Shown piece after piece: positions 1 through 64,000 of a stretch of 64,000 nt of DNA. The stretch's first letter is position 1; the number at the start of each line of letters is the position of its first letter. The notes beneath the pieces were generated by a model. That model was not told the DNA's origin and ran no database searches. It saw only the letters and a list, made by a program, of their open reading frames with translations. The stretch comes from an uncultured Clostridia bacterium. GTDB taxonomy: Bacteria > Bacillota > Clostridia > UBA1381. Made by a program: the position numbers and the translations under genes. The stretch covers positions 186,001 through 250,000 of the forward strand of contig CANQIP010000001.1 of assembly GCA_947623955.1 (NCBI GenBank), given 5' to 3'.

Positions 1-250
1 CATTCTTTGCCGCAGGCTCAACCGGTTCATTGTAATCCTCAATTTCCGTTTCCTGCGCGCCCTTTACGGTGACTCTTACACGAGCGTCTCTCGAGCCTAT
101 TCCGAGAAAGCCTCTCGAGCCTTCGTCCAAAATTTCTATTTCAGCGTCCTCACGCGATACGCCAAGTTCGGCAAGAGCGAGTTCAATCGCCTCGTTCTTA
201 CTTTTTGCGCTTTTTTCCGTGGAGCTGTTTTTTCTCAGGAATGGTGACAA
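1..250 (-). CDS. jag: Jag/KhpB RNA-binding protein, N-terminal part (runs off the window)
   Basis: The minus frame encodes a Jag_N-type domain ([14 protein letters not shown], then [16 protein letters not shown]), typical of Jag/KhpB. This is a KH/R3H RNA-binding protein that lies after yidC in Bacillota and takes part in cell-envelope control. The start is read as TTG at 248-250, because AGGGGAGG lies 6 bases upstream and a stop codon lies just before it. This start overlaps the yidC 3' end by about 50 bases, suggesting translational coupling. The KH and R3H domains lie beyond base 1. Confidence 0.85.
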
Positions 251-1184
251 CTATGTCCTCCCCTTTCTTTTCTAAATAAAAATTAACCGCAAGCTGCTGT
301 ACTATCTGTACAACGGAGCTTATTATCCAGTAAAGTCCGAGACCTGCCGGCAGAATAATCGTGAAAAAGCCGGTCATTATCGGCATAATCAAATTCATCG
401 TCTTGTTCATCTGGTTTGCCTGGTCGTTCGCGCCGCTGTTCTGTCCCGCCTGTATCTGGGAAATCTTCATCGACGCCACCGACGCTATAACCGCCAAAAG
501 CGGGATTATGAAGATTATAAGTCCCATCCACGCTCCGCTTGAAATTGCGTGATTAAACGCGTCGCCCGGAACGGTTGACAAATCGAGACCGAGGAAGTCA
601 AAATTGACTATCCACGGATGCTGCGCCATGCCGGAAACGCCTTCGAGCGTCGAGCCCTGCGTTCCCACGGCGGCAGCCCATTTCGATATGAATATCTGCC
701 CCTGGTTCCAGATGTTTAACGGTTCCGCGCCCGCGTAATTTCCCATAATACCGGGAATACTCGCGGCAAGGTTTGCCGCCGCGTCGCGCAGGTGAAGTAT
801 CTCGTCGTACGCACCTTCCCATACCACGCCGAGCATGTACTGCAGCGGTCTCTGGATAACCTGATAAAGACCTATGAGTATCGGGAACTGTATAAGCATC
901 GGCAGACAGCCGCCAGTCATGCTTACGTTGTTGTTCTTATAGACCTTCATCATTTCCTGCTGGAGTTTCTGCTGGTCGTTTTTGTATTTCTCCTGCAGTT
1001 CCATGATATACGGTTGAATTTTCTGCTGCTTGCGCAATGATTTCTGCGATTTTACGTTTAACGGCAGCAAAATCATCTTTATTACGATGGTAAACAGAAT
1101 TATGGCTAAGCCGTAGTTCTGCGCGAAATCATAAATAAACTTTATGATAAAGCCCATCGGACGAGTAATAAGAAACTCAAACAT
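198..1184 (-). CDS. yidC: YidC/Oxa1 membrane protein insertase
   Basis: This 328-residue protein inserts and folds membrane proteins with or without SecYEG. The sequence shows the YidC/Oxa1 core: a first membrane helix ([19 protein letters not shown]), the cytoplasmic coiled region rich in K, Q and M ([18 protein letters not shown]), [20 protein letters not shown], and later helices ending in a basic tail (KKRKK). A longer reading frame opens upstream to 1367, but MFEFLITRP at 1184 is the natural start because the extension is simply yidD read in another frame. It sits between yidD and jag, the standard order. Confidence 0.95.
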
Positions 1185-1189
1185 ATGTG

Positions 1190-1435
1190 CTATTTTTCCT
1201 TTCCGCCGTCCTTTTCCTTTTTCGGGGGAACGGGATCGTATCCCCCCGCGTGAAACGGATGACACTTTAAAAGCCGCCTTACGGCAAGGTACGTTCCCTT
1301 TGCCGCACCGTGTGTTTCGATTGCTTCGAGTGCATATTGCGAGCAGGTCGGATAAAATCGGCAGCATGACCCGCCCTTATACGGTGATATGTGGTGTCTG
1401 TAAAATTCTATTGATTTCGTTAAAACCTTTTTCAT
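1190..1435 (-). CDS. yidD: Membrane protein insertion efficiency factor YidD
   Basis: This 81-residue protein carries the YidD signature: [21 protein letters not shown], then [10 protein letters not shown] and [14 protein letters not shown]. YidD is a small membrane-associated helper of YidC-dependent insertion. The gene overlaps the rnpA stop by 4 bases (ATGA-type coupling) and precedes yidC by 5 bases, so rnpA-yidD-yidC-jag is one operon. Confidence 0.95.
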
Positions 1436-1764
1436 TTCTTCATTTCCAGCTTGTTCAGCGAAAAGCTGATATCGCCTCTTATCTGCTCAAACGTCTTACC
1501 GACCGCGCGGTTACGCGCCACGATTATAATGTCGTAGCCCTCGCGTATATCGTCCTCCATTAAGCGGTAGCTTTCGCGCATAAGCCGTTTTAAGCGATTG
1601 CGCACGACCGCCTTGCCCGCCGTTTTGCTGACGGTAAGTCCGAGACGGTTAAAGCCGTAACGGTTCTTTCTCGCGTATACCACGGTGTAACCGCCCGCAT
1701 GGCTTGCGCCCTTGTAGACGCGGCGAAAGTCGCGGTTGAGCTTTAAGCTTTGAGTTTTTTTCAT
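1432..1764 (-). CDS. rnpA: Ribonuclease P protein component
   Basis: This 110-residue basic protein assists the RNase P RNA in removing 5' leaders from tRNA precursors. The family motif is present ([23 protein letters not shown]), preceded by the N-terminal [22 protein letters not shown] at 1764 is the start; the longer upstream frame (to 1824) has no family similarity. It lies 70 bases after rpmH, the usual pair. Confidence 0.95.
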
Positions 1765-1833
1765 ATTTATCGCACCCTTTAAGAAAAAAAGCAGCAAGCA
1801 CAATCCCTTCATGCTTCCTGCCAAAGTCCCATA

Positions 1834-1968
1834 TTACGCAGATAACTTCTTTCTGCCTCTCAGTCTTCTTCCCGCAAGAATTTTTCTTCCCGACTTTGTG
1901 GACATTCTCTTTCTGAAGCCGTGTTCCTTTGAGCGCTGACGCTTTTTCGGCTGATATGTCATTTTCAT
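1834..1968 (-). CDS. rpmH: 50S ribosomal protein L34
   Basis: This 44-residue, very basic protein begins [20 protein letters not shown] and ends GRKKLSA, the full L34 pattern. The first of two in-frame ATGs is chosen because it gives the family length and has AGGAGG 9 bases upstream. L34 is normally the first gene of the rnpA-yidC operon and usually faces dnaA. Here noc lies upstream instead. Confidence 0.95.
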
Positions 1969-2097
1969 TCTAAAGCACCTCCTCTGCTTTCTCCCGCCCC
2001 GCTTGACGGGCTTAGTAAACTATCCTTAATTCAAGACACCTCATCTATTATATAGGTTTTAATCCGCATTGTCAAGCATTTTTTTACCTTTTTCACC

Positions 2098-2910
2098 TTA
2101 TTTCTTAACCTTTATTATGTATTCCGTGCCCCAGTCGTACGTTTTTTCCTCGATGTCCGCGTCGATACCGCTTTTTTTCATCATGTCCACAGCCTTGGCT
2201 ACGGTGTTTCGGAATACCTTTACATCGTTCTTCTTCGTTACACGCAGCTCGTTTATCGGCATTACGCGTTTTCTTGCCGCCGCGTTCATATCGCGCACAA
2301 GCTGCTCCGTCTGTGCCACGCTCAAATTGTCGCGGCACACGGTTTTTACCGCCTCAAGCTGTTTTTCCTCATCGGAGAGCAGCAAAAGGGCGCGCGCGTG
2401 ACGCTCCGTTAAATCGTAGTCGCGTATCACCTTTTTGACAAGCGGCGGCAGCTTTAACAGACGTATCTTATTGGCAACGGACGACCTGCTCTTTCCGACC
2501 TTTTCGGCTATCTCCGTCTGCGTCATGCCCTGACGGCGTATAAGACTTTTGTAGCTTTCGGCTACCTCAAAAAACGACAGATCCTCGCGCTGCAAATTTT
2601 CCAAAAGCGCGAGAATTGCGGACTTGTCGCTGTCCGCGTCAATGACTATAGCCGGTATTTCCGTAAGACCCGCCATCTGCGCCGCACGGAAACGTCTCTC
2701 CCCCGCCACAAGCTCGTAAGCGCCGTGCAGGCGGCGCACCGTTATCGGCTGTATCACGCCGTATTCGAGTATCGAGTCGCGCAGCTCCTCCATAGCCGAC
2801 CTGTCAAAATATCTTCTCGGCTGGTTCGGATTGGGCGCGATAATGTCAAGCGGCAAAAGCTCCGCGTGCGGCGTGTCGGGGTCGGTTTGTTTTCTCAGTA
2901 ATTTTATCAT
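2098..2910 (-). CDS. noc: ParB/Noc-family DNA-binding protein
   Basis: This 270-residue protein has the ParB N-terminal domain with box GERRFRAAQMAGL (CTP-binding region), the central helix-turn-helix (MTQTEIAEKVGKSRSSVANKI) and RHARALLLL. Its position between rsmG and rpmH and its single-copy form fit Noc, the nucleoid occlusion factor. ParB cannot be excluded, because no parA lies beside it. The start at 2910 has AGGAGA 7 bases upstream; the longer frame to 3021 would read through a predicted RNA hairpin. No canonical parS (TGTTTCACGTGAAACA) was noticed nearby. Confidence 0.85.
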   Translation of the reverse strand: MIKLLRKQTDPDTPHAELLPLDIIAPNPNQPRRYFDRSAMEELRDSILEYGVIQPITVRRLHGAYELVAGERRFRAAQMAGLTEIPAIVIDADSDKSAILALLENLQREDLSFFEVAESYKSLIRRQGMTQTEIAEKVGKSRSSVANKIRLLKLPPLVKKVIRDYDLTERHARALLLLSDEEKQLEAVKTVCRDNLSVAQTEQLVRDMNAAARKRVMPINELRVTKKNDVKVFRNTVAKAVDMMKKSGIDADIEEKTYDWGTEYIIKVKK

Positions 2911-2967
2911 GTCGGCGTCTCCTATCGGCAGATTTTCCGTGTAATTCACAAAATAAAAAGAGTAAGC

Positions 2968-3019
2968 GGCGATAATGTACGCCATTGATGAAAACACATG
3001 ATGTATATACATTATCGCC
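2968..3019. repeat. 12-bp perfect inverted repeat in the noc leader
   Basis: GGCGATAATGTA at 2968-2979 is mirrored exactly by TACATTATCGCC at 3008-3019. On the minus strand the hairpin is followed by a T-rich run (TTTTTATTTTG after a short gap). It could be an attenuator or terminator between the structured RNA and noc, or an operator. The loop also contains ATGTATATACAT, itself a palindrome. Confidence 0.55.
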
Positions 3020-3042
3020 ATTTACCCTCGGTGGTGGAAGGT

Positions 3043-3120
3043 GTAAGACAATTTTGGGGGTAGACAGGGCCTTGGGGAAACCCTGTTGTGATGTACCTTT
3101 TTGATACTTGTCTGTCTTAC
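3043..3120 (-). ncRNA. Candidate structured RNA or leader, three-way junction
   Basis: On the minus strand, GTAAGACA (3120-3113) pairs perfectly with TGTCTTAC (3050-3043) as a closing stem. Inside are two hairpins: GTATC/GGTAC with an A-rich loop, and ACAGGG/CCCTGT with loop TTTCCCCAAGG. A TATAAT box at 3133-3128 with TTGCGC 16 bases further upstream puts the predicted start at the base of the closing stem. I do not recognise a known family. It may be an independent small RNA or a leader of noc. Confidence 0.4.
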
Positions 3121-3127
3121 AGTTATT

Positions 3128-3155
3128 ATTATAGCACTTTTTTCGGCGCGCGCAA
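3128..3155 (-). promoter_or_regulatory. Predicted promoter of the noc leader RNA
   Basis: TATAAT occupies 3133-3128 and TTGCGC 3155-3150 on the minus strand, spacing 16. The -35 is weak but the -10 is a full match. Confidence 0.5.
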
Positions 3156-3199
3156 GCGTTATCGTGCGCCGCGTTTTGACACCGTTTTACATTATTTTT

Positions 3200-3928
3200 T
3201 TATTTCGATAAATTGTACGGAGTTCCGATAGGAGTTTTTGTCGCAATACCGGCTTTGCGCGGGTATTTTAGGGGAGTTTGTCCTACTTTTTTTATCACGA
3301 TTATCTTGTGTTTGAGGTCGGTAAACGGTATTTCCGCCTCGTACACGTCCTCAACCTCGCCGCCGAGAATTTTTATCGCGCGGCGCGCGTCTTTAAGTTC
3401 CTTTTCGGCAAGCGGGCCTTTGAGGGCGAGAAAATATCCGCCCAGCTTTAAAAACGGCAGACACCACTCCGACAGCACCGTTAAATTTGCCACGGCGCGC
3501 GATACTGCAGTGTCGAACATACCGCGGTACTTCCCGGCGCGTCCGCCGTCCTCGGCGCGGGCGTGCACAAGCTCCACGCCGTCAATATTAAGCTCGCCGC
3601 ACACGTCTTTAAGAAATGTAAGACGCTTGTTAAGGCTGTCCAAAAGCGTTAAATCCACTTCCGGTTTCGCTATTTTAAGCACAAGCCCCGGAAAACCCGC
3701 GCCCGTGCCGACGTCTATGACTCTGCCGTGAACGCGGTTCGTGCAAAGAGCCGTAAGACTGTCAAGAAAATGCTTTGTCGCTATGCCCACGTCGTCCGTT
3801 ATGGCGGTGAGATTTACCTTTTCGTTCCGTGAAACGAGCATCTCCGCGTAACGCGCAAGCTGCTCCGACTGTCTGTCATCAAGATGTATATTAAGCTGCT
3901 CAGCACCGTTTTGTATAAGATTTTTCAT
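3200..3928 (-). CDS. rsmG: 16S rRNA (guanine-527 N7)-methyltransferase
   Basis: RsmG (GidB) methylates G527 of 16S rRNA using S-adenosylmethionine. This 242-residue protein has the typical N-terminus (LNIHLDDRQSEQLARYAEML, then NEKVNLTAI), the SAM-binding loop VIDVGTGAGFPGLVLKI, TLLDSLNKRLTFLK, and AVSRAVANL. It follows glmM by 22 bases. It lies next to noc, as in many Bacillota, although mnmG is not beside it here. Confidence 0.95.
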   Translation of the reverse strand: MKNLIQNGAEQLNIHLDDRQSEQLARYAEMLVSRNEKVNLTAITDDVGIATKHFLDSLTALCTNRVHGRVIDVGTGAGFPGLVLKIAKPEVDLTLLDSLNKRLTFLKDVCGELNIDGVELVHARAEDGGRAGKYRGMFDTAVSRAVANLTVLSEWCLPFLKLGGYFLALKGPLAEKELKDARRAIKILGGEVEDVYEAEIPFTDLKHKIIVIKKVGQTPLKYPRKAGIATKTPIGTPYNLSK

Positions 3929-3950
3929 ATCGTTTTTTGTATTTGTATGC

Positions 3951-5303
3951 TTACCCGAGTATCCTCTCTATCATGTCGGCAAGCTCTTTAGCCTTTTTCG
4001 TTATGTACTCAACGTCCTTGCCCTCAATCATTACTCTTACAAGCGGCTCCGTTCCCGACGGGCGGATAAGCACTCTGCCCTCGCCCGCGAACTCGTCCTC
4101 CAGCGACTTGCACGCCGCCGCTATTTCCTCGTTGTCCATGTATGTGTTTTTGTTTTCGGGCTTTACTGTCGCGTTTTTGAGTACCTGCGGCATCACCTTT
4201 ACTATGCCAGCCGCCTCGGACGCTTTCATGCCCGTCTTTTTCAGCACCGCCAAAAACTGCAGCGCGCTCACAAGTCCGTCGCCGGTGGTGTTGTGGTCGA
4301 GGAAGATTATATGTCCCGACTGCTCGCCGCCGATGTTGTAGCCGTTCGCGAGCATTTCCTCAAGCACGTAACGGTCGCCCACCTTCGTGCGCGGTATGTG
4401 CAGTCCCAGCTTGTCGCCCGCGATGAACAGACCGAGGTTGCTCATAACGGTCGCGACGAGCGTGTTCTGTTTCAGCGTGCCGTTCTCGCGCATAAACTTC
4501 GCGCACGCAGCCATGATCTGGTCGCCGTCTATGAGATTGCCGTTCTCGTCAACGGCAAGCAGTCTGTCCGCGTCGCCGTCGAACGCGAGTCCCACGTCCG
4601 CGCCGATCGACGTCACATACGCCTGCAGGCTCTCCATATGCGTCGAGCCGCATTTGTAATTTATGTTCACGCCGTCGGGCGTGTTGTGGATCGCTTCAAC
4701 GTTCGCGCCGAGCTTGTTCAGCGCCTTGAACGCCGTTTCGTACGCCGCGCCGTTCGCGCAGTCGATCGCTATTTTCATACCGTCGAGGCGGCAGTCTATC
4801 GTCGATACCGCGAACGCGACGTAATCCTCGACCGCGTTGTGGTTCGCGCTGACGTAGCCCACGCCGCCGTGCGTCGGGAGATTTTCTATTTTCTTTTCGC
4901 CCAGAATGTAGCTTTCAATCTCGTTTTCAATCGCGTCGCTCAGCTTGTAGCCGTCCTGATTGAAAAATTTTATGCCGTTGTACTCGCAGGGGTTGTGCGA
5001 CGCGCTTATCACAACGCCCGCGTCAGCCTTGTAAAGACGCGTCAGATACGCGACCGCAGGGGTCGGCACTACGCCAAGCGGTATTACCTTCGCGCCCATC
5101 GAGCAAAGTCCCGCCGTGAGCGCCGCCTCGAGCATGTCGCCAGACTTTCTCGTGTCCTTGCCTATGAGTATACGCGGACGGTGACCCGTGCTGTGCTTTG
5201 TCAGCACATACGCGCCGCTTTGACCCGTTTTAAACGCCAAATCGGCTGTTAAATCCTTGTTCGCGATACCTCTTATGCCGTCGGTTCCGAATAGCTTGCC
5301 CAT
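3951..5303 (-). CDS. glmM: Phosphoglucosamine mutase
   Basis: GlmM converts glucosamine-6-phosphate to glucosamine-1-phosphate for peptidoglycan precursors. The 450-residue protein starts GKLFGTDGIRGIAN, carries the phosphoserine loop ISASHNPCEYNGIKFF, the metal-binding loop AFDGDADR, the sugar loop GGEQSGHI, and the C-terminal phosphate site IRPSGTEPLVRVM. Two in-frame ATGs occur; the one at 5303 has GGAGG 9 bases upstream and is preferred over 5309, which would be only 3 bases from it. It lies between metG and rsmG. Confidence 0.96.
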   Translation of the reverse strand: MGKLFGTDGIRGIANKDLTADLAFKTGQSGAYVLTKHSTGHRPRILIGKDTRKSGDMLEAALTAGLCSMGAKVIPLGVVPTPAVAYLTRLYKADAGVVISASHNPCEYNGIKFFNQDGYKLSDAIENEIESYILGEKKIENLPTHGGVGYVSANHNAVEDYVAFAVSTIDCRLDGMKIAIDCANGAAYETAFKALNKLGANVEAIHNTPDGVNINYKCGSTHMESLQAYVTSIGADVGLAFDGDADRLLAVDENGNLIDGDQIMAACAKFMRENGTLKQNTLVATVMSNLGLFIAGDKLGLHIPRTKVGDRYVLEEMLANGYNIGGEQSGHIIFLDHNTTGDGLVSALQFLAVLKKTGMKASEAAGIVKVMPQVLKNATVKPENKNTYMDNEEIAAACKSLEDEFAGEGRVLIRPSGTEPLVRVMIEGKDVEYITKKAKELADMIERILG

Positions 5304-5328
5304 TTTCATCTTCCTCCATAATATTCGA

Positions 5329-7254
5329 TTACACTATTTCCGCGCCCGACTGAATGTCGTTTAGCGTCGTGAGAACGGTTAAGTCGTCGCCGTATTCGGC
5401 TGATAAAATCATGCCGCACGATTCAAGCCCCATCATCTTGCGCGGCTTTAAATTCGCGACGAACAACACATTTTTGCCGATAAGTTCCTCCGGCGTGTGG
5501 TACTTTGAAATACCCGACAAAATCTGGCGCGTGTCGCTGCCGACCTGCAAGGTAAAGCGCAAAAGCTTTGAGGATTTCGGCACTTTTTCACACTCTATAA
5601 CCTTGCCGACGCGTATGTCGAGCTTTTCAAATTCCTCAAATTCGATATAGTCCTTGTACGGCGCGATTTCGATTTTTTCTTCCTCCGCGCCCGCCGATAG
5701 CTCCTCTTCAAGCTCCGCGAGTTTCTTTTCCGCGTCTATTCTCGCGAACAGCGGCACCGCCTCGCCGACCTTTACGCCCGCTGCGGTCACGCCGAATTTG
5801 TCCGCATTCTCAAAATCAAGCGCCGTCGCGCCCGTCTGCGCCGCTATTTTTTCTGCCGTTTCGGGCATGTACGGGCTTAAAAGCGACGTTATAATTCTGA
5901 TCGTCTCTATGAGGTTATACAGCACCGTGCCGAGACGCGCTTTTTGACTCTCGTCCTTCGCGAGCGCCCACGGCATCGTTTCGTCGATATATTTGTTCGC
6001 GCGGTTTACGACCGTCCATATTTCGTCGAGACTGTCCGCGACATGGAGCGTCTCCATCTTCTTCATGATTTTACCGAGCGCGCTTGTCGCGACCGCCTTT
6101 AAATCGTCGTCAAACTCTCCCGCCGTGTCGCCCGACTGTATTACGCCGCCGAAATACTTGTTGATCATCGCGACGGTACGGTTCACGAGGTTGCCGAGAG
6201 TGTTCGCAAGGTCGCTGTTAAAGCGGCTTATGAACACCTCATACGTGATTGTTCCGTCCTGCGCAAACGGCATTTCGTGGAGCGAATAGTACCGTACCGC
6301 GTCAACGCCGAAGTGCTTTACGAGATCCTCGGCGTATATTACGTTGCCGCGCGACTTGCTCATTTTTTCCTCGCCCACGAGCATCCACGGGTGACCGAAC
6401 ACCTGTTTCGGCAGCGGCTCGCCCAGAGCCATAAGCATTATGGGCCAGTAAATCGTGTGGAAACGCAGAATGTCCTTACCTATAATATGCACGTCCGCGG
6501 GCCAGTATTTCTTGTATAATTCGCCCTTTTCGTCGGGCGAATAGCCGAGCGCGGTGATATAGTTTGAAAGCGCGTCGATCCACACGTACACGACGTGTCC
6601 GGGATCGAAGTCCACGGGTATTCCCCACGAAAAGCTTGTGCGCGACACACACAAATCCTGAAGTCCGGGCTTTAGGAAGTTGTTTACCATTTCATTCTTG
6701 CGCGACTCGGGCTGTATAAATTCGGGGTGCGTCTCGATGTACTCCATGAGCTTGTCCCGGTACTTGCTCATTTTGAAGAAGTACGCCTCCTCCTTCGCCT
6801 TTTTCACCTCGCGTCCGCAGTCGGGGCATTTGCCGTCAACAAGCTGCGTGTTCGTCCAGAACGACTCGCACGGCGTACAGTACCAGCCCTCGTACTCCGA
6901 CTTGTATATATCGCCCTTTTCGTAGAGCGTCTTGAATATCTTCCGCACCGCCTTTTCGTGGTAATCGTCGGTGGTGCGGATAAATTTGTCGTAGCTTATG
7001 TTGAGCATATCGGCAATCTGCTTTATCTCGCCCGCTATTTTATCGACGTGCTCCTTCGGCGTAATACCCTCCGCCTCGGCGATTTCCTGTATCTTCTGAC
7101 CGTGCTCGTCCGTGCCGGTAAGGAAGAACACGTCCTTGCCGATAAAGCGGTTAAAGCGCGCTATCGCGTCGGTGAGAATTATCTCGTACGTGTTGCCGAT
7201 GTGCGGCTTTTTCGACGTGTACGCGATTGCCGTTGTAATGTAGAATTTTTCCAT
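5329..7254 (-). CDS. metG: Methionyl-tRNA synthetase
   Basis: The enzyme charges tRNA-Met. This 641-residue form shows AYTSKKPHIGNTYE (HIGH-type signature), a CxxC...CxxC zinc knuckle (CTPCESFW, CPDCGRE), the KMSKS loop (EEKMSKSRGNV), and a C-terminal EMAP/Trbp111-type tRNA-binding domain (FEKLDIRVGKVIECEKVPKS). AGGAG lies 9 bases before ATG at 7254. The length is normal for bacterial MetRS with the appended domain. Confidence 0.96.
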   Translation of the reverse strand: MEKFYITTAIAYTSKKPHIGNTYEIILTDAIARFNRFIGKDVFFLTGTDEHGQKIQEIAEAEGITPKEHVDKIAGEIKQIADMLNISYDKFIRTTDDYHEKAVRKIFKTLYEKGDIYKSEYEGWYCTPCESFWTNTQLVDGKCPDCGREVKKAKEEAYFFKMSKYRDKLMEYIETHPEFIQPESRKNEMVNNFLKPGLQDLCVSRTSFSWGIPVDFDPGHVVYVWIDALSNYITALGYSPDEKGELYKKYWPADVHIIGKDILRFHTIYWPIMLMALGEPLPKQVFGHPWMLVGEEKMSKSRGNVIYAEDLVKHFGVDAVRYYSLHEMPFAQDGTITYEVFISRFNSDLANTLGNLVNRTVAMINKYFGGVIQSGDTAGEFDDDLKAVATSALGKIMKKMETLHVADSLDEIWTVVNRANKYIDETMPWALAKDESQKARLGTVLYNLIETIRIITSLLSPYMPETAEKIAAQTGATALDFENADKFGVTAAGVKVGEAVPLFARIDAEKKLAELEEELSAGAEEEKIEIAPYKDYIEFEEFEKLDIRVGKVIECEKVPKSSKLLRFTLQVGSDTRQILSGISKYHTPEELIGKNVLFVANLKPRKMMGLESCGMILSAEYGDDLTVLTTLNDIQSGAEIV

Positions 7255-7294
7255 GTATATGGACTCCTTTCAGTTGTGTTGTGGGGGATCCTTT

Positions 7295-8503
7295 TTACCT
7301 ATCCAAAAATCTCTCCATCAGCGTATAACCCTTTTCTATAAATATACCCGTTTTCTTTCCGTTTTCCTCGGTATATGCAAGACCCGAACCGCCGTCCTTC
7401 GTGCTGTCGTAGATAACATACGGCACGGGGTCTGACACGTGAGTTTTGAGCTTGATCGGCGTCGGGTGGTCGGGCATAATGAGCATTTTATAGTCTATCC
7501 CGCGCTTTTCAAGCTCGTCTTTCAGGAATTTTACAACCTTTTTATCTATCGTTTCCACCGCGTACTTCTTCTTTTCGGGAAGTCCCTGGTGTCCCATTTC
7601 ATCTGGAGCCTCCATATGAATGTACACAAAATCGCTGTCGCCGGTGATAGCCTCCAAAGCCGCCTGCGCCTTGCCATCCCAGTTGGTTTCACAGTTACCG
7701 GTCGCGCCTTCAACGTCGATCGAGTTCATTCCGGCGCACTTCGCTATACCCTTTATCAAATCGACCGCCGAAATAACGCTGCCCTTTAAGCCGTATTTTT
7801 CGTAGAAATTTTCAAGCTGCGGTTTTGTTCCCTCGCCCCAGGGCCAGATCGAAGTCGCGGGATTTTTGCCCGCCGCAACGCGAGCCTTGTTGACGGGGTG
7901 TTCCTTTAAAATTTCCACGCTCTTTTTCATCATTTCAAGGAATTTCTCCGCACCGTCGCCCTTCGGGAGATATTCGCCGATTTTCCTGTCGGAAATATCA
8001 TGCGGCGGAGTTAAGTCCACATTCGTAGAGCCGCCACTCCATACGCACAGGTGACGGTAGCTGATGCCGGGGTAAAACTTGATTTTATCGGTGTTAAGTT
8101 CAGCCGCGACAGCCTTCATAAGCTCAGCCGACTCCGCCGTCGTGATTTCGCCGGAGGAATAGTCGAGCATGGTTTTGTCCTCGTAATTTTCCTCGTCGGA
8201 GAGCGTTACAAGATTGGTGCGGAACGTAACGTCGTCGTCCTTCATCTCAACTCCGATTGACGCGGCTTCCAGCGGCGAGCGTCCGCTGTAGCACTTTTTC
8301 GTGTCATAGCCCATAACCGACAGGTTAGCCACGTCCGAGCCGGGTTTCATGCCGTCCTGCACGGTCTTAACCATGCCGAGTTCGCCGTGCTTTGACATAT
8401 AATCAATGGTCGGCTTATCCGCGACTTCGAGAATTGTCTTTCCGCCGAAATAATCCACCGGATAATCCGCCATACCGTCGCCTAAAATTACAATGTATTT
8501 CAT
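7295..8503 (-). CDS. Cofactor-independent phosphoglycerate mutase, ApgM type
   Basis: This 402-residue alkaline-phosphatase-superfamily enzyme most likely interconverts 3- and 2-phosphoglycerate; some relatives act as phosphonopyruvate decarboxylase-like or homoserine kinase-like enzymes. It opens with MKYIVILGDGMADYP (metal-binding Asp), has SDVANLSVMGYD (phosphorylated Ser region), YSGRSPLEAASIG, YIHMEAPDEMGHQG and IMPDHPTP metal motifs. The start at 8503 has GGGG 8 bases upstream; the longer frame to 8554 overlaps hicA and is rejected. Confidence 0.88.
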   Translation of the reverse strand: MKYIVILGDGMADYPVDYFGGKTILEVADKPTIDYMSKHGELGMVKTVQDGMKPGSDVANLSVMGYDTKKCYSGRSPLEAASIGVEMKDDDVTFRTNLVTLSDEENYEDKTMLDYSSGEITTAESAELMKAVAAELNTDKIKFYPGISYRHLCVWSGGSTNVDLTPPHDISDRKIGEYLPKGDGAEKFLEMMKKSVEILKEHPVNKARVAAGKNPATSIWPWGEGTKPQLENFYEKYGLKGSVISAVDLIKGIAKCAGMNSIDVEGATGNCETNWDGKAQAALEAITGDSDFVYIHMEAPDEMGHQGLPEKKKYAVETIDKKVVKFLKDELEKRGIDYKMLIMPDHPTPIKLKTHVSDPVPYVIYDSTKDGGSGLAYTEENGKKTGIFIEKGYTLMERFLDR

Positions 8504-8522
8504 GTTGTTTTCCCCTTTCAAT

Positions 8523-8741
8523 TTATAGCATTTGAAGAAAATCATCCAAATCAATATGAGCCATAGCGAGAATACTTTTTAAGGTTCCCTTGGCTACCTC
8601 GGAATGATTAGGTATAATAACTGTGTACTTGCCGTCGGAATACTTCATATGACTGCCTTTTTGACTGACATATGAAAATCCGAGTTTTTCGAGAGCTTTT
8701 ATTACTTTTGACGGCGGCAAAACAGGATATTTTGACCCCAT
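8523..8741 (-). CDS. hicA: HicA-type mRNA interferase toxin
   Basis: This 72-residue protein has the HicA double-stranded RNA-binding fold signature: PPSKVIKALEKLGFSYVSQKGSHMKY, with the catalytic His of the GSH motif, followed by IIPNHSEVAKGTLKSIL. HicA cleaves mRNA until bound by HicB. It follows hicB with a 1-base overlap, so the two are co-translated. Confidence 0.9.
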   Translation of the reverse strand: MGSKYPVLPPSKVIKALEKLGFSYVSQKGSHMKYSDGKYTVIIPNHSEVAKGTLKSILAMAHIDLDDFLQML

Positions 8742-8947
8742 CAGACAGCCACCTCCAAGGTAGTGACAAATACAGAATTTAACGGCTGTTCGGGAATGTT
8801 ATCCTCATAATACAATTCCAACGCCTCCGAAAGGTTTGCAAGCGTTTCATCTATGGTTTTGCCCTGCGACGCTACGCCCGATTCTATCGCCGTCGCCACA
8901 TACCAGTTTTCTTCCTGTTGTATAATTACGGTTGATTTTATTGACAT
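8741..8947 (-). CDS. hicB: HicB-type antitoxin, short form
   Basis: This 68-residue protein has the partly degraded RNase-H-like HicB fold (WYVATAIESGVASQGKTIDETLANLSEALELYYED) but no added DNA-binding domain. ATG at 8947 with GGAG 8 bases upstream is preferred over the GTG at 8956, which lacks a binding site. It is located between degV and hicA. Confidence 0.85.
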   Translation of the reverse strand: MSIKSTVIIQQEENWYVATAIESGVASQGKTIDETLANLSEALELYYEDNIPEQPLNSVFVTTLEVAV

Positions 8948-8952
8948 AGGTA

Positions 8953-9846
8953 TCACTCCATTCTTTTTATGTACTTAAATCCGCTTTTTATCCTCGGGAT
9001 AATCGCCAATGCGCCGCGTCCGACGTGGGTCGCGATAAGCGGGCTGAACTCGCCGTGCATCGTTATTTTCACGTCCTCGCCGAATTCTTCCTTTAACACT
9101 TCCATAGCCTCGTCGTACTTATTTTTGTCCGACTCCACTATCAGAAATTCGGGATTTTCAAAATCAACGTCCTCATCCTCTTTTATCTTTTCGACAAGCT
9201 TATGTATCAGCTTTTTCTTGCCGCGGAGCTTGTCAAGATTTTCCACAAGCCCGTTTTCTATTGTAAGTATCGGCTTGATGTCAAGGAGTGTGCCGACAAA
9301 CGCCGCCGTTTTTGACAGTCTGCCGCCCTTTTGCAGATATTCGAGCGTGTCCACGAGAAGATAGCACCGCCACGAAACTATGTACTGCTCGCAGTCCTTT
9401 ATGATTTCATCGACGCTTTTTCCCTCCGCAGCCATTTGAGCCGCGTGTACCGCCGTCTGCGCTATGTAGAGCGAGAATTTGTAAGAGTCGAAAATATGCA
9501 GATCCGCTTTCGGATTTTCCTCCATTATTTCCTCTCTCACAAGACACGCGGTATTGTACTGTCCGCTTGCCGCGCTCGACAGTGTGAAGTATATCACGCT
9601 CTCATGCTCGTCGGCCGCCTTTTTAAGATAGTCGTACATATCCGCGTAAGGTGTCTGCGAACTTCTCGGCACGCCGTCGAATTGCTCCTGCATATCGAGA
9701 AACCGGTCGTTCGTTATGTCGCGGCGCTGGACGTACTGCTCTTCGCCGAACAGCGTTATGAACGGGATAATGCCGATATTGTATTTTTCAAGCGCCTCGT
9801 CGGGTATGTCCGAGCCGGTGTCCACTATGATTTTAATATCGCTCAT
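8953..9846 (-). CDS. DegV family fatty-acid-binding protein
   Basis: This 297-residue protein has DegV landmarks: IKIIVDTGSDIPDE at the N-terminus, PRSSQTPYADMYDYLKK, YFTLSSAASGQYNTA, LEYLQKGGRLSKTAAFVGTLLDIKPIL and THVGRGALAI. DegV/FakB proteins bind fatty acids, and FakB types present them to the FakA kinase. The exact role of this member is not shown. hicB starts 6 bases after its stop, so the TA pair appears to be transcribed behind it. Confidence 0.93.
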   Translation of the reverse strand: MSDIKIIVDTGSDIPDEALEKYNIGIIPFITLFGEEQYVQRRDITNDRFLDMQEQFDGVPRSSQTPYADMYDYLKKAADEHESVIYFTLSSAASGQYNTACLVREEIMEENPKADLHIFDSYKFSLYIAQTAVHAAQMAAEGKSVDEIIKDCEQYIVSWRCYLLVDTLEYLQKGGRLSKTAAFVGTLLDIKPILTIENGLVENLDKLRGKKKLIHKLVEKIKEDEDVDFENPEFLIVESDKNKYDEAMEVLKEEFGEDVKITMHGEFSPLIATHVGRGALAIIPRIKSGFKYIKRME

Positions 9847-9870
9847 GGGATAATCTCCTTCCTTTTATGT

Positions 9871-10108
9871 ATCTACATCGGATGACCGCGAGGGTCGCCC
9901 CTACGGCGTTCGCGTTATGCGGGCGGCCGATGACCGCCCCTACGGTGTGGTGTTACGCTCGTAAGCCTCTCCTTGAGGAGAGGTGGCATTGCAAAGCAAT
10001 GACGGAGAGGTGGCAATACGCATTTTTAAGAAACCACCTCTCAGTCGCCTTCGGCGACAGCTCCCCTCAAGGGGAGCCTTCCGTAAGGGCGACCCTTGCG
10101 GTCGCCCG
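9871..10108. repeat. Interspersed palindromic repeat element (REP/MITE-like)
   Basis: This 240-base intergenic stretch is a nest of short hairpins. CCTCTCCTTGAGGAGAGG, CCTTCGGCGACAG and CTCCCCTCAAGGGGAG arms are separated by GGCATTGCAAAGCAATG. Flanking pieces repeat CGCCCCTACGG twice and GGGCGACCC/GGTCGCCC. No protein is evident. The pattern resembles GC-rich palindromic repeats scattered between genes in many gut Clostridia. I see only one copy in this window. Confidence 0.6.
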
Positions 10109-10114
10109 TTAGAA

Positions 10115-10606
10115 CTACCATGTAAATTTCGTTAACTGCCCCAATTTCTTCAAATTATCAAACCCCTGCTGCCGTAACGCCTCGTACACAATCACCGCGA
10201 CGGAGTTTGACAAATTCAGACTGCGCGCGTCGGGTATCATCGGTATTCTTATACAGCGTTCCTCATGCTCGTGCAGAAGTTCCTCGGGAAGTCCCGCGTC
10301 CTCGCGCCCGAACATCAGGTAGTCGTTGTCCTTATATTCAACATCAACGTATGTGTGCGGCGCTTTCGTTGTCGCGTAGAAGTAACGCGCACCCTCAGTC
10401 TTTTCAAAAAAGTCAGCCAAATTATCGTAATACTTGACATTCAGTAAATGCCAGTAATCGAGCCCCGCGCGCTTTAAATTCTTGTCCGTAATCTGAAACG
10501 CCGTCGGACGGACTATGTGCAAGCCGCACCCCGTCGCCGCGCAGGTGCGAGCTATGTTGCCGGTATTCTGCGGAATACGCGGCTCCACCAATACTATATT
10601 AAACAA
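10115..10606 (-). CDS. trmL: tRNA (cytidine/uridine-34 2'-O)-methyltransferase
   Basis: TrmL is a SPOUT-class enzyme that 2'-O-methylates the wobble base of tRNA-Leu. The 163-residue protein shows VLVEPRIPQNTGNIARTCAATG, the knot motifs YLMFGREDAGLPEELL and IPMIPDARSLNLSNSVAVIVYEALRQ, and has the family length. It is 15 bases downstream of the DUF362 gene. Confidence 0.94.
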   Translation of the reverse strand: MFNIVLVEPRIPQNTGNIARTCAATGCGLHIVRPTAFQITDKNLKRAGLDYWHLLNVKYYDNLADFFEKTEGARYFYATTKAPHTYVDVEYKDNDYLMFGREDAGLPEELLHEHEERCIRIPMIPDARSLNLSNSVAVIVYEALRQQGFDNLKKLGQLTKFTW

Positions 10607-10621
10607 GCGATACCATATCCT

Positions 10622-11761
10622 TTACTTCAGAAATTTCAGCATAAATCTGTTAAGCAGCGGCCGTTTTATCCCCACCGCCCTCTGCGGACAAAGCTCCTGA
10701 CAGCAGAAACATTTTATGCACTTCTTTTTATCTATAACAGGCTTGCCGACCGCCATGCTTATCGCCTTCGGCGGACAGCAATTTGCGCACGCGCCGCACT
10801 TTACGCATGTTTTGTAATCTATTTTCGGACGCGACGCAAGAGCGTTTTTCGCCCACGCGTTTACCGCCGGCGGCAGCGACAGCAGCCTTAAAAGGTTAAA
10901 ATGGCTCTCCGGCTTTACGAAATCACGCATAATAAGCGGTTCGAACGGTTCACCGACCGTTTCGACCTCGCCCGTAAGTCCGCGCTCGATCGACTCCCTT
11001 ACCGTGTCAACCTCGTCGGGCGCGTATCCTATAAGCTCGCATGCAGTTTTGTCGAGCGCGTACGCGTTCGCGGACGCCATTACCAGTCCTATATGGCGGC
11101 TCTGTCCGGCAGTCGGCCCGTTGCCTTCCATGCCCCACACCGCGTCCATTATGCTGAGCGTCGGCTTGACGCACTCGCACAAATCCACGAGCATTGAACA
11201 GAACGCGCGGCGGTCGTCGAGCCTGAAATGCAGTTCCGCCTTGTGCGTGCCGGGTATTACGCCAAACAGATTTTTTACCGCGCCCGTGTAGCTTGTCATC
11301 GCGTGCGTTTTGAGTTTCGGCAGCGAAATTATAACATCCACCTCCAGCGCGGGATTGATTATCGGTATTTGCTTTATCGTCCTGCCCTCGGAAAAATGCA
11401 CCTCGGTAAACGATGTATCATAATTCAGTACCGCGCCCGTTCCCTCTATAGCTTTGTCAACGCCGCACGCGGAGTACACGCCCTTTAAAATTGCGGCGTT
11501 ATACGGGCCGCCGGGGCTTTCGGCAACGGTCACCTTACCGCCCGCGTCCTCGGCAAGTTCGATTACTGCGCGGAGAATATCGGGATGCGTTGTTACCGCC
11601 TCGTCGGGATTTTTCCGCGACACGAGATTGGGCTTTATAAGAACCTTGTCGCCCTTTTTCACAAACCGACCGATACCGCCGATAAGCCCGACCGCTTTTC
11701 TTACCGCGTCCGCCGAATCGCCGTAGCGTCCGCATTTTACGATTGAAACAGTATCGGTCAT
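10622..11761 (-). CDS. DUF362 protein with C-terminal 2[4Fe-4S] ferredoxin domain
   Basis: This 379-residue protein has the DUF362 core (DKVLIKPNLV, THPDILRAVIELA, SLPKLKTHAMTSYTGAVKN, DAVWGMEGNGPTAGQ), then two CxxCxxCxxxC(P) clusters: CVKCGACANCCPPKAI and CIKCFCCQELCPQRAV. These should bind two [4Fe-4S] centres. The family is common in anaerobes and the reaction is not established. The next gene, trmL, is probably co-transcribed. Confidence 0.88.
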   Translation of the reverse strand: MTDTVSIVKCGRYGDSADAVRKAVGLIGGIGRFVKKGDKVLIKPNLVSRKNPDEAVTTHPDILRAVIELAEDAGGKVTVAESPGGPYNAAILKGVYSACGVDKAIEGTGAVLNYDTSFTEVHFSEGRTIKQIPIINPALEVDVIISLPKLKTHAMTSYTGAVKNLFGVIPGTHKAELHFRLDDRRAFCSMLVDLCECVKPTLSIMDAVWGMEGNGPTAGQSRHIGLVMASANAYALDKTACELIGYAPDEVDTVRESIERGLTGEVETVGEPFEPLIMRDFVKPESHFNLLRLLSLPPAVNAWAKNALASRPKIDYKTCVKCGACANCCPPKAISMAVGKPVIDKKKCIKCFCCQELCPQRAVGIKRPLLNRFMLKFLK

Positions 11762-11879
11762 ATAATCGCACCTCGCAGGACAATAGTTTCACGTATATAT
11801 TATACTATATTCTTTGTTATTTTTCAACAGTTATGTGAATTATTGCAGGAATAAAAGTTTGAACGCTTTATCGTCCGCC

Positions 11880-11908
11880 TTGATTTTCCCTGCCGAGTGA
11901 TGTATAAT
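11880..11908 (+). promoter_or_regulatory. Predicted sigma-A promoter of the stalk-protein genes
   Basis: TTGATT at 11880-11885 and TATAAT at 11903-11908 are 17 bases apart, 22 bases before the first ATG. Confidence 0.65.
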
Positions 11909-11929
11909 ACACTAAAAGGGGGATTTTCC

Positions 11930-12679
11930 ATGAAAAGATTTACTTTAGGCTTTATTATCGGCGGCATTGTCTGCTCCGCACTGACGGGCTTTGCTGTTGA
12001 ATACGCTGTTACCGCGAACCCGTTCCCTATCAAGGTTGACAGCGTTGAGAAGTCCATAGAGGGCTACAACATAAACGACAGCACATACTTTAAACTGCGC
12101 GACATCGCCGACGCAGTGGGCGGATTTACGGTCGGTTTTGTGAATAACACAATCACAATCAGCACACAAGCCACGCCACCCGAACCCGCAAACACCGACG
12201 GAGCTATCACAATTTACGAAGGTCAAACACGCGATAACCGCCTCGCAAGAGAGGGCGACACATTCGTCAAAGCTGATGGTACGCAGATAGTGTTAAAGAA
12301 AGATGAAGTAACAGGCGTGTTGGGGTATGGACAAGGCGTTGCGCCGGATGTAGGTTTAATGGATGAGATAGGACAGGGCGATGCCAAATTTACTGCTCCT
12401 TTAACGGCTAACGGAAGATTAACAACCGGTAAATACGGATCTGATTCGGTAGGTAAAGAAACAAGTGATACACTGTATTTGATAAATCCTTTAACCGGTG
12501 AGGGTCATTGGGATAATGAATGGTCTGTTATTGCTATGAAAACACGTCCTCAAGTTCCCGGTACAGCGTTTGGTGAGATTTCAGAAGATAAGAACTTTAT
12601 ATGGGATGAGGACGGCTGGGTAACTTTGGCTTGTGATAACGGACGCAGTATATTAGAGTATGTCAATACACATCAGTAA
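11930..12679 (+). CDS. Exported protein with copper-amine-oxidase-N-like stalk domain, copy 1
   Basis: This 249-residue protein begins with a signal peptide (MKRFTLGFIIGGIVCSALTG). A stalk-like domain follows (NPFPIKVDSVEKSIEGYNIN, TYFKLRDIADAVGG, VGFVNNTITIST), a type found in many clostridial surface proteins. The C-terminal half (from about residue 95) has no recognised fold; it includes TIYEGQTRDNRLAREGDTF and VLGYGQGVAPDVG. The ATG has AAAGGGGG 8 bases upstream. A close paralogue follows 18 bases later, so this is a recent tandem duplication. Function unknown. Confidence 0.75.
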   Translation: MKRFTLGFIIGGIVCSALTGFAVEYAVTANPFPIKVDSVEKSIEGYNINDSTYFKLRDIADAVGGFTVGFVNNTITISTQATPPEPANTDGAITIYEGQTRDNRLAREGDTFVKADGTQIVLKKDEVTGVLGYGQGVAPDVGLMDEIGQGDAKFTAPLTANGRLTTGKYGSDSVGKETSDTLYLINPLTGEGHWDNEWSVIAMKTRPQVPGTAFGEISEDKNFIWDEDGWVTLACDNGRSILEYVNTHQ

Positions 12680-12697
12680 TAGCAAGGGGGATTTTTT

Positions 12698-13453
12698 ATG
12701 AAAAGATTTGCTTTAGGTTTTATCATAGGCGGTATTATTTGTTCCGCGCTGACGGGATTTGCGGTAGAATATGCCGTTACGGCGAACCCGTTCCCGATTA
12801 AGGTTGACGGCGTTTCTAAGTCAATCGAAGGCTACAACATCAACGACAGTACATATTTCAAACTGCGCGACATCGCCGACGCGGTAGGCGGTTTTACGGT
12901 TGGTTTTGTGAATAATACGATTACCATAAGCACATCGCAAGCCGAGCAGTCCGAACAACCACCTGAACCCGCAAATACCGACGGAGCTATCACGATATAT
13001 GAGGGTCAGCCGAGAGATAACCGCCTCGCGAAAGAGGGGGATATATTTGTCAAGGCAGATGGTACAGAGATAGTGTTAAAGAAAGATGAAGTAACAGGCG
13101 TGTTGGGGTATGGACAAGGCGTTGCACCGGATGTCGGTATAATGGATGAGGTAGGACAAGGAGACCAGATAACTACAAGTCCTTTAACAGCTAATGGTAA
13201 GCTAACAACAGGAAAATATGGACTTAATTCAGTGGGTAAAAATGTTAGTGATTCGCAGTATCAAGTAAATATTTTAACAGGTGAAGGTCATTGGGATAGT
13301 GAATGGGCAGTAATAAGTCAATATACAAGTCCCAAAGAGGCAGGAACAGAAGTAGGAGAAATATCTGCAGATAAGAATTATTTTTGGGATAGTATGGATT
13401 GGGTATTAGTTTCTGAACATCCTGAATATGCAGACATATTCAAAGTAAATTAA
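12698..13453 (+). CDS. Exported stalk-domain protein, copy 2
   Basis: This 251-residue paralogue of the preceding gene has the same signal peptide (MKRFALGFIIGGIICSALTG) and near-identical stalk and central regions. A short insertion (QAEQSEQPPEP) lies before the unique half. The C-terminal 90 residues diverge more, and codon use there becomes AT-rich, suggesting that region evolves faster. It is co-transcribed with copy 1. Function unknown. Confidence 0.75.
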   Translation: MKRFALGFIIGGIICSALTGFAVEYAVTANPFPIKVDGVSKSIEGYNINDSTYFKLRDIADAVGGFTVGFVNNTITISTSQAEQSEQPPEPANTDGAITIYEGQPRDNRLAKEGDIFVKADGTEIVLKKDEVTGVLGYGQGVAPDVGIMDEVGQGDQITTSPLTANGKLTTGKYGLNSVGKNVSDSQYQVNILTGEGHWDSEWAVISQYTSPKEAGTEVGEISADKNYFWDSMDWVLVSEHPEYADIFKVN

Positions 13454-13531
13454 AAGAAAACAGAAAATATAAGGAAAGTATAATTATATCAACCTTAGTT
13501 GCCTAAAAAGATATTGGCATACAAAAAAGTA

Positions 13532-13560
13532 TTGACAAAAGATATAAAATGTGGTATAAT
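13532..13560 (+). promoter_or_regulatory. Strong sigma-A promoter for the tail-like genes
   Basis: TTGACA at 13532-13537 and TATAAT at 13555-13560 are 17 bases apart. The leader of about 95 bases contains a small hairpin (GATACG/CGTATC around 13570-13588) before GGAGG and the ATG at 13660. Confidence 0.75.
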
Positions 13561-13659
13561 ATCTTTATAAGATACGAAAAACCCGTATCGCAGATTATCT
13601 TCTGAATTTATATGTTTGAGGTATGAAACGGGGAGGCATACCAAAGTAAGGAGGATAAA

Positions 13660-13932
13660 ATGGCTACTATTTTACTTAAAAGGGGACAGACAAAGAACAT
13701 CGGCTCTCTTAAACTCCAAGAAGGAGAGGCTGCGATTGCGTACAATGAAGACAAAAGCACAGCGCACCTCTACGTCGGAGGCGCGAACAGCACACCCGTA
13801 TCCGTCGAAACCAACGTCAAGGCGGCGGCTGTTACCGAAGACAGCACGCACCGCTTTACAACCGATACGGAAAAGTCAACGTGGAACGCAAAACTCGGCG
13901 CGGACAGCACGGTTGACGGCGGCACGTTTTAA
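13660..13932 (+). CDS. Short phage-tail-like protein
   Basis: This 90-residue protein (ATILLKRGQTKNI, EGEAAIAYNEDKSTAHLYVGG, THRFTTDTEKSTWNAKLG) resembles the N-terminal attachment segment of phage tail fibres, which often start MA.I.LKRG. It shares that opening with the next gene (MANRIQLKRG), so it may be a truncated or minimal relative. AAGGAGG precedes the ATG. No other phage morphogenesis gene is nearby. Confidence 0.6.
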   Translation: MATILLKRGQTKNIGSLKLQEGEAAIAYNEDKSTAHLYVGGANSTPVSVETNVKAAAVTEDSTHRFTTDTEKSTWNAKLGADSTVDGGTF

Positions 13933-13944
13933 GGAGGGTGAGCC

Positions 13945-15507
13945 ATGGCCAACAGAATACAATTAAAACGCGGCGTTAAGTCCAAGCTCCCGACGCTCAC
14001 ACAGGGCGAACCCGCGTACACGACCGACACGCACGAATTATATGTCGGCACGGGCGGCGGCAACGTCAACATGGGCGGTACGCATTGGTACAGCGGCACG
14101 GATATGACCGGCGCGTCGGGTACGTACAGCTACGGCGACTGTCCGCTCGTCAAACTTGGAGATATGTATTTGAACACCTCAAACGGAAACGTGTACGAAT
14201 GTACGACCGCAGGCAGCGGCACAAGCGCAAAGTGGACATACCGCGGCTGCCTTAAAGGCGCGGCAGGCGCACAGGGCGCAACAGGCGCGCAAGGTCCGAA
14301 AGGCGACACGGGGCCGCAGGGCCCGCAGGGTCCTGCGGGAACGACGGCGGCGAAACTCACAACGCCGCGTGCGATAGACGGCGTTGACTTCGACGGCTCG
14401 GGTGCAATCACGCATTACGGCGTATGTTCCACACCGGCGGCAACGGCGGCTAAGACCGTCAGCATATCGGGATTCAAACTCGTTAAGGGTGCGGTTGTGT
14501 TTGTGACATTCACGTATGAAAATACGGCGAACAGTCCCACGCTGAATGTAAACGGCACGGGTGCAATCAGTATGCGCGAACAGAGAGGAGGGGCCCTGAA
14601 TAAAAATCTGATAAACCCCAACAGCATGTACATGTTTGTATACGACGGCACATATTATCGGCTCGTGGGAGCTCTTAACTATGCCTCCGATTCGGGCAGT
14701 GTCTGTTTCGGCGGCTCGGAAATTACCGCAGACGGCACTCTTTCGGTTTGCCTGGGAGGCGAACTTAACAAGGCTAACGGTCTTTATTCCGCGTGCATAG
14801 CCGGTATGGCAAATGAGGCGACTCATTATCAGACAAAACTGGGAATTTACTCCACTGAGGGCACATATAGCGATTATTTTATTGTCGGAAACGGAAGTAT
14901 GTCAAGCAGATCCCGCTCCAACGCGTTCAGAGTTGACAACGCCGGCAAGGTATACGGCAAAGCCGCGTTCAACTCCACCGGCGCGGACTATGCGGAGCTG
15001 TTCGAGTGGCTCGACGGCAATCCCGAAAACGAGGACAGAATAGGATTGTTCGTGACGCTTGACGGCGAAAAGATACGTCTTGCGAACGCGGACGACGATT
15101 ACATACTCGGAGCGATTTCGGGCGCGCCCGGCGTTGTCGGCAACAACCATTCCGAAACGTGGCAGGGTATGTGGCTGACGGATATATACGGCAGAGTGCA
15201 AAAGCATACGGTTCACGTCGACGCGAAATACGATGATGAGGGGAACGTCATATGCGAGGCGCACGATATTGTCGAGCCGATAATAAATCCCGACTACAAC
15301 GCCGACGAGAAGTACATCCCGCGCGAGGAAAGACCCGAATGGGGCATAGTCGGTATGATGGGGCAGCTTATCGTGATCGACGACGGCACTTGCGAGGTAA
15401 ACGGCTGCTGCAAGGTCGCGGACGGCGGCACCGCTACCGCGAGCGAGAACGGCTGGCGAGTAATCGCAAGAATTGACGACACGCATGTGAAGGTGCTGTT
15501 TAGGTAA
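13945..15507 (+). CDS. Tail-fibre-like protein with collagen-like repeats and Peptidase_G2-type C-terminus
   Basis: This 520-residue protein has a tail-fibre start (IQLKRGVKSKLPTLTQGEPAYTTDTHELYVG), about nine collagen-like G-X-Y triplets around residues 110-133 (GATGAQGPKGDTGPQGPQ), a beta-rich middle, a YadA-head-like segment (GGSEITADGTLSVCLGGELNKANG), and a C-terminal Peptidase_G2-like autoprocessing region (STGADYAELFEW, LFVTLDGEKIRLANADDDYILGAISGAPGVVGN). Such ends self-cleave after trimerisation in phage tail spikes. It stands apart from any phage, next to an export cassette. It could be a domesticated surface fibre. Confidence 0.7.
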   Translation: MANRIQLKRGVKSKLPTLTQGEPAYTTDTHELYVGTGGGNVNMGGTHWYSGTDMTGASGTYSYGDCPLVKLGDMYLNTSNGNVYECTTAGSGTSAKWTYRGCLKGAAGAQGATGAQGPKGDTGPQGPQGPAGTTAAKLTTPRAIDGVDFDGSGAITHYGVCSTPAATAAKTVSISGFKLVKGAVVFVTFTYENTANSPTLNVNGTGAISMREQRGGALNKNLINPNSMYMFVYDGTYYRLVGALNYASDSGSVCFGGSEITADGTLSVCLGGELNKANGLYSACIAGMANEATHYQTKLGIYSTEGTYSDYFIVGNGSMSSRSRSNAFRVDNAGKVYGKAAFNSTGADYAELFEWLDGNPENEDRIGLFVTLDGEKIRLANADDDYILGAISGAPGVVGNNHSETWQGMWLTDIYGRVQKHTVHVDAKYDDEGNVICEAHDIVEPIINPDYNADEKYIPREERPEWGIVGMMGQLIVIDDGTCEVNGCCKVADGGTATASENGWRVIARIDDTHVKVLFR

Positions 15508-15524
15508 TATTTATTCCTACATAA

Positions 15525-15556
15525 AAAGGACGATTGCAGCTGCAATCGTCTTTTTT
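15525..15556. terminator. Rho-independent terminator, probably bidirectional
   Basis: GACGATTGCAG/CTGCAATCGTC is an 11-bp perfect hairpin followed by TTTTTT on the plus strand and preceded by an A run for the minus strand. It separates the convergent tail-like gene and the NHLM ABC gene. Confidence 0.85.
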
Positions 15557-15605
15557 CTGCGGTTGTTACGGTATTTGCTGACGCCATACGGTTCTTTGCG
15601 AACAA

Positions 15606-17741
15606 TCACGATAAATTCGCAATTTGCTTTTTCGCAAATTTTTTCAATAACCCTTCGTTGTCTTTCAGTTCGTCAAACGTACCCTCCTGTGCGATCACCC
15701 CATTATCCATAACAAAAATTTTGTCGCATTTCTCGATTGTGGACAATCTGTGCGCCACTATGATTTTTGTACATTTGAGATTGTTTATGCCGTCTATAAC
15801 CTTTGCCTGCGTAACATTGTCAAGCGCGCTCGTCGCCTCGTCAAAAATGAGTATCGAGGGGTTGTTGATAATCGCACGGGCAATAAGCAGTCTTTGTCTC
15901 TGTCCGCCGGAAAGAGTGCAGTTGTCTTGGCTTACGGGCGTGTGCAGACCCATCGGCAGCGCGGCTATATCTTCTTTAAGTCCCGCCGTTTCCACGGCTC
16001 TGTCCACTTCTTCCATGCTCGCGTTCGGCTTTGTTATCGTGATATTTGAATAAATATCACCCGATATAAGTCCGGAGTTTTGCAGAACAACGCCGATGTT
16101 TTGGCGGCAGCTCTTTAAATCCAACTCGCGCAAATCAAATCCGTCTATGTATATGCTGCCCTCGTTCGGGCTTTCAAACCCGAGCAGCAGTCTTATCAGC
16201 GTCGATTTCCCGCAGCCAGACACACCGATAATTCCCACGCTTTCACCCGCCTTAATGCTCGCGGACAGTCCTTTTAAAATATATGGGGCGTCCTCGCCGT
16301 AGCGGAAATACAAGTCCGTTACAGTTATGTCTCCGCGGAGCTTATCGGGTCTTTTTTTGCCCGAACCGTATTCCTCACATTCCGCGGTAAGCATAGGCTT
16401 TATGAGCGAGTACGACGAACGGAAACCCGCTGTCATTCGTATAATAACCGACGCGCCCGCGCTCGCTGCGGTAAACGCGCCGTAAGCGGCTGAAAACGCG
16501 ATATAGTTCGGCGCTTTCAGTTCCGCGCCGAACAGGAATACAGCGGCGGTCGCGAATACCCTTATCATCTTGTAAATCACGTCGGCGTATTTCAGCGGGA
16601 ACGGCTTAATCTCCTTTTGAGAAACGTCGGCATAGCGTTCGCTCCATCTCCGCATTACGCGAGTTTCGGCTCCGCTGAGCTTTATTTGCTCGATGCCGGA
16701 AAACATTTCGTAGCAAAAGCCCGACATTCCCGACAGCGACCCCGAATAGTTTTTCATCCATTTTGAGTTTAAAATGCCCTCCGCAGCCATCATGGCGTAC
16801 TGAATTATAGTCACTATGATTATCAAGGGGAACAGCGCGGGCGCGTAGATGTAAATCTGTATCAGATAGACAAAAGACAGTATAACGCCTATGCAGACGC
16901 TTATACTCTCAACCGATACTATCTGCGTTACATCCGAAAATTCCATTATCATCCGCGACAGCTCGCCCGATTTTACATTATTAAAAAATTCCGGCTTGAG
17001 TGAAAGCATACGCGAGAATATGGCGCTTTGAACGTATGTGGTCGTGCGCAGCATCGTGTTCGTCAAAATCAGCGACCGAACAAGCCCGAGTAAGGCGGAA
17101 AGCAACACTGCCGAAAACACGAGCGCGGCTGCTGCCGGCGCGTCGGAAACCGCGCCCGACGGCACTATTACCGAAAATATAAAGCTGTTCGCCCACGGCA
17201 GCATCATTCCGGCCGCCGTCGTCAGGGCGGCGGCTATGAATACGGTAAGCCTGTCGCGTTTGGAGCTGCACTTCGCCATGAACAAAACCAAATCGCGCAT
17301 CGTGATTTTTCCGTTTTTCATCACCTTATAAAAATACATCGCGTTATTGGTGAATAAGTCCGCGTTTTTGCGCGTTATGCGTGATTTTTTGCCGTTATCC
17401 GTATAATCGCACGTGCCGTCGACATTCGGCGTTACCGCGACCCAATGACCCCGCACGGTTTTTACCAGCATGGGAATTACGGATGCCGTGTACCAATCCT
17501 TGTCAAGTTCAACGTAACGTATTTTGATGAATAATTTCTCCTCTATGTGCCGGAGTTGTTCCGACATGGGAAGTTCGGTGTTCACGCGTTCCTTTTCGTT
17601 CAGAAATTTCAGTATGGCGTTAATTCCGTCGCAGTCGGTCTTTTCGTTTAAAACGGACTCCATGTTTTCATATATTTTTTGCCGCGCCTCGCGATTTTTA
17701 CGTTGTATGCGCTCGTTTTCTTCCTTTATTTTTGTCATCAT
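15606..17741 (-). CDS. NHLM-type export ABC transporter, ATP-binding/permease (no peptidase)
   Basis: This 711-residue protein has an N-terminal cytoplasmic region of about 165 residues without a C39 Cys. Six membrane helices follow (for example AALTTAAGMMLPWANSFIFSVIV), then an ABC ATPase with Walker A GVSGCGKST, signature LSGGQRQR, Walker B ILIFDEATSALD and the switch His in VAHRLST. It matches the second ABC subunit of NHLM bacteriocin/RiPP export cassettes. Its ATG directly abuts the stop of the upstream gene. I see no precursor peptide nearby. Confidence 0.82.
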   Translation of the reverse strand: MMTKIKEENERIQRKNREARQKIYENMESVLNEKTDCDGINAILKFLNEKERVNTELPMSEQLRHIEEKLFIKIRYVELDKDWYTASVIPMLVKTVRGHWVAVTPNVDGTCDYTDNGKKSRITRKNADLFTNNAMYFYKVMKNGKITMRDLVLFMAKCSSKRDRLTVFIAAALTTAAGMMLPWANSFIFSVIVPSGAVSDAPAAAALVFSAVLLSALLGLVRSLILTNTMLRTTTYVQSAIFSRMLSLKPEFFNNVKSGELSRMIMEFSDVTQIVSVESISVCIGVILSFVYLIQIYIYAPALFPLIIIVTIIQYAMMAAEGILNSKWMKNYSGSLSGMSGFCYEMFSGIEQIKLSGAETRVMRRWSERYADVSQKEIKPFPLKYADVIYKMIRVFATAAVFLFGAELKAPNYIAFSAAYGAFTAASAGASVIIRMTAGFRSSYSLIKPMLTAECEEYGSGKKRPDKLRGDITVTDLYFRYGEDAPYILKGLSASIKAGESVGIIGVSGCGKSTLIRLLLGFESPNEGSIYIDGFDLRELDLKSCRQNIGVVLQNSGLISGDIYSNITITKPNASMEEVDRAVETAGLKEDIAALPMGLHTPVSQDNCTLSGGQRQRLLIARAIINNPSILIFDEATSALDNVTQAKVIDGINNLKCTKIIVAHRLSTIEKCDKIFVMDNGVIAQEGTFDELKDNEGLLKKFAKKQIANLS

Positions 17742-19883
17742 TTAACTCACGCTCCTTACCAGCGAACTGTATATGCCGTTTGCGGCCATAAGTTCCCCGT
17801 GCGTTCCGCGCTCGGCAATTTTACCGTCGTCCATAACGATAATCTCGTCGCTGTCCATGATGGTCGAAAGTCTGTGCGCGACCGTTATTCTTGTTATTCC
17901 GAGCGCCTTTATATTATTCATAATCTTTTCCTCGGTGTCCGTGTCGAGCGCGCTTGTCGCCTCGTCCATGATGAGAACGGACGGCTTTTTAACGAGAGCG
18001 CGGGCAATTTCTATACGCTGCCTTTGTCCTCCCGAAAAGTTTTTGCCGTTTTCGTACACCCTTTCGCGGTATCCGTCCCTGCGGCCTATTATATCCTCGT
18101 GTATACACGCCGCCTTTGCCGCGGCTACCACATCATCATAGGGAATACTGTCGTCCCACATCGTTATATTGTCGAGCACGGTACCCTCGAACAATCTGAT
18201 ATTCTGGCTCACAACAGCCGTTTTTGAATAAAAATAGAAGTGGTTTATCTCTTTTCTGGGCGTACCGTCAAAGCATACGAGCCCTCCGTCCTCGCGGTAA
18301 AGTCCGGCGATAATTTTGGCAACGGTTGATTTTCCGCTGCCGCTGCCGCCCGTAATCGCGACGCTGCCGCCCTTTTTCACGGTCAGGTTAAAATCCTTTA
18401 TAAACGGAGCGTCAAGTGGGTTATAGCCGAAGGTCACATCGCTAAGCAATATGTCTCCGTCAATGCTTTTCGTATGAACCTCGGCGCCGTGAAGAAATTT
18501 ATCGTCCTCGCCGTAGTGCATAACGTCGTTTGTGCGCGCCGTTTCACTTTTAAGCGTCTGCATTTCTATCCCGCCGTTCACGAGATTTCCCAAAGGCTCC
18601 AGCATGGCGGCGACAAGCGACTGCATAGCTATAATAATACCGGCGGTCATACTTCCCGATAATATTTTCCATACTCCGGTAATCAGCACAATTCCCGAGC
18701 CGAGCGCGTTTAAGAACAAAAACAGGTTGCGCGTGTGCGCTCCCGTTTTGTCAATGCCCGTTTTTGTATTCACCGCACGCGTTCCCGCGGCGGTAAGGCG
18801 GACAAACATCGCGTCCTCCGCGCCGCAGGATTTTATTGTTTCAGCCATGTCAATCGTTTGGGAAATATCGCTTTGCAGCGCGCCGAGATCGCGGCTGTGC
18901 GTACGCATTTGCGCCTCGTATTTCCTTCCGCTCAGCGTCATCGCGCATACGTTGGCAGCCGCGCAGAATATTCCCACCAGGGCTATATGCACGTCAAAAA
19001 CGACAATCATTACAAAATATATGATTATCTGCAGCACATACCCCGGAATGGGCGTAAGCATACGGGCAAGATTTGCACCCATCTCCATATTTGTGTTCTG
19101 GCGGTTCGCCAAATCGCCTTCGCTGCGCTGCGCGAAAAACTCTATCGGAAGTCTCAGCAAATGCGCCATAAACCCCGAATTGATACGCACGTTAAGCTGT
19201 CTGCCGACACGGTACCGGATGTGTATTGCAAACGCCATCGCCGTCGCCGTAATCAATCCCGCGCATAAAATTACCTGTAATATAATCCTTAAATTGCTTG
19301 TATTGCCGCTGATAAGGATTTTGTCAATGAATACCGAATTTAAAAACAGTACCGCCGCGCTGCCGATAAGAGCGCATATTTCAAGCAGTACAAAATACAG
19401 CGTACTCGGCAAAAACATCTTTACGCATGACTTTATATAATTATTTTCGGTTTTATCGTCCTTATCCTTTCTAAAGTCCGCATCGGGCGTAAACTCAATC
19501 GCAATTCCCGTAAACGATTTTGAGAACTCCTCCTCGGATACCGTTCTTATACCGTAAGCGGGGTCGGCGAGTACAGCGCCCTTTTTGTTAAATCCGCAAA
19601 GCACAAGAAAATGATCCATATTCCAATGTATAACAGCCGGCGTTTTTACCTCCCGCACGCCCTCGATGCTTACGCGCAGCGCTCTCGGGGTCAAATTATG
19701 AAACTTAGCCGCTTTTACAATATTCCTGGCGTTTACGCCGTTGCGCGAAACGCCGCATTCGCGTCTGAGTTCTTCAAGCGTTACGGTTTTGCCGTAATAA
19801 GCCAAAATCATCGCCAACGACGCCGCGCCGCATTCGGTTGTTTCCATCTGCAATATCGGGTTTATTTTCTTTACCTTCTCCAT
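17742..19883 (-). CDS. NHLM-type export ABC transporter with C39 leader peptidase
   Basis: This 713-residue protein has a complete C39 peptidase domain: catalytic Cys in METTECGAASLAMILAYYG, His in HWNMDHFLVLCG, Asp in LADPAYG. Membrane helices follow, then an ABC ATPase (TGGSGSGKST, FSGGQRQRIEIARAL, VLIMDEATSALD). Proteins of this class cut double-glycine-type leaders and export the core peptide. It lies between the HlyD gene and the second ABC gene, the standard NHLM order. Confidence 0.88.
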   Translation of the reverse strand: MEKVKKINPILQMETTECGAASLAMILAYYGKTVTLEELRRECGVSRNGVNARNIVKAAKFHNLTPRALRVSIEGVREVKTPAVIHWNMDHFLVLCGFNKKGAVLADPAYGIRTVSEEEFSKSFTGIAIEFTPDADFRKDKDDKTENNYIKSCVKMFLPSTLYFVLLEICALIGSAAVLFLNSVFIDKILISGNTSNLRIILQVILCAGLITATAMAFAIHIRYRVGRQLNVRINSGFMAHLLRLPIEFFAQRSEGDLANRQNTNMEMGANLARMLTPIPGYVLQIIIYFVMIVVFDVHIALVGIFCAAANVCAMTLSGRKYEAQMRTHSRDLGALQSDISQTIDMAETIKSCGAEDAMFVRLTAAGTRAVNTKTGIDKTGAHTRNLFLFLNALGSGIVLITGVWKILSGSMTAGIIIAMQSLVAAMLEPLGNLVNGGIEMQTLKSETARTNDVMHYGEDDKFLHGAEVHTKSIDGDILLSDVTFGYNPLDAPFIKDFNLTVKKGGSVAITGGSGSGKSTVAKIIAGLYREDGGLVCFDGTPRKEINHFYFYSKTAVVSQNIRLFEGTVLDNITMWDDSIPYDDVVAAAKAACIHEDIIGRRDGYRERVYENGKNFSGGQRQRIEIARALVKKPSVLIMDEATSALDTDTEEKIMNNIKALGITRITVAHRLSTIMDSDEIIVMDDGKIAERGTHGELMAANGIYSSLVRSVS

Positions 19884-19892
19884 AGCGCCCTC

Positions 19893-20774
19893 CTAAAACA
19901 ACCATTCGTAAGGATGGCATTTTTTAATGACTATATCCGCACCGCACAGCGTTCCCATCGCGACGTCCACGCCGCCGCTTTTCGGGTTTGACCATTTCAG
20001 GCGGCTCTTTGACGACGCGTCCGGAACAAGCGTTATTTCGATACGCAAATAGCTGCCCCTTTCGTCGAGCGTCGGTAAAAACAATTCGCTGTTTGTTTCC
20101 TTTATACTCTGTCCGGTAACGGGATAAGACGAAATATCGGAGATGTATGCTTTTATATATCCGTATTTCTCACGGGGCGCAAAATCGGGCATTACCTGCG
20201 CCTCCGTGCCGAGCGCTATAAGTCCTCCGTTTTCGGCGGGAATAAACGCGGTAAGCTTTTTGTTGTCGCCGCCGCGGTCATACGGAACAATCGTGGCTAC
20301 CTTTGACCCTTCCGCGATATACGAGTTTTCGTCCGCGATATATGTAACAAATCCGTCAGTGTTAGAACGAATAACCGAGCGGCGGTCATATTCGTCGTAC
20401 AGTTTTTGAAGTTCCGCGTCCGTAATCGCGCCCGACTTTCCGCTTTCTATTTTCTTCAGAATATCCGACTGCGGAACCACAGCCAAAATATCGCCTGATT
20501 TAACCTCGCTGCCTTCCGATACCGTTGTCTTTGATATAATTCCTTCCGATGAGGCGTAAACCGTTCCTCCCGCCTGCGAGGGCCATACTATACCCTCCAC
20601 CGAGATTGTTTCGTAAATCGTTCCGAAAAAAAGCCATACCGAAAACACCGCCGCGCATACAAACAGAACGGCGACAAAAGCAGCCGTGCGTATGGTTACG
20701 GCGCGGATGCCCTTATTCATTTCCGAATGTGAAGAAAAGCTGTTAAGAGCCTCTTTCCTAAACAAATTCATCAT
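19893..20774 (-). CDS. HlyD-family secretion (membrane fusion) protein, NHLM type
   Basis: This 293-residue protein has one N-terminal membrane helix (AFVAVLFVCAAVFSVWLFFG), then biotinyl-lipoyl-like halves (ISKTTVSEGSEVKSGDILAVV; VTYIADENSYIAEGSKVATIV) flanking a short helical segment. It bridges the exporter to the cell exterior. GGGGG lies before two consecutive ATGs. It is followed 9 bases later by the C39 ABC gene. Confidence 0.82.
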   Translation of the reverse strand: MMNLFRKEALNSFSSHSEMNKGIRAVTIRTAAFVAVLFVCAAVFSVWLFFGTIYETISVEGIVWPSQAGGTVYASSEGIISKTTVSEGSEVKSGDILAVVPQSDILKKIESGKSGAITDAELQKLYDEYDRRSVIRSNTDGFVTYIADENSYIAEGSKVATIVPYDRGGDNKKLTAFIPAENGGLIALGTEAQVMPDFAPREKYGYIKAYISDISSYPVTGQSIKETNSELFLPTLDERGSYLRIEITLVPDASSKSRLKWSNPKSGGVDVAMGTLCGADIVIKKCHPYEWLF

Positions 20775-20783
20775 CTCTGCCCC

Positions 20784-21923
20784 CTACTTCTTTATATTAA
20801 AGTATTCCGCAAATCCTGACTCGTTGATTTTACTGTATTTATATGTCTGCGTTTGCTGTCTGCCTTTTGAGTCAAAGCTGAAATTCTCCATCAAGCCGTC
20901 ATAGCCGTCTTCATGTAAAATTTCGGAAATCTCCGAGGAATTGACGGTTTCGTTTTTAATTGCCGTATCGGCGATAATCCTCACGGCGTTATAGCCCTGA
21001 ATATACCATGTGTCAAAATCGTTGCCGGTATTTTCAGTATACTCGCTTACTATTTCGCGCATTAAATCCTTTTCATCGTCGGTCATGTCCGCAAGCATAA
21101 ATTCTTCGGCAATAATAAATCCGTTCATCGCTCTCATCAGTTCCGCGTCGTTAAATATCAAATCGCTGTTGTCAAACGCGGTATCGCCGCCGCATATAAG
21201 CGCCGGATTTTTCTTTTTGAGTTTTTTTAATATTTCAAACCCCTCGCTGTCTTTCGGGAACATGATTACGCCCTCCACACCGAGAGCTTCCCAGCGGCTG
21301 TAAATTTCGTCAAAATCATTTTCCAGCGATGACATGCTTACACAGTCGACCGTTTGTATCGCGCTGTTCGGTCGGCATTGCAGAAAACCCCTCGTCTCCG
21401 CCTGTTCAAAGCTGCCGTCCGCGGCGCATACCGCCCAGCGTTCAGCCGTCGTTTCAGCCGCCGCGAACTTTAATAATTCACCGACTGTCCGCGCCGAATT
21501 GCATAGAGATAGTACCGTGCCGTAGTTGTTGTTCTCATACACGTCATCATAAAGGAAAAACGGCATAATAAACAGTTTTTCGGCATTGTCAAAAACATAA
21601 GCGGCTGTTTTGCTTATGTCCATATCCATTGAACCGATTACCGCATCGACGCTTTTATCGGCGGCTATCGTGTCAACAAACGCCGAGCCTTCTTCATAAC
21701 TTCCGTTATCGTTGTAAAATTCACATTGCACATTATATCCGCTGTCCGCGTATTCCTTATTTAGGTCGCGCTCGGCTCGCTCAATGCCTTCCTTGTATCC
21801 CGGATAAAAAGCATCTTCATCACCCATAACGGCGATTTTTAAGGTATGCGGTTGATTTTCTCCGCAGCCCGTCAGCGCGAGCAACAGTATTGCGGCAATC
21901 AGAAATATATGTATTTTTTTCAT
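20784..21923 (-). CDS. Lipoprotein of the periplasmic-binding-protein (type 1) fold
   Basis: This 379-residue protein has a lipobox (LLLALTGCGENQ) and a type-1 ligand-binding fold (TLKIAVMGDEDAFYPGYKEGIERAERDLNKEY; DAVIGSMDMDISKTAAYVF; AVRIIADTAIKN), as in branched-chain amino acid or other ligand receptors. It is first in the NHLM-type operon, 9 bases before hlyD, an unusual partner. It could sense or capture a ligand linked to the exported product. MKKIHIFL at 21923 is chosen; the longer frame lacks a signal peptide start. Confidence 0.75.
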   Translation of the reverse strand: MKKIHIFLIAAILLLALTGCGENQPHTLKIAVMGDEDAFYPGYKEGIERAERDLNKEYADSGYNVQCEFYNDNGSYEEGSAFVDTIAADKSVDAVIGSMDMDISKTAAYVFDNAEKLFIMPFFLYDDVYENNNYGTVLSLCNSARTVGELLKFAAAETTAERWAVCAADGSFEQAETRGFLQCRPNSAIQTVDCVSMSSLENDFDEIYSRWEALGVEGVIMFPKDSEGFEILKKLKKKNPALICGGDTAFDNSDLIFNDAELMRAMNGFIIAEEFMLADMTDDEKDLMREIVSEYTENTGNDFDTWYIQGYNAVRIIADTAIKNETVNSSEISEILHEDGYDGLMENFSFDSKGRQQTQTYKYSKINESGFAEYFNIKK

Positions 21924-21998
21924 AATATCCTCCGACTTTAATACAGACATTGCATTTTGGGCTAACATGTAACAAATCGTAATAATCCTCTATCATAT

Positions 21999-22027
21999 AT
22001 TATATACCGTCGAATATTGTAAGTCAA
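21999..22027 (-). promoter_or_regulatory. Predicted promoter of the NHLM-type operon
   Basis: On the minus strand, TTGACT (22027-22022) and TATAAT (22004-21999) are 17 bases apart, about 75 bases before the lipoprotein ATG. Confidence 0.7.
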
Positions 22028-22103
22028 TCGTTTTTGTTTACTTTTAGGGTTTGGAACGCTTTTTTGCGCGGATTAAAAATATACTGATTTGACGAGAAAA
22101 TGC

Positions 22104-22132
22104 TTGACTTTTGAAGATGATTGTAGTAAAAT
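22104..22132 (+). promoter_or_regulatory. Promoter of the tRNA-Trp/tRNA-Ala pair
   Basis: TTGACT at 22104-22109 and TAAAAT at 22127-22132, spacing 17, lie 18 bases before the mature tRNA-Trp end. Confidence 0.7.
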
Positions 22133-22150
22133 AGTAGGGCAGTTGATTTT

Positions 22151-22226
22151 AGGGGTATAGCTCAGTCGGTAGAGCAGCGGTCTCCAAAACCGCGTGCCGA
22201 GGGTTCAAGTCCTTCTGCCCCTGCCA
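22151..22226 (+). tRNA. tRNA-Trp (CCA anticodon)
   Basis: Full cloverleaf: acceptor AGGGGTA/TGCCCCT, D arm GCTC/GAGC, anticodon loop CTCCAAA (anticodon CCA), T arm GAGGG/CCTTC (G-T pairs), and an encoded 3' CCA. 76 bases. Confidence 0.95.
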
Positions 22227-22260
22227 TAGCCGCCGCAGACGCGGCGGCTTTAATTTACTC

Positions 22261-22336
<76 letters not shown>

Positions 22337-22357
22337 GAGTACAAACAAACCGCGTAT

Positions 22358-23155
22358 TTATGCGGTTTGTTTTTCTGTATACACGTTTTTTACACGTAAT
22401 TTATATCTTTTTTTGGTTTTGCCTATCATATTCAGTACCGATACGGCTCTGTCTTCTTCTTTCGGATATAGATGCGAATAGGTATTCCATGTCATTTCAA
22501 CTTTGGAATGTCCGAGGCGGCGAGCGATTTCTTGTATATTGATGCCATAGTGTGCCAAATATGACGCGTGGCTATGTCTGAAATCGTGTATGCGGATTTT
22601 CTTCAACCCTGCCGCAGATGCGTATTTTTGGTTACGTTTCTCAATCGTGCTGTCACGTAGGCATTTGACGCCGCCGCATATCCGCCAGTCGTCCGAAAAT
22701 CCGTCAAGCATTTTCAGCCGATTATAATGCTCGGTTAAAACATCTTTCAATGGCAGGGGGATTTGTATATCACGAACGGAACTTTTATTTTTTGGCGGCG
22801 TTTCGCGGTCGTCGCCCTTTAATTTTTGTGCTATGCTGCGCGTTACGTGGATTGTGTTATCCGATATGTCCGTCCACTTCAGCGCGTTTATTTCGCCTTT
22901 TCTCATGCCGGTATAAAATGCAATACTGAAAAACGCATAGAAATTCCACTCGTAAATACTATTGGTTACGCTCTCCGATTGCTCGGCTTGCTCACGCGCG
23001 GCGGCAATGAATTTCAAAAACTCGTCCGCCGTATAAAAATCCATATCATGCTTGACGGCGTTAGCATCCTTGAAATTCCCCAGTTTTGAAAGCGGATTTT
23101 TGTCGATGTACTCCATTTTGACAGCATAGTTTAACACAGACCGAAACGACGAAAA
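22358..23155 (-). pseudogene. Tyrosine integrase, C-terminal two-thirds (truncated copy)
   Basis: From FSSFRSVLNYAVKMEYIDKN onward this is almost identical to residues 140-403 of the complete integrase at 62460-63671. It retains TGMRKGEINALKW (catalytic Arg), HDFRHSHASYL and the Tyr in TWNTYSHLY. The N-terminal arm-binding and core-binding part is missing, and the frame upstream of about 23155 belongs to foreign sequence. Probably inactive alone. Confidence 0.88.
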
Positions 23156-23761
23156 GACGAATACGGCAGGTGTTGTATTGTGCGCGTTACGGATGTAATC
23201 GCACATGAGCAGAAGGATATTTGCAGCGTCAATCCGTGCCGCATCGAGGAACACAGCCGTATTCCGATGTCAGTATACGGCGGCGACATGAAAAAATGAA
23301 ATACATAGATTTTCTGAAACAAAAAATAGACATCGCGCCGAAAACAGGTCTTGAAATCAGCGTCGACAAGGTAAATCCCATATTAAAACCGCATCAGCGC
23401 GACGCGGTTATGTGGGCGGTGCGCGGCGGTCGGCGGGCATTGTTTGAGAGTTTTGGTCTGGGTAAAACCATACAGGCTCTCGAATGGTGCAACATCATCA
23501 CGCGTAAAACGGACGGACGTGCGCTTATCGTTTTGCCACTCGGCGTGAAACAAGAATTTAAGCGCGACGCGGTGGAACTGCTCGGACTGGACGAACCCGA
23601 ATATGTGCGAAACATGACAGAGGTAAAAGCGGCGTCGGGCCGTATACTCTTGACGAATTATGAGCGTGTCCGTGACGGCGATATTGACCCGAAATACTTT
23701 ACGGCAACATCGCTCGACGAGGCGGCGGTGCTGCGGTCATTCGGCAGTAAGACATATCAGA
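23156..23761 (+). pseudogene. Phage gene fragment: 3' end of an unknown gene plus 5' part of an SNF2-type helicase
   Basis: The first 140 bases encode the last residues of an unrecognised gene (IEEHSRIPMSVYGGDMKK, then stop). This stop overlaps (ATGA) the ATG at 23296 of a phage-type DEAD/SNF2 helicase: KYIDFLKQKIDIAPKTG, KPHQRDAVMWAVRGG, Walker-A-like ESFGLGKTIQALEW, LIVLPLGVKQEFKRD, and the DEAH-like LDEAAVLRSFGSKTYQT. It stops at about residue 155, where the usual continuation is replaced by antisense sequence of another gene. Confidence 0.75.
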
Positions 23762-23991
23762 CGTGCGCGATTTGTTTTCGAATAGTCTTGCATCTGACCT
23801 GTGCCACCTATCGTTAATGTGCCATCTTTATCGAGTGTCCATGTCACACTCGCGCCGTTTGCACCACAATCACCGCTATATTTTGTTTCATCGGTTTCAG
23901 CTGCTGCCGCACCATAACAGAAAAAACAAAGACATAGGCTCATAATAATTGCAACCGCAAATGCTGGCTTAAATGTGTTTTTTATTTTCAT
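23762..23991 (-). pseudogene. 5' fragment of a BspA-like leucine-rich-repeat surface protein
   Basis: The frame opens with MKIKNTFKPAFAVAIIMSLC (signal peptide) and continues GDCGANGASVTWTLDKDGTL and TIGGTGQMQDYS, a sequence typical at the start of clostridial BspA-like LRR proteins. It then loses similarity at about 23765-23785, where the helicase fragment on the other strand ends. Only about 70 residues are kept. Confidence 0.7.
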
Positions 23992-24043
23992 GGTATAATT
24001 TTCTCCTTTCCACAACAATTATCTGGGCAATAAAAAAGGAGCC

Positions 24044-24586
24044 TTACAGCTCCAAATCATCTTGTATGCCCGCACTTAATATTTTTTCATATTCTACGCA
24101 TTTTTGTTCTAAGAACTTAAAATCGCAAGCATGTTGCTGAAGGCGTGCGTCAAAGCCTTTGGTTACCTTTGTATATGTACGCCGCGCCTTTTTTTCTATT
24201 CGTCCGGAAATGCTCTGTATGTACCGTAACTGTTTAAGCAAGAATATCCGGCGCGCCTCGTTTGGCTCTTTTTTTATTTTCCGCAGTTTGATACAAGAAT
24301 CGGGTACGGGTATCATGTAATTAAACCGCAGCGAACCCTTTACCTGATCATATGCGTCATCTCCAATCACAATCAATATATTCTCCGATTGTTTCTGTTT
24401 ATATGACGTTACCGGAACGTAATAGTTCAAATCATTGATATTCAATACTATTCCACACAGAAATTTTTGCTCTCTGTTTTTACCGTATTCCATATTAGGT
24501 ACACAGGTAAATCCTCGTTCCGCTATCTCGGCGTTCTGCAGAAAATGTATATAGTTCTTATCTACATCGTAAAAATCTAACTTCAT
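24044..24586 (-). CDS. Type III toxin-antitoxin endoribonuclease, ToxN/AbiQ family
   Basis: This 180-residue protein matches the ToxN/AbiQ pattern: KLDFYDVDKNYIHFLQNAE at the start, KFLCGIVLNINDLNYYVPVTSYK, LRFNYMIPVPDSCIKL, and RRIFLLKQLRYIQSISGRIEKKA. ToxN cleaves mRNA, is held by its repeat RNA ToxI, and often aborts phage infection. The context supports this: a terminator and two tandem repeats lie just upstream behind a strong promoter. The start at 24586 has AGGAG 5 bases upstream; a GTG 6 bases earlier is less likely. Confidence 0.85.
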   Translation of the reverse strand: MKLDFYDVDKNYIHFLQNAEIAERGFTCVPNMEYGKNREQKFLCGIVLNINDLNYYVPVTSYKQKQSENILIVIGDDAYDQVKGSLRFNYMIPVPDSCIKLRKIKKEPNEARRIFLLKQLRYIQSISGRIEKKARRTYTKVTKGFDARLQQHACDFKFLEQKCVEYEKILSAGIQDDLEL

Positions 24587-24601
24587 AGACACTCCTCCGT
24601 A

Positions 24602-24635
24602 TAAAAATCGGCAGGGCGAATTGCCGCCCTGCCGA
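24602..24635 (-). terminator. Terminator between ToxI repeats and toxN
   Basis: CGGCAGGGCG/CGCCCTGCCG forms a 10-bp perfect stem, followed on the minus strand by TTTTTAT. In type III systems a leaky terminator at this place sets the antitoxin-to-toxin ratio. Confidence 0.85.
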
Positions 24636-24709
24636 CTAAATCATAATTTCGCTCTTACGGTGGCGACGCACCTAACTCAATAATTTCGCTCTTACGGTGG
24701 CGATGCACC
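24636..24709 (-). ncRNA. ToxI-like antitoxin RNA: two 37-base tandem repeats
   Basis: Two head-to-tail 37-base units (24709-24673 and 24672-24636 on the minus strand) share GCCACCGTAAGAGCGAAATT and start GGTGCATCGC or GGTGCGTCGC. They lie between a promoter and the terminator upstream of toxN, as expected for a type III antitoxin RNA. Two units is fewer than in most ToxI arrays. The 5' leader of about 115 bases can also fold. Confidence 0.8.
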
Positions 24710-24832
24710 CTACCGCCGCGCCCTGCGCCATTTTCGTATAGCCACAGAGCCGCAGCGTTCCTTATAAATTCCCGCTCTTTTGGAGGCAGCGGCGGGCGGC
24801 TGCTATGAGATACAGATTTTCTCTGTATTTAT

Positions 24833-24861
24833 ATTATATCTTAAAAATACAGAAATGTCAA
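24833..24861 (-). promoter_or_regulatory. Strong promoter of the ToxI-toxN locus
   Basis: Minus-strand TTGACA (24861-24856) and TATAAT (24838-24833), spacing 17: a consensus match, about 120 bases before the repeats. Confidence 0.85.
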
Positions 24862-24894
24862 TAAAAAATTGATTATTTTAAAAAAATTTTTTGC

Positions 24895-25767
24895 CTACAT
24901 TTCCATATCGAAGTCGTCCGTCATTTCCGACATTTCGGCATCACGAGCATTGACGAATATCCCTGATATAATCTCCTTATCTTGGTCAAGAGCACGAGAG
25001 TACAAGTCCTCTTTTGCCTCTTTTTCCGTAGAGAAATAATGTCCCCAGTCATACTCGCCATTTCTGTCGCGTTTCCATGTTACATATTGTTCTTGTGCCG
25101 TCGGATTATAGCCCAAAACATAGCTTTCTTGATTTATGGTAATTCTATTAGTTATGTAATAGCCTCGATGTTCTTCTTTGCCATACAACGGCTCGTACGC
25201 CGCTGCGTCAGACAATGTTTCGCCGACATTTTTATCCGGCAATGCACGTATTTTCCTGAGATTACGAATTATGTTATCTGCAATGTATTTTATGTTCTCA
25301 TGACTATATGTTCCAAAATACAATTCTTTAGTTCTAAGCATATCAAGAATTTTCTTGTCAATTTCTATGCTTTCGTCAAGATTTTGTATTCTGCCCGCTT
25401 GTTCATAATCCTCACCACGCTTAACAAACAAGTTGAAATTGTAGTAGCGGTTATATTCGTCGTCTATTGCTTGCGTAAATTGCTCACTGTTGTTTTTGCC
25501 GTAAATATGATTTAATAACAGTGGCGCATCCGTTACAATAACCTCAACCTTGCCTCTCAAGCGCGACAGCCGATGTTTTGCAACCTCGAAAAGGTGTTCC
25601 TGATCATTTAATGCAGCATAGTTGCCTTCCCACACCAATTCTTTGGGATATTCAGGGACATATTCACAATTTATTCCCTTTTTCTTAAGTTCTGCTGCTA
25701 CCGACCAGGCGCAGGTAGTTTTACCTGCGCCCGGTCCGGCGAAACAGTTGACAACCAGTGTATTCAT
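24895..25767 (-). CDS. P-loop ATPase, NadR/kinase-like, of a mobile element
   Basis: This 290-residue protein has Walker A (NCFAGPGAGKTTCAWSVAAEL), a Walker-B-like VEVIVTDAPLLLNHIYG, and a lid-like RGEDYEQAGRIQNLDES. This resembles the AAA/NadR-like ATPases carried by phages and ICEs. The start at 25767 is chosen for AAGGAGG 6 bases upstream. The C-terminal 70 residues (YDWGHYFSTEKEAKEDL) look like a separate small domain, and the protein ends DDFDMEM. Substrate unknown. Confidence 0.65.
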   Translation of the reverse strand: MNTLVVNCFAGPGAGKTTCAWSVAAELKKKGINCEYVPEYPKELVWEGNYAALNDQEHLFEVAKHRLSRLRGKVEVIVTDAPLLLNHIYGKNNSEQFTQAIDDEYNRYYNFNLFVKRGEDYEQAGRIQNLDESIEIDKKILDMLRTKELYFGTYSHENIKYIADNIIRNLRKIRALPDKNVGETLSDAAAYEPLYGKEEHRGYYITNRITINQESYVLGYNPTAQEQYVTWKRDRNGEYDWGHYFSTEKEAKEDLYSRALDQDKEIISGIFVNARDAEMSEMTDDFDMEM

Positions 25768-25777
25768 TGGCTCCTCC

Positions 25778-26233
25778 TTAATCATCATAGCGTGTGTTTT
25801 TGGATGTCTGAGAGAATGGTATATCAAATCTATCCGGCAATATGCTCCGTACTGTAACAGGCTGAAGGCGTATTCTGCCGCGTACAGAGTATTTCGCGGG
25901 ACTTTCCCGTAAATCTTCTTCATCAATTATAATCTGATACAAGAAATCACCATCGTCGGTAAATTTGGCGTTATTACTGTCAAGTTTCATTATATCGCGC
26001 AGATATACCTTGAACTCGCTTGCAGCCACGTCTGTATTCATAACAGATGTGTGATTTATCCAATCTATATTCTGCATGGCGGCGTCCACTGATATGTTAA
26101 GACCCCTAGATATATCTGTATCAACACTTTCTTTGACTGTAAAAATATGCGCATATTCGAATGTAATAAAACAGACTAATCCAAATATGAATATAAACGC
26201 TATAAAGCCAATTCCCGAAAATGCTTTTTTCAT
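25778..26233 (-). CDS. TadE-like or pilin-like membrane protein
   Basis: This 151-residue protein has an N-terminal membrane helix (FIAFIFIFGLVCFITFEYAHIF) and an extracytoplasmic domain with no named family. Its place after the DUF4320-like and pilin-like genes suggests a minor pilin-like part of a Tad-type apparatus. AGGTGAT precedes the ATG at 26233. Confidence 0.55.
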   Translation of the reverse strand: MKKAFSGIGFIAFIFIFGLVCFITFEYAHIFTVKESVDTDISRGLNISVDAAMQNIDWINHTSVMNTDVAASEFKVYLRDIMKLDSNNAKFTDDGDFLYQIIIDEEDLRESPAKYSVRGRIRLQPVTVRSILPDRFDIPFSQTSKNTRYDD

Positions 26234-26241
26234 AATATCAC

Positions 26242-26658
26242 CTACTTCCAGAATACTTGAGATATTCCAATAAATGTTTTTTCCATAGGTACGTTGACAT
26301 CCAAGGGGGTGCCGAATGTGGGATTCATAATCCTTATAACCGCATGATCTCGTATTGTTACCGAGAATGTATCCTTTATCTGGATTTTGTTTGTACCCGG
26401 TATGTAGCGTGCATTCCATGTTACGCTGTCAGGCTCAAGATTAAAATTATCCTCCAATTTATGCTGCAAATCAGTTATGCTCGCGTCGATGCGACCATTA
26501 GTTTCTACTGCCCGCACAAGTGTTTTCGCCATATAATCCACATTTTGCTTTTGGATAAATATCGGCCAAAACGTGATAAACGTAAAAATCAATGCCGCAA
26601 AGAGGATAATCTCAAAAATTTGCCATATAAATACTGCGCCCCATTTACGCTTTAGCAT
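26242..26658 (-). CDS. DUF4320/TadE-like membrane protein
   Basis: This 138-residue protein has one N-terminal membrane segment (FIWQIFEIILFAALIFTFITF) and a soluble domain (DYMAKTLVRAVETNGRIDASI). It resembles DUF4320 proteins found with Tad-like genes in clostridial conjugative elements. ATG at 26658 with AGGTG 6 bases before is preferred to GTG at 26667. It is flanked by two other small membrane proteins in tight spacing. Confidence 0.6.
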   Translation of the reverse strand: MLKRKWGAVFIWQIFEIILFAALIFTFITFWPIFIQKQNVDYMAKTLVRAVETNGRIDASITDLQHKLEDNFNLEPDSVTWNARYIPGTNKIQIKDTFSVTIRDHAVIRIMNPTFGTPLDVNVPMEKTFIGISQVFWK

Positions 26659-26673
26659 ACATATCACCTCTTA

Positions 26674-26904
26674 TTAGTCCGAAAATCCGCTGGTAATTCT
26701 GCCGATCATGTCGGTAAATAATGTTCTCATGCCTTCATTCGACAACATCATGAATGTACCGCCGACCACAATCGCGACCAAAATCGCGATTATAATTTCA
26801 ACAAAATGGGATAAGCCGGGCTTTCGCAGTGCGCCCAAAGCCGTAAACCTCGCGAATATGATTTTTTTCTCTGTTTCCTGTGTTAATTGTTCTAATTTTT
26901 TCAT
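26674..26904 (-). CDS. Flp-pilin-like small membrane protein (DUF6133-like)
   Basis: This 76-residue protein has a cytoplasmic N-terminal helix (KKLEQLTQETEKKIIFARF) and one membrane helix (FVEIIIAILVAIVVGGTFMML). The size and neighbours (a TadB/C-like protein upstream, TadE-like proteins downstream) fit the Flp-pilin position in Tad-type loci of conjugative elements. Confidence 0.65.
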   Translation of the reverse strand: MKKLEQLTQETEKKIIFARFTALGALRKPGLSHFVEIIIAILVAIVVGGTFMMLSNEGMRTLFTDMIGRITSGFSD

Positions 26905-26940
26905 TTTTAATCTCTCCTTTTTCTTTTATTTTTATTTGAT

Positions 26941-27786
26941 TTAGAAGTTCGATAGCTGTCGAGCAGCGTCCATTATAATAGGTGTAAGCATAATCAATAC
27001 TAACATCAGACCCGTCGCATAAGTGGACACCTTGACCTTATCCGGCAATTCCTCTATAATCCGGCGTTTTGTTTCATTCGTTAAGACTTTCATTTCTTTT
27101 TCCATAAGTTGCAGTGATATACGCATATCATCACCCTTAATGCCGCCAAGCAAAATGTTAACAAAATTTGTCAACTGCGGGATACCAACACGGTCTGAAA
27201 AGCTAAGTAATGCGTTCTCCTCATTATCCGTCTTCAAATCCATAATTAGTAAATCCAAGTCGTAATGAAATTCAGGGCAAGCCGCCTGTCTATATTTTTC
27301 GACAATTTCAACAAGCTGGATATTATCGCCGCGGGCATGGTCATACATCATCACAAATTTGGGTAAATCGTGCTTGATAGCCTCATTTAAATCCTTAATC
27401 TGCTTTTTCACATTGTCCACATTGCTAAAAAACAGCCATACAGCCAACACGAGTGAAATTAGCGCAAGAAATTTAACACCGACGATTATACCAAATATGC
27501 TTGTCGCTGCCACCCATAAGCTGATTACTATGTTGTTTGCATAAAACAGTTCCGGGGTTTCGCTTATTCCCACTCGTGCCATATTCCTGTCCATCTTTTC
27601 ACGTCTTGCCGGATCCATTTTAATTAACTTAGAGATCGGTAAGGACAAGGGTTCAACAAAAAAACTCTTGAAGTCATCAGATAGATTTTTCTTCTTAACC
27701 AACCTTCGCGCCGCCCGCACCGATTGTCGAGATGGCAGTATAATTATCGTACTAACTATCTCATACAACCCAAATCCAATAAGCAA
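26941..27786 (-). pseudogene. TadB/TadC-like type II secretion F protein, N-terminus lost
   Basis: About 281 codons encode a T2SF membrane protein: ARVGISETPELFYANNIVISLW, paired helices (FLALISLVLAVWLFFS), DLPKFVMMYDHARGDN, and a final helix YATGLMLVLIMLTPIIM. It would form the inner-membrane platform of a Tad pilus. The 5' end joins directly to a lysozyme gene fragment at 27786/27787, so the true start appears lost, although TTG or ATG codons near the junction could still serve. Confidence 0.7.
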
Positions 27787-28061
27787 CGATAGTCACCTGC
27801 ACCGGATGAAATACAGCCCGGATCACTGTTTCCTGTTTCATACTTTCCTGCTATATATCCCAAATATTCAACGGTTACTTCACTGTCGCCTTTGGCAATA
27901 GATAACGCCTCAATCGGATGTAAAATTACATAAATCGGAAATACAAGCAAACAGATACCGCCCACAATACTTACGACCAATATAATTATGAAATTATCAC
28001 CACCAACCTTATCTTTAACTGCCTTTGCGACAGTAGCGACTGTTTTTGGATCTACTGCCAT
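27787..28061 (-). pseudogene. 5' fragment of an ICE-type lysozyme-like wall hydrolase
   Basis: The frame starts AVDPKTVATVAKAVKDKVGG, has one membrane helix (FIIILVVSIVGGICLLVFPIYVIL), and runs to KYETGNSDPGCISSGAGDY, the start of a lysozyme-like domain in conjugative-element hydrolases (VirB1/CwlT role). Immediately after GDY it fuses to the TadB-like gene in another frame. A deletion removed the catalytic part and everything up to TadB. Confidence 0.7.
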
Positions 28062-28140
28062 TTGTTTATCACCTTCTTTCAATTGACAATAAAAAAAGAA
28101 CAGCTTTATTTGGAAAACTGTTCTTTTTAATATAAATTAT

Positions 28141-28917
28141 TTACATTTCCATTTCCATAGTCATGGCATGTTCAGTTTGGAATTCGTCAGTTGATAATGT
28201 TTTTTCTACTGTACTTTGATCATTAATAACATCAAACAGGCATTCATTATCCGCATATTGTATTGATCTCCAGTTCTGTTTTAGTGCCGCCTGGATTATT
28301 TTTGGTGTTTGGTTTTTGACAAATTCCAACGCCATACCATCCTGTTGAACAGCTGCCATACACAATTCCGGTGTTTGATTTTTGATATTTTCAAGTACAT
28401 AAGCATTCTGTTTGACCGCCTCTATTTGCATCTTCGATGTTGGATTTTGCACATGATATATCGCCCTACCATCCTGCTGAACAGCCGCCATACAGAGTTC
28501 GGGCGTTTGCTCTCTAACATACATCAACGCCATACCATTCTGCCGCACAGCCGCCATACAAATCTCTGGTGTCTGCTCTTTAACGAGCTCCAATGTCTTA
28601 CCATTCTGTTGCACAGCTGCCATACAAATCTCTGGTGTCTGCTCCTTGACTAGTTCCAACCCCCAAGCATTATTCTTTACAGCCGCCATGCAAAGCGCGG
28701 GAGTTTGTTCTTTGACGTACTTCAATGCCTTATAATCCTGCTGAACAGCCGCCATACAGAGTTCGGGCGTTTGCTCTCTAACATGCATTAACGCCATACC
28801 ATTCTGCCGCACAGCCGCCATGCAAAGTTCAGGCGTTTGTTTTTTTACGTACTGCAATTCAAAGCCGTCCTGTTGAACTTTTCTCAAAATATTTTGTTTA
28901 AAATTAAATATGCTCAT
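28141..28917 (-). CDS. DUF4116 repeat protein
   Basis: This 258-residue protein is almost entirely about nine 23-residue repeats built on ELCMAAVQQDGMAL, each with a VKEQTP-type turn (residues about 12-225). The degenerate last unit is followed by a short tail ending HAMTMEMEM. DUF4116 repeats are thought to form an alpha-solenoid; function is unknown. ATG at 28917 has AGGAGG 8 bases upstream. The nearly identical repeats imply recent internal duplication. Confidence 0.8.
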   Translation of the reverse strand: MSIFNFKQNILRKVQQDGFELQYVKKQTPELCMAAVRQNGMALMHVREQTPELCMAAVQQDYKALKYVKEQTPALCMAAVKNNAWGLELVKEQTPEICMAAVQQNGKTLELVKEQTPEICMAAVRQNGMALMYVREQTPELCMAAVQQDGRAIYHVQNPTSKMQIEAVKQNAYVLENIKNQTPELCMAAVQQDGMALEFVKNQTPKIIQAALKQNWRSIQYADNECLFDVINDQSTVEKTLSTDEFQTEHAMTMEMEM

Positions 28918-28935
28918 AATTTTCACCTCCTACAA

Positions 28936-29380
28936 TTATGTCGAGGTCGTACCTGCGTCCTCATACATATCGCCGTTGACTGTAAAATCCCGACTAACGC
29001 TTGTGCACCATTCTGTGTCATCTACGCCGCCACCGTATATATCAAATGCGATTGTATGCCGTCTGGGTATATCCTTTGTACCGCTAAGCCATATATCAGT
29101 ATATATTTTATCGTCACCGACAACACTGTTATACGGAGCCGAGAACTCTGCTGTTTTATCTGTACTTGACGTTTTTGCCATATCTACCATACTGCCCTGT
29201 ATGAATATACCGTCCAATGTGCTTGTCGTCCAACCAAGCCTTGCCGTTACTTTAGTAGGCGGCTTTGGGGTTTGTTTTGCCGCACGGTTTGTATTTGCAC
29301 TCTTGCCACATTTGTAGTCTCTTGTTGCTTTGGTACACTCCCAACTGATACTTGTTTTTACCGTCGCATACGGGCCTTAT
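28936..29380 (-). pseudogene. Phage tail-protein 3' fragment
   Basis: The frame is open from about 29372 without a plausible start and encodes VKTSISWECTKATRDYKCGK, then KVTARLGWTTSTLDGIFIQG, PYNSVVGDDKIYTDIWLSG and the C-terminus VNGDMYEDAGTTST. The composition suggests a phage tail or virion protein; no exact family was recognised. It is truncated at a junction with an inverted phage segment. Confidence 0.55.
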
Positions 29381-29757
29381 CTCGAAGGGGGCACGCGTAA
29401 GATGTCAGCACGTCCTCATGTTGTACGAATTCTTGATGATGCTACGCCCAGAGCTATTGAGATTTACAGTGAACCGTATTAAAACAGGAGGATTTTGTAT
29501 GTTTGAAGAAATCTTATGGTCATATCTTTCAAAAAGCGATGATTTAGCTGAATTACTTACAACATATAACGGTAATCCGGCTGTTTTCAATCAGACAGCA
29601 CCTAACGATATGGACGAAATGTGGGACGCCAAAGACCATTACAACAGAGCCGTTTTTTATGCAGATATGCAAGCTGACACTGAGCGAAAAATAAGCGGCA
29701 CGCTTGAAATAGACGTACACATGATTGATACAGACAACATAGAGCATATATGTCATT
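29381..29757 (+). pseudogene. Inverted phage segment: 3' end of one virion gene and 5' part of the next
   Basis: On the plus strand, SARPHVVRILDDATPRAIEI and then YSEPY-stop (ending 29482) are the end of a virion gene. AGGAGG follows, and an ATG at 29499 starts a head-tail/tail-completion-like protein (MFEEILWSYLSKSDDLAELL, AVFNQTAPNDMDEMWD, FYADMQADTERKISGTLEID), cut at about 29757. Neighbouring capsid genes are on the minus strand, so this 377-base piece is flipped. Confidence 0.6.
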
Positions 29758-29862
29758 TGCGCCGGTAGGGAAGTAGCGATCATGGAAGAATGTCGCTCTC
29801 GGCACGATTTCTTCCGTAATCGCCATCAACATATAATTGTCAAAAAAATCAAGATTAGGCAT
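29758..29862 (-). pseudogene. Major capsid protein E, first 35 residues
   Basis: MPNLDFFDNYMLMAITEEIV, then PRATFFHDRYFPTG, matches the start of phage capsid protein E-type subunits. It follows the decoration protein by 15 bases as in lambda-like head operons. It breaks off at 29757, where the inverted piece begins. Confidence 0.7.
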
Positions 29863-29877
29863 TGTTTATTTCCTCCT

Positions 29878-30264
29878 TTAGTTTGCTGCCATAGCAGATT
29901 TAAAGACGATACCGTATTTGCGAAGCGTGTCATAATCTTCGGCGGATATGGTATATTCGTCTTTTACGATTACTTTGTTTTCGTTGAAACAGCCCGCTGT
30001 GTAAACTGTTGCGATAACATCTTCGGATGTTCCGACTGTCACATCATCGCACAGAATACAGTCCGCTGTAACCGTTCCGTCCTCGGTACCAAGAATGACA
30101 AGCTTATTGTCGGTGCTGCTGACACCGAAAATGGTACCTCTCTTGTAGGTCGTTTCCTCTTCGAGCTTGCGGATTGTTTTTCCGCGCACTTCTGTTTTGG
30201 GGGTAATGTCGGCTATAAGACCGTCGAGCTCAACATCACCGAGCTTCTTTGATAATTCAGCCAT
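29878..30264 (-). CDS. Phage head decoration protein (gpD-like)
   Basis: This 128-residue protein is a lambda gpD/HDPD-like head decoration protein: TTYKRGTIFGVSSTDNKLVILG, EDVIATVYTAGCFNENKVIV and LRKYGIVFKSAMAAN. Decoration trimers stabilise expanded capsids. It lies between the protease fragment and the capsid fragment, the normal order, but the capsid it would coat is no longer encoded here. Confidence 0.8.
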   Translation of the reverse strand: MAELSKKLGDVELDGLIADITPKTEVRGKTIRKLEEETTYKRGTIFGVSSTDNKLVILGTEDGTVTADCILCDDVTVGTSEDVIATVYTAGCFNENKVIVKDEYTISAEDYDTLRKYGIVFKSAMAAN

Positions 30265-30267
30265 GAT

Positions 30268-30940
30268 TTAGTCCTCCTTCCTTTTTCCGAACAGAGCCGA
30301 TACCTGCTCGCGTGCTTCGCTCATACGCTGTTCTGCTGTTTTTTCGGCTTCCTGCTCAGGATCTTCTCCCGGAGCGGCACCGACTTTGTCGGTATTGGAT
30401 GCCTCGGCGTCTTTCTTCATGCCAGAGATGAAAGATTTCCCGTCTTTTGCAGCCTGCTGTGCCGCCCGATATGCAAGCTCCTGCGCGGTACACGCGTCAT
30501 CGCCATACTTTGCGGCATTGACAAGACTGTCATCAAACAATCCTGCGACTTCATCAATGGCACGAATTCTCTCGCGTTCTGCCGATACGGCGGCGGAAAC
30601 TGCCGCGTCGGAGTCAACGCTCATTTTTGCAGATTCTTCTATCTGCTTTACCTGCTCCGGATATTCATCGCGGAGCTCCTCAACTGTTTTCGGCATTGAA
30701 ATTCCTCCTTTTCTGCCTGCCGGAGTTACCGGCTTATTTGATGTATTTGTCGTTTCTGCATTTTCAGCAGTTTTGACCATAGGTATATTGTCGGGGACGC
30801 TCATTCCCGGCGTAAGGTGCATTTTGCGACCGCGCACAAAAAGACTGTGCCTGTCGTTGCTTGCTGCTATATCAATCGGCTCTGCGTCCTCCAGGAGCTC
30901 GTCTGCAAATCCCTTCTCAACAGCTTCACTCCTTTCAGCA
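30268..30940 (-). pseudogene. Phage prohead protease (ClpP-like), C-terminal part
   Basis: The open frame begins near 30940 with EAVEKGFADELLEDAEPIDI, the end of a ClpP-like fold. A scaffold-like tail follows (MPKTVEELRDEYPEQVKQIE, AAVSAERERIRAIDEVAGLF, EQRMSEAREQVSALFGKRKE), typical of head-maturation protease/scaffold fusions. The catalytic N-terminal half is absent; a regulatory gene ends at 30947 instead. Confidence 0.7.
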
Positions 30941-30946
30941 AATCCT

Positions 30947-31162
30947 CTAAATTTTCAGAAAGCTCTTTACTTTTTCGGTATTAAACTTGCGGCTTGCACC
31001 GACTGTAATATACAAATCGTTGTATTCTCCGCGTTCAAGTCGTGTTGATAACGTCACAGCACTTATTTCAAGTATTCTCGCAAACTCGTTTTGATTAAGC
31101 CATGCGTAATTTAACAGCGCATCGCGTTCCTCCAACGTAAGCCGTTGAGCCGCCATTTTCAT
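30947..31162 (-). CDS. Small helix-turn-helix DNA-binding protein
   Basis: This 71-residue protein (LTLEERDALLNYAWLNQNEFARILEISAVTLSTRLERG, then FNTEKVKSFLKI) looks like an excisionase- or Cro-like regulator. GGAGGTG lies 7 bases before the ATG at 31162. A 15-bp operator (31182-31196) lies just upstream, so it is probably controlled by the nearby repressor. Confidence 0.6.
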   Translation of the reverse strand: MKMAAQRLTLEERDALLNYAWLNQNEFARILEISAVTLSTRLERGEYNDLYITVGASRKFNTEKVKSFLKI

Positions 31163-31181
31163 TAGTCATCACCTCCCTTAA

Positions 31182-31196
31182 GTCACTCAAAGTGAC
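31182..31196. promoter_or_regulatory. Operator GTCACTCAAAGTGAC
   Basis: This is a 15-bp dyad (GTCACT/AGTGAC arms, 3-base centre) between two regulatory genes. The same arms recur at 31412-31426, so it is probably a binding site of the phage repressor/Cro pair. Confidence 0.6.
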
Positions 31197-31197
31197 A

Positions 31198-31389
31198 TCA
31201 ATCCTCAAAAAAAAGTTGCTGAATATTTGCGCCGAAATAATCTGCAATCTTCTTTTTGAGTTCATCTCTCGGAACTCTCTTGTTGCATTCATACATACCA
31301 AGTGCCGAGGATGAAATACCAAGGTCTGCTGCAACCTTATCACGGCTCTTGTCACCACGCAGAGCCTTTAACTTTTCGCCAATACTCAT
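31198..31389 (-). CDS. Cro-like XRE-family regulator
   Basis: This 63-residue protein has a compact HTH (SIGEKLKALRGDKSRDKVAADLGISSSALGMYECNKRVPRDELKKKIADYFG). It diverges from the larger repressor at 31589, giving the classic CI/Cro layout. The start at 31389 follows AGGAGG; the longer frame to 31587 would cross the operators. The operator at 31412 lies just upstream. Confidence 0.82.
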   Translation of the reverse strand: MSIGEKLKALRGDKSRDKVAADLGISSSALGMYECNKRVPRDELKKKIADYFGANIQQLFFED

Positions 31390-31411
31390 GTTTTTCACCT
31401 CCTTTACTTCG

Positions 31412-31426
31412 GTCACTTTAAGTGAC
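31412..31426. promoter_or_regulatory. Operator GTCACTTTAAGTGAC
   Basis: This is a perfect 15-bp dyad with the same arms as 31182-31196. Weaker relatives lie at about 31461-31474 (CACTTTTTGTGAC) and 31511-31525 (GTCACATAATGTGGT), so the divergent region holds an array of about three sites. Confidence 0.65.
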
Positions 31427-31588
31427 AAGACAAGAATACCATAATACTTTTGTTTTGTCAACACTTTTTGTGACAAATTTTTAATTTTTTTGATTTGCCT
31501 CTTTACATTTGTCACATAATGTGGTATTATGTGTTTGAGGGCAGTTAACTCCATAAAGAATTGTTTTTCATTGTACGAGGTGAGCATT

Positions 31589-32113
31589 ATGAGTAAATTC
31601 TCTGAAATACTTGTTTACTTAAGAAAACGCTCGGGGCTTTCTCAGCAAGAACTGGCTGATAAATTGGGTTTATCCCGCAGCATAATTGGTATGTATGAAT
31701 CAAATCAGCGTATGCCAAGTTTGGAAGTATTAGAAGCCTTGGCAGATGTGTTTAATGTTAATGTTGACTTTCTCATAGGACATTCGGGTGATGAGGAAAT
31801 CACAAAGACATTTAGAACTAATCTTGCGGAATTGATAAAAAACACTAACAAGTTTGATTTGGAAGCTGCCGGTGTAAATTTGTATGAGGTTGACTTAATC
31901 ATTAAAGGGGCAATTCCTCTCTCCTTAGCTGAAGCGTATCAGTTATCCGAACAACTGGGAGAATCTATGGATTCAATGTTAGGTAACGATTTGCCCGCTG
32001 ACAACAATGGCAACGGGCAAGCAACGGAATTCATAAAATTATTCAATAAATTGTCCTCGGAGCAACAATCGCTCGTTATTGCTCAGATAAAAGGGATTTT
32101 ATCAAATCAATAA
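31589..32113 (+). CDS. CI-like phage repressor
   Basis: This 174-residue protein has an XRE HTH (MSKFSEILVYLRKRSGLSQQELADKLGLSRSIIGMYESNQRMP, then NVNVDFLIG), a middle region (LAELIKNTNKFDLEAAGVNL), and a C-terminal helical module (EFIKLFNKLSSEQQSLVIAQIKGIL) probably for oligomerisation. No LexA-type peptidase motif was seen. AGGTG lies before the ATG at 31589. It should hold the divergent Cro gene off and keep lysogeny. Confidence 0.85.
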   Translation: MSKFSEILVYLRKRSGLSQQELADKLGLSRSIIGMYESNQRMPSLEVLEALADVFNVNVDFLIGHSGDEEITKTFRTNLAELIKNTNKFDLEAAGVNLYEVDLIIKGAIPLSLAEAYQLSEQLGESMDSMLGNDLPADNNGNGQATEFIKLFNKLSSEQQSLVIAQIKGILSNQ

Positions 32114-32225
32114 CCGATTTTTGCTCATCAGGCGAAAGCTGCAAAAATAAATCGGCAGCATAACGTGTAGTATCGGGAATATGTGTTTCTAACATAGAAT
32201 TATTGGCTGTTATGGATATGTTCAT
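32076..32225 (-). CDS. Small protein resembling the repressor C-terminal module
   Basis: This 49-residue protein reads MNISITANNSMLETHIPDTT, then RYAADLFLQLSPDEQKSVID and LIKSLLSEQ. GGAG lies 8 bases before the ATG. Its second half resembles the C-terminus of the convergent CI-like protein (LFNKLSSEQQSLVIAQIKGILSNQ). The two genes overlap tail to tail by about 38 bases. It may bind the repressor; function unproven. Confidence 0.55.
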   Translation of the reverse strand: MNISITANNSMLETHIPDTTRYAADLFLQLSPDEQKSVIDLIKSLLSEQ

Positions 32226-32412
32226 TGTATCTGCTCCTTTCGTTTTATTCGCTGCCGGTAGCTTGATAATATTATAGCATATTTTTTATAGTCTGTCCGT
32301 AATATGTGAGAAAATAACGTAATCGGATATAATGAATATGACTTTGACCCATGTCACATAAAAGTGTATTCTATGAAATAGTTAAAAAATGTAAACAGGA
32401 GGATGTTGTATT

Positions 32413-32916
32413 ATGATTTGTAAAAATTGTGGGGCAAAGGTTTCAAATCCCAAAAGCTTGATTGTTGTTGCTATTGTAGAAGGGGTGCTTCTCCTTGTGG
32501 TAACTACTCTACTTGTTTTAGTTTGCTTTGCATATCCGGCTGACGATTCTATGAGTAAATCATCCGACCAATACAAAGAAGCATCACAAAAACTTACAAC
32601 CGATATGAATTCTACGGCATATTATAACGAGTGTACTTGGTGTCCAAATTACGGCTATGTAACAGGTGCGACATTGACATCATGGGATATAGGTGGTGAC
32701 GAAGCTAAATATACATATGCATTAGTAAACGAACAGATGGCGGCTTACATGGAAGAATTGGATAAAAATTTCTTTGAAAAAAACGAGTTTTCTACAGGCT
32801 CGTTCACTGTCTACTCAAGAGTGTTTGGAGAAACAGAACAAAACATCGTTTTGAGTATTGACCAAGAAGATAAAGAAATTACAATTTATGCTTATAGTAA
32901 ACAACACGCAAATTGA
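32413..32916 (+). CDS. Membrane-anchored protein with N-terminal zinc-ribbon-like Cys pair
   Basis: This 167-residue protein starts MICKNCGAKVSNP, then one membrane helix (LIVVAIVEGVLLLVVTTLLVLVCFAY) and a soluble domain with CTWCPNYGYVTGATLTSWDI. No family was recognised. AGGAGG precedes it. It lies between the repressor and integrase of the prophage remnant, where lysogeny-expressed genes are common. Confidence 0.6.
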   Translation: MICKNCGAKVSNPKSLIVVAIVEGVLLLVVTTLLVLVCFAYPADDSMSKSSDQYKEASQKLTTDMNSTAYYNECTWCPNYGYVTGATLTSWDIGGDEAKYTYALVNEQMAAYMEELDKNFFEKNEFSTGSFTVYSRVFGETEQNIVLSIDQEDKEITIYAYSKQHAN

Positions 32917-32946
32917 TATATAAGCAAAAAGAAGGATTTGATTTTA

Positions 32947-33096
32947 ATGAGCAATGTTAAAATAGATGTTTCCGTAATACCTGATTATGTTAAAGAACAG
33001 CTTGCTGCGGCAACGCTTGATTATATTAAAAGGATTTTTGCGCAGCCTAACGGTCGGGAAATGATAGAAAAAAAGAAGTCTGAATTGAATTTGTGA
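32947..33096 (+). CDS. Small phage protein
   Basis: This 49-residue protein (MSNVKIDVSVIPDYVKEQLA, then AATLDYIKRIFAQPNGREMI) has AAGGA upstream of the ATG and ordinary codon use. Similar very small proteins occur near phage repressors; function unknown. It lies 30 bases after the membrane protein and 140 bases before the integrase. Confidence 0.55.
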   Translation: MSNVKIDVSVIPDYVKEQLAAATLDYIKRIFAQPNGREMIEKKKSELNL

Positions 33097-33239
33097 AATA
33101 AATAAATCCTCCGACTGCGCCAACAGCCGGAGGGCAAGCGATGTAATTATATGATACATACACTCTAAATCAAATGATATTGTATCACATTACACGCTTA
33201 TTTGCAATACTTTTTATGCAGAATAGGAGTGTATTTTTT

Positions 33240-34328
33240 ATGGATGGACATTTATCTGAATTGGGAAACGGGAAATATCGCTGTCGTATTTCTTTTGTTG
33301 ACAGCCTCGGCAACAGAGTACAGAAATCGAAAACATTTAAGGCATCCGGCAAGAAAGAAGCGAGAGATATTATGCGCGATTTCCGCGCTGAATGCGTCAA
33401 AAATACCGAACCTCAAACGCTTATGACCTTGCAGGATCTGTATAATAACTTCGTTGAGTATCATGGACGCGACGTACAGACTGCGACAATGACTTTTTAC
33501 GGCGATATGTGGAAACATCTCAAAAGCTATTATAAAACAAATCTGGACGTCATTAAACCGAATACTATCCGAGCTATGCTGGAAATCGCTCCGGCTAACA
33601 GCAGAACAAGAAAAGGAATATATCAGCTTTTGTCGGCAATGTTCAATTACGCCCTACACTCTGATTTGATTATTTACAATCCATGCGTCAATGTGAAAAC
33701 ACCGCAATATAAAGCTCCCAAAAAGAAAACGCTGTCAAAGGAGCAAAAAGACGTATTAAGAGAAGCTGTGGCGCTACACCCGCAAAAGTATCAGGTGATA
33801 TATTATTTGACGCTTACGCTCGGTTTTAGGCGTGAAGAGGTATGTTCTCTCAAATGGTCCGACATTGATTTTGAAAATAAGCGGCTCTGTATAAACCGTA
33901 CTGCGGCTGTAGTAAAGGGGCATGGAACAGTGGTAAAAGATGAAGCGAAAACGGAACGCGCAAAAGATTATTTGCCGCTGACCGATAAGCATATCAAGGT
34001 TCTAAAAGATTATCAGACTTATTCTGAATTTGAGAAAAAAAGATACGGTATACAGACAGATTTTTTGTTTTATCAAAAGAACGGCGGTGTTATCAGCTTG
34101 AGCGCTGTATCTCACTGGTTTTCAGAATTATGTGCAAGCTTAGGCATAAAGGGAATAACATTCCATTCTCTCAGACACACATGCGCGACAGATCTGTTGC
34201 AAAATGGAGCGGATATTGCCACGGTTGCAGCTATTTTAAGGGACAGCGTAGCCACTGTTGAGGCGACGTATGTTCATTCCGATGAAACTGCAAAGCGTAA
34301 AGCTATTGAGAATCTATATAACGATTAA
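33240..34328 (+). CDS. Phage tyrosine integrase
   Basis: This 362-residue protein has a short AP2-like arm domain (LGNGKYRCRISFVDSLGNRVQKSKTF), a core-binding domain (TLQDLYNNFVEYHGRDVQT) and a catalytic domain with LGFRREEVCSLKWSDID (Arg), HSLRHTCATDLLQNGAD and the Tyr in VEATYVHSDE. The start at 33240 is read as MDGHLSEL. It lies 100 bases from the 3' end of tRNA-Lys, its likely attachment gene. Confidence 0.92.
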   Translation: MDGHLSELGNGKYRCRISFVDSLGNRVQKSKTFKASGKKEARDIMRDFRAECVKNTEPQTLMTLQDLYNNFVEYHGRDVQTATMTFYGDMWKHLKSYYKTNLDVIKPNTIRAMLEIAPANSRTRKGIYQLLSAMFNYALHSDLIIYNPCVNVKTPQYKAPKKKTLSKEQKDVLREAVALHPQKYQVIYYLTLTLGFRREEVCSLKWSDIDFENKRLCINRTAAVVKGHGTVVKDEAKTERAKDYLPLTDKHIKVLKDYQTYSEFEKKRYGIQTDFLFYQKNGGVISLSAVSHWFSELCASLGIKGITFHSLRHTCATDLLQNGADIATVAAILRDSVATVEATYVHSDETAKRKAIENLYND

Positions 34329-34390
34329 CACTAAAAAGGGGAAATAAAAGGGAAATTTCCATAAAATCAACGTACTGATGAGAAAAGCAA

Positions 34391-34426
34391 AAACGGCTAA
34401 AACCCGCATGGTTAAGCCGTTTTTTA
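34391..34426 (+). terminator. Terminator after the integrase
   Basis: AACGGCTAA.../TTAAGCCGTT with a loop around CCCGCATG is followed by TTTTTT. It lies between integrase and tRNA-Lys. Confidence 0.7.
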
Positions 34427-34427
34427 A

Positions 34428-34503
34428 TGGTGAGCCATCCGGGAGTCGAACCCGGGACAACTTGATTAAAAGTCAAGTGCTCTGCCGACTGAGCTAATGG
34501 CCC
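34428..34503 (-). tRNA. tRNA-Lys (TTT anticodon)
   Basis: Acceptor GGGCCAT/ATGGCTC, anticodon loop CTTTTAA (TTT), T arm CCGGG/CCCGG, encoded CCA at 34430-34428. Its 3' end faces the integrase at 33240. A variant 3' fragment recurs at 53798-53842. Confidence 0.95.
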
Positions 34504-34516
34504 GCATAAAAGAAAA

Positions 34517-34592
34517 TGGCAGGGATAGCAGGACTCGAACCTACGCATGCCGGAATCAAAATCCGGTGCCTTACCGACTTGGCTATATCCCC
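34517..34592 (-). tRNA. tRNA-Gln (TTG anticodon)
   Basis: Acceptor GGGGATA/TATCCCT (one G-T pair), anticodon loop TTTTGAT (TTG), encoded CCA. Confidence 0.93.
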
Positions 34593-34618
34593 ATACTATC
34601 TCTACATTTAATAAAAAA

Positions 34619-34696
34619 TGGGGTGGGTAGTGGGACTCGAACCCACGACATTCAGTGCCACAAACTGACGCTCTAACCAACTGAACTACACCCACC
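34619..34696 (-). tRNA. tRNA-His (GTG anticodon)
   Basis: Contains the extra 5' G opposite discriminator C typical of tRNA-His, acceptor GTGGGTG/TACCCAC, anticodon loop TTGTGGC (GTG) and encoded CCA. Confidence 0.94.
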
Positions 34697-34706
34697 ATAT
34701 TTTTTA

Positions 34707-34783
34707 TGGCGTGTCTGAAGGGACTCGAACCCCCGACCCATTGCTTAGAAGGCAATTGCTCTATCCAGCTGAGCTACAGACAC
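34707..34783 (-). tRNA. tRNA-Arg (TCT anticodon)
   Basis: Acceptor GTGTCTG/CAGACAC, anticodon stem ATTGC/GCAAT with loop CTTCTAA (TCT), encoded CCA. Confidence 0.95.
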
Positions 34784-34786
34784 ATG

Positions 34787-34860
34787 TGGAGCGGGTGATG
34801 GGAATCGAACCCACACGACCAGCTTGGAAGGCTGGGATTCTACCATTGAACTACACCCGC
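34787..34860 (-). tRNA. tRNA-Gly (TCC anticodon)
   Basis: Acceptor GCGGGTG/CACCCGC, anticodon stem CCAGC/GCTGG with loop CTTCCAA (TCC), encoded CCA. First tRNA of the Gly-Arg-His-Gln-Lys transcript. Confidence 0.95.
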
Positions 34861-34890
34861 ATAACGCTGTCGTCACAACCGACTTGCAAT

Positions 34891-34919
34891 ATTATATCAG
34901 ACAGGCATTGGTTTGTCAA
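34891..34919 (-). promoter_or_regulatory. Promoter of the five-tRNA operon
   Basis: Minus-strand TTGACA (34919-34914) and TATAAT (34896-34891), spacing 17, about 30 bases before tRNA-Gly. Confidence 0.85.
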
Positions 34920-34929
34920 TACTTTTTCC

Positions 34930-34966
34930 CAAAAAAAAGAGCAAGGGACAGATAATCTATCCCTTG
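34930..34966 (-). terminator. Terminator of the desulfurase gene
   Basis: CAAGGGA/TCCCTTG arms (34966-34960 and 34948-34942) around ATAGATTATCTG are followed on the minus strand by CTCTTTTTTTT. The first arm overlaps the stop region of the gene. Confidence 0.8.
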
Positions 34967-36078
34967 ATTTTACGGCAAATTTTATATATTTCATCCGTCA
35001 GCGAGCGAACGTCGCGCATATTGTTGTAAATCCCGAAGGAAACGCGTACTGCTCCCGTTTTTTGCGTGCCGAGGCTGTGATGCGCCAGAGGCGCGCAATG
35101 GTAGCCGCTGCGAACGGCGAATTTGCCGCCGATAAGGTCGAACACGTCGTCGCTGTCCAGACCGTCAATGTTGAACGCTACGGTCGCTGTGCCGCCGCCG
35201 TCGCCGTACACGCTGACGCCCTTCATATTCATGAGATTTTCACGCAGCGTCCGCGCGAGACGACCCTCATACGCGGCAATATAACTCACGCCGCGCCTTA
35301 AAACATACTTAATACCCGCGCCGAGCGCCGCGATGGCGGGCGCGTTCATTGTGCCGCTGTGGAACTTGTCGGGCATAATATCGGGCTGAATAAGGCTTTC
35401 CGACACGCTGCCCGTACCGCCCGTAACGAGTGGGCGCAGCAATTCGGGGTTTTTCACGTACAAGCCGCCCGTGCCAAGCGGGCCCATAAGCCCCTTATGA
35501 CCCGAAAACGCGATAAAATCGGCGTGCATCGCCTCGGCGTCAACCGGCAGACACCCCGCCGTCTGAGCCGTGTCAACGAGGAACGGTATGCCGTGCCTTT
35601 GAGCGATTTTACCGATACGCTCCACCGGTTCGAGCGTGCCGCACACGTTCGACGCGTGCGTGCATACTATAAGACGCGTGTCGTTCCTTATCGCGGTTTC
35701 AACGTCGTCGGCGTTCACATGACCGTATTTGTCAGCCCGCACAACTGAGAAATTGCCGAGCCAATGCGCGGGACGCAGGACGCTGTTGTGCTCCATCGAC
35801 GTTACAACGATATTCCCGCCGTCCGTGACCGTGCCGAGAATGGCAGTGTTCAGCGCGTGCGTGGCGTTTTGCGTAAAAATGATGTTCTGCGGCTTTGAAA
35901 TATTAAAAAGACGGGCTGCAAGATCCTGCGTGTCCACAATGGCGCGTACAGCCGCCGCGCTCTTTTTGTGACCTCCTCTGCCCGCGTTGCCGCTTGAAAA
36001 TATTGTGTTTTTCAGCAGGGAAACGTATACGGCAAGCGGTTTCCGCGCCGTCGTCGCTGCATTGTCAAGGTACGGCAT
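34957..36078 (-). CDS. Cysteine desulfurase-like class V aminotransferase
   Basis: This 373-residue PLP enzyme of the NifS/SufS-like group probably releases sulfur (or selenium) from cysteine. It shows YLDNAATTARKP at the start, NATHALNTAI, EHNSVLRP, DTAQTAG, the PLP lysine in AFSGHKGLMGPLG, and the catalytic Cys loop SGYHCAPLAHHSLGT. It overlaps the DUF3343 gene by 14 bases, a pairing consistent with sulfur or selenium handling. Exact substrate not certain. Confidence 0.88.
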   Translation of the reverse strand: MPYLDNAATTARKPLAVYVSLLKNTIFSSGNAGRGGHKKSAAAVRAIVDTQDLAARLFNISKPQNIIFTQNATHALNTAILGTVTDGGNIVVTSMEHNSVLRPAHWLGNFSVVRADKYGHVNADDVETAIRNDTRLIVCTHASNVCGTLEPVERIGKIAQRHGIPFLVDTAQTAGCLPVDAEAMHADFIAFSGHKGLMGPLGTGGLYVKNPELLRPLVTGGTGSVSESLIQPDIMPDKFHSGTMNAPAIAALGAGIKYVLRRGVSYIAAYEGRLARTLRENLMNMKGVSVYGDGGGTATVAFNIDGLDSDDVFDLIGGKFAVRSGYHCAPLAHHSLGTQKTGAVRVSFGIYNNMRDVRSLTDEIYKICRKIKG

Positions 36079-36319
36079 GGTAAACGCTCACCCCGTTCTC
36101 CTTTTTGACAGTGTATATTTTTTTATATGAAACACCGACGTCACGGCAAATCCGATTGATTATGCCGAGCGCGCGGTCGTCAACTCTCACCGAATATGAG
36201 CAGCCGCCGTTTCTTATCTGCGGCGGTGTTTTTACAACATAAGCCGGAAAAGCGATTGTCCGTTCTATCACCTTTCTTAGTCTTTCAGCGGTTGTCGCGC
36301 TGCCGACTACAATATACAT
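36065..36319 (-). CDS. DUF3343 protein (putative sulfur/selenium carrier)
   Basis: This 84-residue protein (MYIVVGSATTAERLRKVIER, FPAYVVKTPPQIRNGGCSYS, VGVSYKKIYTVKKEN) fits DUF3343, with the conserved Cys in GGCSYS. The family is often encoded beside selenium- or sulfur-handling proteins. It overlaps the desulfurase start, so the two should be co-translated. ATG at 36319 follows AGGAG. Confidence 0.8.
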   Translation of the reverse strand: MYIVVGSATTAERLRKVIERTIAFPAYVVKTPPQIRNGGCSYSVRVDDRALGIINRICRDVGVSYKKIYTVKKENGVSVYHAVP

Positions 36320-36393
36320 ATTCTCAACTCCTCTCGTCATCTTTCGGTATTACTATAATATTCCCGAGGGAACGGATTAGTGAAAATCATGTA

Positions 36394-36422
36394 TTGACTT
36401 TTGGCGAGACGTGTGGTATTAT
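36394..36422 (+). promoter_or_regulatory. Promoter of tRNA-Leu
   Basis: TTGACT at 36394-36399 and TATTAT at 36417-36422, spacing 17, 11 bases before the tRNA. Confidence 0.7.
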
Positions 36423-36433
36423 AATTGTTGCTT

Positions 36434-36520
36434 GCCGATGTGGTGGAACTGGCAGACGCGCGGGACTCAAAATCCCGTGAGAGCAATCTCGTGTGGGTTC
36501 GACCCCCACCATCGGCACCA
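36434..36520 (+). tRNA. tRNA-Leu (CAA anticodon); attachment gene of the mini-element
   Basis: Class II tRNA of 87 bases: acceptor GCCGATG/CATCGGC, anticodon loop CTCAAAA (CAA), long variable arm GAGAGCAATCTC, encoded CCA. A variant 3' copy lies at 39900-39957, bounding a 3.4-kb element. Confidence 0.95.
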
Positions 36521-36544
36521 CTCGAACGCCGGAAAACTTACCTT

Positions 36545-36750
36545 TCAAATCGGGTAGGGTTCTGGGCTTGAGGGCATAGATGTCCCTCTGGCAATCGTCA
36601 GAGAGACACAAGACCGTTCATTCACAAATCGGTATAGGGAATGGGAATCGGTCACAGGGGAACGCTGCGCCCGGAGTTGCCGCTCCGGGTGTGGTATGCC
36701 CCACAATGCAGCTGTCCGGCCGCGCGAACGCGGCCCATACACCACCAGTA
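36545..36750. ncRNA. Hairpin-rich non-coding stretch with copy 1 of a putative RNA motif
   Basis: Between tRNA-Leu and the regulator, 500 bases lack a convincing gene. This part holds CTCTG/CAGAG (about 36588-36606), CCCGGAG/CTCCGGG (36670-36689), and the motif TGTGGTAT (36690) ... CACCACCAGTA (36740-36750) enclosing GGCCGCG/CGCGGCC (36718-36735). GTGGT pairs with ACCAC and ATG with CAT around a 2-base bulge. The same arrangement recurs at 37368-37430. Family unknown. The 36751-36900 remainder shows nothing clear. Confidence 0.45.
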
Positions 36751-36904
36751 GATTTTTAAGGGTTCCACTTCTGCCCTTGACGGGCGCGCGCGTGCGTTCC
36801 CATGCACGTTTTGCACGTCCGAAATGATTTTATAGCGTCGGCTCATTCCAACCCGCCCTTTGTTTTCCGGTAAAAAAGGGCGCACGAAAAAAAGGTAAAA
36901 AATT

Positions 36905-36933
36905 GTTGACTTTTTCACCGGAACTGATATAAT
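36905..36933 (+). promoter_or_regulatory. Promoter of the mini-element regulator
   Basis: TTGACT 36905-36910 and TATAAT 36928-36933, spacing 17, about 85 bases before the HTH gene. Confidence 0.75.
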
Positions 36934-37018
36934 AATACCAGCGACGGTTATATAACAGCTCCTTTTTACAAAATAGCACACAGTTTACAAAGTTGTCAAG
37001 AGAAAGGAGCGATTTTTT

Positions 37019-37336
37019 ATGTTACAAATTTCTAACAAAGAGCAACGCAAGCGCGAAACCAAGCGCCGCAGTTTCGGAAATTACCTCAGAAGTATCAGGA
37101 TAAGCGTAAACTTGTCAAGTAAAGATATTGCGGAATTAGCGGGCTTTTCACGCCCTACTATCTCCCAGTACGAGACAGGTAAGATTATCCCGACGATCAA
37201 AAATTTAGATCGTCTCTGTACGGCGTTCCGCGAAGTCGGAATAGAGCCGTACAAGGTGAGCATACTGCGCCAGAAACACGAAGACAGCTTAAACGCGTCT
37301 TCAGGAAAAGTCATCGGCAGCGTTCTTAGGGATTGA
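37019..37336 (+). CDS. XRE-family regulator of the tRNA-Leu element
   Basis: This 105-residue protein has a basic N-terminus (KEQRKRETKRRSFGNYLRSI) and an HTH (LSSKDIAELAGFSRPTISQYETGKIIPTIKNLDRLC). AAAGGAG lies before the ATG. It probably controls the convergent integrase or its own promoter. The RNA promoter at 37333 begins inside its last codons. Confidence 0.8.
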   Translation: MLQISNKEQRKRETKRRSFGNYLRSIRISVNLSSKDIAELAGFSRPTISQYETGKIIPTIKNLDRLCTAFREVGIEPYKVSILRQKHEDSLNASSGKVIGSVLRD

Positions 37337-37361
37337 CATTTTATGTAAATCATGGTAAAAT
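37333..37361 (+). promoter_or_regulatory. Promoter of the small RNA (copy 2)
   Basis: TTGACA 37333-37338 and TAAAAT 37356-37361, spacing 17. The -35 overlaps the regulator stop codon, so the start falls at about 37368. Confidence 0.75.
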
Positions 37362-37367
37362 CTTCCA

Positions 37368-37475
37368 TGTGGTATTCCATTGGTTTAACGCTGCGTAAAA
37401 GGCCCGACGTCGGCAAATCCACCACCAGTAATAATTCTACTTCCAAACGCTCCAAAGGGAGCGTTTTTTCTTTGC
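37368..37475 (+). ncRNA. Candidate small RNA with copy 2 of the motif, antisense to the integrase 3' end
   Basis: The transcript would begin at TGTGGTAT (37368) and reach CACCACCAGTA (37420-37430). GTGGT/ACCAC and ATT/AAT pair around the same 2-base bulge as in copy 1. An inner CCGACGTCGG stem follows the conserved GGCCC-like segment. It ends at a terminator, AAACGCTCC/GGGAGCGTTTTTT (37445-37470). No ORF fits. It lies opposite the last codons of the integrase frame. Confidence 0.6.
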
Positions 37476-38359
37476 AAATTTTGCAAATTTATTTTTGAAT
37501 TTTGCAAAATTTCAGCAGCAAATTTGAAATCGTCACGATCAACGGCGTCGTAGATCTGCAGCGTTATGTACACGTCGGCGTGTCCAAGCCACGCGCTCAC
37601 CACGCGCACCGGAACGCCTGCACGAAGGGCGCGGTGCGCGAACGTGTGCCGCAGTTTGTGAAGTCCGCACGGCTCAATCCCCAGCCCCGCCAGAAACCGC
37701 CGCCACGCGTCCAGAACGGAACGATAAACGCACGGTAAGCCCAAACTGTTGGTAAACACACGGTCGCACGTTCGCCGGCGGTAACGGCGGCGTAAAATCG
37801 CCGTAAGGTCGCCGTAGATCGGCAGTGTTCGACATCCGCTGTCAGTTTTCACGGGCTGCAGCTTACCGCGATAGTCGGTATATCGGATATGGATCTCGCC
37901 GCCAACCATGTTAACATCGCGCCACCTTAACGCGATGAGTTCGCCGATGCGCGCGCCCGTCATGAGCAGCGCGACAAACAAATCACCGTAAATCGAATTT
38001 TGCGCACTCTGTACGATTTTCTCGTATTCGGACGCGCTGAACGGCTCGACGGTACTCGCCGATCGGCGAGGTAGTTCCAATTCTTCAAGCATGGAAAGCG
38101 AACTCACAAGACCCAGAGAACGCGCCTTTTTAAGAGCCTGACGCACGAGTGTAAGCATATGCTTTATCGTGGACGTGCTGAGACCCTCAGCCGCCATGTC
38201 GGAGATCATACGCTGCACGTCCATACTTGTAACCTCTCCGACCTCTGTATCACACCTTACACTACGTAAGTAGTACCTGTAAGAGTCGTACGTAGACGGC
38301 TTAACCATTACACGCTTGTAATCATGTAACCACTCGCTCACCCATTCTGACAATGTCAT
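37385..38359 (-). CDS. Tyrosine integrase of the tRNA-Leu mini-element
   Basis: This 324-residue protein has core-binding (LSEWVSEWLHDYKRVMVKPS, STIKHMLTLVRQALKKARS) and catalytic regions: MTGARIGELIALRWRDVN (Arg), HKLRHTFAHRALRAGV, and the Tyr in ITLQIYDAVD. The start is MTLSEW at 38359 with AGAGGTG upstream. Family similarity ends near LQRKNAPFGAF; the last 20 codons read through the antisense RNA terminator and may be a chance extension. The gene is GC-rich. Confidence 0.88.
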   Translation of the reverse strand: MTLSEWVSEWLHDYKRVMVKPSTYDSYRYYLRSVRCDTEVGEVTSMDVQRMISDMAAEGLSTSTIKHMLTLVRQALKKARSLGLVSSLSMLEELELPRRSASTVEPFSASEYEKIVQSAQNSIYGDLFVALLMTGARIGELIALRWRDVNMVGGEIHIRYTDYRGKLQPVKTDSGCRTLPIYGDLTAILRRRYRRRTCDRVFTNSLGLPCVYRSVLDAWRRFLAGLGIEPCGLHKLRHTFAHRALRAGVPVRVVSAWLGHADVYITLQIYDAVDRDDFKFAAEILQNSKINLQNLQRKNAPFGAFGSRIITGGGFADVGPFTQR

Positions 38360-38379
38360 ACAAATCACCTCTACAGCAT

Positions 38380-39250
38380 TATACCACACAGACCCCCGCG
38401 CACGCGCGCGCCCCCGCCTCACGGCGGGTCGGCGGCTATCGCCGCCTGCGTCCGCTATCGCGTCCGCCGCGCGCGTCGGTCCGCGCAAGCGCGCCGCCTT
38501 CGGCGGTGGCGGCTCCGCCGCCTGCGCCCGCTTTGCGTGCGCCGCGCGCTGCGCTGCTGTGTATCGCGCCGATAGCAGCAGACCGCCGTCCAAGGTCGCT
38601 TCGCTCCTGTCGCCGTTAGCATATTCCCCACGTCTCGGGGCTTTTTCGCTTTTGTCGAGTATCAGCGAAGGTAGAAACGCCTACGGCGTTTCTCTGAACT
38701 AATCTTACCCTATGCGAAGGTTAGCTGCCCCGCCTGTCTTGTGTAGCGCGTCCTCGTCTCTCCCGCCCGCTGCCTATCGCGTGTCCGCCCCCTGCGTACG
38801 CGCGCTTAACGGCATTTACGCTTTCCGCCGCCCTGCGCCTGCGCTTGCGGTCGGGTTCTTTGTGCTGCGCCGTTGCTCTCCGTGGCGCGGGGGCGTCTTT
38901 GGGGTGTGCTTTGGGGTCTTGCCGCCGCTGCGGTTCGCTGCCGTCTCCGCAGTCGCTCCCGTCCGCTGTGCGCTTTCGGCGGGCGCGGCGGGCGCGGCGG
39001 GCGGTCGTTCTCCTTCGCGCGCCCCGCCGCCCACCCCACCGTTAGCCCCGAGTACTGTGTTTCCCGCGCTACGGGCTATCCCAAGTCGCTTGGCAAAATT
39101 TTGATGCTGCTCGCTCTTCGCGCCGATGAGCGTCCGCGCGCGCTGGGAACCCCATTCCCCTATATCTTTGTTAGCAGAGCTGCGCCGCAGTTATTTTGCC
39201 TGCGCTTTGTTGGGACACCCTCACCGCCCGTGACGCGCGGGAAACACACT
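38380..39250. other. GC-rich non-coding tract of the mini-element
   Basis: About 870 bases are extremely GC-rich with many short hairpins, for example CCGCCTTCGGCGG near 38495 and AGAAACGCC/GGCGTTTCT at 38672-38692. The translated frames have low-complexity Ala/Pro/Arg composition, so they are judged to be by-products of base composition. The word GTTAGC recurs at about 38614, 38723, 39041 and 39168. It may encode a structured RNA or act as a packaging or replication region. Confidence 0.45.
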
Positions 39251-39312
39251 CCACAGTTGTACAATGGCACCAAAGGGAAATGATTAACCTGAATTTCAAA
39301 GTTTTTCGCAGC

Positions 39313-39591
39313 CTAAAGAGGGTCTGGAAGTTCAAGAAAATCATCACCTTCTGCGTCGTTATGAATGTCGTCTGAAACTGCATTTTCCGCCGCTGACTTT
39401 ATCGGCGTGTCCGGAATGTCGTCGACGATTATGACGGTGCCGCCGTCATAGTCCGGATCGTTCCCGGGCGCGTCAATACCATAATGCCGCGCAAGGGCTT
39501 TCGCTGCTTGAATTGTGGCGCTGTCGACCTCTTCGCCGCGAATTACGCGCGTATAGAGTTCTAAAACCTCTTCCTTGCTCGCAATTGCCAT
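39313..39591 (-). CDS. Small phage-like protein, possibly a terminase small subunit relative
   Basis: This 92-residue acidic protein (MAIASKEEVLELYTRVIRGE, TIQAAKALARHYGID) resembles the N-terminal DNA-binding part of some phage small terminases. An acidic tail follows (GTVIIVDDIPD, DAEGDDFLELPDPL). GGGGGTG lies 6 bases before the ATG. If correct, the mini-element may be a phage satellite. The identification is tentative. Confidence 0.45.
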   Translation of the reverse strand: MAIASKEEVLELYTRVIRGEEVDSATIQAAKALARHYGIDAPGNDPDYDGGTVIIVDDIPDTPIKSAAENAVSDDIHNDAEGDDFLELPDPL

Positions 39592-39592
39592 G

Positions 39593-39769
39593 TTATTCAC
39601 CCCCTTTCAAGTCTGAATGTGTGTTGTAAATCAAAATAGCATATAGCCGCTGCAGCGCGTCGACCGCGCCGCCGCGATAAATTTCAGACGCTAAATACTG
39701 TTTTCGCCAGAAATTCATCTCATCACAGATAACTTTCTCTAAATCCGATTTTAAAATGATCTCTTTCAT
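39593..39769 (-). CDS. Small hypothetical protein of the mini-element
   Basis: This 58-residue protein (MKEIILKSDLEKVICDEMNF, ASEIYRGGAVDALQRLYAIL) has GAGGAGG before its ATG, and its stop is 1 base before the next ATG. It is not recognised. Its coupling to the terminase-like gene suggests a two-gene operon. Confidence 0.6.
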   Translation of the reverse strand: MKEIILKSDLEKVICDEMNFWRKQYLASEIYRGGAVDALQRLYAILIYNTHSDLKGGE

Positions 39770-39899
39770 TCGCTCTCGCCTCCTCGCGTGGATAACTTTT
39801 TATATATTCCCCTTTTGGGGGATAACTCACATTTTTTTTGCGTCTCGTCGCTGCCGCTGGGCCCCTTTCTTGGATTATAAATTCATTCACACACACACT

Positions 39900-39957
39900 G
39901 GACTCAAAATCCCGTGATGGTAACATCGTGTGGGTTCGACCCCCACCATCGGCACCA
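39900..39957 (+). repeat. tRNA-Leu 3' fragment (right attachment site of the mini-element)
   Basis: Bases 39900-39917 (GGACTCAAAATCCCGTGA) and the last 30 bases up to the CCA match tRNA-Leu at 36434-36520 exactly. The variable arm differs but keeps its stem (GATG/CATC). No 5' half exists, so this is a remnant att site. Confidence 0.85.
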
Positions 39958-40009
39958 TACCGACACATCTGAAACTATAGATGTGGACAAAATTTAATAC
40001 CCAGATTAA

Positions 40010-40056
40010 GGAATTCATATAAACCTCTACATGGGGTTTGTATGAATTCCTTTTTT
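40010..40056. terminator. Strong terminator before parA
   Basis: GGAATTCATATAAACC pairs with GGTTTGTATGAATTCC with one bulge (40010-40025 and 40035-40050), followed by TTTTTT. It insulates the partition operon from the mini-element. Confidence 0.8.
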
Positions 40057-40104
40057 CGTTTCGCAAAATATTAACCCAAACTAATATTTTAGGAGGTAAA
40101 AAAG

Positions 40105-40872
40105 ATGATTATCACAGTGACTACACAAAAGGGCGGTGTTGGTAAGACCACGACAGCAATCAGCATTGCGGCCGAATTGGCGGCGCGAGGCAAAGGGGTG
40201 CTGCTTGTGGACTTAGACCCGCAGGGCAACGCAACTATCGGGTGCGGACTGACAAACATCAAGGATACCATTGTTAAGCCTATGATGGCAGACATCAATG
40301 GCAACTTTTCATTGAATGATTTGACGGTAATCTTAAGAAAGAATTTTTTCGTTTTGCCGAGTAACATCGAGTTGGCTAACCTTGAACTCATGCTTGTTAG
40401 CGTGATAGGACGTGAGGGTGTGCTGAAACGAATTTTGGAACCTATAAAAAATGATTACGATTTTATCATAATTGACACCTTACCGTCTTTGGGCATACTG
40501 ACAGTCAATGCGTTTGCCGCGTCGGACTACGTAATCGTGCCGATCCTTGCACGGGATTACTACAGTTTACAGGGATTTGACGCGCTAATTGAGTCGGTTA
40601 ACCTTACAAAACGTTGTATAAACCCAAAACTTGAGATACTGGGCGAAGTTATAACAATGTATGATAGCAGGAACAAAAACGACAAGATGATTGCTAATAC
40701 AATCCGCGCTGATGTGCGCACAAATGTATTCGATACCGTCATTCCACAGTCTACACGGGCTGCCGAGGCAAACCGTTTGGGCAAAACTATTCTTGAACAT
40801 GATTGTAAGGGTAAAACCGCCCTTGCATATAAATCCCTAACTGATGAAATTCTTGCAAGAACAGGGGGCTGA
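40105..40872 (+). CDS. parA: ParA-family partition ATPase
   Basis: This 255-residue protein has the deviant Walker A (TQKGGVGKTTTAISIAAELA), VLLVDLDPQGNAT, YDFIIIDTLPSLGILTVNA, and a C-terminus like soluble Soj/ParA proteins. It moves plasmid or ICE DNA with ParB. AGGAGG precedes the ATG. parB follows after an unusual 476-base gap. Confidence 0.92.
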   Translation: MIITVTTQKGGVGKTTTAISIAAELAARGKGVLLVDLDPQGNATIGCGLTNIKDTIVKPMMADINGNFSLNDLTVILRKNFFVLPSNIELANLELMLVSVIGREGVLKRILEPIKNDYDFIIIDTLPSLGILTVNAFAASDYVIVPILARDYYSLQGFDALIESVNLTKRCINPKLEILGEVITMYDSRNKNDKMIANTIRADVRTNVFDTVIPQSTRAAEANRLGKTILEHDCKGKTALAYKSLTDEILARTGG

Positions 40873-41348
40873 TATTTTAAATCTATCCTATCTAAAAAGG
40901 ATAGATTAGAGTAACCAATTATAGGTTGCTCTAATGTGTTCTTTTTAAACACAATCAATGTCCATTGAAAATACAAAGGGTTTCAGACACATTATACGGG
41001 CGGGGAGCCACCAAACATATACGCGTTGCGGTAAATATATGGGTTGGAAAAAGACGTGGTTAAGCTTTTGCGACGAGCCGACCGTTTTACAATGATACTT
41101 GCACTGAGTCAATGATAACGTCAAAGACAGTGTCCCGTCGGTTAGGGGGGCATACGCGGGGTTTTGCGGAATCCGTTTTAAACGGTAGGCGCGGACATCC
41201 GGGTATGATGCGGTATGTAACCAATATCGGTCTGTGTTTTCCCGAAAAAACAAAATGAATGTATTTGCGGTAAAACGCAGTAGTATTTGCAAATCGTTAT
41301 GTTTAGTGCGTTTTTTGTGTACTATTTATGAAATGAGGAGGATTTAAA
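40873..41348. other. Long parA-parB intergenic region
   Basis: Two hairpins follow parA: AATCTATCC/GGATAGATT (40882-40909) and AGAGTAACC/GGTTGCTCT (40910-40934), then a T run, so parA may terminate here. The rest (40960-41330) has no convincing ORF. It contains short inverted words such as CCGTTTTAAACGG (about 41172-41184). A centromere, oriT or RNA could reside here; nothing is diagnostic. Confidence 0.45.
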
Positions 41349-42413
41349 ATGGCTGAAATAAAACGAGATTATGCTAAAATGATTGATATTTTTTCATCAA
41401 CCGCCGCTGAAACACAAACTACAACGTCATCGAAGGAATATCTTGTTAGCGAATTATCTGTAAGTCTATTACAGGATTTCCCGTCACATCCGTTTGCGTT
41501 CTATACGGGCGAAAAGTTTGACGACCTTGTGGACAGCATAAAAATACACGGAGTTCTTAATCCACTTTTGGTAAGAAAACTCGATAATGGTACATATCAA
41601 ATTTTATCCGGGCATAATCGACGCCGTGCGGCGAAAAATGCGGGGTTTCGGGCTGTTCCGTGTATAGTTTTGGATCATTTGACAGATGATGACGCGCTGA
41701 TGATTGTTTTAGACAGCAATACAAAGCAGCGGGGCATTACAGAAATGAAGATATCCGAGCAAGCACACATTTATGCGTTGGACGTTGAAGTTAATAAGCG
41801 TCAAGGACATCGAAGTGACCTTATAAAAGACATCGAATTAAATCTTCAAATCCTCAGTAATGATGCGGGTTCCGAAACTTCTTCCCAAATTGGGAAGAAG
41901 TTGACAACGCTTGATATCGTTGGTGCAAAGTATGGGATATCGAGGAATACGATTGCGCGACTCTTGCGGATTGATACTCTCATTTTCAAACTTAAAACGA
42001 GAGTGGATGATGAAGAATTTGCTATCAATGCTGGTGTTGAACTGTCTTATCTTTCTGACATAGAACAGCAAATTGTGGATGAGGTATTGACGAAGTTTGA
42101 ATATAAGATTGACATAAAGAAAGCTAGACAACTCCGCGAATTAAGCAGAAAGAAAACGTTAAACGACGTAACGGTTGTCGAGGTGCTTGAGGGTAAATAC
42201 GGCAAGAAGAAAAAAGTTCCGGCGATGAAAGCACTTACATTGACACCCAAATTTCTGGAAAAATTTTATAGTACAGATACACCACGGGTGACAATGATGG
42301 AGGAAATCGAGGCATCTATGGATGTTTGGGCATCGCTGAAGGAAAAATATCCGGAGTTAAGTTTGGATGCGCGGAGGAAGAAATTAAAAGATATGTTAAA
42401 AAATATGGGATAA
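41349..42413 (+). CDS. parB: ParB-family protein of the mobile element
   Basis: This 354-residue protein has the ParB/Srx domain (DFPSHPFAFYTGEKFDDLVDSI, HGVLNPLLVRKLDNGTYQILSGHNRRRAAKNAGF) and an HTH region (TLDIVGAKYGISRNTIARLLRI). A C-terminal extension of about 90 residues replaces the usual dimer domain. It carries a 27-bp palindrome inside its own reading frame (41876-41902). GAGGAGG precedes the ATG. The following genes are packed, suggesting an operon. Confidence 0.88.
   Translation: MAEIKRDYAKMIDIFSSTAAETQTTTSSKEYLVSELSVSLLQDFPSHPFAFYTGEKFDDLVDSIKIHGVLNPLLVRKLDNGTYQILSGHNRRRAAKNAGFRAVPCIVLDHLTDDDALMIVLDSNTKQRGITEMKISEQAHIYALDVEVNKRQGHRSDLIKDIELNLQILSNDAGSETSSQIGKKLTTLDIVGAKYGISRNTIARLLRIDTLIFKLKTRVDDEEFAINAGVELSYLSDIEQQIVDEVLTKFEYKIDIKKARQLRELSRKKTLNDVTVVEVLEGKYGKKKKVPAMKALTLTPKFLEKFYSTDTPRVTMMEEIEASMDVWASLKEKYPELSLDARRKKLKDMLKNMG
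41856..41902. repeat. 47-base repeat with 27-bp palindrome, copy inside parB
   Basis: The segment contains CTTCCCAAATTGGGAAG at the core of a perfect 27-bp palindrome (41876-41902), preceded by ATGCGGGTTCCGA. It encodes ordinary ParB residues (GSETSSQIGKKL). Copy 2 at 42427-42473 matches at 46 of 47 bases. Confidence 0.8.
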
Positions 42414-42426
42414 TAAGCAAAAATCA

Positions 42427-42473
42427 AGTAATAATGCGGGTTCCGAAACTTCTTCCCAAATTGGGAAGAAGTT
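42427..42473. repeat. 47-base repeat with 27-bp palindrome, copy after parB
   Basis: Matches 41856-41902 at 46 of 47 bases; the palindrome is 42447-42473. It is non-coding, 14 bases after the parB stop and 27 before the next ATG. It is a candidate parS/centromere or ParB operator; as a hairpin it lacks a T run, so it is not a typical terminator. Confidence 0.75.
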
Positions 42474-42499
42474 AAAAACCAAGGAAAGAGGAAATAAGA

Positions 42500-42682
42500 A
42501 TGAGAAGAAATTTAACGCGTCAGCAGAAAATATTTGTTTCGTCTAGAGGGTTAAAACCCGAAAATTGGTATCTGGAGCAAGAAACTGTTGACTACTATCA
42601 AATTATCAGCAAAAATGGACAGCGACGGATGTTATCAAAAAACGAAGAAGATCCGAAATTCGGGAAGGAGGAAAACGAATGA
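42500..42682 (+). CDS. Small hypothetical protein (DUF6906-like)
   Basis: This 60-residue basic protein (MRRNLTRQQKIFVSSRGLKP, ENWYLEQETVDYYQIISKNG) resembles small DUF6906-type proteins found in clostridial mobile elements. The next gene starts within its stop region (ATGA-type overlap). Function unknown. Confidence 0.65.
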   Translation: MRRNLTRQQKIFVSSRGLKPENWYLEQETVDYYQIISKNGQRRMLSKNEEDPKFGKEENE

Positions 42683-42927
42683 AAACCCTCGGTATAACAC
42701 GGAAAATAGACAGTATGGGTAGACTTGTAATACCTACGGAGATACGGAAAATGTTAGGACTAAATAATCACGATCCGGTAGAATTATTTATGGACGGGGA
42801 TACCGTTATCGTAAAAAAATATTTGCCTCATTGTATTTTTTGTGGTGAGGCAAAGGAAATAACAGAATACAAAGGCAAGCGCATTTGCCAAAGATGTTTA
42901 AAGGAGCTTAATTATGAGAGTAATTAG
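42679..42927 (+). CDS. AbrB/SpoVT-like regulator with zinc ribbon
   Basis: This 82-residue protein has an N-terminal swapped-hairpin AbrB domain (GITRKIDSMGRLVIPTEIRKML, VELFMDGDTVIVKK) and a C-terminal CxxC...CxxC ribbon (CIFCGEAKE, ICQRCLKEL), the form common in Clostridia as a transition-state-type regulator. It overlaps both neighbours, so it is translated in one operon with the RuvC-like protein. Confidence 0.85.
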   Translation: MKTLGITRKIDSMGRLVIPTEIRKMLGLNNHDPVELFMDGDTVIVKKYLPHCIFCGEAKEITEYKGKRICQRCLKELNYESN

Positions 42928-43579
42928 TATTGATGTGGGGCTTAATAATTTTGTTGTAGTAACTAACAATATCGGCAAGGAACCCATATTGATACGTGGA
43001 AAGCAGATAAAAAGTCAGAATCAATGGTATAATAAGCGGATTATGCCTATTAAGGCACAGCTTGATATATCATCATGTGATGAGAAAGAAAAACAAAGGT
43101 TAAACCGTAAAATTAGTAGTTTGGCGGAGGCAACCATATCTAAAATCTTTGTCTTTTTTGAGAATGTGAGTGACTGGATAATAGCGTATTGCAGAGATAA
43201 CCGCATTGATGAAGTGCTTATTGGCGCGTATGAAATTAAGGAAAAAGAAAACTTTATCAGTATTCCCTTTCAACATTTTTATTCGCTCGTAGAAACAAAA
43301 TGTAAATATCACAATATCAAATATACGCTGGTTGATGAGAAATACACGTCGGGGACATCATTTTTTGATGACGAACCGCCGACCCGAATTTACTACAACA
43401 AAAAACGCCGTGTATATAAGCACCTATGGAGGTGCAATAACGGTGATTATATTAATGCTGATGTAAATGACAGTTATCAAATCATGCGGAAGGCACACCC
43501 TGAATTTTTTAAAAATGGTATCACGGGGTATTTGTCATCACCTCGTGTTGTTGATATTAACAAAAAAAAGGAGATGTGA
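42914..43579 (+). CDS. Stand-alone TnpB-like RuvC-domain protein
   Basis: This 221-residue protein matches the C-terminal nuclease half of IS605-type TnpB/OrfB. RuvC-I is at the very start (ISIDVGLNNFVVVTNNIGKE), followed by ILIRGKQIKSQNQWYNKRI, a helical arm, a RuvC-II-like strand (DEVLIGAYEIKEKENF), TLVDEKYTSGTSFFDDEPP, and RuvC-III (DYINADVNDSYQIMRKAHPE). The N-terminal wedge/REC part of TnpB and the zinc-finger cysteines are missing. It lies in the parA-parB-abrB operon with no transposase (TnpA) or IS ends. It may be a domesticated or inactive nuclease. Confidence 0.75.
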   Translation: MRVISIDVGLNNFVVVTNNIGKEPILIRGKQIKSQNQWYNKRIMPIKAQLDISSCDEKEKQRLNRKISSLAEATISKIFVFFENVSDWIIAYCRDNRIDEVLIGAYEIKEKENFISIPFQHFYSLVETKCKYHNIKYTLVDEKYTSGTSFFDDEPPTRIYYNKKRRVYKHLWRCNNGDYINADVNDSYQIMRKAHPEFFKNGITGYLSSPRVVDINKKKEM

Positions 43580-43583
43580 AAAT

Positions 43584-43955
43584 ATGATGGATTTTACGTC
43601 TATTAGTGAAGAACTGGCTGAAAAATATATTGTTCTCAAAGAGATTGAACAGCTTATGCACACCAATAAAAATTTTGCTGACGAATTGGTAATGGGTAGA
43701 TCGGCATTGACTGAGGCTAAAAAAATACAGCAAGAGTTTTTTCCGATGAGCAATAAAAGTGAAATGATAATTATGACGCTGCTCAATCAAAACTTCGTCT
43801 ACGACGAAGTGGATTACAGTAATGAGTTGGAAGATAAAAGTATTACGAATGGTTGTAGCATGGGGCTGTTGCTTTATGTTGCAGATGCAGTTGCAGATGA
43901 GATAAATATTATAAACCGAAAAATAAGTGACTTACAGACCACGGCAGTCTTTTAG
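43584..43955 (+). CDS. Hypothetical protein of the partition operon
   Basis: This 123-residue, mainly helical protein (MDFTSISEELAEKYIVLKEI, MGRSALTEAKKIQQEFFPMS, YVADAVADEINIINRKISDL) has no recognised family. AAAGGAG lies 8 bases before the ATG at 43584, 4 bases after the RuvC-like stop, so it is likely co-translated with it. Confidence 0.65.
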   Translation: MMDFTSISEELAEKYIVLKEIEQLMHTNKNFADELVMGRSALTEAKKIQQEFFPMSNKSEMIIMTLLNQNFVYDEVDYSNELEDKSITNGCSMGLLLYVADAVADEINIINRKISDLQTTAVF

Positions 43956-44027
43956 GTCACTTACTTTTTTTCTAAGAAGAAGGGGTAGAAAATGGCAAAT
44001 AAATTTTTTCTGATATGAGGTGAGAAT

Positions 44028-46196
44028 ATGAAAATGTCGGCAGAGGACTACAAAAACTTTGTCGTAAGCGGATTAAAAAAAATATTGCAAGACGGCGAGG
44101 ACTGGATAAGATGGTTGGATTTTGCGTCTAATACGTATAAGTATAGCTATGATAACAGTATAGCTATGTATCTTCAAAATCCCAATATCAGAATGGCGGC
44201 TGATTTTACCACATGGAACAGACTTAATCGTCGAATACTAAAGGGACAGGAAGGTTGTATCATTTTTAAGGATAATAAAAAACAGTATGTATTTGATATA
44301 AGTCAGACCAAAGGTGGTACGGTCAATAGGTGGGAACTTGAAGTAAAGGATGATCTGGTCAAATTCACAAATAAAAAATATGGTATCAATAATCCTAGTT
44401 TTGACGATTATCTTAGGTCTATGATTGCCTTTGCAATAAAAGATAAGTCCAATTTAGATTTGTTATTTTACAGTGTAAAGCACATGGTATCCAAACGTAT
44501 AGGTTGGAGTATTACTAGCTTTATACCAAATATGTATAACCAATTATCACTTGAGACAAAAATGCAGTTGTCGGTGGATACATACGAAACGGCACAAAAA
44601 ATATTAAGGAAAATTGAAGTTGAAAATAAAGAATTACAGGAGGAACGGTTTAACTATGAATACGAAAATAATAGAACGAATGAGCAGTCGGCGGCAATTC
44701 GACGTGAAACAGGAGTTGCCAGAGAAAGCCTACCTTTCGCCGGAACAGATATTGCGTCGTATCAACAGATCGAGATACGCGATAGCGGCGATGGGGTTCA
44801 TGGAAACGCAGCAGCCGGAACTGTACCAGAAACTGCTGGTTTCGGGAGAACTTTTGTCGACGCTGATAGAGGTTCAGCTGACAGCACGGGCGGCGCGGGA
44901 GGACGCGATAAATCAGATAATATCCAAAGTGACGATAAACAAGGCGGGATGGGAGAAACAGCAAGAAATCGCGACGCTAAGCGATATGGTAGAACAACAA
45001 ATAATGCGGGAAATAGTACTGATACAAAGATAACAATTACCTGTGAATGGAGCGAAAGCCCCGTATTTGAGGATGGAAAAACATATTCTGTGGCGGAATT
45101 TGACACGCTGATGAAAGAGGCAGACACTAAACGCGTAGCCGGACGAAATGCAGCCATAGCTAAATATGGCTCGGAAAGTAAATGGTACGAGAATGGATTG
45201 TATGATGAAGAATTTTCCGAATTTATTGGCTATGATAAAGTAAAATTCACCGTCAATATGCCGTCCGGTGAGAAAATAACCGAACGTCAGGATATTGGTG
45301 ACGGCGACGGTGGCGTTATAGATTATTTCAGGCAGTTTGAATATAAGCATTATGTGGCAGAGGCATTGGAAGTCGCAGCGGCAAAAGAACGCGGTATTAT
45401 ACAAGGTCAATCAAAGGACTTGCAGATAAGCCTGTTCCCTAACGAGGATGAACAAATTGCAATCATAGACGGAGCGGAGAGCAATAACGAATTGCAGAGA
45501 GCGCAGGCATTCGGCGGATTTTACGGCGAGTATAATGCCGTAAAGGAAACGCATCCTGATGATATTGTCATGTTCCAGGTCGGTGACTTCTTCGAGATGT
45601 TCGGAGAGGACGCGAAAACCGCTGCCGAGATGTTGGAAATACGGGTAACGGACAGGACAATACCGAATGTCGGCAAGGTGGCGATGTGCGGTGTTCCCGC
45701 GTTTTCACTTGAAAAGTATGTAGAGATACTGCAAGACAAGTACGATATAACCATCTCCGCAATAGACGCAAATACAAATGAGCGCGGTGTTTACACGCTC
45801 CTTTCCGTTGACCATGCAGCGGATCGCGCCATTGACGAGGGCAAAGCCGAATACGGCGCGGTCGGCAGGAGGGATTTTACGGACACGGAATATAATAAGA
45901 CGGCATCCACTCCGATACAGCATAACATAAAAAATGACGAACTGTCTAATTTTGTTATATCTGATATGGGTGAGGAACATATTACCAAAAGCGTTAAATT
46001 TAAATACAATGTAGATGCAATACAAACACTGAAAAAAATCGAATCTGAACAGCGGCTTGCCACGCGGGAAGAACAGAAAATTTTATCGCGCTATGTTGGG
46101 TGGGGAGGTCTGCCAGAAATCTTCGAAGAAAAACACTCCCATTACGCACAGTTAAAGAGCATCCTTACAGACGCGGAATACTTGCGCTATAGATGA
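44028..46196 (+). pseudogene. 5' part of a giant mobile-element helicase/methylase-type protein
   Basis: 722 codons remain of a protein normally several times longer. Order: an N-terminal ICE-type domain (LDFASNTYKYSYDNSIAMYL, ADFTTWNRLNRRILKGQEGC), a Gly/Asp-rich linker (about 225-345), an insert (EWSESPVFEDGKTYSVAEFD), a MutS-I-like module (about 505-585: DDIVMFQVGDFFEMFGEDAK, VAMCGVPAFSLEKYVEIL), and the start of the helicase region (REEQKILSRYVGWGGLPEIF). Helicase motifs and methylase are missing: the frame breaks at 46190 into unrelated sequence. Confidence 0.75.
44656..45033 (+). CDS. TnpV-like protein nested out of frame in the giant gene
   Basis: This 125-residue frame (ERMSSRRQFDVKQELPEKAY, RYAIAAMGFMETQQPELYQK, LLVSGELLSTLIEVQLTARA, NKAGWEKQQEIATLSDMVEQ) resembles TnpV-type helical proteins from clostridial transposons. 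It lies wholly inside the giant gene in another frame, exactly over its low-complexity linker. GGAGG lies 12 bases before the ATG at 44656. Both frames may be used. Confidence 0.5.
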   Translation: MNTKIIERMSSRRQFDVKQELPEKAYLSPEQILRRINRSRYAIAAMGFMETQQPELYQKLLVSGELLSTLIEVQLTARAAREDAINQIISKVTINKAGWEKQQEIATLSDMVEQQIMREIVLIQR

Positions 46197-46592
46197 TGAT
46201 AAACCCGTTAAACGGTACGTTATACAGACGCTTGATGGTATAACAGAAAAAGACGAAACAAAACCGTCAAGAGATGTTGAGGTGCCTGTAACAAGCAAAA
46301 AGCCCGTCAAGCAGCTTATAATTTACTGTGGCAGTGGCGGAGGAAATGACGATAATCCAAACCCCACCCCACCGCCGACTGATGATGACGATCCACAACC
46401 CGAACCGGGTACTACGCCAATAGATCCGCCAATTTGCGATGAAAACACGAACGCAATAACGTGGACGGAGCGGGAAAAGCACACATATACGGATGAAGAT
46501 GGTAACAGGCATACGTGCTACCATGACTATACATATAAAGCTACGCTGAAGGTAAACAGTGTTATAGTGACGCCGAGTGTTATAAAATCGGG
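46195..46592 (+). pseudogene. Mobile-element protein fragment, internal
   Basis: The frame is open from the preceding junction: DDKPVKRYVIQTLDGITEKD, a Pro/Asp-rich spacer (PPPTDDDDPQPEPGTTP), and TWTEREKHTYTDEDGNRHTC. It has neither a start with a binding site nor a natural end; at about 46592 it meets an antisense phage gene. Family not recognised. Confidence 0.5.
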
Positions 46593-46829
46593 ATACGGTT
46601 TTGATACAATACCTACCGACGATAACTTATCGATAGCTTCAATCAGCGTTTTTTCGGTTACTGTCTTCAATGGGAACAGCTTTGCCTTTAATATCGCAGG
46701 GCGAGCGTCGAAGCGGCCGTAATCATCACAGTTTACTATTAAGCGATAAAATGTCACTTCTTCCAACCATGCCAGCGCATCTATTGTGTCACTGGCACAT
46801 ATACTTTCTTTTAAGATTCTGTTCGGCAC
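46593..46829 (-). pseudogene. Phage replication/DnaD-like protein, 5' fragment
   Basis: About 79 codons match the start of clostridial phage replisome-organiser proteins: MPNRILKESICASDTIDALA, WLEEVTFYRLIVNCDDYGRF, ARPAILKAKLFPLK. The frame ends at the junction with the plus-strand fragment. GAGGTG precedes the ATG. Confidence 0.7.
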
Positions 46830-46859
46830 GCGATCACCTCTTTTCTGTCTTGTAAGCAG

Positions 46860-47585
46860 TTATAAATCCTCATACAACTGTAAAAACTGCTTATCTCTCT
46901 CAAACCGCTCATCAAACACTGTTTTTCGGCCGAGATTAAGTACCTTACATAAATACTCGTCAAGTCCAATGCCGAAAACGTGATACCTACGCATAAATTC
47001 AGAACGCCCTATTTGATGAGCTTCTGTGTGATGTTTCCGGCATAGTGCGATTGCTTTCATGCCTATATGCACTATGGTATCTCTGTCGCGCCCCATACCG
47101 ATCGCGTCTATATGATGAACGTCTGCCGGCGAATTACATATAGCACATTTGCGATATTCCAGACACATATACAGATATTTGCCTACTTCTTCGGCGCGGT
47201 TTAGCATCGTATCAAGCGTGGGAACATTCCACGCAAAGCAAAATTCTATCAGGTATGTTATAAAATCCTTTGCTGTTGTCATATCCACGACATTCGGCTT
47301 TTTGGGCGAAAGACTGAAATAATCAATCCCGTTATCATCACAGAAGTTTTGAGTAAAGTATTTTCGCAAATCTTCTCTGTCGTGACCGCTCCAGTCCGAT
47401 ATTTCCTGCATAATTGCAAAGATTTTATCGCGCTGATCCGGGGAAAGTTCCCGCCCGTCGTAGAGCATAATATCTACCATATCGACGTGCTTTTTTATCA
47501 TCTCGCGTCCGATGGACTGCTGCGGCATGACAAGCATATTGCAACCGTCATATCCGAGTACCCGCGCCGGTACTACTAATCCCAT
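46860..47585 (-). CDS. Phage HNH-type nuclease
   Basis: This 241-residue protein has an N-terminal domain typical of phage HNHc proteins (MGLVVPARVLGYDGCNMLVM) and a C-terminal His-Me finger: CAICNSPADVHHIDAIGMG, then ALCRKHHTEAHQIG. Such proteins lie in early regions, possibly for recombination or packaging. The start at 47585 is chosen over the longer frame. It is part of a minus-strand early operon running from 49960 to 46593. Confidence 0.82.
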   Translation of the reverse strand: MGLVVPARVLGYDGCNMLVMPQQSIGREMIKKHVDMVDIMLYDGRELSPDQRDKIFAIMQEISDWSGHDREDLRKYFTQNFCDDNGIDYFSLSPKKPNVVDMTTAKDFITYLIEFCFAWNVPTLDTMLNRAEEVGKYLYMCLEYRKCAICNSPADVHHIDAIGMGRDRDTIVHIGMKAIALCRKHHTEAHQIGRSEFMRRYHVFGIGLDEYLCKVLNLGRKTVFDERFERDKQFLQLYEDL

Positions 47586-47595
47586 AAAATCACCC

Positions 47596-47876
47596 TTACT
47601 CCTGTTCCTCGCTGTCGGCGTGTCCGTGCAGAAAGATGTACTGACTGTGCGGCGACATATTTTTATAAACAAAATTGTTTGCCTGCTCCATAGACAAATG
47701 CTCATGTATAACGCGCTTCTCGTAGGCAAATTCACCGTTTGCTTTTTTTTCGGCGATACGCTCTCTCATTTCGTCAGTCTTGTAGTTACCGTAATAAGTT
47801 CTGTCGGTATTGTAGGTGCCTCTGAAATTTGTGTTTCATCGACAATCGTCGTTTCGTATGTTTCTGTGTTATCCAA
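47596..47876 (-). pseudogene. Frameshifted early phage gene
   Basis: A TTG at 47876 with AAAGGAG 8 bases upstream starts LDNTETYETTIVDETQIS. The sensible continuation is in the next frame (FRGTYNTDRTYYGNYKTDEM, RERIAEKKANGEFAYEKRVI, MEQANNFVYKNMSPHSQYIF), ending at 47596. A single-base shift near 47820 would join them. It could be a mutation, a sequencing error or programmed slippage. Confidence 0.55.
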
Positions 47877-47896
47877 TTTGTAAACTCCTTTCCGCA

Positions 47897-48103
47897 TCAA
47901 TACGGCGTATCTGATTCATGAATGCAATCACTGCACCCTATACACTCGTCGTCATCGTCAAGGTAGTAATGATTCGGTTCTAACGCACCACATACGGGAC
48001 AGCGACTTTCTTCGCTGCCGTCGTCGTAGTCCGCGCCGTAGTTACCTGTGCGGGCGCATTCCATCGCGGAAATGGCGTCCGGCGAATCATTCCTATATAT
48101 CAT
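47897..48103 (-). CDS. Small zinc-ribbon phage protein
   Basis: This 68-residue acidic protein has CPVCG and CIGCSDC (SRCPVCGALEPNHYYLDDDD), a probable zinc site, as in small early-region phage proteins. GGGAG lies 9 bases before the ATG. Function unknown. Confidence 0.65.
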   Translation of the reverse strand: MIYRNDSPDAISAMECARTGNYGADYDDGSEESRCPVCGALEPNHYYLDDDDECIGCSDCIHESDTPY

Positions 48104-48167
48104 TTGACAAATCTCCCTTCTTGTGCTATACTAATAGTGGTCTGTGAGGGCACGTTATGATTTTATA

Positions 48168-48401
48168 TCAGTCGTGCTCTTTCTCTTTTGCCCGAATTGA
48201 CCGACAGCGCTCAAGGCATAATGCTGTAAACATATCTGCCCGAATGAGCTCGGCAACAAGCATGGCCAGATAAGCCGTCTTGATGTTGTCATCAACTTTC
48301 GCTCTGCAAATTTTATTTTGAGCCTGCGGAATGTAGGCGTCAATGTCGGTCTGTGATACTGCAAAGCCTAAATCGTTTTCTACGTGTTCTTTGATACTCA
48401 T
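48168..48401 (-). CDS. Small helical early phage protein
   Basis: This 77-residue protein (MSIKEHVENDLGFAVSQTDI, NKICRAKVDDNIKTAYLAML) is mainly helical; no family recognised. The start at 48401 follows AGGTAGG. It lies in tight order with its neighbours. Confidence 0.6.
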   Translation of the reverse strand: MSIKEHVENDLGFAVSQTDIDAYIPQAQNKICRAKVDDNIKTAYLAMLVAELIRADMFTALCLERCRSIRAKEKEHD

Positions 48402-48414
48402 GGTTTTACCTACC

Positions 48415-48672
48415 TTACTTCCACGCCTGTGCCATTGCGGGATTTTTACATACCACGTTAATGTGCTTTTCATGCGGCGGTTCTGTTTCCTTGCGCCAAT
48501 GGTCGATGTCCTTCAGCGCAGACCGAAATCGCTGTTTGTAAAGCTCATCGGCCTTACGCTTAAATTTGTCGTTGCGTTTCATTCGCCATTTATGCACCAG
48601 GCGTTTAATTATGTTTCTGCCGCCGAATATAACACCGGCAAAAAGCAGCATGAGCAGAGTAATTTTTAACAT
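48415..48672 (-). CDS. Small membrane-anchored phage protein
   Basis: This 85-residue protein has an N-terminal membrane helix (MLKITLLMLLFAGVIFGG) followed by a very basic helical region (KRLVHKWRMKRNDKFKRKAD). AAAGGAG precedes the ATG at 48672. Not recognised. Confidence 0.6.
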   Translation of the reverse strand: MLKITLLMLLFAGVIFGGRNIIKRLVHKWRMKRNDKFKRKADELYKQRFRSALKDIDHWRKETEPPHEKHINVVCKNPAMAQAWK

Positions 48673-48676
48673 TTTT

Positions 48677-48859
48677 TCATCTCCTTTCTGTTGAGTAGTT
48701 TGTGTCAAAGCGAAGCTGCTGTGAATGATTGTAAAATTCGGCATAACTGACGATTTGCTTTGAGCCGGCGTCAGAGCTATTCTCGTTGCCCTCGCAATCG
48801 CATTGTTCGCCGGGATCGAGATACGCTCCGCACTTTGGACAGCGGTAATCGTATGCCAT
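48677..48859 (-). CDS. Small zinc-ribbon protein
   Basis: This 60-residue protein starts MAYDYRCPKCGAYLDPGEQC and ends with a polar tail. The CPKCG...CDC pattern suggests one zinc site. GGGGGTG precedes ATG at 48859, and the next gene starts 5 bases after its stop. Confidence 0.6.
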   Translation of the reverse strand: MAYDYRCPKCGAYLDPGEQCDCEGNENSSDAGSKQIVSYAEFYNHSQQLRFDTNYSTERR

Positions 48860-48876
48860 TTTAACACCCCCTTTCA

Positions 48877-49200
48877 CTATTTTGCTGTTGCCATTGCAAC
48901 TATGCTGTTAAGTAACCCGGTAAGCCGGGTATTTTCCTTGATAAGACGTATGTTTTCCTCGCGCAGCGCTGTCATGTCCGACGGCTCCGACATCGGAATA
49001 AGCCAGGATTTGCCGTCTTTAACCGCACCGTCAATTTTGCCATTCGCGCACATCTGCCGTACCGTAACGGGTGAGCGACGAGTTTTTTCGGCGTATTCGC
49101 TGACCGTCAGATATTGTCTGTTTACCACAGGCTGCGCACCGCTGTTCCTATGCGATTTTTTGTAGTCGTGTATAAACACTTTCAAATCCGTTTCGGGCAT
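48877..49200 (-). CDS. Excisionase-like DNA-binding protein
   Basis: This 107-residue protein has a MerR/excisionase-type winged helix in its middle (YLTVSEYAEKTRRSPVTVRQMCANGKIDGAVKDGKSWLIP) and a C-terminal coiled coil (LREENIRLIKENTRLTGLL). AAGGAG precedes ATG at 49200. It may direct excision or early control. Confidence 0.72.
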   Translation of the reverse strand: MPETDLKVFIHDYKKSHRNSGAQPVVNRQYLTVSEYAEKTRRSPVTVRQMCANGKIDGAVKDGKSWLIPMSEPSDMTALREENIRLIKENTRLTGLLNSIVAMATAK

Positions 49201-49216
49201 CGTCAGCATCTCCTTC

Positions 49217-49711
49217 CTAAAATTGCCCCGACTTTTTTGCTTTTTCAATCATGGCAAGGTTTTCATTTGTGCGCAGATAAATTGTCATCAACCGCTTTTC
49301 AATTTCGTCAACCTGTTTGCGTTCCGCGTCATTTGAAATTTTACCGTCGTCCATAATCGAGGCAAGCGATATAAGCAGTTTATCCGCCTCGTTCAGGGCA
49401 GTTATCAGCCGTACAAATGCGTATTGCGATCCCTGGGCGGAAATGCCCTGTAAATGCTTTCCGAGCGGACATTCATTCCCGCAATACCACGTCCGAAGCT
49501 CCGGCGCGTTGTATGCGTCCGCCATGAGTGCGATAACGTCATTCGGCGGTCGGGTAATATCAAGCTCGTATTTTTTCAGGCTGTCCTCAGTGACGCCGGG
49601 AAGATGATTTATCGCGCCTTTGCGCGTCGCGAAATCATCATTGAACTGCGCCGCGCGTAATCGTGCCTGACAATACACGTTATCGGCTGCTTTTGTTACC
49701 TGTTTAGGCAT
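49217..49711 (-). CDS. XRE-like phage regulator
   Basis: This 164-residue protein has an HTH-like N-terminal part (FATRKGAINHLPGVTEDSLKKYELDITRPPNDVIALMADAYNAPEL), CGNECPLGKHLQ, and a helical C-terminal half. Such proteins are common in clostridial phage early operons. Targets unknown. Confidence 0.65.
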   Translation of the reverse strand: MPKQVTKAADNVYCQARLRAAQFNDDFATRKGAINHLPGVTEDSLKKYELDITRPPNDVIALMADAYNAPELRTWYCGNECPLGKHLQGISAQGSQYAFVRLITALNEADKLLISLASIMDDGKISNDAERKQVDEIEKRLMTIYLRTNENLAMIEKAKKSGQF

Positions 49712-49753
49712 TTATTTTCACCTGCCTTTGTGATAAAATTGAAACATAAAGGA

Positions 49754-49960
49754 TTACGCTGCTGCAATGCCGAGATATTCGCATATTTTCTGTTTTACAC
49801 TATGGGAACTGTTCGAATTGTATATGCCATTTATTACACACGACACATAGGTTCTTGAGAAACCAATCTCTGCCGCAAGTTGTGATACTGTCATATCCCT
49901 CTCAATAAGAGCTTTTTTTACATCTTTTTCCCATGTAGAAGTATTATTTTCGGTATTCAT
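49754..49960 (-). CDS. Cro-like XRE regulator of the second prophage
   Basis: This 68-residue protein has HTH DMTVSQLAAEIGFSRTYVSCVINGIYN. AGGAGG precedes the ATG at 49960. It leads the minus-strand early operon and diverges from the repressor side, the usual Cro place. Confidence 0.78.
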   Translation of the reverse strand: MNTENNTSTWEKDVKKALIERDMTVSQLAAEIGFSRTYVSCVINGIYNSNSSHSVKQKICEYLGIAAA

Positions 49961-49984
49961 GGCAACCTCCTTCCTATTAAGTGA

Positions 49985-50013
49985 TTGACTTTTTTGCTTT
50001 GTCGTGATATACT
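49985..50013 (+). promoter_or_regulatory. Promoter of the lysogeny-side small gene
   Basis: TTGACT 49985-49990 and TATACT 50008-50013, spacing 17. Confidence 0.65.
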
Positions 50014-50064
50014 GATGTTAATAACAACTGTTATATACAGACAAGCGCAAAGGATTGATTAAGT

Positions 50065-50235
50065 ATGAGCAATAAACCATTTGACGAGTTCCGCAAGGAA
50101 ATGATTTCGACTTATGAACAGCCGGTTTCTTATGCGGAAGGCGAGCATCCTTTAGTACCCATCATAGAGAACAAGACGCTCCATGCAATACTTGATATAT
50201 TGGAAGAATATCATAAGCAGTATTACGATGAATGA
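50065..50235 (+). CDS. Small hypothetical phage protein
   Basis: This 56-residue protein (MSNKPFDEFRKEMISTYEQP, LHAILDILEEYHKQYYDE) lies behind the 49985 promoter. It overlaps tail to tail with a minus-strand small membrane protein. Function unknown. Confidence 0.5.
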   Translation: MSNKPFDEFRKEMISTYEQPVSYAEGEHPLVPIIENKTLHAILDILEEYHKQYYDE

Positions 50236-50375
50236 TTGAAACGAAAAACCTCGTCAAATTCCTTGGCGATTTCGCGAGATATATGATCCGCGAATTTCCC
50301 CGTCCAGGGAATAACTATTGCTGCAACTGCAAGCGTTACGACAACTACGTTAATAATAAAACCCTGATGTGTCAT
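50223..50375 (-). CDS. Small single-pass membrane protein
   Basis: This 50-residue protein (MTHQGFIINVVVVTLAVAAI, then FADHISREIAKEFDEVF) has one membrane helix and an amphipathic tail. AAAGGAG lies 7 bases before the second of two ATGs, which is taken as the start. It is opposite in strand to its neighbours. Confidence 0.6.
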   Translation of the reverse strand: MTHQGFIINVVVVTLAVAAIVIPWTGKFADHISREIAKEFDEVFRFNHSS

Positions 50376-50429
50376 CATGTCACTCCTTTCATAGGGAATT
50401 TAACACTTGTTAATTACTATTGTTATTAT

Positions 50430-50479
50430 AATTCAAACAAATTCAAACGTCAATACTTTTGTTTGAATTTGTTTGAATT
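50430..50479. promoter_or_regulatory. Repressor operator: 19-bp perfect inverted repeat
   Basis: AATTCAAACAAATTCAAAC at 50430-50448 is mirrored by GTTTGAATTTGTTTGAATT at 50461-50479. Each arm is itself a doubled ATTCAAAC word. It lies 30-80 bases before the repressor gene and covers its probable promoter. Confidence 0.7.
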
Positions 50480-50511
50480 TGTGAAATTTATACAAACGGA
50501 GGTGTGCCGCA

Positions 50512-50835
50512 TTGTCAACATTAGATAAAATCATATATTTGTTAAAATTGCGGGGCATGTCCGATAGCGAACTTGCTCGACAAATAGGAATAGGACGTTC
50601 TGCAGTAACGGATTGGAAGAATGGTAAAACAGCATCATATAAAAAACATATAGTTTCTATTGCAAAGGCTCTTGACGTTACTCCGGAATACCTTTTAGAT
50701 GAAACAGTAACGCTTTATACGCCAACGTCGGAGCAAATTGACAATTTTACAAAAGAGTCGGATGATTTAACGCCAGAGGAACGGTCAAAGGTTGAGGAAT
50801 ATATAAAGTTTATAAAATCACAAAGGGGAAATTAA
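50512..50835 (+). CDS. XRE-family phage repressor
   Basis: This 107-residue protein starts at TTG with GGAGG 9 bases upstream: TLDKIIYLLKLRGMSDSELARQIGIGRSAVTDWKNGKTASYKKHI holds the HTH, and DDLTPEERSKVEEYIKFIKS is a C-terminal helical module. It probably binds the inverted repeat just upstream and keeps the second prophage silent. Confidence 0.82.
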   Translation: MSTLDKIIYLLKLRGMSDSELARQIGIGRSAVTDWKNGKTASYKKHIVSIAKALDVTPEYLLDETVTLYTPTSEQIDNFTKESDDLTPEERSKVEEYIKFIKSQRGN

Positions 50836-50846
50836 GGAGGGTACCT

Positions 50847-51446
50847 ATGATGAAAAAAGTGCTAATAAGTTTAATAGCGATCATAATGATTTTATCCGCT
50901 GCAGGGTGTGGAAACAATGCAGAAATAGAACAGTTGCGCAAGGAAAACGAGGAATTGCGGCAGCAAGTAGCAACGCCTGAGCCTACCGTTGTTCCTACGC
51001 CGGCACCGGCAGCACCAACAACGGCTCCAGCCACAACAAAGCCTACCCATAGTGCCGAGTCTGTGTCAAACATGCTTGCTGAAACAAGAAGCGCTATCGT
51101 TAAGGAAAATTATGGTTATGTAAATTACGACGATTTGGCTCGTAATCCCAATTCATATAAAGGTAAATCTCTTACATACGAAGGAAAAATAGCGCAGCTT
51201 ATGGAAGACTCCGACACTTTGGCAGACTCCCACATGGTATTTGTCCAAATGCGCCTTGCTGTCGGAGGAAACTATAATAATATTGTTTGGGTAAGCTATT
51301 TGATAGGATCTGACGATTCGAGATTTTTGGAAAATGATTATGTGCAAATATACGGAAAAGCCGAAGGTTTATATACATACACGTCAACGATGGGCAAATC
51401 TGTAACGATACCGTCAATATCAGCAGATTTAATTGAGCAAAGATAA
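50847..51446 (+). CDS. Lipoprotein expressed from the prophage
   Basis: This 199-residue protein has a lipobox (ILSAAGCGNN), a short coiled coil (EIEQLRKENEELRQQV), a Pro/Thr/Ala-rich linker, and a compact domain (NPNSYKGKSLTYEGKIAQLM, LENDYVQIYGKAEGLYTY) like small OB-fold-type lipoproteins. It is 11 bases after the repressor and so is expressed in the lysogen. It may alter the host surface, for example in superinfection exclusion; that is inference. Confidence 0.7.
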   Translation: MMKKVLISLIAIIMILSAAGCGNNAEIEQLRKENEELRQQVATPEPTVVPTPAPAAPTTAPATTKPTHSAESVSNMLAETRSAIVKENYGYVNYDDLARNPNSYKGKSLTYEGKIAQLMEDSDTLADSHMVFVQMRLAVGGNYNNIVWVSYLIGSDDSRFLENDYVQIYGKAEGLYTYTSTMGKSVTIPSISADLIEQR

Positions 51447-51507
51447 TACTTTTAACAGAGCGTGTAATATGATATAATAAGAACATAAAACAAGGAGGTA
51501 TGCGACA

Positions 51508-51723
51508 ATGAATTATAAAGTAAATATGCTTTGGGACGATGAAGCCGGTGTATGGGTAGCGACAAGCGATGATATTCCGGGCTTGGTATTGGAGAGCGGC
51601 TCATTTGACGCTTTGCTCGAACGCGTAAGATTTGCCGCGCCGGAGCTCCTCAAATTGAATAACAGCAAACAGCCGCTCACTCTGTCATTTATATCGGAAC
51701 GGCAAGAAAGGATTGCTGTTTGA
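51508..51723 (+). CDS. hicB: HicB-like antitoxin (DUF1902)
   Basis: This 71-residue protein (YKVNMLWDDEAGVWVATSDDIPGLVLESGSFDALLERVRFAAPELL) has the DUF1902/HicB-like fold that neutralises HicA. AAGGAGG lies before the ATG. Its TGA overlaps the toxin ATG (TGATG). Confidence 0.85.
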   Translation: MNYKVNMLWDDEAGVWVATSDDIPGLVLESGSFDALLERVRFAAPELLKLNNSKQPLTLSFISERQERIAV

Positions 51724-51917
51724 TGGCTGAGTACGAAAAGAAGGTAAGAGAACTGCTTAAACAGTACGAATGTAAGTTTGTAAGACATGGCAAAGGTGAT
51801 CACGATATATGGTATAGTCCTATCACCAATCGTCATATCACGGTAGATACAAAGATAAAATCGCGTCATACGGCAAATGCAATATTAAAACAGAGCGGAA
51901 TAGATTACAAATTCTGA
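51723..51917 (+). CDS. hicA: HicA-type toxin
   Basis: This 64-residue protein (YEKKVRELLKQYECKFVRHGKGDHDIWYS, then HTANAILKQSGID) has the HicA fold with the catalytic His in GDHDIW. It is coupled to the DUF1902 antitoxin. It is a lysogen-maintained toxin-antitoxin module. Confidence 0.87.
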   Translation: MAEYEKKVRELLKQYECKFVRHGKGDHDIWYSPITNRHITVDTKIKSRHTANAILKQSGIDYKF

Positions 51918-51933
51918 TAAGGAGCTGTGCGTT

Positions 51934-52242
51934 ATGGCAACATCAACATTTGATAAACGGAGTGTTTTAGGGCAGAAAGCCGCAAAACGTATGGCTGAGG
52001 TTTTGGCAGATCCAACGCCGGCAAAAAGACCGCAAAAAGAAAACTGTATTCCAACGATGAATGATGAGGAAACACATAAACGGTTAGAGGAAATAATATC
52101 AAAATCCTGGGGCGATATCCCTGTTGAACAACCGGAAGCCGATGAGATTGAAGCTGTAAATCAGTATCTTGCGGGCAATCCCGAATATCAGCCCGTCATT
52201 ACTCAGGACGAATTGTTAAAAGACCTCGGCATTACTATGTAA
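51934..52242 (+). CDS. Hypothetical protein downstream of hicBA
   Basis: This 102-residue acidic protein (MATSTFDKRSVLGQKAAKRM, IPTMNDEETHKRLEEIISKS, PVITQDELLKDLGITM) is not recognised. It follows hicA by 16 bases with GGAG upstream. It may be a third member of the module or unrelated. Confidence 0.55.
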   Translation: MATSTFDKRSVLGQKAAKRMAEVLADPTPAKRPQKENCIPTMNDEETHKRLEEIISKSWGDIPVEQPEADEIEAVNQYLAGNPEYQPVITQDELLKDLGITM

Positions 52243-52285
52243 TCCGCTATTGATACAGCCGCCCTTACCGGCGGCTGTGCTGCTA

Positions 52286-52411
52286 CTATGACAAAGAGCT
52301 GCGTTGCTCTTTTAACTGTTCTATGAATTGTAACACCTTTTCAGCTTCTTCGGGCGTCAATGTCTTAAAAAGGTCTATCAATTCAACATTACAGCGCTTA
52401 TCGGATTGCAT
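52286..52411 (-). CDS. Very small protein resembling a repressor C-terminal module
   Basis: This 41-residue protein (MQSDKRCNVELIDLFKTLTP, EEAEKVLQFIEQLKEQRSSL) has GGTGG 8 bases before the ATG. Its core LTPEEAEKVLQFIEQLK resembles the end of the prophage repressor (LTPEERSKVEEYIKFIK). See the matching case at 32076-32225. Confidence 0.5.
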   Translation of the reverse strand: MQSDKRCNVELIDLFKTLTPEEAEKVLQFIEQLKEQRSSLS

Positions 52412-52530
52412 TATAACACCACCTTTGCAAATAGATTACAATAATATTACAACAGAATTACAATAATTGCATAAGAATGTTAGATTATAACGAAATCCGT
52501 TATAAAAACACAAATTAGGGGAGAAATAGA

Positions 52531-53673
52531 ATGGCAAAGCGGCGAATGAACGGCGAGGGTACTATATACCAACGCTCCGACGGCTTGTGGGTTTGCGACA
52601 TTACAATCGGTTACGATGAAAATAATAAGCGTATCAGAAAAGTCGTATCCAGCATGGACATAGAAAAACTGCAAAAAAAAATAAATGACTTGAAATACTT
52701 GAATGACCGTCAGCTTCTCGCCGATCCGTCCGATTATACCGTCGCGGAATGGGTTGAGTTTTGGCTGGACACATACAAAAAAGCCGCGGTTAAGGCAACA
52801 ACGTATGATATGTATAAAGGCAGCCTCGAACGATATATCAAACCGAAAATAGGGCATTACAAGCTCAGCAAATTAAACCCTATCATCGTGCAGAAATTTA
52901 TAAATGATATAGCCGCGCATGGCATAAAGACAAAAAACGGATTGAGTCAATCATCGATTAAAAAAGTATATGTAACTCTTTCCCAGGCGTGCAAGCAAGC
53001 TGTCGTTGCGAATATACTATATAAAAATCCATGCGAGGGTATTGTTATTCCAAAAAAGGCGTCGCGGGAAGCTAAGGCGTTCTCGGCGTCGGAGCAGAAA
53101 AACTTTCTCGCTCAGTGTCCGGGCAATACGTCCTGTGAAAATCTGTTTATATTCGCATTTAATACGGGAATGAGGCTCGGTGAGATGCTCGCCCTGACAT
53201 GGAACGATATAGATTTTGATAAAAAAACTGTGTATGTCAATAAAAGTCTTGCGGAAATAAGCGACTATGACGAGGACGCGGAGCGCAAGCATAAGACCGT
53301 AATTGATACGACGAAGACCGACAGCAGCACGAGAGAAGTCCCATTAAACAAGTCGGCGCTGGCGTGCGTGAAAAGGCAGAAAGCCGCCAACAAAGATGAT
53401 TCACCGTTCGTGTTCTTTTCGACCGCAGGAACGCCGCTGATGAAGCGTAACATTTATAGGGTATTTGAAACGATAATGAAAAACGCGAAAATAAATACTC
53501 ATCTGACAATACATTCAATGCGGCACAGCTTCGCTACTCGATTATTGGAACGGGGCGCGGATATAAAAACAGTGTCAGAGCTCTTGGGCCACAAGTCGGT
53601 ACAAATCACATTGGACATATATAGCCATGTTTCGGCGAACCTGAAAAAGAAAACAATCTCACTTTTAGATTAG
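52531..53673 (+). CDS. Tyrosine integrase of the second prophage
   Basis: This 380-residue protein has an AP2-like arm domain ([20 protein letters not shown]), a SAM-like core-binding domain ([20 protein letters not shown]), and a catalytic domain with [18 protein letters not shown] (Arg), [18 protein letters not shown], and the Tyr in ITLDIYSHV. It ends 125 bases before a tRNA-Lys 3' fragment that should be its attachment site. Confidence 0.93.
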
Positions 53674-54474
53674 TGTGGTAGTTGTGTGGTAGTTTATACC
53701 GATAAATATAATCGAAATATATTGAAAACAATCGCTAACCGACGCTTTTACGCTGTTTTGTGCGGCGACGGCAACATATACAGCGTACCAAACAGACCTT
53801 TTAATCAAGTTGTCCGGGGTTCGAATCTCCGATGGCTCACCATACTCGTTAATATCCGAACCCGTCAATGAGGGTTCGGATATTCTTTTTAATACCGCGT
53901 TTATATCCGCGTCGGCAATGCTGGGATCCTCGCCGATAATGCCCGAAAAGTTGAAAATTATTAAAATTTTATCCTCCCACAAATATATTCTATTTATAAG
54001 CTGATCCACAAGCGCTTGTTTTTCGGGCTTGCTTGCTGCTTCTGTAAGACTTAAATTTTTTAACAATTTCTTCAAGGTAGCCTTTGAAAATTTCGTTGCG
54101 CTTGCCCGCTTACAAATCAATTCATAATCAAGCTGTTGTTTTATATTTTCTAATTCCTGTAGACGCTGTTTTGTCGCCGGCGTAAAAATGCCCGCTTCAA
54201 TAGCTGTTAGGATATTAGAAATTTTTGTATTTACATCATTAAGGCGCCGCTCGGCTTCCTTTATATCATTAAGTCGTTCCGTATCGTTGCGCTGGTAGTA
54301 TTCCGCCATTTCGAGAATTTTGTCAATAGCGTATTCATCATTTAACAGACTGATTACAGCGTTCATAACATGAACTTCAATATCATCTTTTTTTACGCTC
54401 TTATGGGTGCAAATATGTTTTTTCTTGCGCCCCATGCAAGCGTAATAATGATAAGCCGCACCCTTGCGGGTTTA
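53665..54474 (-). pseudogene. Large serine recombinase, C-terminal fragment
   Basis: The frame encodes the end of a zinc-ribbon serine recombinase: HYYACMGRKKKHICTHK, KSVKKDDIEVHVMNAVISLL, a long coiled coil (NDIKEAERRLNDVNTKISNI), and the final KPEKQALVDQLINRIYLWED. The catalytic N-terminal half is gone upstream of about 54474. The last codons (EPSEIRTPDNLIK) are the tRNA-Lys fragment read in reverse, so the recombinase gene also abutted this att site. Confidence 0.8.
53798..53842 (+). repeat. tRNA-Lys 3' fragment (attachment-site remnant)
   Basis: CTTTTAATCAAGTTGTCC and GATGGCTCACCA match tRNA-Lys at 34428-34503; four bases in the T arm differ. Only the part from the anticodon to the CCA is present. 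It lies on the plus strand, opposite to the full tRNA-Lys. Confidence 0.8.
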
Positions 54475-54531
54475 TATGGTATCTTAACAAATTAACCATT
54501 TTTATATAATATAGGACGGTGTTATTTATAA

Positions 54532-55446
54532 ATGAATAGAAAAAAGAAAAAGAGAGGGCGAACGGTACAGCGGGAACGTCGCATTTATCATGGTGAATAT
54601 TTAGACGTTCATGTTTTCCCCGTGTTTCAGAAGCCGGGCAAGAGAGGAAAGAAACGGAACCCCTCAACAGAAGTGCAGCGATTATTAAATCAGAAATACA
54701 GAGAGGAACGTGTTACATATCTCATACATTCAAATTTTGATGTAAGAGATATTGAGATTAAACTCGGTTTTGATGATGAACACTTACCCGAGTCGTATTC
54801 TGATTTTCAGCGAATAATGCGTAATTTTATAAGAGCAGTGAAGCGTATGCGTGCAAAATACGGTTTAAAAGAAATGAAATACATATATGTCATTGAGCGC
54901 GGCAAAAGAAATGGGCGGTGGCACGCTCACATGATAACAAATGGAGCCGACGGCGAGGAAACTGTTTTAATAGGCTATGATGATGAGGGCAAGCCGATAT
55001 ATAGAAGTTATCGCAGTATGTTTGAGGAATTATGGGAAAAGTACGGCGGAACTAAAGCCCGCACATTCAGCCTTGATTTTAACGACGAGGGCTTGATCGG
55101 GTTATCAAAGTACAAGGTTAAGGAACCCGAAACTGAAATAGCAGAGATTGACGAAAAAGTTAGGCGCTGGGCGGCAAGCAAGAATTTAAACCCGCCGACG
55201 ATCCCGAAAGACCGCGACGGATTTATAAGCCGTGACAGGACGCGTGAGATCCGCGAGGGCAAATATACCGAGCGCGATATTGAAAGATTGTACCCCGGCT
55301 ACACCGTATCAATAATTCAGCCGTTGTTAAATGAAGTCAACGAGGGCGAATATTTAACAATTCGATTGCGGAAAACACAAGCAAGCCGAATGACGAAAGA
55401 AATATTTACAGGTACAAGAAATAGAAAGAACAGGAGGCGGCGGTAA
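54532..55446 (+). CDS. HUH-type rolling-circle replication initiator
   Basis: This 304-residue basic protein has the HUH signature (NGRWHAHMITNG), a preceding strand (KYIYVIERGKR), and a helical domain as in rolling-circle Rep proteins of phages and plasmids that nick an origin through a tyrosine. The N-terminus is very basic (NRKKKKRGRTVQRERR). It lies behind a TATAAT box at about 54505. It is separated from any clear replicon, perhaps a remnant or an ssDNA-replicating element. Confidence 0.7.
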   Translation: MNRKKKKRGRTVQRERRIYHGEYLDVHVFPVFQKPGKRGKKRNPSTEVQRLLNQKYREERVTYLIHSNFDVRDIEIKLGFDDEHLPESYSDFQRIMRNFIRAVKRMRAKYGLKEMKYIYVIERGKRNGRWHAHMITNGADGEETVLIGYDDEGKPIYRSYRSMFEELWEKYGGTKARTFSLDFNDEGLIGLSKYKVKEPETEIAEIDEKVRRWAASKNLNPPTIPKDRDGFISRDRTREIREGKYTERDIERLYPGYTVSIIQPLLNEVNEGEYLTIRLRKTQASRMTKEIFTGTRNRKNRRRR

Positions 55447-55593
55447 ATGATGATTGATAAAACAAAAATACTCCCCAGCGTTTTAATTGTCGTGCAACTC
55501 GGGGCGGCGCTGGCGTATATCCCCTCGCGCGACTGGCGCAAGGTTACATATTGGCTTGCCGCCGCAATTCTTAATGTGGTGGTGACGTTTTAA
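55447..55593 (+). CDS. Small two-helix membrane protein
   Basis: This 48-residue protein (MMIDKTKILPSVLIVVQLGA, WRKVTYWLAAAILNVVVTF) has two predicted membrane helices. It begins right after the Rep stop, and its stop overlaps the next ATG (TAATG). Small proteins of this kind are common between phage replication and methylase genes. Confidence 0.6.
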   Translation: MMIDKTKILPSVLIVVQLGAALAYIPSRDWRKVTYWLAAAILNVVVTF

Positions 55594-55670
55594 TGCTTGA
55601 ACTAAATAGATTTTATAATATGGACTGCATTGTGGGTATGAAAGAATTTCCCGACGGCTATTTTGATTTA
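55593..55670 (+). pseudogene. Phage DNA methyltransferase, first 26 residues
   Basis: MLELNRFYNMDCIVGMKEFP, then DGYFDL, is the start of phage DNA adenine/cytosine methylases, which continue into a DPPY motif. Here the frame switches after FDL into a tail gene leader. The ATG is translationally coupled to the preceding small gene. Confidence 0.7.
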
Positions 55671-55691
55671 AGGCTACATATACGGGGGTAC

Positions 55692-56465
55692 ATGATGATT
55701 GATTATACTACGTCCGACATTCTTGCGACATTCCCCGCGGTGTTGCAAAATGATAAACAAATGGTTGCTATTGCAACAGCTATTGCAAATCAGCTTGTAA
55801 AAAGGCGTGAAGGCATAAAAAACATTGAAATCTATACGCGAATTATGGATCTGCCGGAGGAGGTATGCGACACGCTTGCCGAAGCGTGGGGCGTAACGTG
55901 GTATGATTATAATTACACGCTTGACACGAAGCGGCAGCTTATAGCGACAGCCAAAAGCGTAAAGCGTCACGCTGGTACCTCATGGGCGGTTGAAACTGTA
56001 TTAAATGCAATTCAGCCGGGCTACACCGTTTCGGAATGGTACGAATACGGCGGCACGCGTAAGCATTTCAAAGTTTTATTTAACATTACCGACAACGAGC
56101 CTATGTTGTCACTTTCCGAAATACGAGCGGCAATCGAACGCGTAAGACGCGGCGGCAGTACGCTTGATACTATGTCATGGCTTATTCATATTGAGTGCGA
56201 GCCGGAAAGTGTCGGTATATACCTTGCCCGCTTAATATTGCGCTATGGTATACAAAATACCGAATATGAAACGACACCCACTCGTATTACGATCCGCACC
56301 GCCGTAGGTGAAGAAAGTAACACGAAAATCACCCGTTGTCATGGCGGACAACATTATTTTGACGGTGACTATGATTTTGACGGTCATATCAATTTTGACG
56401 GTACCATGACATATGACGGGCAATTTAAGTTTGACGGCAACAGAGATTTTGTCGGCAATCTTTAA
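55692..56465 (+). CDS. Phage tail protein I (P2 gpI-like)
   Basis: This 257-residue protein matches P2 gpI-like tail proteins: LVKRREGIKNIEIYTRIMDL, EEVCDTLAEAWGVTWYDYNY, VKRHAGTSWAVETVLNAIQP, SEWYEYGGTRKHFKV. The C-terminal end has beta-repeat-like YFDGDYDFDGHINFDGT segments. GGGGGT precedes the ATG. gpI is part of a contractile-tail baseplate, but the rest of the baseplate is absent. Confidence 0.82.
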   Translation: MMIDYTTSDILATFPAVLQNDKQMVAIATAIANQLVKRREGIKNIEIYTRIMDLPEEVCDTLAEAWGVTWYDYNYTLDTKRQLIATAKSVKRHAGTSWAVETVLNAIQPGYTVSEWYEYGGTRKHFKVLFNITDNEPMLSLSEIRAAIERVRRGGSTLDTMSWLIHIECEPESVGIYLARLILRYGIQNTEYETTPTRITIRTAVGEESNTKITRCHGGQHYFDGDYDFDGHINFDGTMTYDGQFKFDGNRDFVGNL

Positions 56466-56477
56466 GGGGGCGGACGC

Positions 56478-57060
56478 ATGGCAGAATTAACAGACGCAAG
56501 ACGTACCATTCCGCATTTTAATATTGGCGGCATTGACTGTACGACAGATCTTGAAAAACATCTTATTTCGGTGCAGCTCGTAGATGTAATGGAGGGCGAA
56601 AGCGACGACCTACAAATTACACTCCGCGATAAAAACAGCATATTTAGCAATAATTGGTTTGGCACGAATAGCTCAAAAGGCAATGTTACAGACGGAGCCT
56701 CCGGCGGCGGTACCGTTTACACCGTAACAGCACGAAGCGGCTTAAATGTCAGATCAGCCGCAGTTGTTAGCAGTAACAATATAATCGGCACAATGCCGTA
56801 TGGCACAACAATTACCGTAACGGAAATTACTAACGGCTGGGGTAAGCATACATACAACGGCACTGTAGGGTACAGCTCAATGCAGTACCTCAAAGCGACA
56901 GAGGAAAAAACAGCCGTTGCGTCCAGCTCCGGCAACAGCGGTAAATATGCTATAGGCGATAAAATCACCGTAAACGGTCGCCCGCAATATACAAGTTATG
57001 GTGAGGGTTCGCCGGGTGCGACGCTTACAAACTACGAGGGAAGCGTAATTGTCCTCATAA
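56478..57060 (+). pseudogene. Fused phage tail fragments: gpD-like start and SH3-type domain
   Basis: Residues 1-55 resemble the start of a phage late-control/gpD-like protein (TIPHFNIGGIDCTTDLEKHL, LQITLRDKNSIFSNNW). Next comes an SH3_3 domain (TVTARSGLNVRSAAVVSSNN, GWGKHTYNGTVGYSSMQYL) and the beginning of a second module (ITVNGRPQYTSYGEGSPGAT). At about 57045 it breaks off into non-coding sequence, with the frame running on by chance to 57158. Confidence 0.6.
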
Positions 57061-57067
57061 TATTTGA

Positions 57068-57092
57068 CCGAGCAACCTTGTTGCTCTTTTTG
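57068..57092 (+). terminator. Rho-independent terminator
   Basis: GAGCAAC/GTTGCTC with loop CTT, then TTTTT. It ends the tail-fragment transcript. Confidence 0.75.
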
Positions 57093-57279
57093 TCATGCAA
57101 TTTTCAATGTGCAACTTACCTAACTATTTTTTTGAAAATTTTTTGTTTTTCCTCTTGACTTTTAATAGTTAGTCTTAAAATTTATGGGTTTAAATATTAT
57201 ACCATGAGTGTCGGATATTTTCAATAAATAAAGGCGTCATTCCGACGCGGGCGGATGACGGCGGCGTGCAATAATTATC

Positions 57280-57308
57280 TTGCATATTGGCGGGGAATAT
57301 GTTACAAT
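57280..57308 (+). promoter_or_regulatory. Predicted promoter of the glycosidase gene
   Basis: TTGCAT 57280-57285 and TACAAT 57303-57308, spacing 17, about 50 bases before the ATG, with AAGGAG before the start. Confidence 0.6.
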
Positions 57309-57356
57309 AAAAATAATATCAATTATTAAATAACGTGACAGGAAGGAGCATAAATT

Positions 57357-60300
57357 ATGAGGCACAATAAATTCATATGCGCCGTGACGGCGCTCGCTCT
57401 GACGCTCGGTATTTGCGGCTCGGTCATGCCGTTCTCGCCGACGGCGTACGCGGCGGGTAACACGGTGCGTCTCGACCCGTCCGAGGCGTCGCCGTTTAAC
57501 GACGGCAAGTTTGAGGGCTGGGGCACGAGTATGGGCTGGTGGGGCAACCGTATCGGCTACAGCGATAAGATGTCGCAGCAGGCGGCGCATGATTTGTATT
57601 CCGAGGAAGGTCTCGGACTTGACATCGTGCGCTACAACGTTGGCGGCGGCGACAACCCGACGCACAATCACATAAACCGTTCGGACTCTAAGCTGCCGTG
57701 CTTTGCCGTTCCGCAGTACGAGGGTGGAGCGTATCAGGCGGAAGAGGGAGTGAACAAAGACGTTACCAATCTCAAAAAGGACGCAAACGGCGATGTAGTT
57801 TACACATGGGACTGGGATGCCGACAAAAATCAGGTAAATGTCCTCACAAATATAAAGGAACAAAATCCCAATGTTCATATTGAGGGCTACACAAACTCGC
57901 CTCCGTGGTTTATGACTAAATCGCAATGCTCGTCGGGCGGCGACGATACGGCTGAAAACCTCGATCCGTCAAATTATGATGTGTTCGCGAACTTCCTCGT
58001 TGAGGTTACGAAGCATATGAACAATGAGGGTCTGCATTTTGACAGCTACTCGCCGATGAACGAGCCTAATCCGAAGAGCAATTACTGGCGCGCATTGAGC
58101 AATAAGCAGGAGGGTAACCTTGTCGCGCAGGGCGCGAACCAGTCGGGACTTATAAAGGCGCTCAAAGACGCGTATACGGCGGCGGGTATAGACACGCTCG
58201 TGGCGGGACCCGATGAAACGGATCTCGGCTATACCGTAAGCTCTTATAACGCGCTTACCGAGGAGGGCAAGGCTGCTCTCGACAGAATAGACACTCACAC
58301 CTACGGCGGCTCAGACCGTGCGGGCGTGAAACGTATTGCGCAAGCCGCGGGCAAAAATCTCTGGATGAGTGAGGTTGACGGAAACTGGGATGGTTTTGGT
58401 CTGGCAAATCAGATTATTACCGACCTCAACGGTATGCAGGCGTCGGCTTGGGTTATGTGGGATATTATCGACTCGCATAAGGATTCGGACTTTGTCGATC
58501 CGACAACGGGCAATAAAACAGAAGCCGAAAGAACTCTAAGCGTAACGGGTTCTATGTGGGGCGTGGGCATGGGTAACCACGACACCGAGGAGGTTGAATG
58601 GGCGAACAAGTATTACGCCTACGGTCAGTTTACAAGGTACATAAACCCGGGCGACACGCTTATAGCGTCGTCGAACAGCACGCTCGCGGCGTACAACCGT
58701 GAGACGGGCGATATTAAGATCGTCGTAAACAACAGCGGTTCAGGTGATATTCCGTACACGTTCGACTTGTCGGCGTTCACGACGGTCGGCGATACCGTTA
58801 AGGAGATACGCTCGAACAACGCGACGGGTGACGCGGCTGAGCATTGGGCGACAATCGAGAACGAGGCGACGCTTAACGGCAAAACTCTCACAACAACCGC
58901 GAAGGCGGGTACGATTACGACATATGTAATAAGCGGCGCGAAAGGTTTTGACGATAAATACGCGATAATTACGGGCGGCGGCAGCGAAATAAACGTGAAC
59001 GCGTCCGTTCAGCTTACGCTTAAAACAAATATAGAGGGCAGCGTTACGTGGAAGGTTGACGACGACAGGGTCGCGTCGATTACGGACGGCGGACTGCTCA
59101 CGGCAAACAAGAGCGGTACGGTTACAGTGTCGGCGACAGTCGGCGATTACACGGCTACAAGGGTGTTTGTAATACCGGCGTACAAGCTGTCGGGTACTCC
59201 ATCGTGGGGCGACGCGTCGAACGCGCCGGCTGACAGCGCGGACTACCGCAAGGCTGCCGACAAGGATTTGACGACATATTTCGACGGCACACAGAACGGC
59301 TATGTTATGTACGATTACGGCACGCCGTATAAGATAAATAAGGTACAGCTTGCGCCTCGTGACGGCTATGCCGCGCGTACGGTCGGCGGCAAGGTTCAGG
59401 GCTCGAACGACGCCATTACATGGACGGATCTGTATACGGTCGCGGAGGCGCTTACCGAGGGTCAGTATACCGATGTGACGGAGTTTGCGAACACAAACGC
59501 GTACAGGTACTATCGTTACACTAACCCGACGACTATGACGAATATCGCCGAGTTCCTTATAGAGGGCGATTATCCGACGGGAATTACGATGTATTCGGCG
59601 ACGGAGAAAGGTCTCGCGTACAGCTACAAGCTGCCGGAGGAGTACAGCGGCTGTGACGCGTATTTCGCGGTGCATGACGGAAACAGGTTAAAATACGCGT
59701 CGGCAAATCAGACGTCAGGCTCGGCGAGCGGCAACTTCTCAAATCTTGCTCCGAAACTGTACGTTTGGGACAGCATGGAGCCGAAGGGAATAATTACCGA
59801 TATTTCAAAGGCGGTCGCGGACGAGCCGATAGTCAGCGATATAACCGGCTTTACCGATAATTTTGAAGGCAGTGAGAATATCTTTGGCGGCAAGCCGGGC
59901 GGTCTCGAGGACGGTAAAATCGTGTACGCGTCAGGTCTGGAGCGTTTCGGAAACGTGTTTATTCCCGCTAACACGACAGCCTCGGCAACGCTCGCGTCGC
60001 CGATAACGCTCGGTAAAAACCAGCTGTTCAGATTACAGTTCAACATGTTCGCGGGCTGGGAGGACAAGGGTAAGGATAACACGTTCGCGCTTAAGGACGC
60101 GGACGGAAATGAAATTGTCGCTCTGTACCTCACGGGCGGCGGCTATAACTTAAATCAGCTCCGTATCGGCGGAGAGAATGTGCTTACGGGCACTCCCGTG
60201 TCGCAGAGCCGTTCGAACCCCGGTTCAAGCAAAGCCGGAGCAAACGGCTGGGACGGCGGCGGTCAGGCGTACAGAAACAATATGGGCTATAACAAGACGT

Positions 60301-62297
60301 GCGAAATCCTTATTGACGGTGCGGGTAACGTAAGCGTGTCGCTTACGGGCGGTATGGCTGACACGACCGCAACGGGTACGCTCACGTCGCCGGTAAGCAT
60401 TAAGTCAATGGAAACGACGGGCGAGTGCAATTCGTCGAGAGGCAGAATTGTGTCGTATGACAATTTTGACGCGGACGTTATCACATATAAGGACGATTTT
60501 AAAGACCCGACGGTAGAGCCCACGCCCGAGCCGACAGATCCGCCGGTACTGCCCGCGGACAATACTCTTATAAGCCTCGACTTCAATGACGGCGACTTAA
60601 AGAGCGGCTCGACCTACGGCAAGGCGGAGGCTGTCGGAACGGCTAAGTTTGCAACGGATGGCGATAAAAAGGTGCTGCAGCTTGACAATACGAACACCAC
60701 CGCAATTAAGCTCACCGACGCGAACGGTAACGGACTTTTGGCGGGACAGGATGAGATAACGGTTTCGTTCAAGGTTAAACCGACGACCGACGCAACATCG
60801 TGGTGGTTCTATTCTGCGCCGAACGATAACGCGCAGACATATCAGCAGGAGCATTACTTAGGCGCGATGAGCAATACCGCGCTGCATATAGAGCGTTATA
60901 ACAACAGCGGCTCACGCTCGACTGCGAACGACGGCACGATTAAGGTAAACGACTGGAACGATGTTATTATCTCGTTTGCGGAAGGTAAAACCGACTTATA
61001 CGTAAACGGCGCTCTCGCGAGCAGCGTCAATTCGAGCGCTAAGCTTTCGGATATTCTCGGTACAAATCCCGTTGCGTATATAGGCAAGGCAAACTGGGTT
61101 AATGGCGAATTTGCGACGGGTTATATCGACGATTTCAAAATCGTGAAGGGCGCTGTTCAGACGGTGCTTGACAAAATAAACTTGGGCGATTTGTCGGCGG
61201 TTAAGGAAAATTTGACGCTGCCGACTGAGGGCGGTATCACGTGGACGTCCTCGAACACCGATGTAATATCGACAGAGGGCGTTGTGACGCGTCCCGACCA
61301 AACGACGACCGTTAAGCTTACGGCAAGCGTAACGGAAAACGGCGTGGCGTTCACAAGAACATTCGACGTTGTGGTCGTCGGAACAGAATCGTCGGCGTAT
61401 TTGTTTACTCATTTCGTGGGTAACGAGTCGAGCGCGGACCATGAGCAGATTTATTTCTCGGTATCGCAGACGGGAACCTCATGGACGACGCTTAACGGCG
61501 GCAAGCCGGTGCTTACGAGCAATGTCGGCGAGAAGGGCGTGAGAGATCCGTATATTCTGCGCGGCAAGGACGGCAAATTTTATATAATCGCGACGGATCT
61601 GAGCATCTACCACAATAACGATTGGGGCAGGGCGCAGAGCGCAGGCTCACAAAGCATAGTCGTATGGGAAAGCAGCGACCTCGTTAATTGGAGCGATGCA
61701 AGGCTCGTAAAGGTGGCTGTTGACAACGCCGGCTGCACATGGGCTCCCGAGGCGGTGTATGATAAAGCCAAAGGAAAATATATGGTATTCTGGGCGTCAC
61801 GTGTTTTGGATGACAATTACGCTAAACAGCGAGTGTACAGAAGTTACACGTCAGACTTTAAGGAGTTCACCACGCCGGAGGTATATATCGAATCGGACGC
61901 GGACAATATCGACACGACCATAGTAGAAGAAAACGACATGTACTACCGCTTTACAAAGGACGAGAGCAAAAAGTCGGTAACGATGATGAAATCGACGTCC
62001 CTCGACAGCGGCTGGACGGATGTTGCAACGTATACGATAAACGGCGTTGCGGGAAATACCGTAACGGGCTACGAAGGCCCGACCATCTACAAAAACAACG
62101 ACGGCGGCTGGACGCTGCTCCTTGACTATTATTCAAAGAGTCAGGGCTACAAGCCGTTTGTGACGGATGATTTGTCAAAGGGCGTATTTAAATCGGCTGC
62201 TGATTTCACGTTTGACGCGACATACCGCCACGGCACGGTTATGCCGATAACGCAGGATGAATATGACGCGCTTATCGCAAAGTATCGCAATTCGTAA
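57357..62297 (+). CDS. Secreted multidomain GH30-GH43 glycoside hydrolase
   Basis: 1646 residues. Signal peptide 1-34 (ends AYAAG). GH30 barrel about 35-430 with acid/base Glu236 in MNEPNP and nucleophile Glu339 in WMSEVDG; its beta domain runs to about 530. Big2-like domain 540-615, discoidin-like F5/8C domain 615-745, an unassigned beta region 745-1040, a Pro/Thr linker, a LamG/concanavalin-like domain 1070-1265, an Ig-like domain to 1345, then a GH43-type propeller with base Asp in VRDPYIL and TWAPEAVYD, YEGPTIYK. GH30 of this kind often cuts beta-1,6-galactan, and GH43 removes arabinose or galactose, so arabinogalactan-type substrates are likely. No dockerin or sortase signal was seen. 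Confidence 0.85.
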   Translation: MRHNKFICAVTALALTLGICGSVMPFSPTAYAAGNTVRLDPSEASPFNDGKFEGWGTSMGWWGNRIGYSDKMSQQAAHDLYSEEGLGLDIVRYNVGGGDNPTHNHINRSDSKLPCFAVPQYEGGAYQAEEGVNKDVTNLKKDANGDVVYTWDWDADKNQVNVLTNIKEQNPNVHIEGYTNSPPWFMTKSQCSSGGDDTAENLDPSNYDVFANFLVEVTKHMNNEGLHFDSYSPMNEPNPKSNYWRALSNKQEGNLVAQGANQSGLIKALKDAYTAAGIDTLVAGPDETDLGYTVSSYNALTEEGKAALDRIDTHTYGGSDRAGVKRIAQAAGKNLWMSEVDGNWDGFGLANQIITDLNGMQASAWVMWDIIDSHKDSDFVDPTTGNKTEAERTLSVTGSMWGVGMGNHDTEEVEWANKYYAYGQFTRYINPGDTLIASSNSTLAAYNRETGDIKIVVNNSGSGDIPYTFDLSAFTTVGDTVKEIRSNNATGDAAEHWATIENEATLNGKTLTTTAKAGTITTYVISGAKGFDDKYAIITGGGSEINVNASVQLTLKTNIEGSVTWKVDDDRVASITDGGLLTANKSGTVTVSATVGDYTATRVFVIPAYKLSGTPSWGDASNAPADSADYRKAADKDLTTYFDGTQNGYVMYDYGTPYKINKVQLAPRDGYAARTVGGKVQGSNDAITWTDLYTVAEALTEGQYTDVTEFANTNAYRYYRYTNPTTMTNIAEFLIEGDYPTGITMYSATEKGLAYSYKLPEEYSGCDAYFAVHDGNRLKYASANQTSGSASGNFSNLAPKLYVWDSMEPKGIITDISKAVADEPIVSDITGFTDNFEGSENIFGGKPGGLEDGKIVYASGLERFGNVFIPANTTASATLASPITLGKNQLFRLQFNMFAGWEDKGKDNTFALKDADGNEIVALYLTGGGYNLNQLRIGGENVLTGTPVSQSRSNPGSSKAGANGWDGGGQAYRNNMGYNKTCEILIDGAGNVSVSLTGGMADTTATGTLTSPVSIKSMETTGECNSSRGRIVSYDNFDADVITYKDDFKDPTVEPTPEPTDPPVLPADNTLISLDFNDGDLKSGSTYGKAEAVGTAKFATDGDKKVLQLDNTNTTAIKLTDANGNGLLAGQDEITVSFKVKPTTDATSWWFYSAPNDNAQTYQQEHYLGAMSNTALHIERYNNSGSRSTANDGTIKVNDWNDVIISFAEGKTDLYVNGALASSVNSSAKLSDILGTNPVAYIGKANWVNGEFATGYIDDFKIVKGAVQTVLDKINLGDLSAVKENLTLPTEGGITWTSSNTDVISTEGVVTRPDQTTTVKLTASVTENGVAFTRTFDVVVVGTESSAYLFTHFVGNESSADHEQIYFSVSQTGTSWTTLNGGKPVLTSNVGEKGVRDPYILRGKDGKFYIIATDLSIYHNNDWGRAQSAGSQSIVVWESSDLVNWSDARLVKVAVDNAGCTWAPEAVYDKAKGKYMVFWASRVLDDNYAKQRVYRSYTSDFKEFTTPEVYIESDADNIDTTIVEENDMYYRFTKDESKKSVTMMKSTSLDSGWTDVATYTINGVAGNTVTGYEGPTIYKNNDGGWTLLLDYYSKSQGYKPFVTDDLSKGVFKSAADFTFDATYRHGTVMPITQDEYDALIAKYRNS

Positions 62298-62362
62298 AAA
62301 ATCGTTGACAAACCGATAAAAATAGTGTATTATATATATGTTCGCCCGTCGGGCGGACATAC

Positions 62363-62438
62363 GGGGGTGTAGCTCAGCTGGGAGAGCGCTTGCTTCGCAT
62401 GTAAGAGGTCAGGGGTTCGATTCCCCTCATCTCCACCA
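62363..62438 (+). tRNA. tRNA-Ala (CGC anticodon); right attachment gene of the island
   Basis: Acceptor GGGGGTG/CATCTCC, anticodon loop TTCGCAT (CGC), T arm AGGGG/CCCCT, encoded CCA. From the anticodon stem to beyond the CCA it matches the left tRNA-Ala(GGC) region almost base for base. Confidence 0.94.
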
Positions 62439-62459
62439 GAGTACAAACAAATCGCATAT

Positions 62460-63671
62460 TTATGCGGTTTGTTTTTCTGTATACACGTTTTTTACACGTA
62501 ATTTATATCTTTTTTTGGTTTTGCCTATCATATTCAGTACCGATACGGCTCTGTCCTCTTCTTTAGGGTATAGGTGCGAATAGGTATTCCATGTCATTTC
62601 AACTTTGGAATGTCCGAGGCGGCGAGCGATTTCCTGTATATTGATGCCATAGTGTGCCAAATACGACGCGTGGCTATGTCTGAAATCGTGTATGCGAATT
62701 TTCTTCAATCCTGCCACGGATGCGTATTTTTGGTTACGTTTCTCGACTGTGCTGTCACGTAAGCATTTAACGCCGCCGCATATCCGCCAGTCGTCCGAAA
62801 ATCCGTCCAAAGTTTTAAGACGGTTATAATGCTCGGTCAAAACGTCTTTTAGCGGCAGAGGTATTTGTATATCACGAACGGAGCTTTTATTTTTCGGCGG
62901 CGTTTCGCGGTCGCCGCCCTTTAGCTTTTGCGCGATACTGCGCGTTACGTAGATTGTGTTATCCGATATATCCGTCCACTTCAACGCGTGTATTTCGCCC
63001 TTGCGCATACCTGTGTAAAACGCAACATTGAAAAAAACATAGAAATTCCACTCGTAAAGGCTGCCGGATACTTGTTCCGATTGCTCGGCTTGTTCGCGTG
63101 CGGCGGCAATGAATTTCAAAAACTCGTCCGCCGTATAAAAATCCATATCATGCTTGACGGCGTTAGCATCCTTGAAATTCCCCAGTTTTGAAAGCGGATT
63201 TTTGTCGATGTACTCCATTTTGACAGCATAGTTTAACACAGACCGAAACGACGAAAACAGTTTTTGCTTGTACGATAACGACAGCGGCTCATGTTTTGCG
63301 GTTTGCAGTTCCTCAATATATGTTTTCCACCGTTGGAGCTGCGGCACGGTCAGCTTTGATAGACGCGTCGAGTTGAAAAAAGGGATAACATAGCTGTTCA
63401 GATGTCTTGCTTGCTTGTCTAAGGTACTTTCGCGGATCTCGTTCCTTTTAACACGTATGTACTCGTCGCACAGGTCGGCGACTGTAATTTTATTTCCCGT
63501 TTCTTCCTTTAGGTCGCGCATGAGGCGGCTCTCAAGTTCTCTTGCGGCGTCCTTGCCGTAGGCTACGCGGTCGAGCTGCTTTTGCACGCCGAGGTTATCC
63601 GTGTAGTTTATCCTGACGCGGTATTTCTGTAAACCGTCCTTTTTTTTGCCGTCCATTTTATAAATCGGCAT
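62460..63671 (-). CDS. Tyrosine integrase, full length
   Basis: This 403-residue protein has an arm-binding start (MPIYKMDGKKKDGLQKYRVR), a core-binding domain (ITVADLCDEYIRVKRNEIRE), and a catalytic domain with TGMRKGEIHALKWTDIS (Arg), HDFRHSHASYLAHYG, and the Tyr in TWNTYSHLYPK. It ends 22 bases from the tRNA-Ala 3' end. Its last 264 codons and flank are duplicated at 22358-23155. GGAGTG precedes the ATG. Confidence 0.94.
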   Translation of the reverse strand: MPIYKMDGKKKDGLQKYRVRINYTDNLGVQKQLDRVAYGKDAARELESRLMRDLKEETGNKITVADLCDEYIRVKRNEIRESTLDKQARHLNSYVIPFFNSTRLSKLTVPQLQRWKTYIEELQTAKHEPLSLSYKQKLFSSFRSVLNYAVKMEYIDKNPLSKLGNFKDANAVKHDMDFYTADEFLKFIAAAREQAEQSEQVSGSLYEWNFYVFFNVAFYTGMRKGEIHALKWTDISDNTIYVTRSIAQKLKGGDRETPPKNKSSVRDIQIPLPLKDVLTEHYNRLKTLDGFSDDWRICGGVKCLRDSTVEKRNQKYASVAGLKKIRIHDFRHSHASYLAHYGINIQEIARRLGHSKVEMTWNTYSHLYPKEEDRAVSVLNMIGKTKKRYKLRVKNVYTEKQTA

Positions 63672-63690
63672 AAAAATAACACTCCTTTAC

Positions 63691-63795
63691 TTGATTTTTT
63701 CGGAGTGCTATGGTATAATTGACTTGTTCAAGGTGTTATACCATAACACTCTATTTCAATTCCTCGACCGTTGGCGCGGTCGGGGGATTTTTTAT
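63691..63795 (+). ncRNA. Candidate short transcript between integrase and hicB
   Basis: TTGATT (63691-63696) and TATAAT (63714-63719) with spacing 17 form a promoter. About 70 bases later CGACCG/CGGTCG (63765-63782) and TTTTTT form a terminator. A dyad (near-repeat of TGTTATACCATAACAC, arms 63705-63720 and 63734-63749) overlaps the promoter and may be an operator. No ORF fits. Confidence 0.45.
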
Positions 63796-64000
63796 CTGTT
63801 TATATTTAACTGGTTCTTTAGCGCATCTTGCAGCACCGCGGAAAAATTAACACCGCACTCCAAGGCGCGAGCGTTCAGCCACGCGGGCAATGTTACTGTT
63901 CTGTTTACCGATTTATTTTCCTGAGCATTGCGTATTGACGGCATATAAACATCAATAAGCACCGCTCTTTCATTATCGTTTGTTTTGACTTCATTAAGAG
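63792..64000 (-). CDS. hicB: HicB-type antitoxin, C-terminal part (runs off the window)
   Basis: The minus frame enters from beyond base 64000 and reads NERAVLIDVYMPSIRNAQEN, KSVNRTVTLPAWLNARALEC, GVNFSAVLQDALKNQL. This is the end of a long-form HicB with a ribbon-helix-helix DNA-binding domain. The hicA partner would be beyond the window. Confidence 0.82.
   Translation of the reverse strand, partial: LNEVKTNDNERAVLIDVYMPSIRNAQENKSVNRTVTLPAWLNARALECGVNFSAVLQDALKNQLNINR

What the first reader, a model, noticed from the sequence alone, without database searches (positions are those of the whole stretch)
42500..43955. TnpB-derived RuvC protein in a partition operon
A 221-residue protein keeps the three RuvC-type segments of TnpB but lacks its N-terminal RNA/TAM-binding half, zinc knuckle, TnpA partner and IS ends. 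It overlaps an AbrB-type regulator and lies behind parA-parB. This suggests domestication of a TnpB nuclease fold for plasmid/ICE maintenance, element competition or regulation, possibly with the neighbouring unknown proteins.
Basis: partly seen in the sequence, partly recalled or inferred. Interest (0 to 1): 0.75.

Follow-up and report, generated by a model that had tools for sequence, protein, structure and literature searches.

The report
Guide-less TnpB nuclease domain in mobilizable elements
A bacterial gene-transfer element carries, beside its DNA-partition genes, a protein made only of the cutting half of the RNA-guided nuclease TnpB; four related elements have kept it under strong selection with its active site intact, so it probably cuts DNA without a guide RNA.

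Summary
A 221-aa protein (42914-43579) is the RuvC/TNB half of TnpB and nothing else. It overlaps an AbrB-zinc-ribbon gene and sits behind parA-parB. It is not a decayed copy: three other species of the genus carry orthologues (57-65% identity, 215-225 aa) in the same order parB-abrB-ruvC-acidic ORF-SNF2/methylase, inside integrative mobilizable elements (serine integrase, primase, MobC, relaxase). Synonymous sites are saturated while the frames stay open. The four form one clade (100/100) beside full-length TnpBs; the other relatives examined are full-length or fragments. D7, E142 and D183 are invariant; E142 is the known alternative RuvC-II glutamate. A model (pLDDT 89) overlays TnpB/Cas12f RuvC (Z 14-17). 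One clue was misread: this whole TnpB subclade lacks the zinc knuckle. No guide RNA, TnpA or IS end was found. Best reading: a guide-independent RuvC nuclease in the element's replication/partition module; a nuclease toxin paired with AbrB is the main rival. Activity is untested. It mirrors TldR, which kept RNA-guided binding and lost catalysis. The window copy lies in a truncated element. I found no report of such a form, but only an open-access library was searched.

The parts
40105..40872 (+). parA (255 aa ParA ATPase)
   Evidence: Pfam AAA_31 1.7e-55, CbiA; 64-77% identical in G009 and G013 elements
41349..42413 (+). parB (354 aa)
   Evidence: ParB_N 1.2e-17; TIGR00180 above its cut-off; orthologues 59-64% identical
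41876..41902 (.). parS-like 27-nt palindrome inside parB
   Evidence: 0 expected by chance; conserved with paired changes in both arms in relatives
42427..42479 (.). second, 94% identical copy of the 53-nt stretch with the same palindrome, upstream of the DUF6906-abrB-ruvC genes
42500..42682 (+). DUF6906 small protein (60 aa), seen in this copy only among the four elements compared
   Evidence: PF21847 2.7e-12; no match in L113-L115
42679..42927 (+). abrB: 82 aa, AbrB/SpoVT-type DNA-binding domain plus zinc ribbon; overlaps ruvC by 14 nt
   Evidence: PF04014 1.1e-8, TIGR01439 above cut-off; overlap of 10-20 nt in all four elements
42914..43579 (+). RuvC-only TnpB derivative, 221 aa; triad D7, E142, D183
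43584..43955 (+). acidic (pI 4.2-4.6), probably helical 123-aa protein of unknown fold, co-conserved with ruvC
   Evidence: (model too poor to use)
44028..46196 (+). 5' part of the element's 2350-2400-aa LPD25/MutS-I/methylase/SNF2 helicase gene, truncated here
   Evidence: C-terminal part not found in the genome held

Best explanation
SHOWN: a full-length, zinc-less TnpB with the alternative RuvC-II glutamate lost its N-terminal WED/REC half. The remaining RuvC-TNB domain became a fixed gene of one family of integrative mobilizable elements, between parB-abrB and the helicase-methylase gene, and has been held by purifying selection with all three putative metal-binding residues. INFERRED: it works as a stand-alone, metal-dependent DNA nuclease without guide RNA, like RuvC-fold resolvases, translated in step with the AbrB-zinc-ribbon regulator. 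It cuts a DNA structure or site of the excised element (replication, recombination or dimer intermediates), with AbrB, ParB or the acidic downstream protein giving targeting or restraint.
For: Same gene order in G000, G013, G014 and G009. RuvC codon-position differences 27-31/17-25/51-56% with pS saturated, as for ParB. Four short forms = one clade, 100/100, on a long stem. D7, E142, D183 present in all 4 and in 79-80 of 80 viral relatives. 32 of 47 conserved TnpB columns kept, all triad positions among them, while N106, R74, R169-G170 and the WKQ..NQ loop are lost or replaced by clade-specific residues. Model pLDDT 88.9, Z 13.9-17.1 to TnpB/Cas12f over residues 1-199. No Rfam guide RNA and no excess codon conservation at the 3' end. 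In phages the AbrB-zinc-ribbon relatives often sit upstream of recombination/replication genes (RecT, SSB, SbcC-like ATPase, PD-DEXK), which fits a DNA-processing module. RuvC is basic (pI 8.9-9.2), the next protein acidic (pI 4.2-4.6).
Against: No activity data. Only four elements, one genus. TnpB/Cas12 RuvC sites are normally gated by guide-target pairing, so an isolated domain may be inactive. The substrate and partner are guesses. G186, next to D183, became Asp in all four short forms, which could alter the site.
Confidence: 0.45

Rival explanations
1. Toxin-antitoxin-like addiction: AbrB (MazE-fold) is the antitoxin and regulator, the overlapping RuvC protein a nuclease toxin; beside parAB it would stabilise the element by killing segregants.
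For: Small MazE/AbrB-fold gene overlapping the downstream nuclease gene by 10-20 nt in all four elements; AbrB matches PHROG families labelled antitoxin; placed next to parAB.
Against: AbrB-zinc-ribbon relatives are common without any RuvC partner: 0 of 80 viral loci, and their downstream ORFs are diverse (55 clusters of 77, only 15 of 77 within 20 nt). A third co-conserved gene follows. No PADLOC toxin match.
Confidence: 0.2
2. Accessory to RNA-guided TnpB: it works with, or as a decoy against, full-length TnpBs or their guide RNAs of competing elements.
For: Same fold as TnpB; full-length relatives exist in G014.
Against: No full-length TnpB was found in three of the four carrier genomes, the window's own included (the own genome is 87.6% complete); residues conserved across full-length TnpBs outside the triad are lost.
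Confidence: 0.1
3. Non-catalytic structural or DNA-binding role: the RuvC fold serves as a scaffold for AbrB, ParB or the acidic protein.
For: Isolated Cas12-type RuvC domains may need allosteric activation (general knowledge); clade-specific fixed changes near the site, G186D and N106Y.
Against: All three triad residues are invariant in the four diverged proteins, unexpected if catalysis were lost.
Confidence: 0.2
4. Recent fragment or pseudogene of an IS605/IS607 tnpB.
For: Truncated relative to TnpB; the window element itself is truncated.
Against: Intact frames in four elements at 57-65% protein identity with saturated synonymous sites; conserved synteny and start site; 100/100 clade.
Confidence: 0.03

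Closest known systems
TnpB (IS200/IS605 and IS607 RNA-guided endonuclease), zinc-less alternative-glutamate subclade
   Same: RuvC I-III and TNB region, D-E(alt)-D triad, same fold
   Different: No WED/REC half, no TnpA, IS ends or detectable guide RNA; a 9-14-aa loop and several near-universal residues lost; an element gene under its own selection
TldR (TnpB-like nuclease-dead repressors; PMC13418256)
   Same: TnpB exapted by a mobile element and tied to new neighbours
   Different: TldR keeps RNA-guided DNA binding and loses RuvC catalysis; this protein does the reverse
Fanzor and Fanzor-like IS607 TnpB (PMC10711439)
   Same: RuvC-II glutamate in the alternative position
   Different: Those are full-length and RNA-guided, with a zinc finger
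RuvC Holliday-junction resolvase
   Same: Stand-alone RuvC-fold protein; D. radiodurans RuvC is the best non-Cas12/TnpB match (Foldseek about 6e-4)
   Different: Descends from TnpB and carries a TNB segment; junction cleavage untested
MazE/AbrB-type toxin-antitoxin operons
   Same: AbrB-fold gene overlapping a downstream gene
   Different: Toxin is not MazF/PIN-like; AbrB has a zinc ribbon and usually occurs without this partner

Membership tests
TnpB RNA-guided endonuclease | RuvC-like nuclease domain with D-E-D triad | tested here: met
   glutamate in the alternative position (E142), as described in PMC10711439
TnpB RNA-guided endonuclease | N-terminal WED/REC half that recognises TAM and RNA | tested here: not met
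   NCBIfam match covers 196-389 of 389 only; ORF starts at RuvC-I in all four
TnpB RNA-guided endonuclease | Guide (omega/re) RNA at the 3' end | tested here: inconclusive
   No Rfam match, no excess 3'-end codon conservation; in the window the next ORF follows within 5 nt; RNA not assayed
TnpB RNA-guided endonuclease | Residence in an IS with TnpA or IS ends | tested here: not met
   No TnpA seen beside the gene in the four loci; many TnpBs stand alone, so this feature is weak
TldR | Loss of RuvC catalytic residues with retained guide-RNA and DNA binding | tested here: not met
   Triad intact, N-terminal half absent
RuvC Holliday-junction resolvase | Member of the RuvC/RuvX family by sequence | tested here: not met
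   Best families are OrfB_IS605 and TNB; RuvX only 0.017, below cut-off
RuvC Holliday-junction resolvase | Cleaves branched DNA as a dimer | not testable with these tools
   needs biochemistry
Type II toxin-antitoxin | Antitoxin gene overlapping or adjacent to the toxin gene | tested here: met
   10-20 nt overlap in four elements
Type II toxin-antitoxin | Toxicity of one gene neutralised by the other | not testable with these tools
   needs expression assay
Integrative mobilizable element | Integrase, mobilisation genes, no own conjugation machinery | tested here: inconclusive
   G009 element: serine integrase, Rep-like HTH, parAB, helicase, primase, MobC, relaxase; ends and absence of a T4SS not mapped; the window copy lacks relaxase and helicase C-terminus

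The most novel reading that the evidence does not exclude
The first TnpB lineage known to have shed RNA guidance altogether while keeping its nuclease site, re-used as a protein-targeted nuclease (via AbrB, ParB/parS or the acidic partner) in a mobile element's partition/replication module: the mirror image of TldR.
Probability: 0.4. Interest if true: 0.75.

Novelty: new variant of a known kind. Interest (0 to 1): 0.55.

Why it matters
The best-known TnpB descendants (Cas12, Fanzor, TldR) keep the RNA-binding half; what varies is targeting or cleavage. A conserved RuvC-only descendant would show that the nuclease half can be re-used alone, and offers a small natural test of whether the TnpB RuvC domain can cut without an RNA-DNA hybrid. 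It also gives mobilizable elements a new candidate maintenance function.

Tried and rejected
Pseudogene/fragment: rejected. Zinc-knuckle loss as a domestication mark: rejected, the subclade lacks it. N-terminal half in a neighbouring gene: no family match to WED/REC in neighbours. An NF040570 hit reaching back to profile position 112 in G014 crosses ten stops over abrB and was judged spurious. Short forms elsewhere: the 80 best viral relatives are TnpB-length or cut by a contig end; one apparent 259-aa case (L181) is full-length with an odd start. Plasmid and phage records: hits under 60% identity, annotated as TnpB or transposase or unannotated; the few opened were full-length. Class and phylum samples: no match near the score of the four (best others 160-187 bits against 409-432) and no short orthologue; a few short frames there score like ordinary TnpB and look like fragments. 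Acidic ORF: no family and an unusable single-sequence model; no relatives in viral contigs. The single genome-contig scan with the bare protein gave one full-length archaeal TnpB. Literature: no paper joining TnpB with AbrB or a RuvC-only form was found, but only open-access papers are held and Altae-Tran 2023 could not be read.

Full report
What is there. The window lies at G000:C1:186001-250000 of a 2.13 Mb, 56-contig genome. In 40.1-46.2 kb lie parA, parB, a DUF6906 gene, abrB, the 221-aa ORF, an acidic 123-aa ORF and the start of a long LPD25/MutS-I gene. The 221-aa protein matches OrfB_IS605 and Cas12f1-like_TNB above Pfam's cut-offs and only the second half (196-389) of the TnpB family model.

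Not a fragment. Within the genus, G013, G014 and G009 carry orthologues of 215-225 aa at 57-65% identity. All are flanked by the same genes: parB (where the contig reaches it), an AbrB-zinc-ribbon gene overlapping by 10-20 nt, the acidic ORF and a giant LPD25/methylase/SNF2 gene. Synonymous sites are saturated, while first and second codon positions differ by only 27-31% and 17-25%, like ParB. Seven elements with more distant ParBs lack abrB, ruvC and the acidic ORF together, so these three behave as a unit. In a sample of 391 genomes of the class, the acidic ORF was found only in elements that also have ruvC.

The element. The G009 copy lies with a serine integrase, a replication-type HTH protein, parAB, the helicase-methylase, a primase-like protein, MobC and a relaxase: an integrative mobilizable element by gene content, although its ends were not mapped. 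The window copy stops within the helicase gene at 46196, and neither the rest of that gene nor the relaxase was found in this genome, so it is a truncated remnant whose ruvC is still intact.

Relatives and origin. The nearest other relatives are TnpBs. The 80 best viral relatives are TnpB-length (345-540 aa) or cut by a contig end; an apparent 259-aa case has an open upstream frame with TnpB N-terminal sequence. Matches elsewhere in the order, class and phylum reach at most 187 bits, against 409-432 for the four, and mostly lie in frames of about 300-530 aa. In a tree the four short forms are one clade (100/100) on a long stem, next to full-length TnpBs from the same genus and a gut phage. This points to one loss of the N-terminal half followed by a shift in constraint.

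Active site. D7 and D183 are the RuvC-I and RuvC-III aspartates. The canonical RuvC-II glutamate position is not conserved. E142, at the start of ExYTS, is invariant in all short forms and in 80 of 80 viral relatives. This is the 'alternative E' place described for Fanzors and a group of IS607 TnpBs (PMC10711439). The subclade as a whole lacks the zinc knuckle, so its absence is not evidence of domestication. The short clade kept 32 of 47 highly conserved TnpB columns, including every triad position. It changed N106, K73-R74, H83, R169-G170 (to K-H in all four) and G186 (to D in all four), and lost a 9-14-aa loop. Retained catalysis with lost RNP-type residues is my inference from this pattern; which of the lost residues touch RNA was not tested.

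Structure. The AlphaFold2 model (56 rows, pLDDT 88.9, pTM 0.85) aligns over residues 1-199 to Cas12f (Z 17.1, 2.8 A, 186 residues) and ISDra2 TnpB (8h1j, Z 13.9, 3.3 A, 173 residues; chain 185-378); the best match outside Cas12/TnpB/Fanzor is Deinococcus RuvC. E142 directly follows strand 136-141 and D183 lies at the start of helix 182-194.

Guide RNA. No Rfam guide-RNA family, no rise in same-codon conservation towards the 3' end (0.43-0.53 over the last 80 codons), and in the window the next ORF starts 5 nt after the stop. A guide RNA is therefore unlikely but not excluded.

Function. AbrB-zinc-ribbon relatives are common in phages; none of 80 such loci has a RuvC partner. Their downstream genes are diverse and often belong to recombination and replication modules: RecT, SSB, SbcC-like ATPase, PD-(D/E)XK nuclease, Enc34-type ssDNA-binding protein. 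This leans towards a DNA-processing role over a dedicated toxin-antitoxin pair, though the overlap and MazE fold keep that rival alive. The nuclease is basic and its downstream neighbour strongly acidic in all four, which would suit a binding partner or inhibitor. I commit to a guide-independent RuvC-fold nuclease of the replication/partition module at 0.45.

Novelty. TldR kept RNA-guided binding and lost cleavage (PMC13418256); this lineage did the opposite. I found no description of such a form in the library searched, with the limits noted. It is a new variant of a known kind, so far known from four elements of one genus.

Noticed in passing
41856-41908 and 42427-42479: A perfect 27-nt palindrome (AACTTCTTCCCAAATTGGGAAGAAGTT) lies inside parB and again just after it, within a 53-nt repeat. 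In relatives the parB copy changes on both arms together (G009 L114:14532, G014 L132:2243), as expected for a ParB-binding (parS-like) site.
   Followed up: partly
44614-45033: A TnpV-family ORF (PF14198, 9.5e-7) lies in another frame inside the low-complexity middle of the LPD25/helicase gene, and is conserved (40-49%) in L113, L114 and L115: a conserved overlapping gene.
   Followed up: partly
36463-36520 and 39900-39957: 58-nt direct repeat (91%) of the 3' end of tRNA-Leu (36434-36520), with a tyrosine integrase (37385-38593) between: att-like ends of a small integrated element just upstream of parA.
   Followed up: no
46196: The long helicase-methylase gene is cut short here; the rest of it and the relaxase were not found in the genome held.
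   Followed up: partly
L113:13417-14148: The G013 element has a DNA/RNA non-specific endonuclease gene (PF13930, 2.2e-22) inserted between parB and abrB.
   Followed up: no
L018-L097: AbrB-zinc-ribbon genes often lie upstream of phage recombination/replication gene sets (RecT, SSB, SbcC-like, AAA_24, PD-DEXK).
   Followed up: partly
L010 (G014:C5:21023-21670): A full-length zinc-less TnpB (401-aa open frame) lies beside a ClpP-like protease gene, in what looks like a prophage, with no TnpA seen.
   Followed up: no
L002 (G000:C10:33661-33767): A 77% identical stretch of the DUF6906 gene lies elsewhere in the same genome, about 12 kb from another parB.
   Followed up: no
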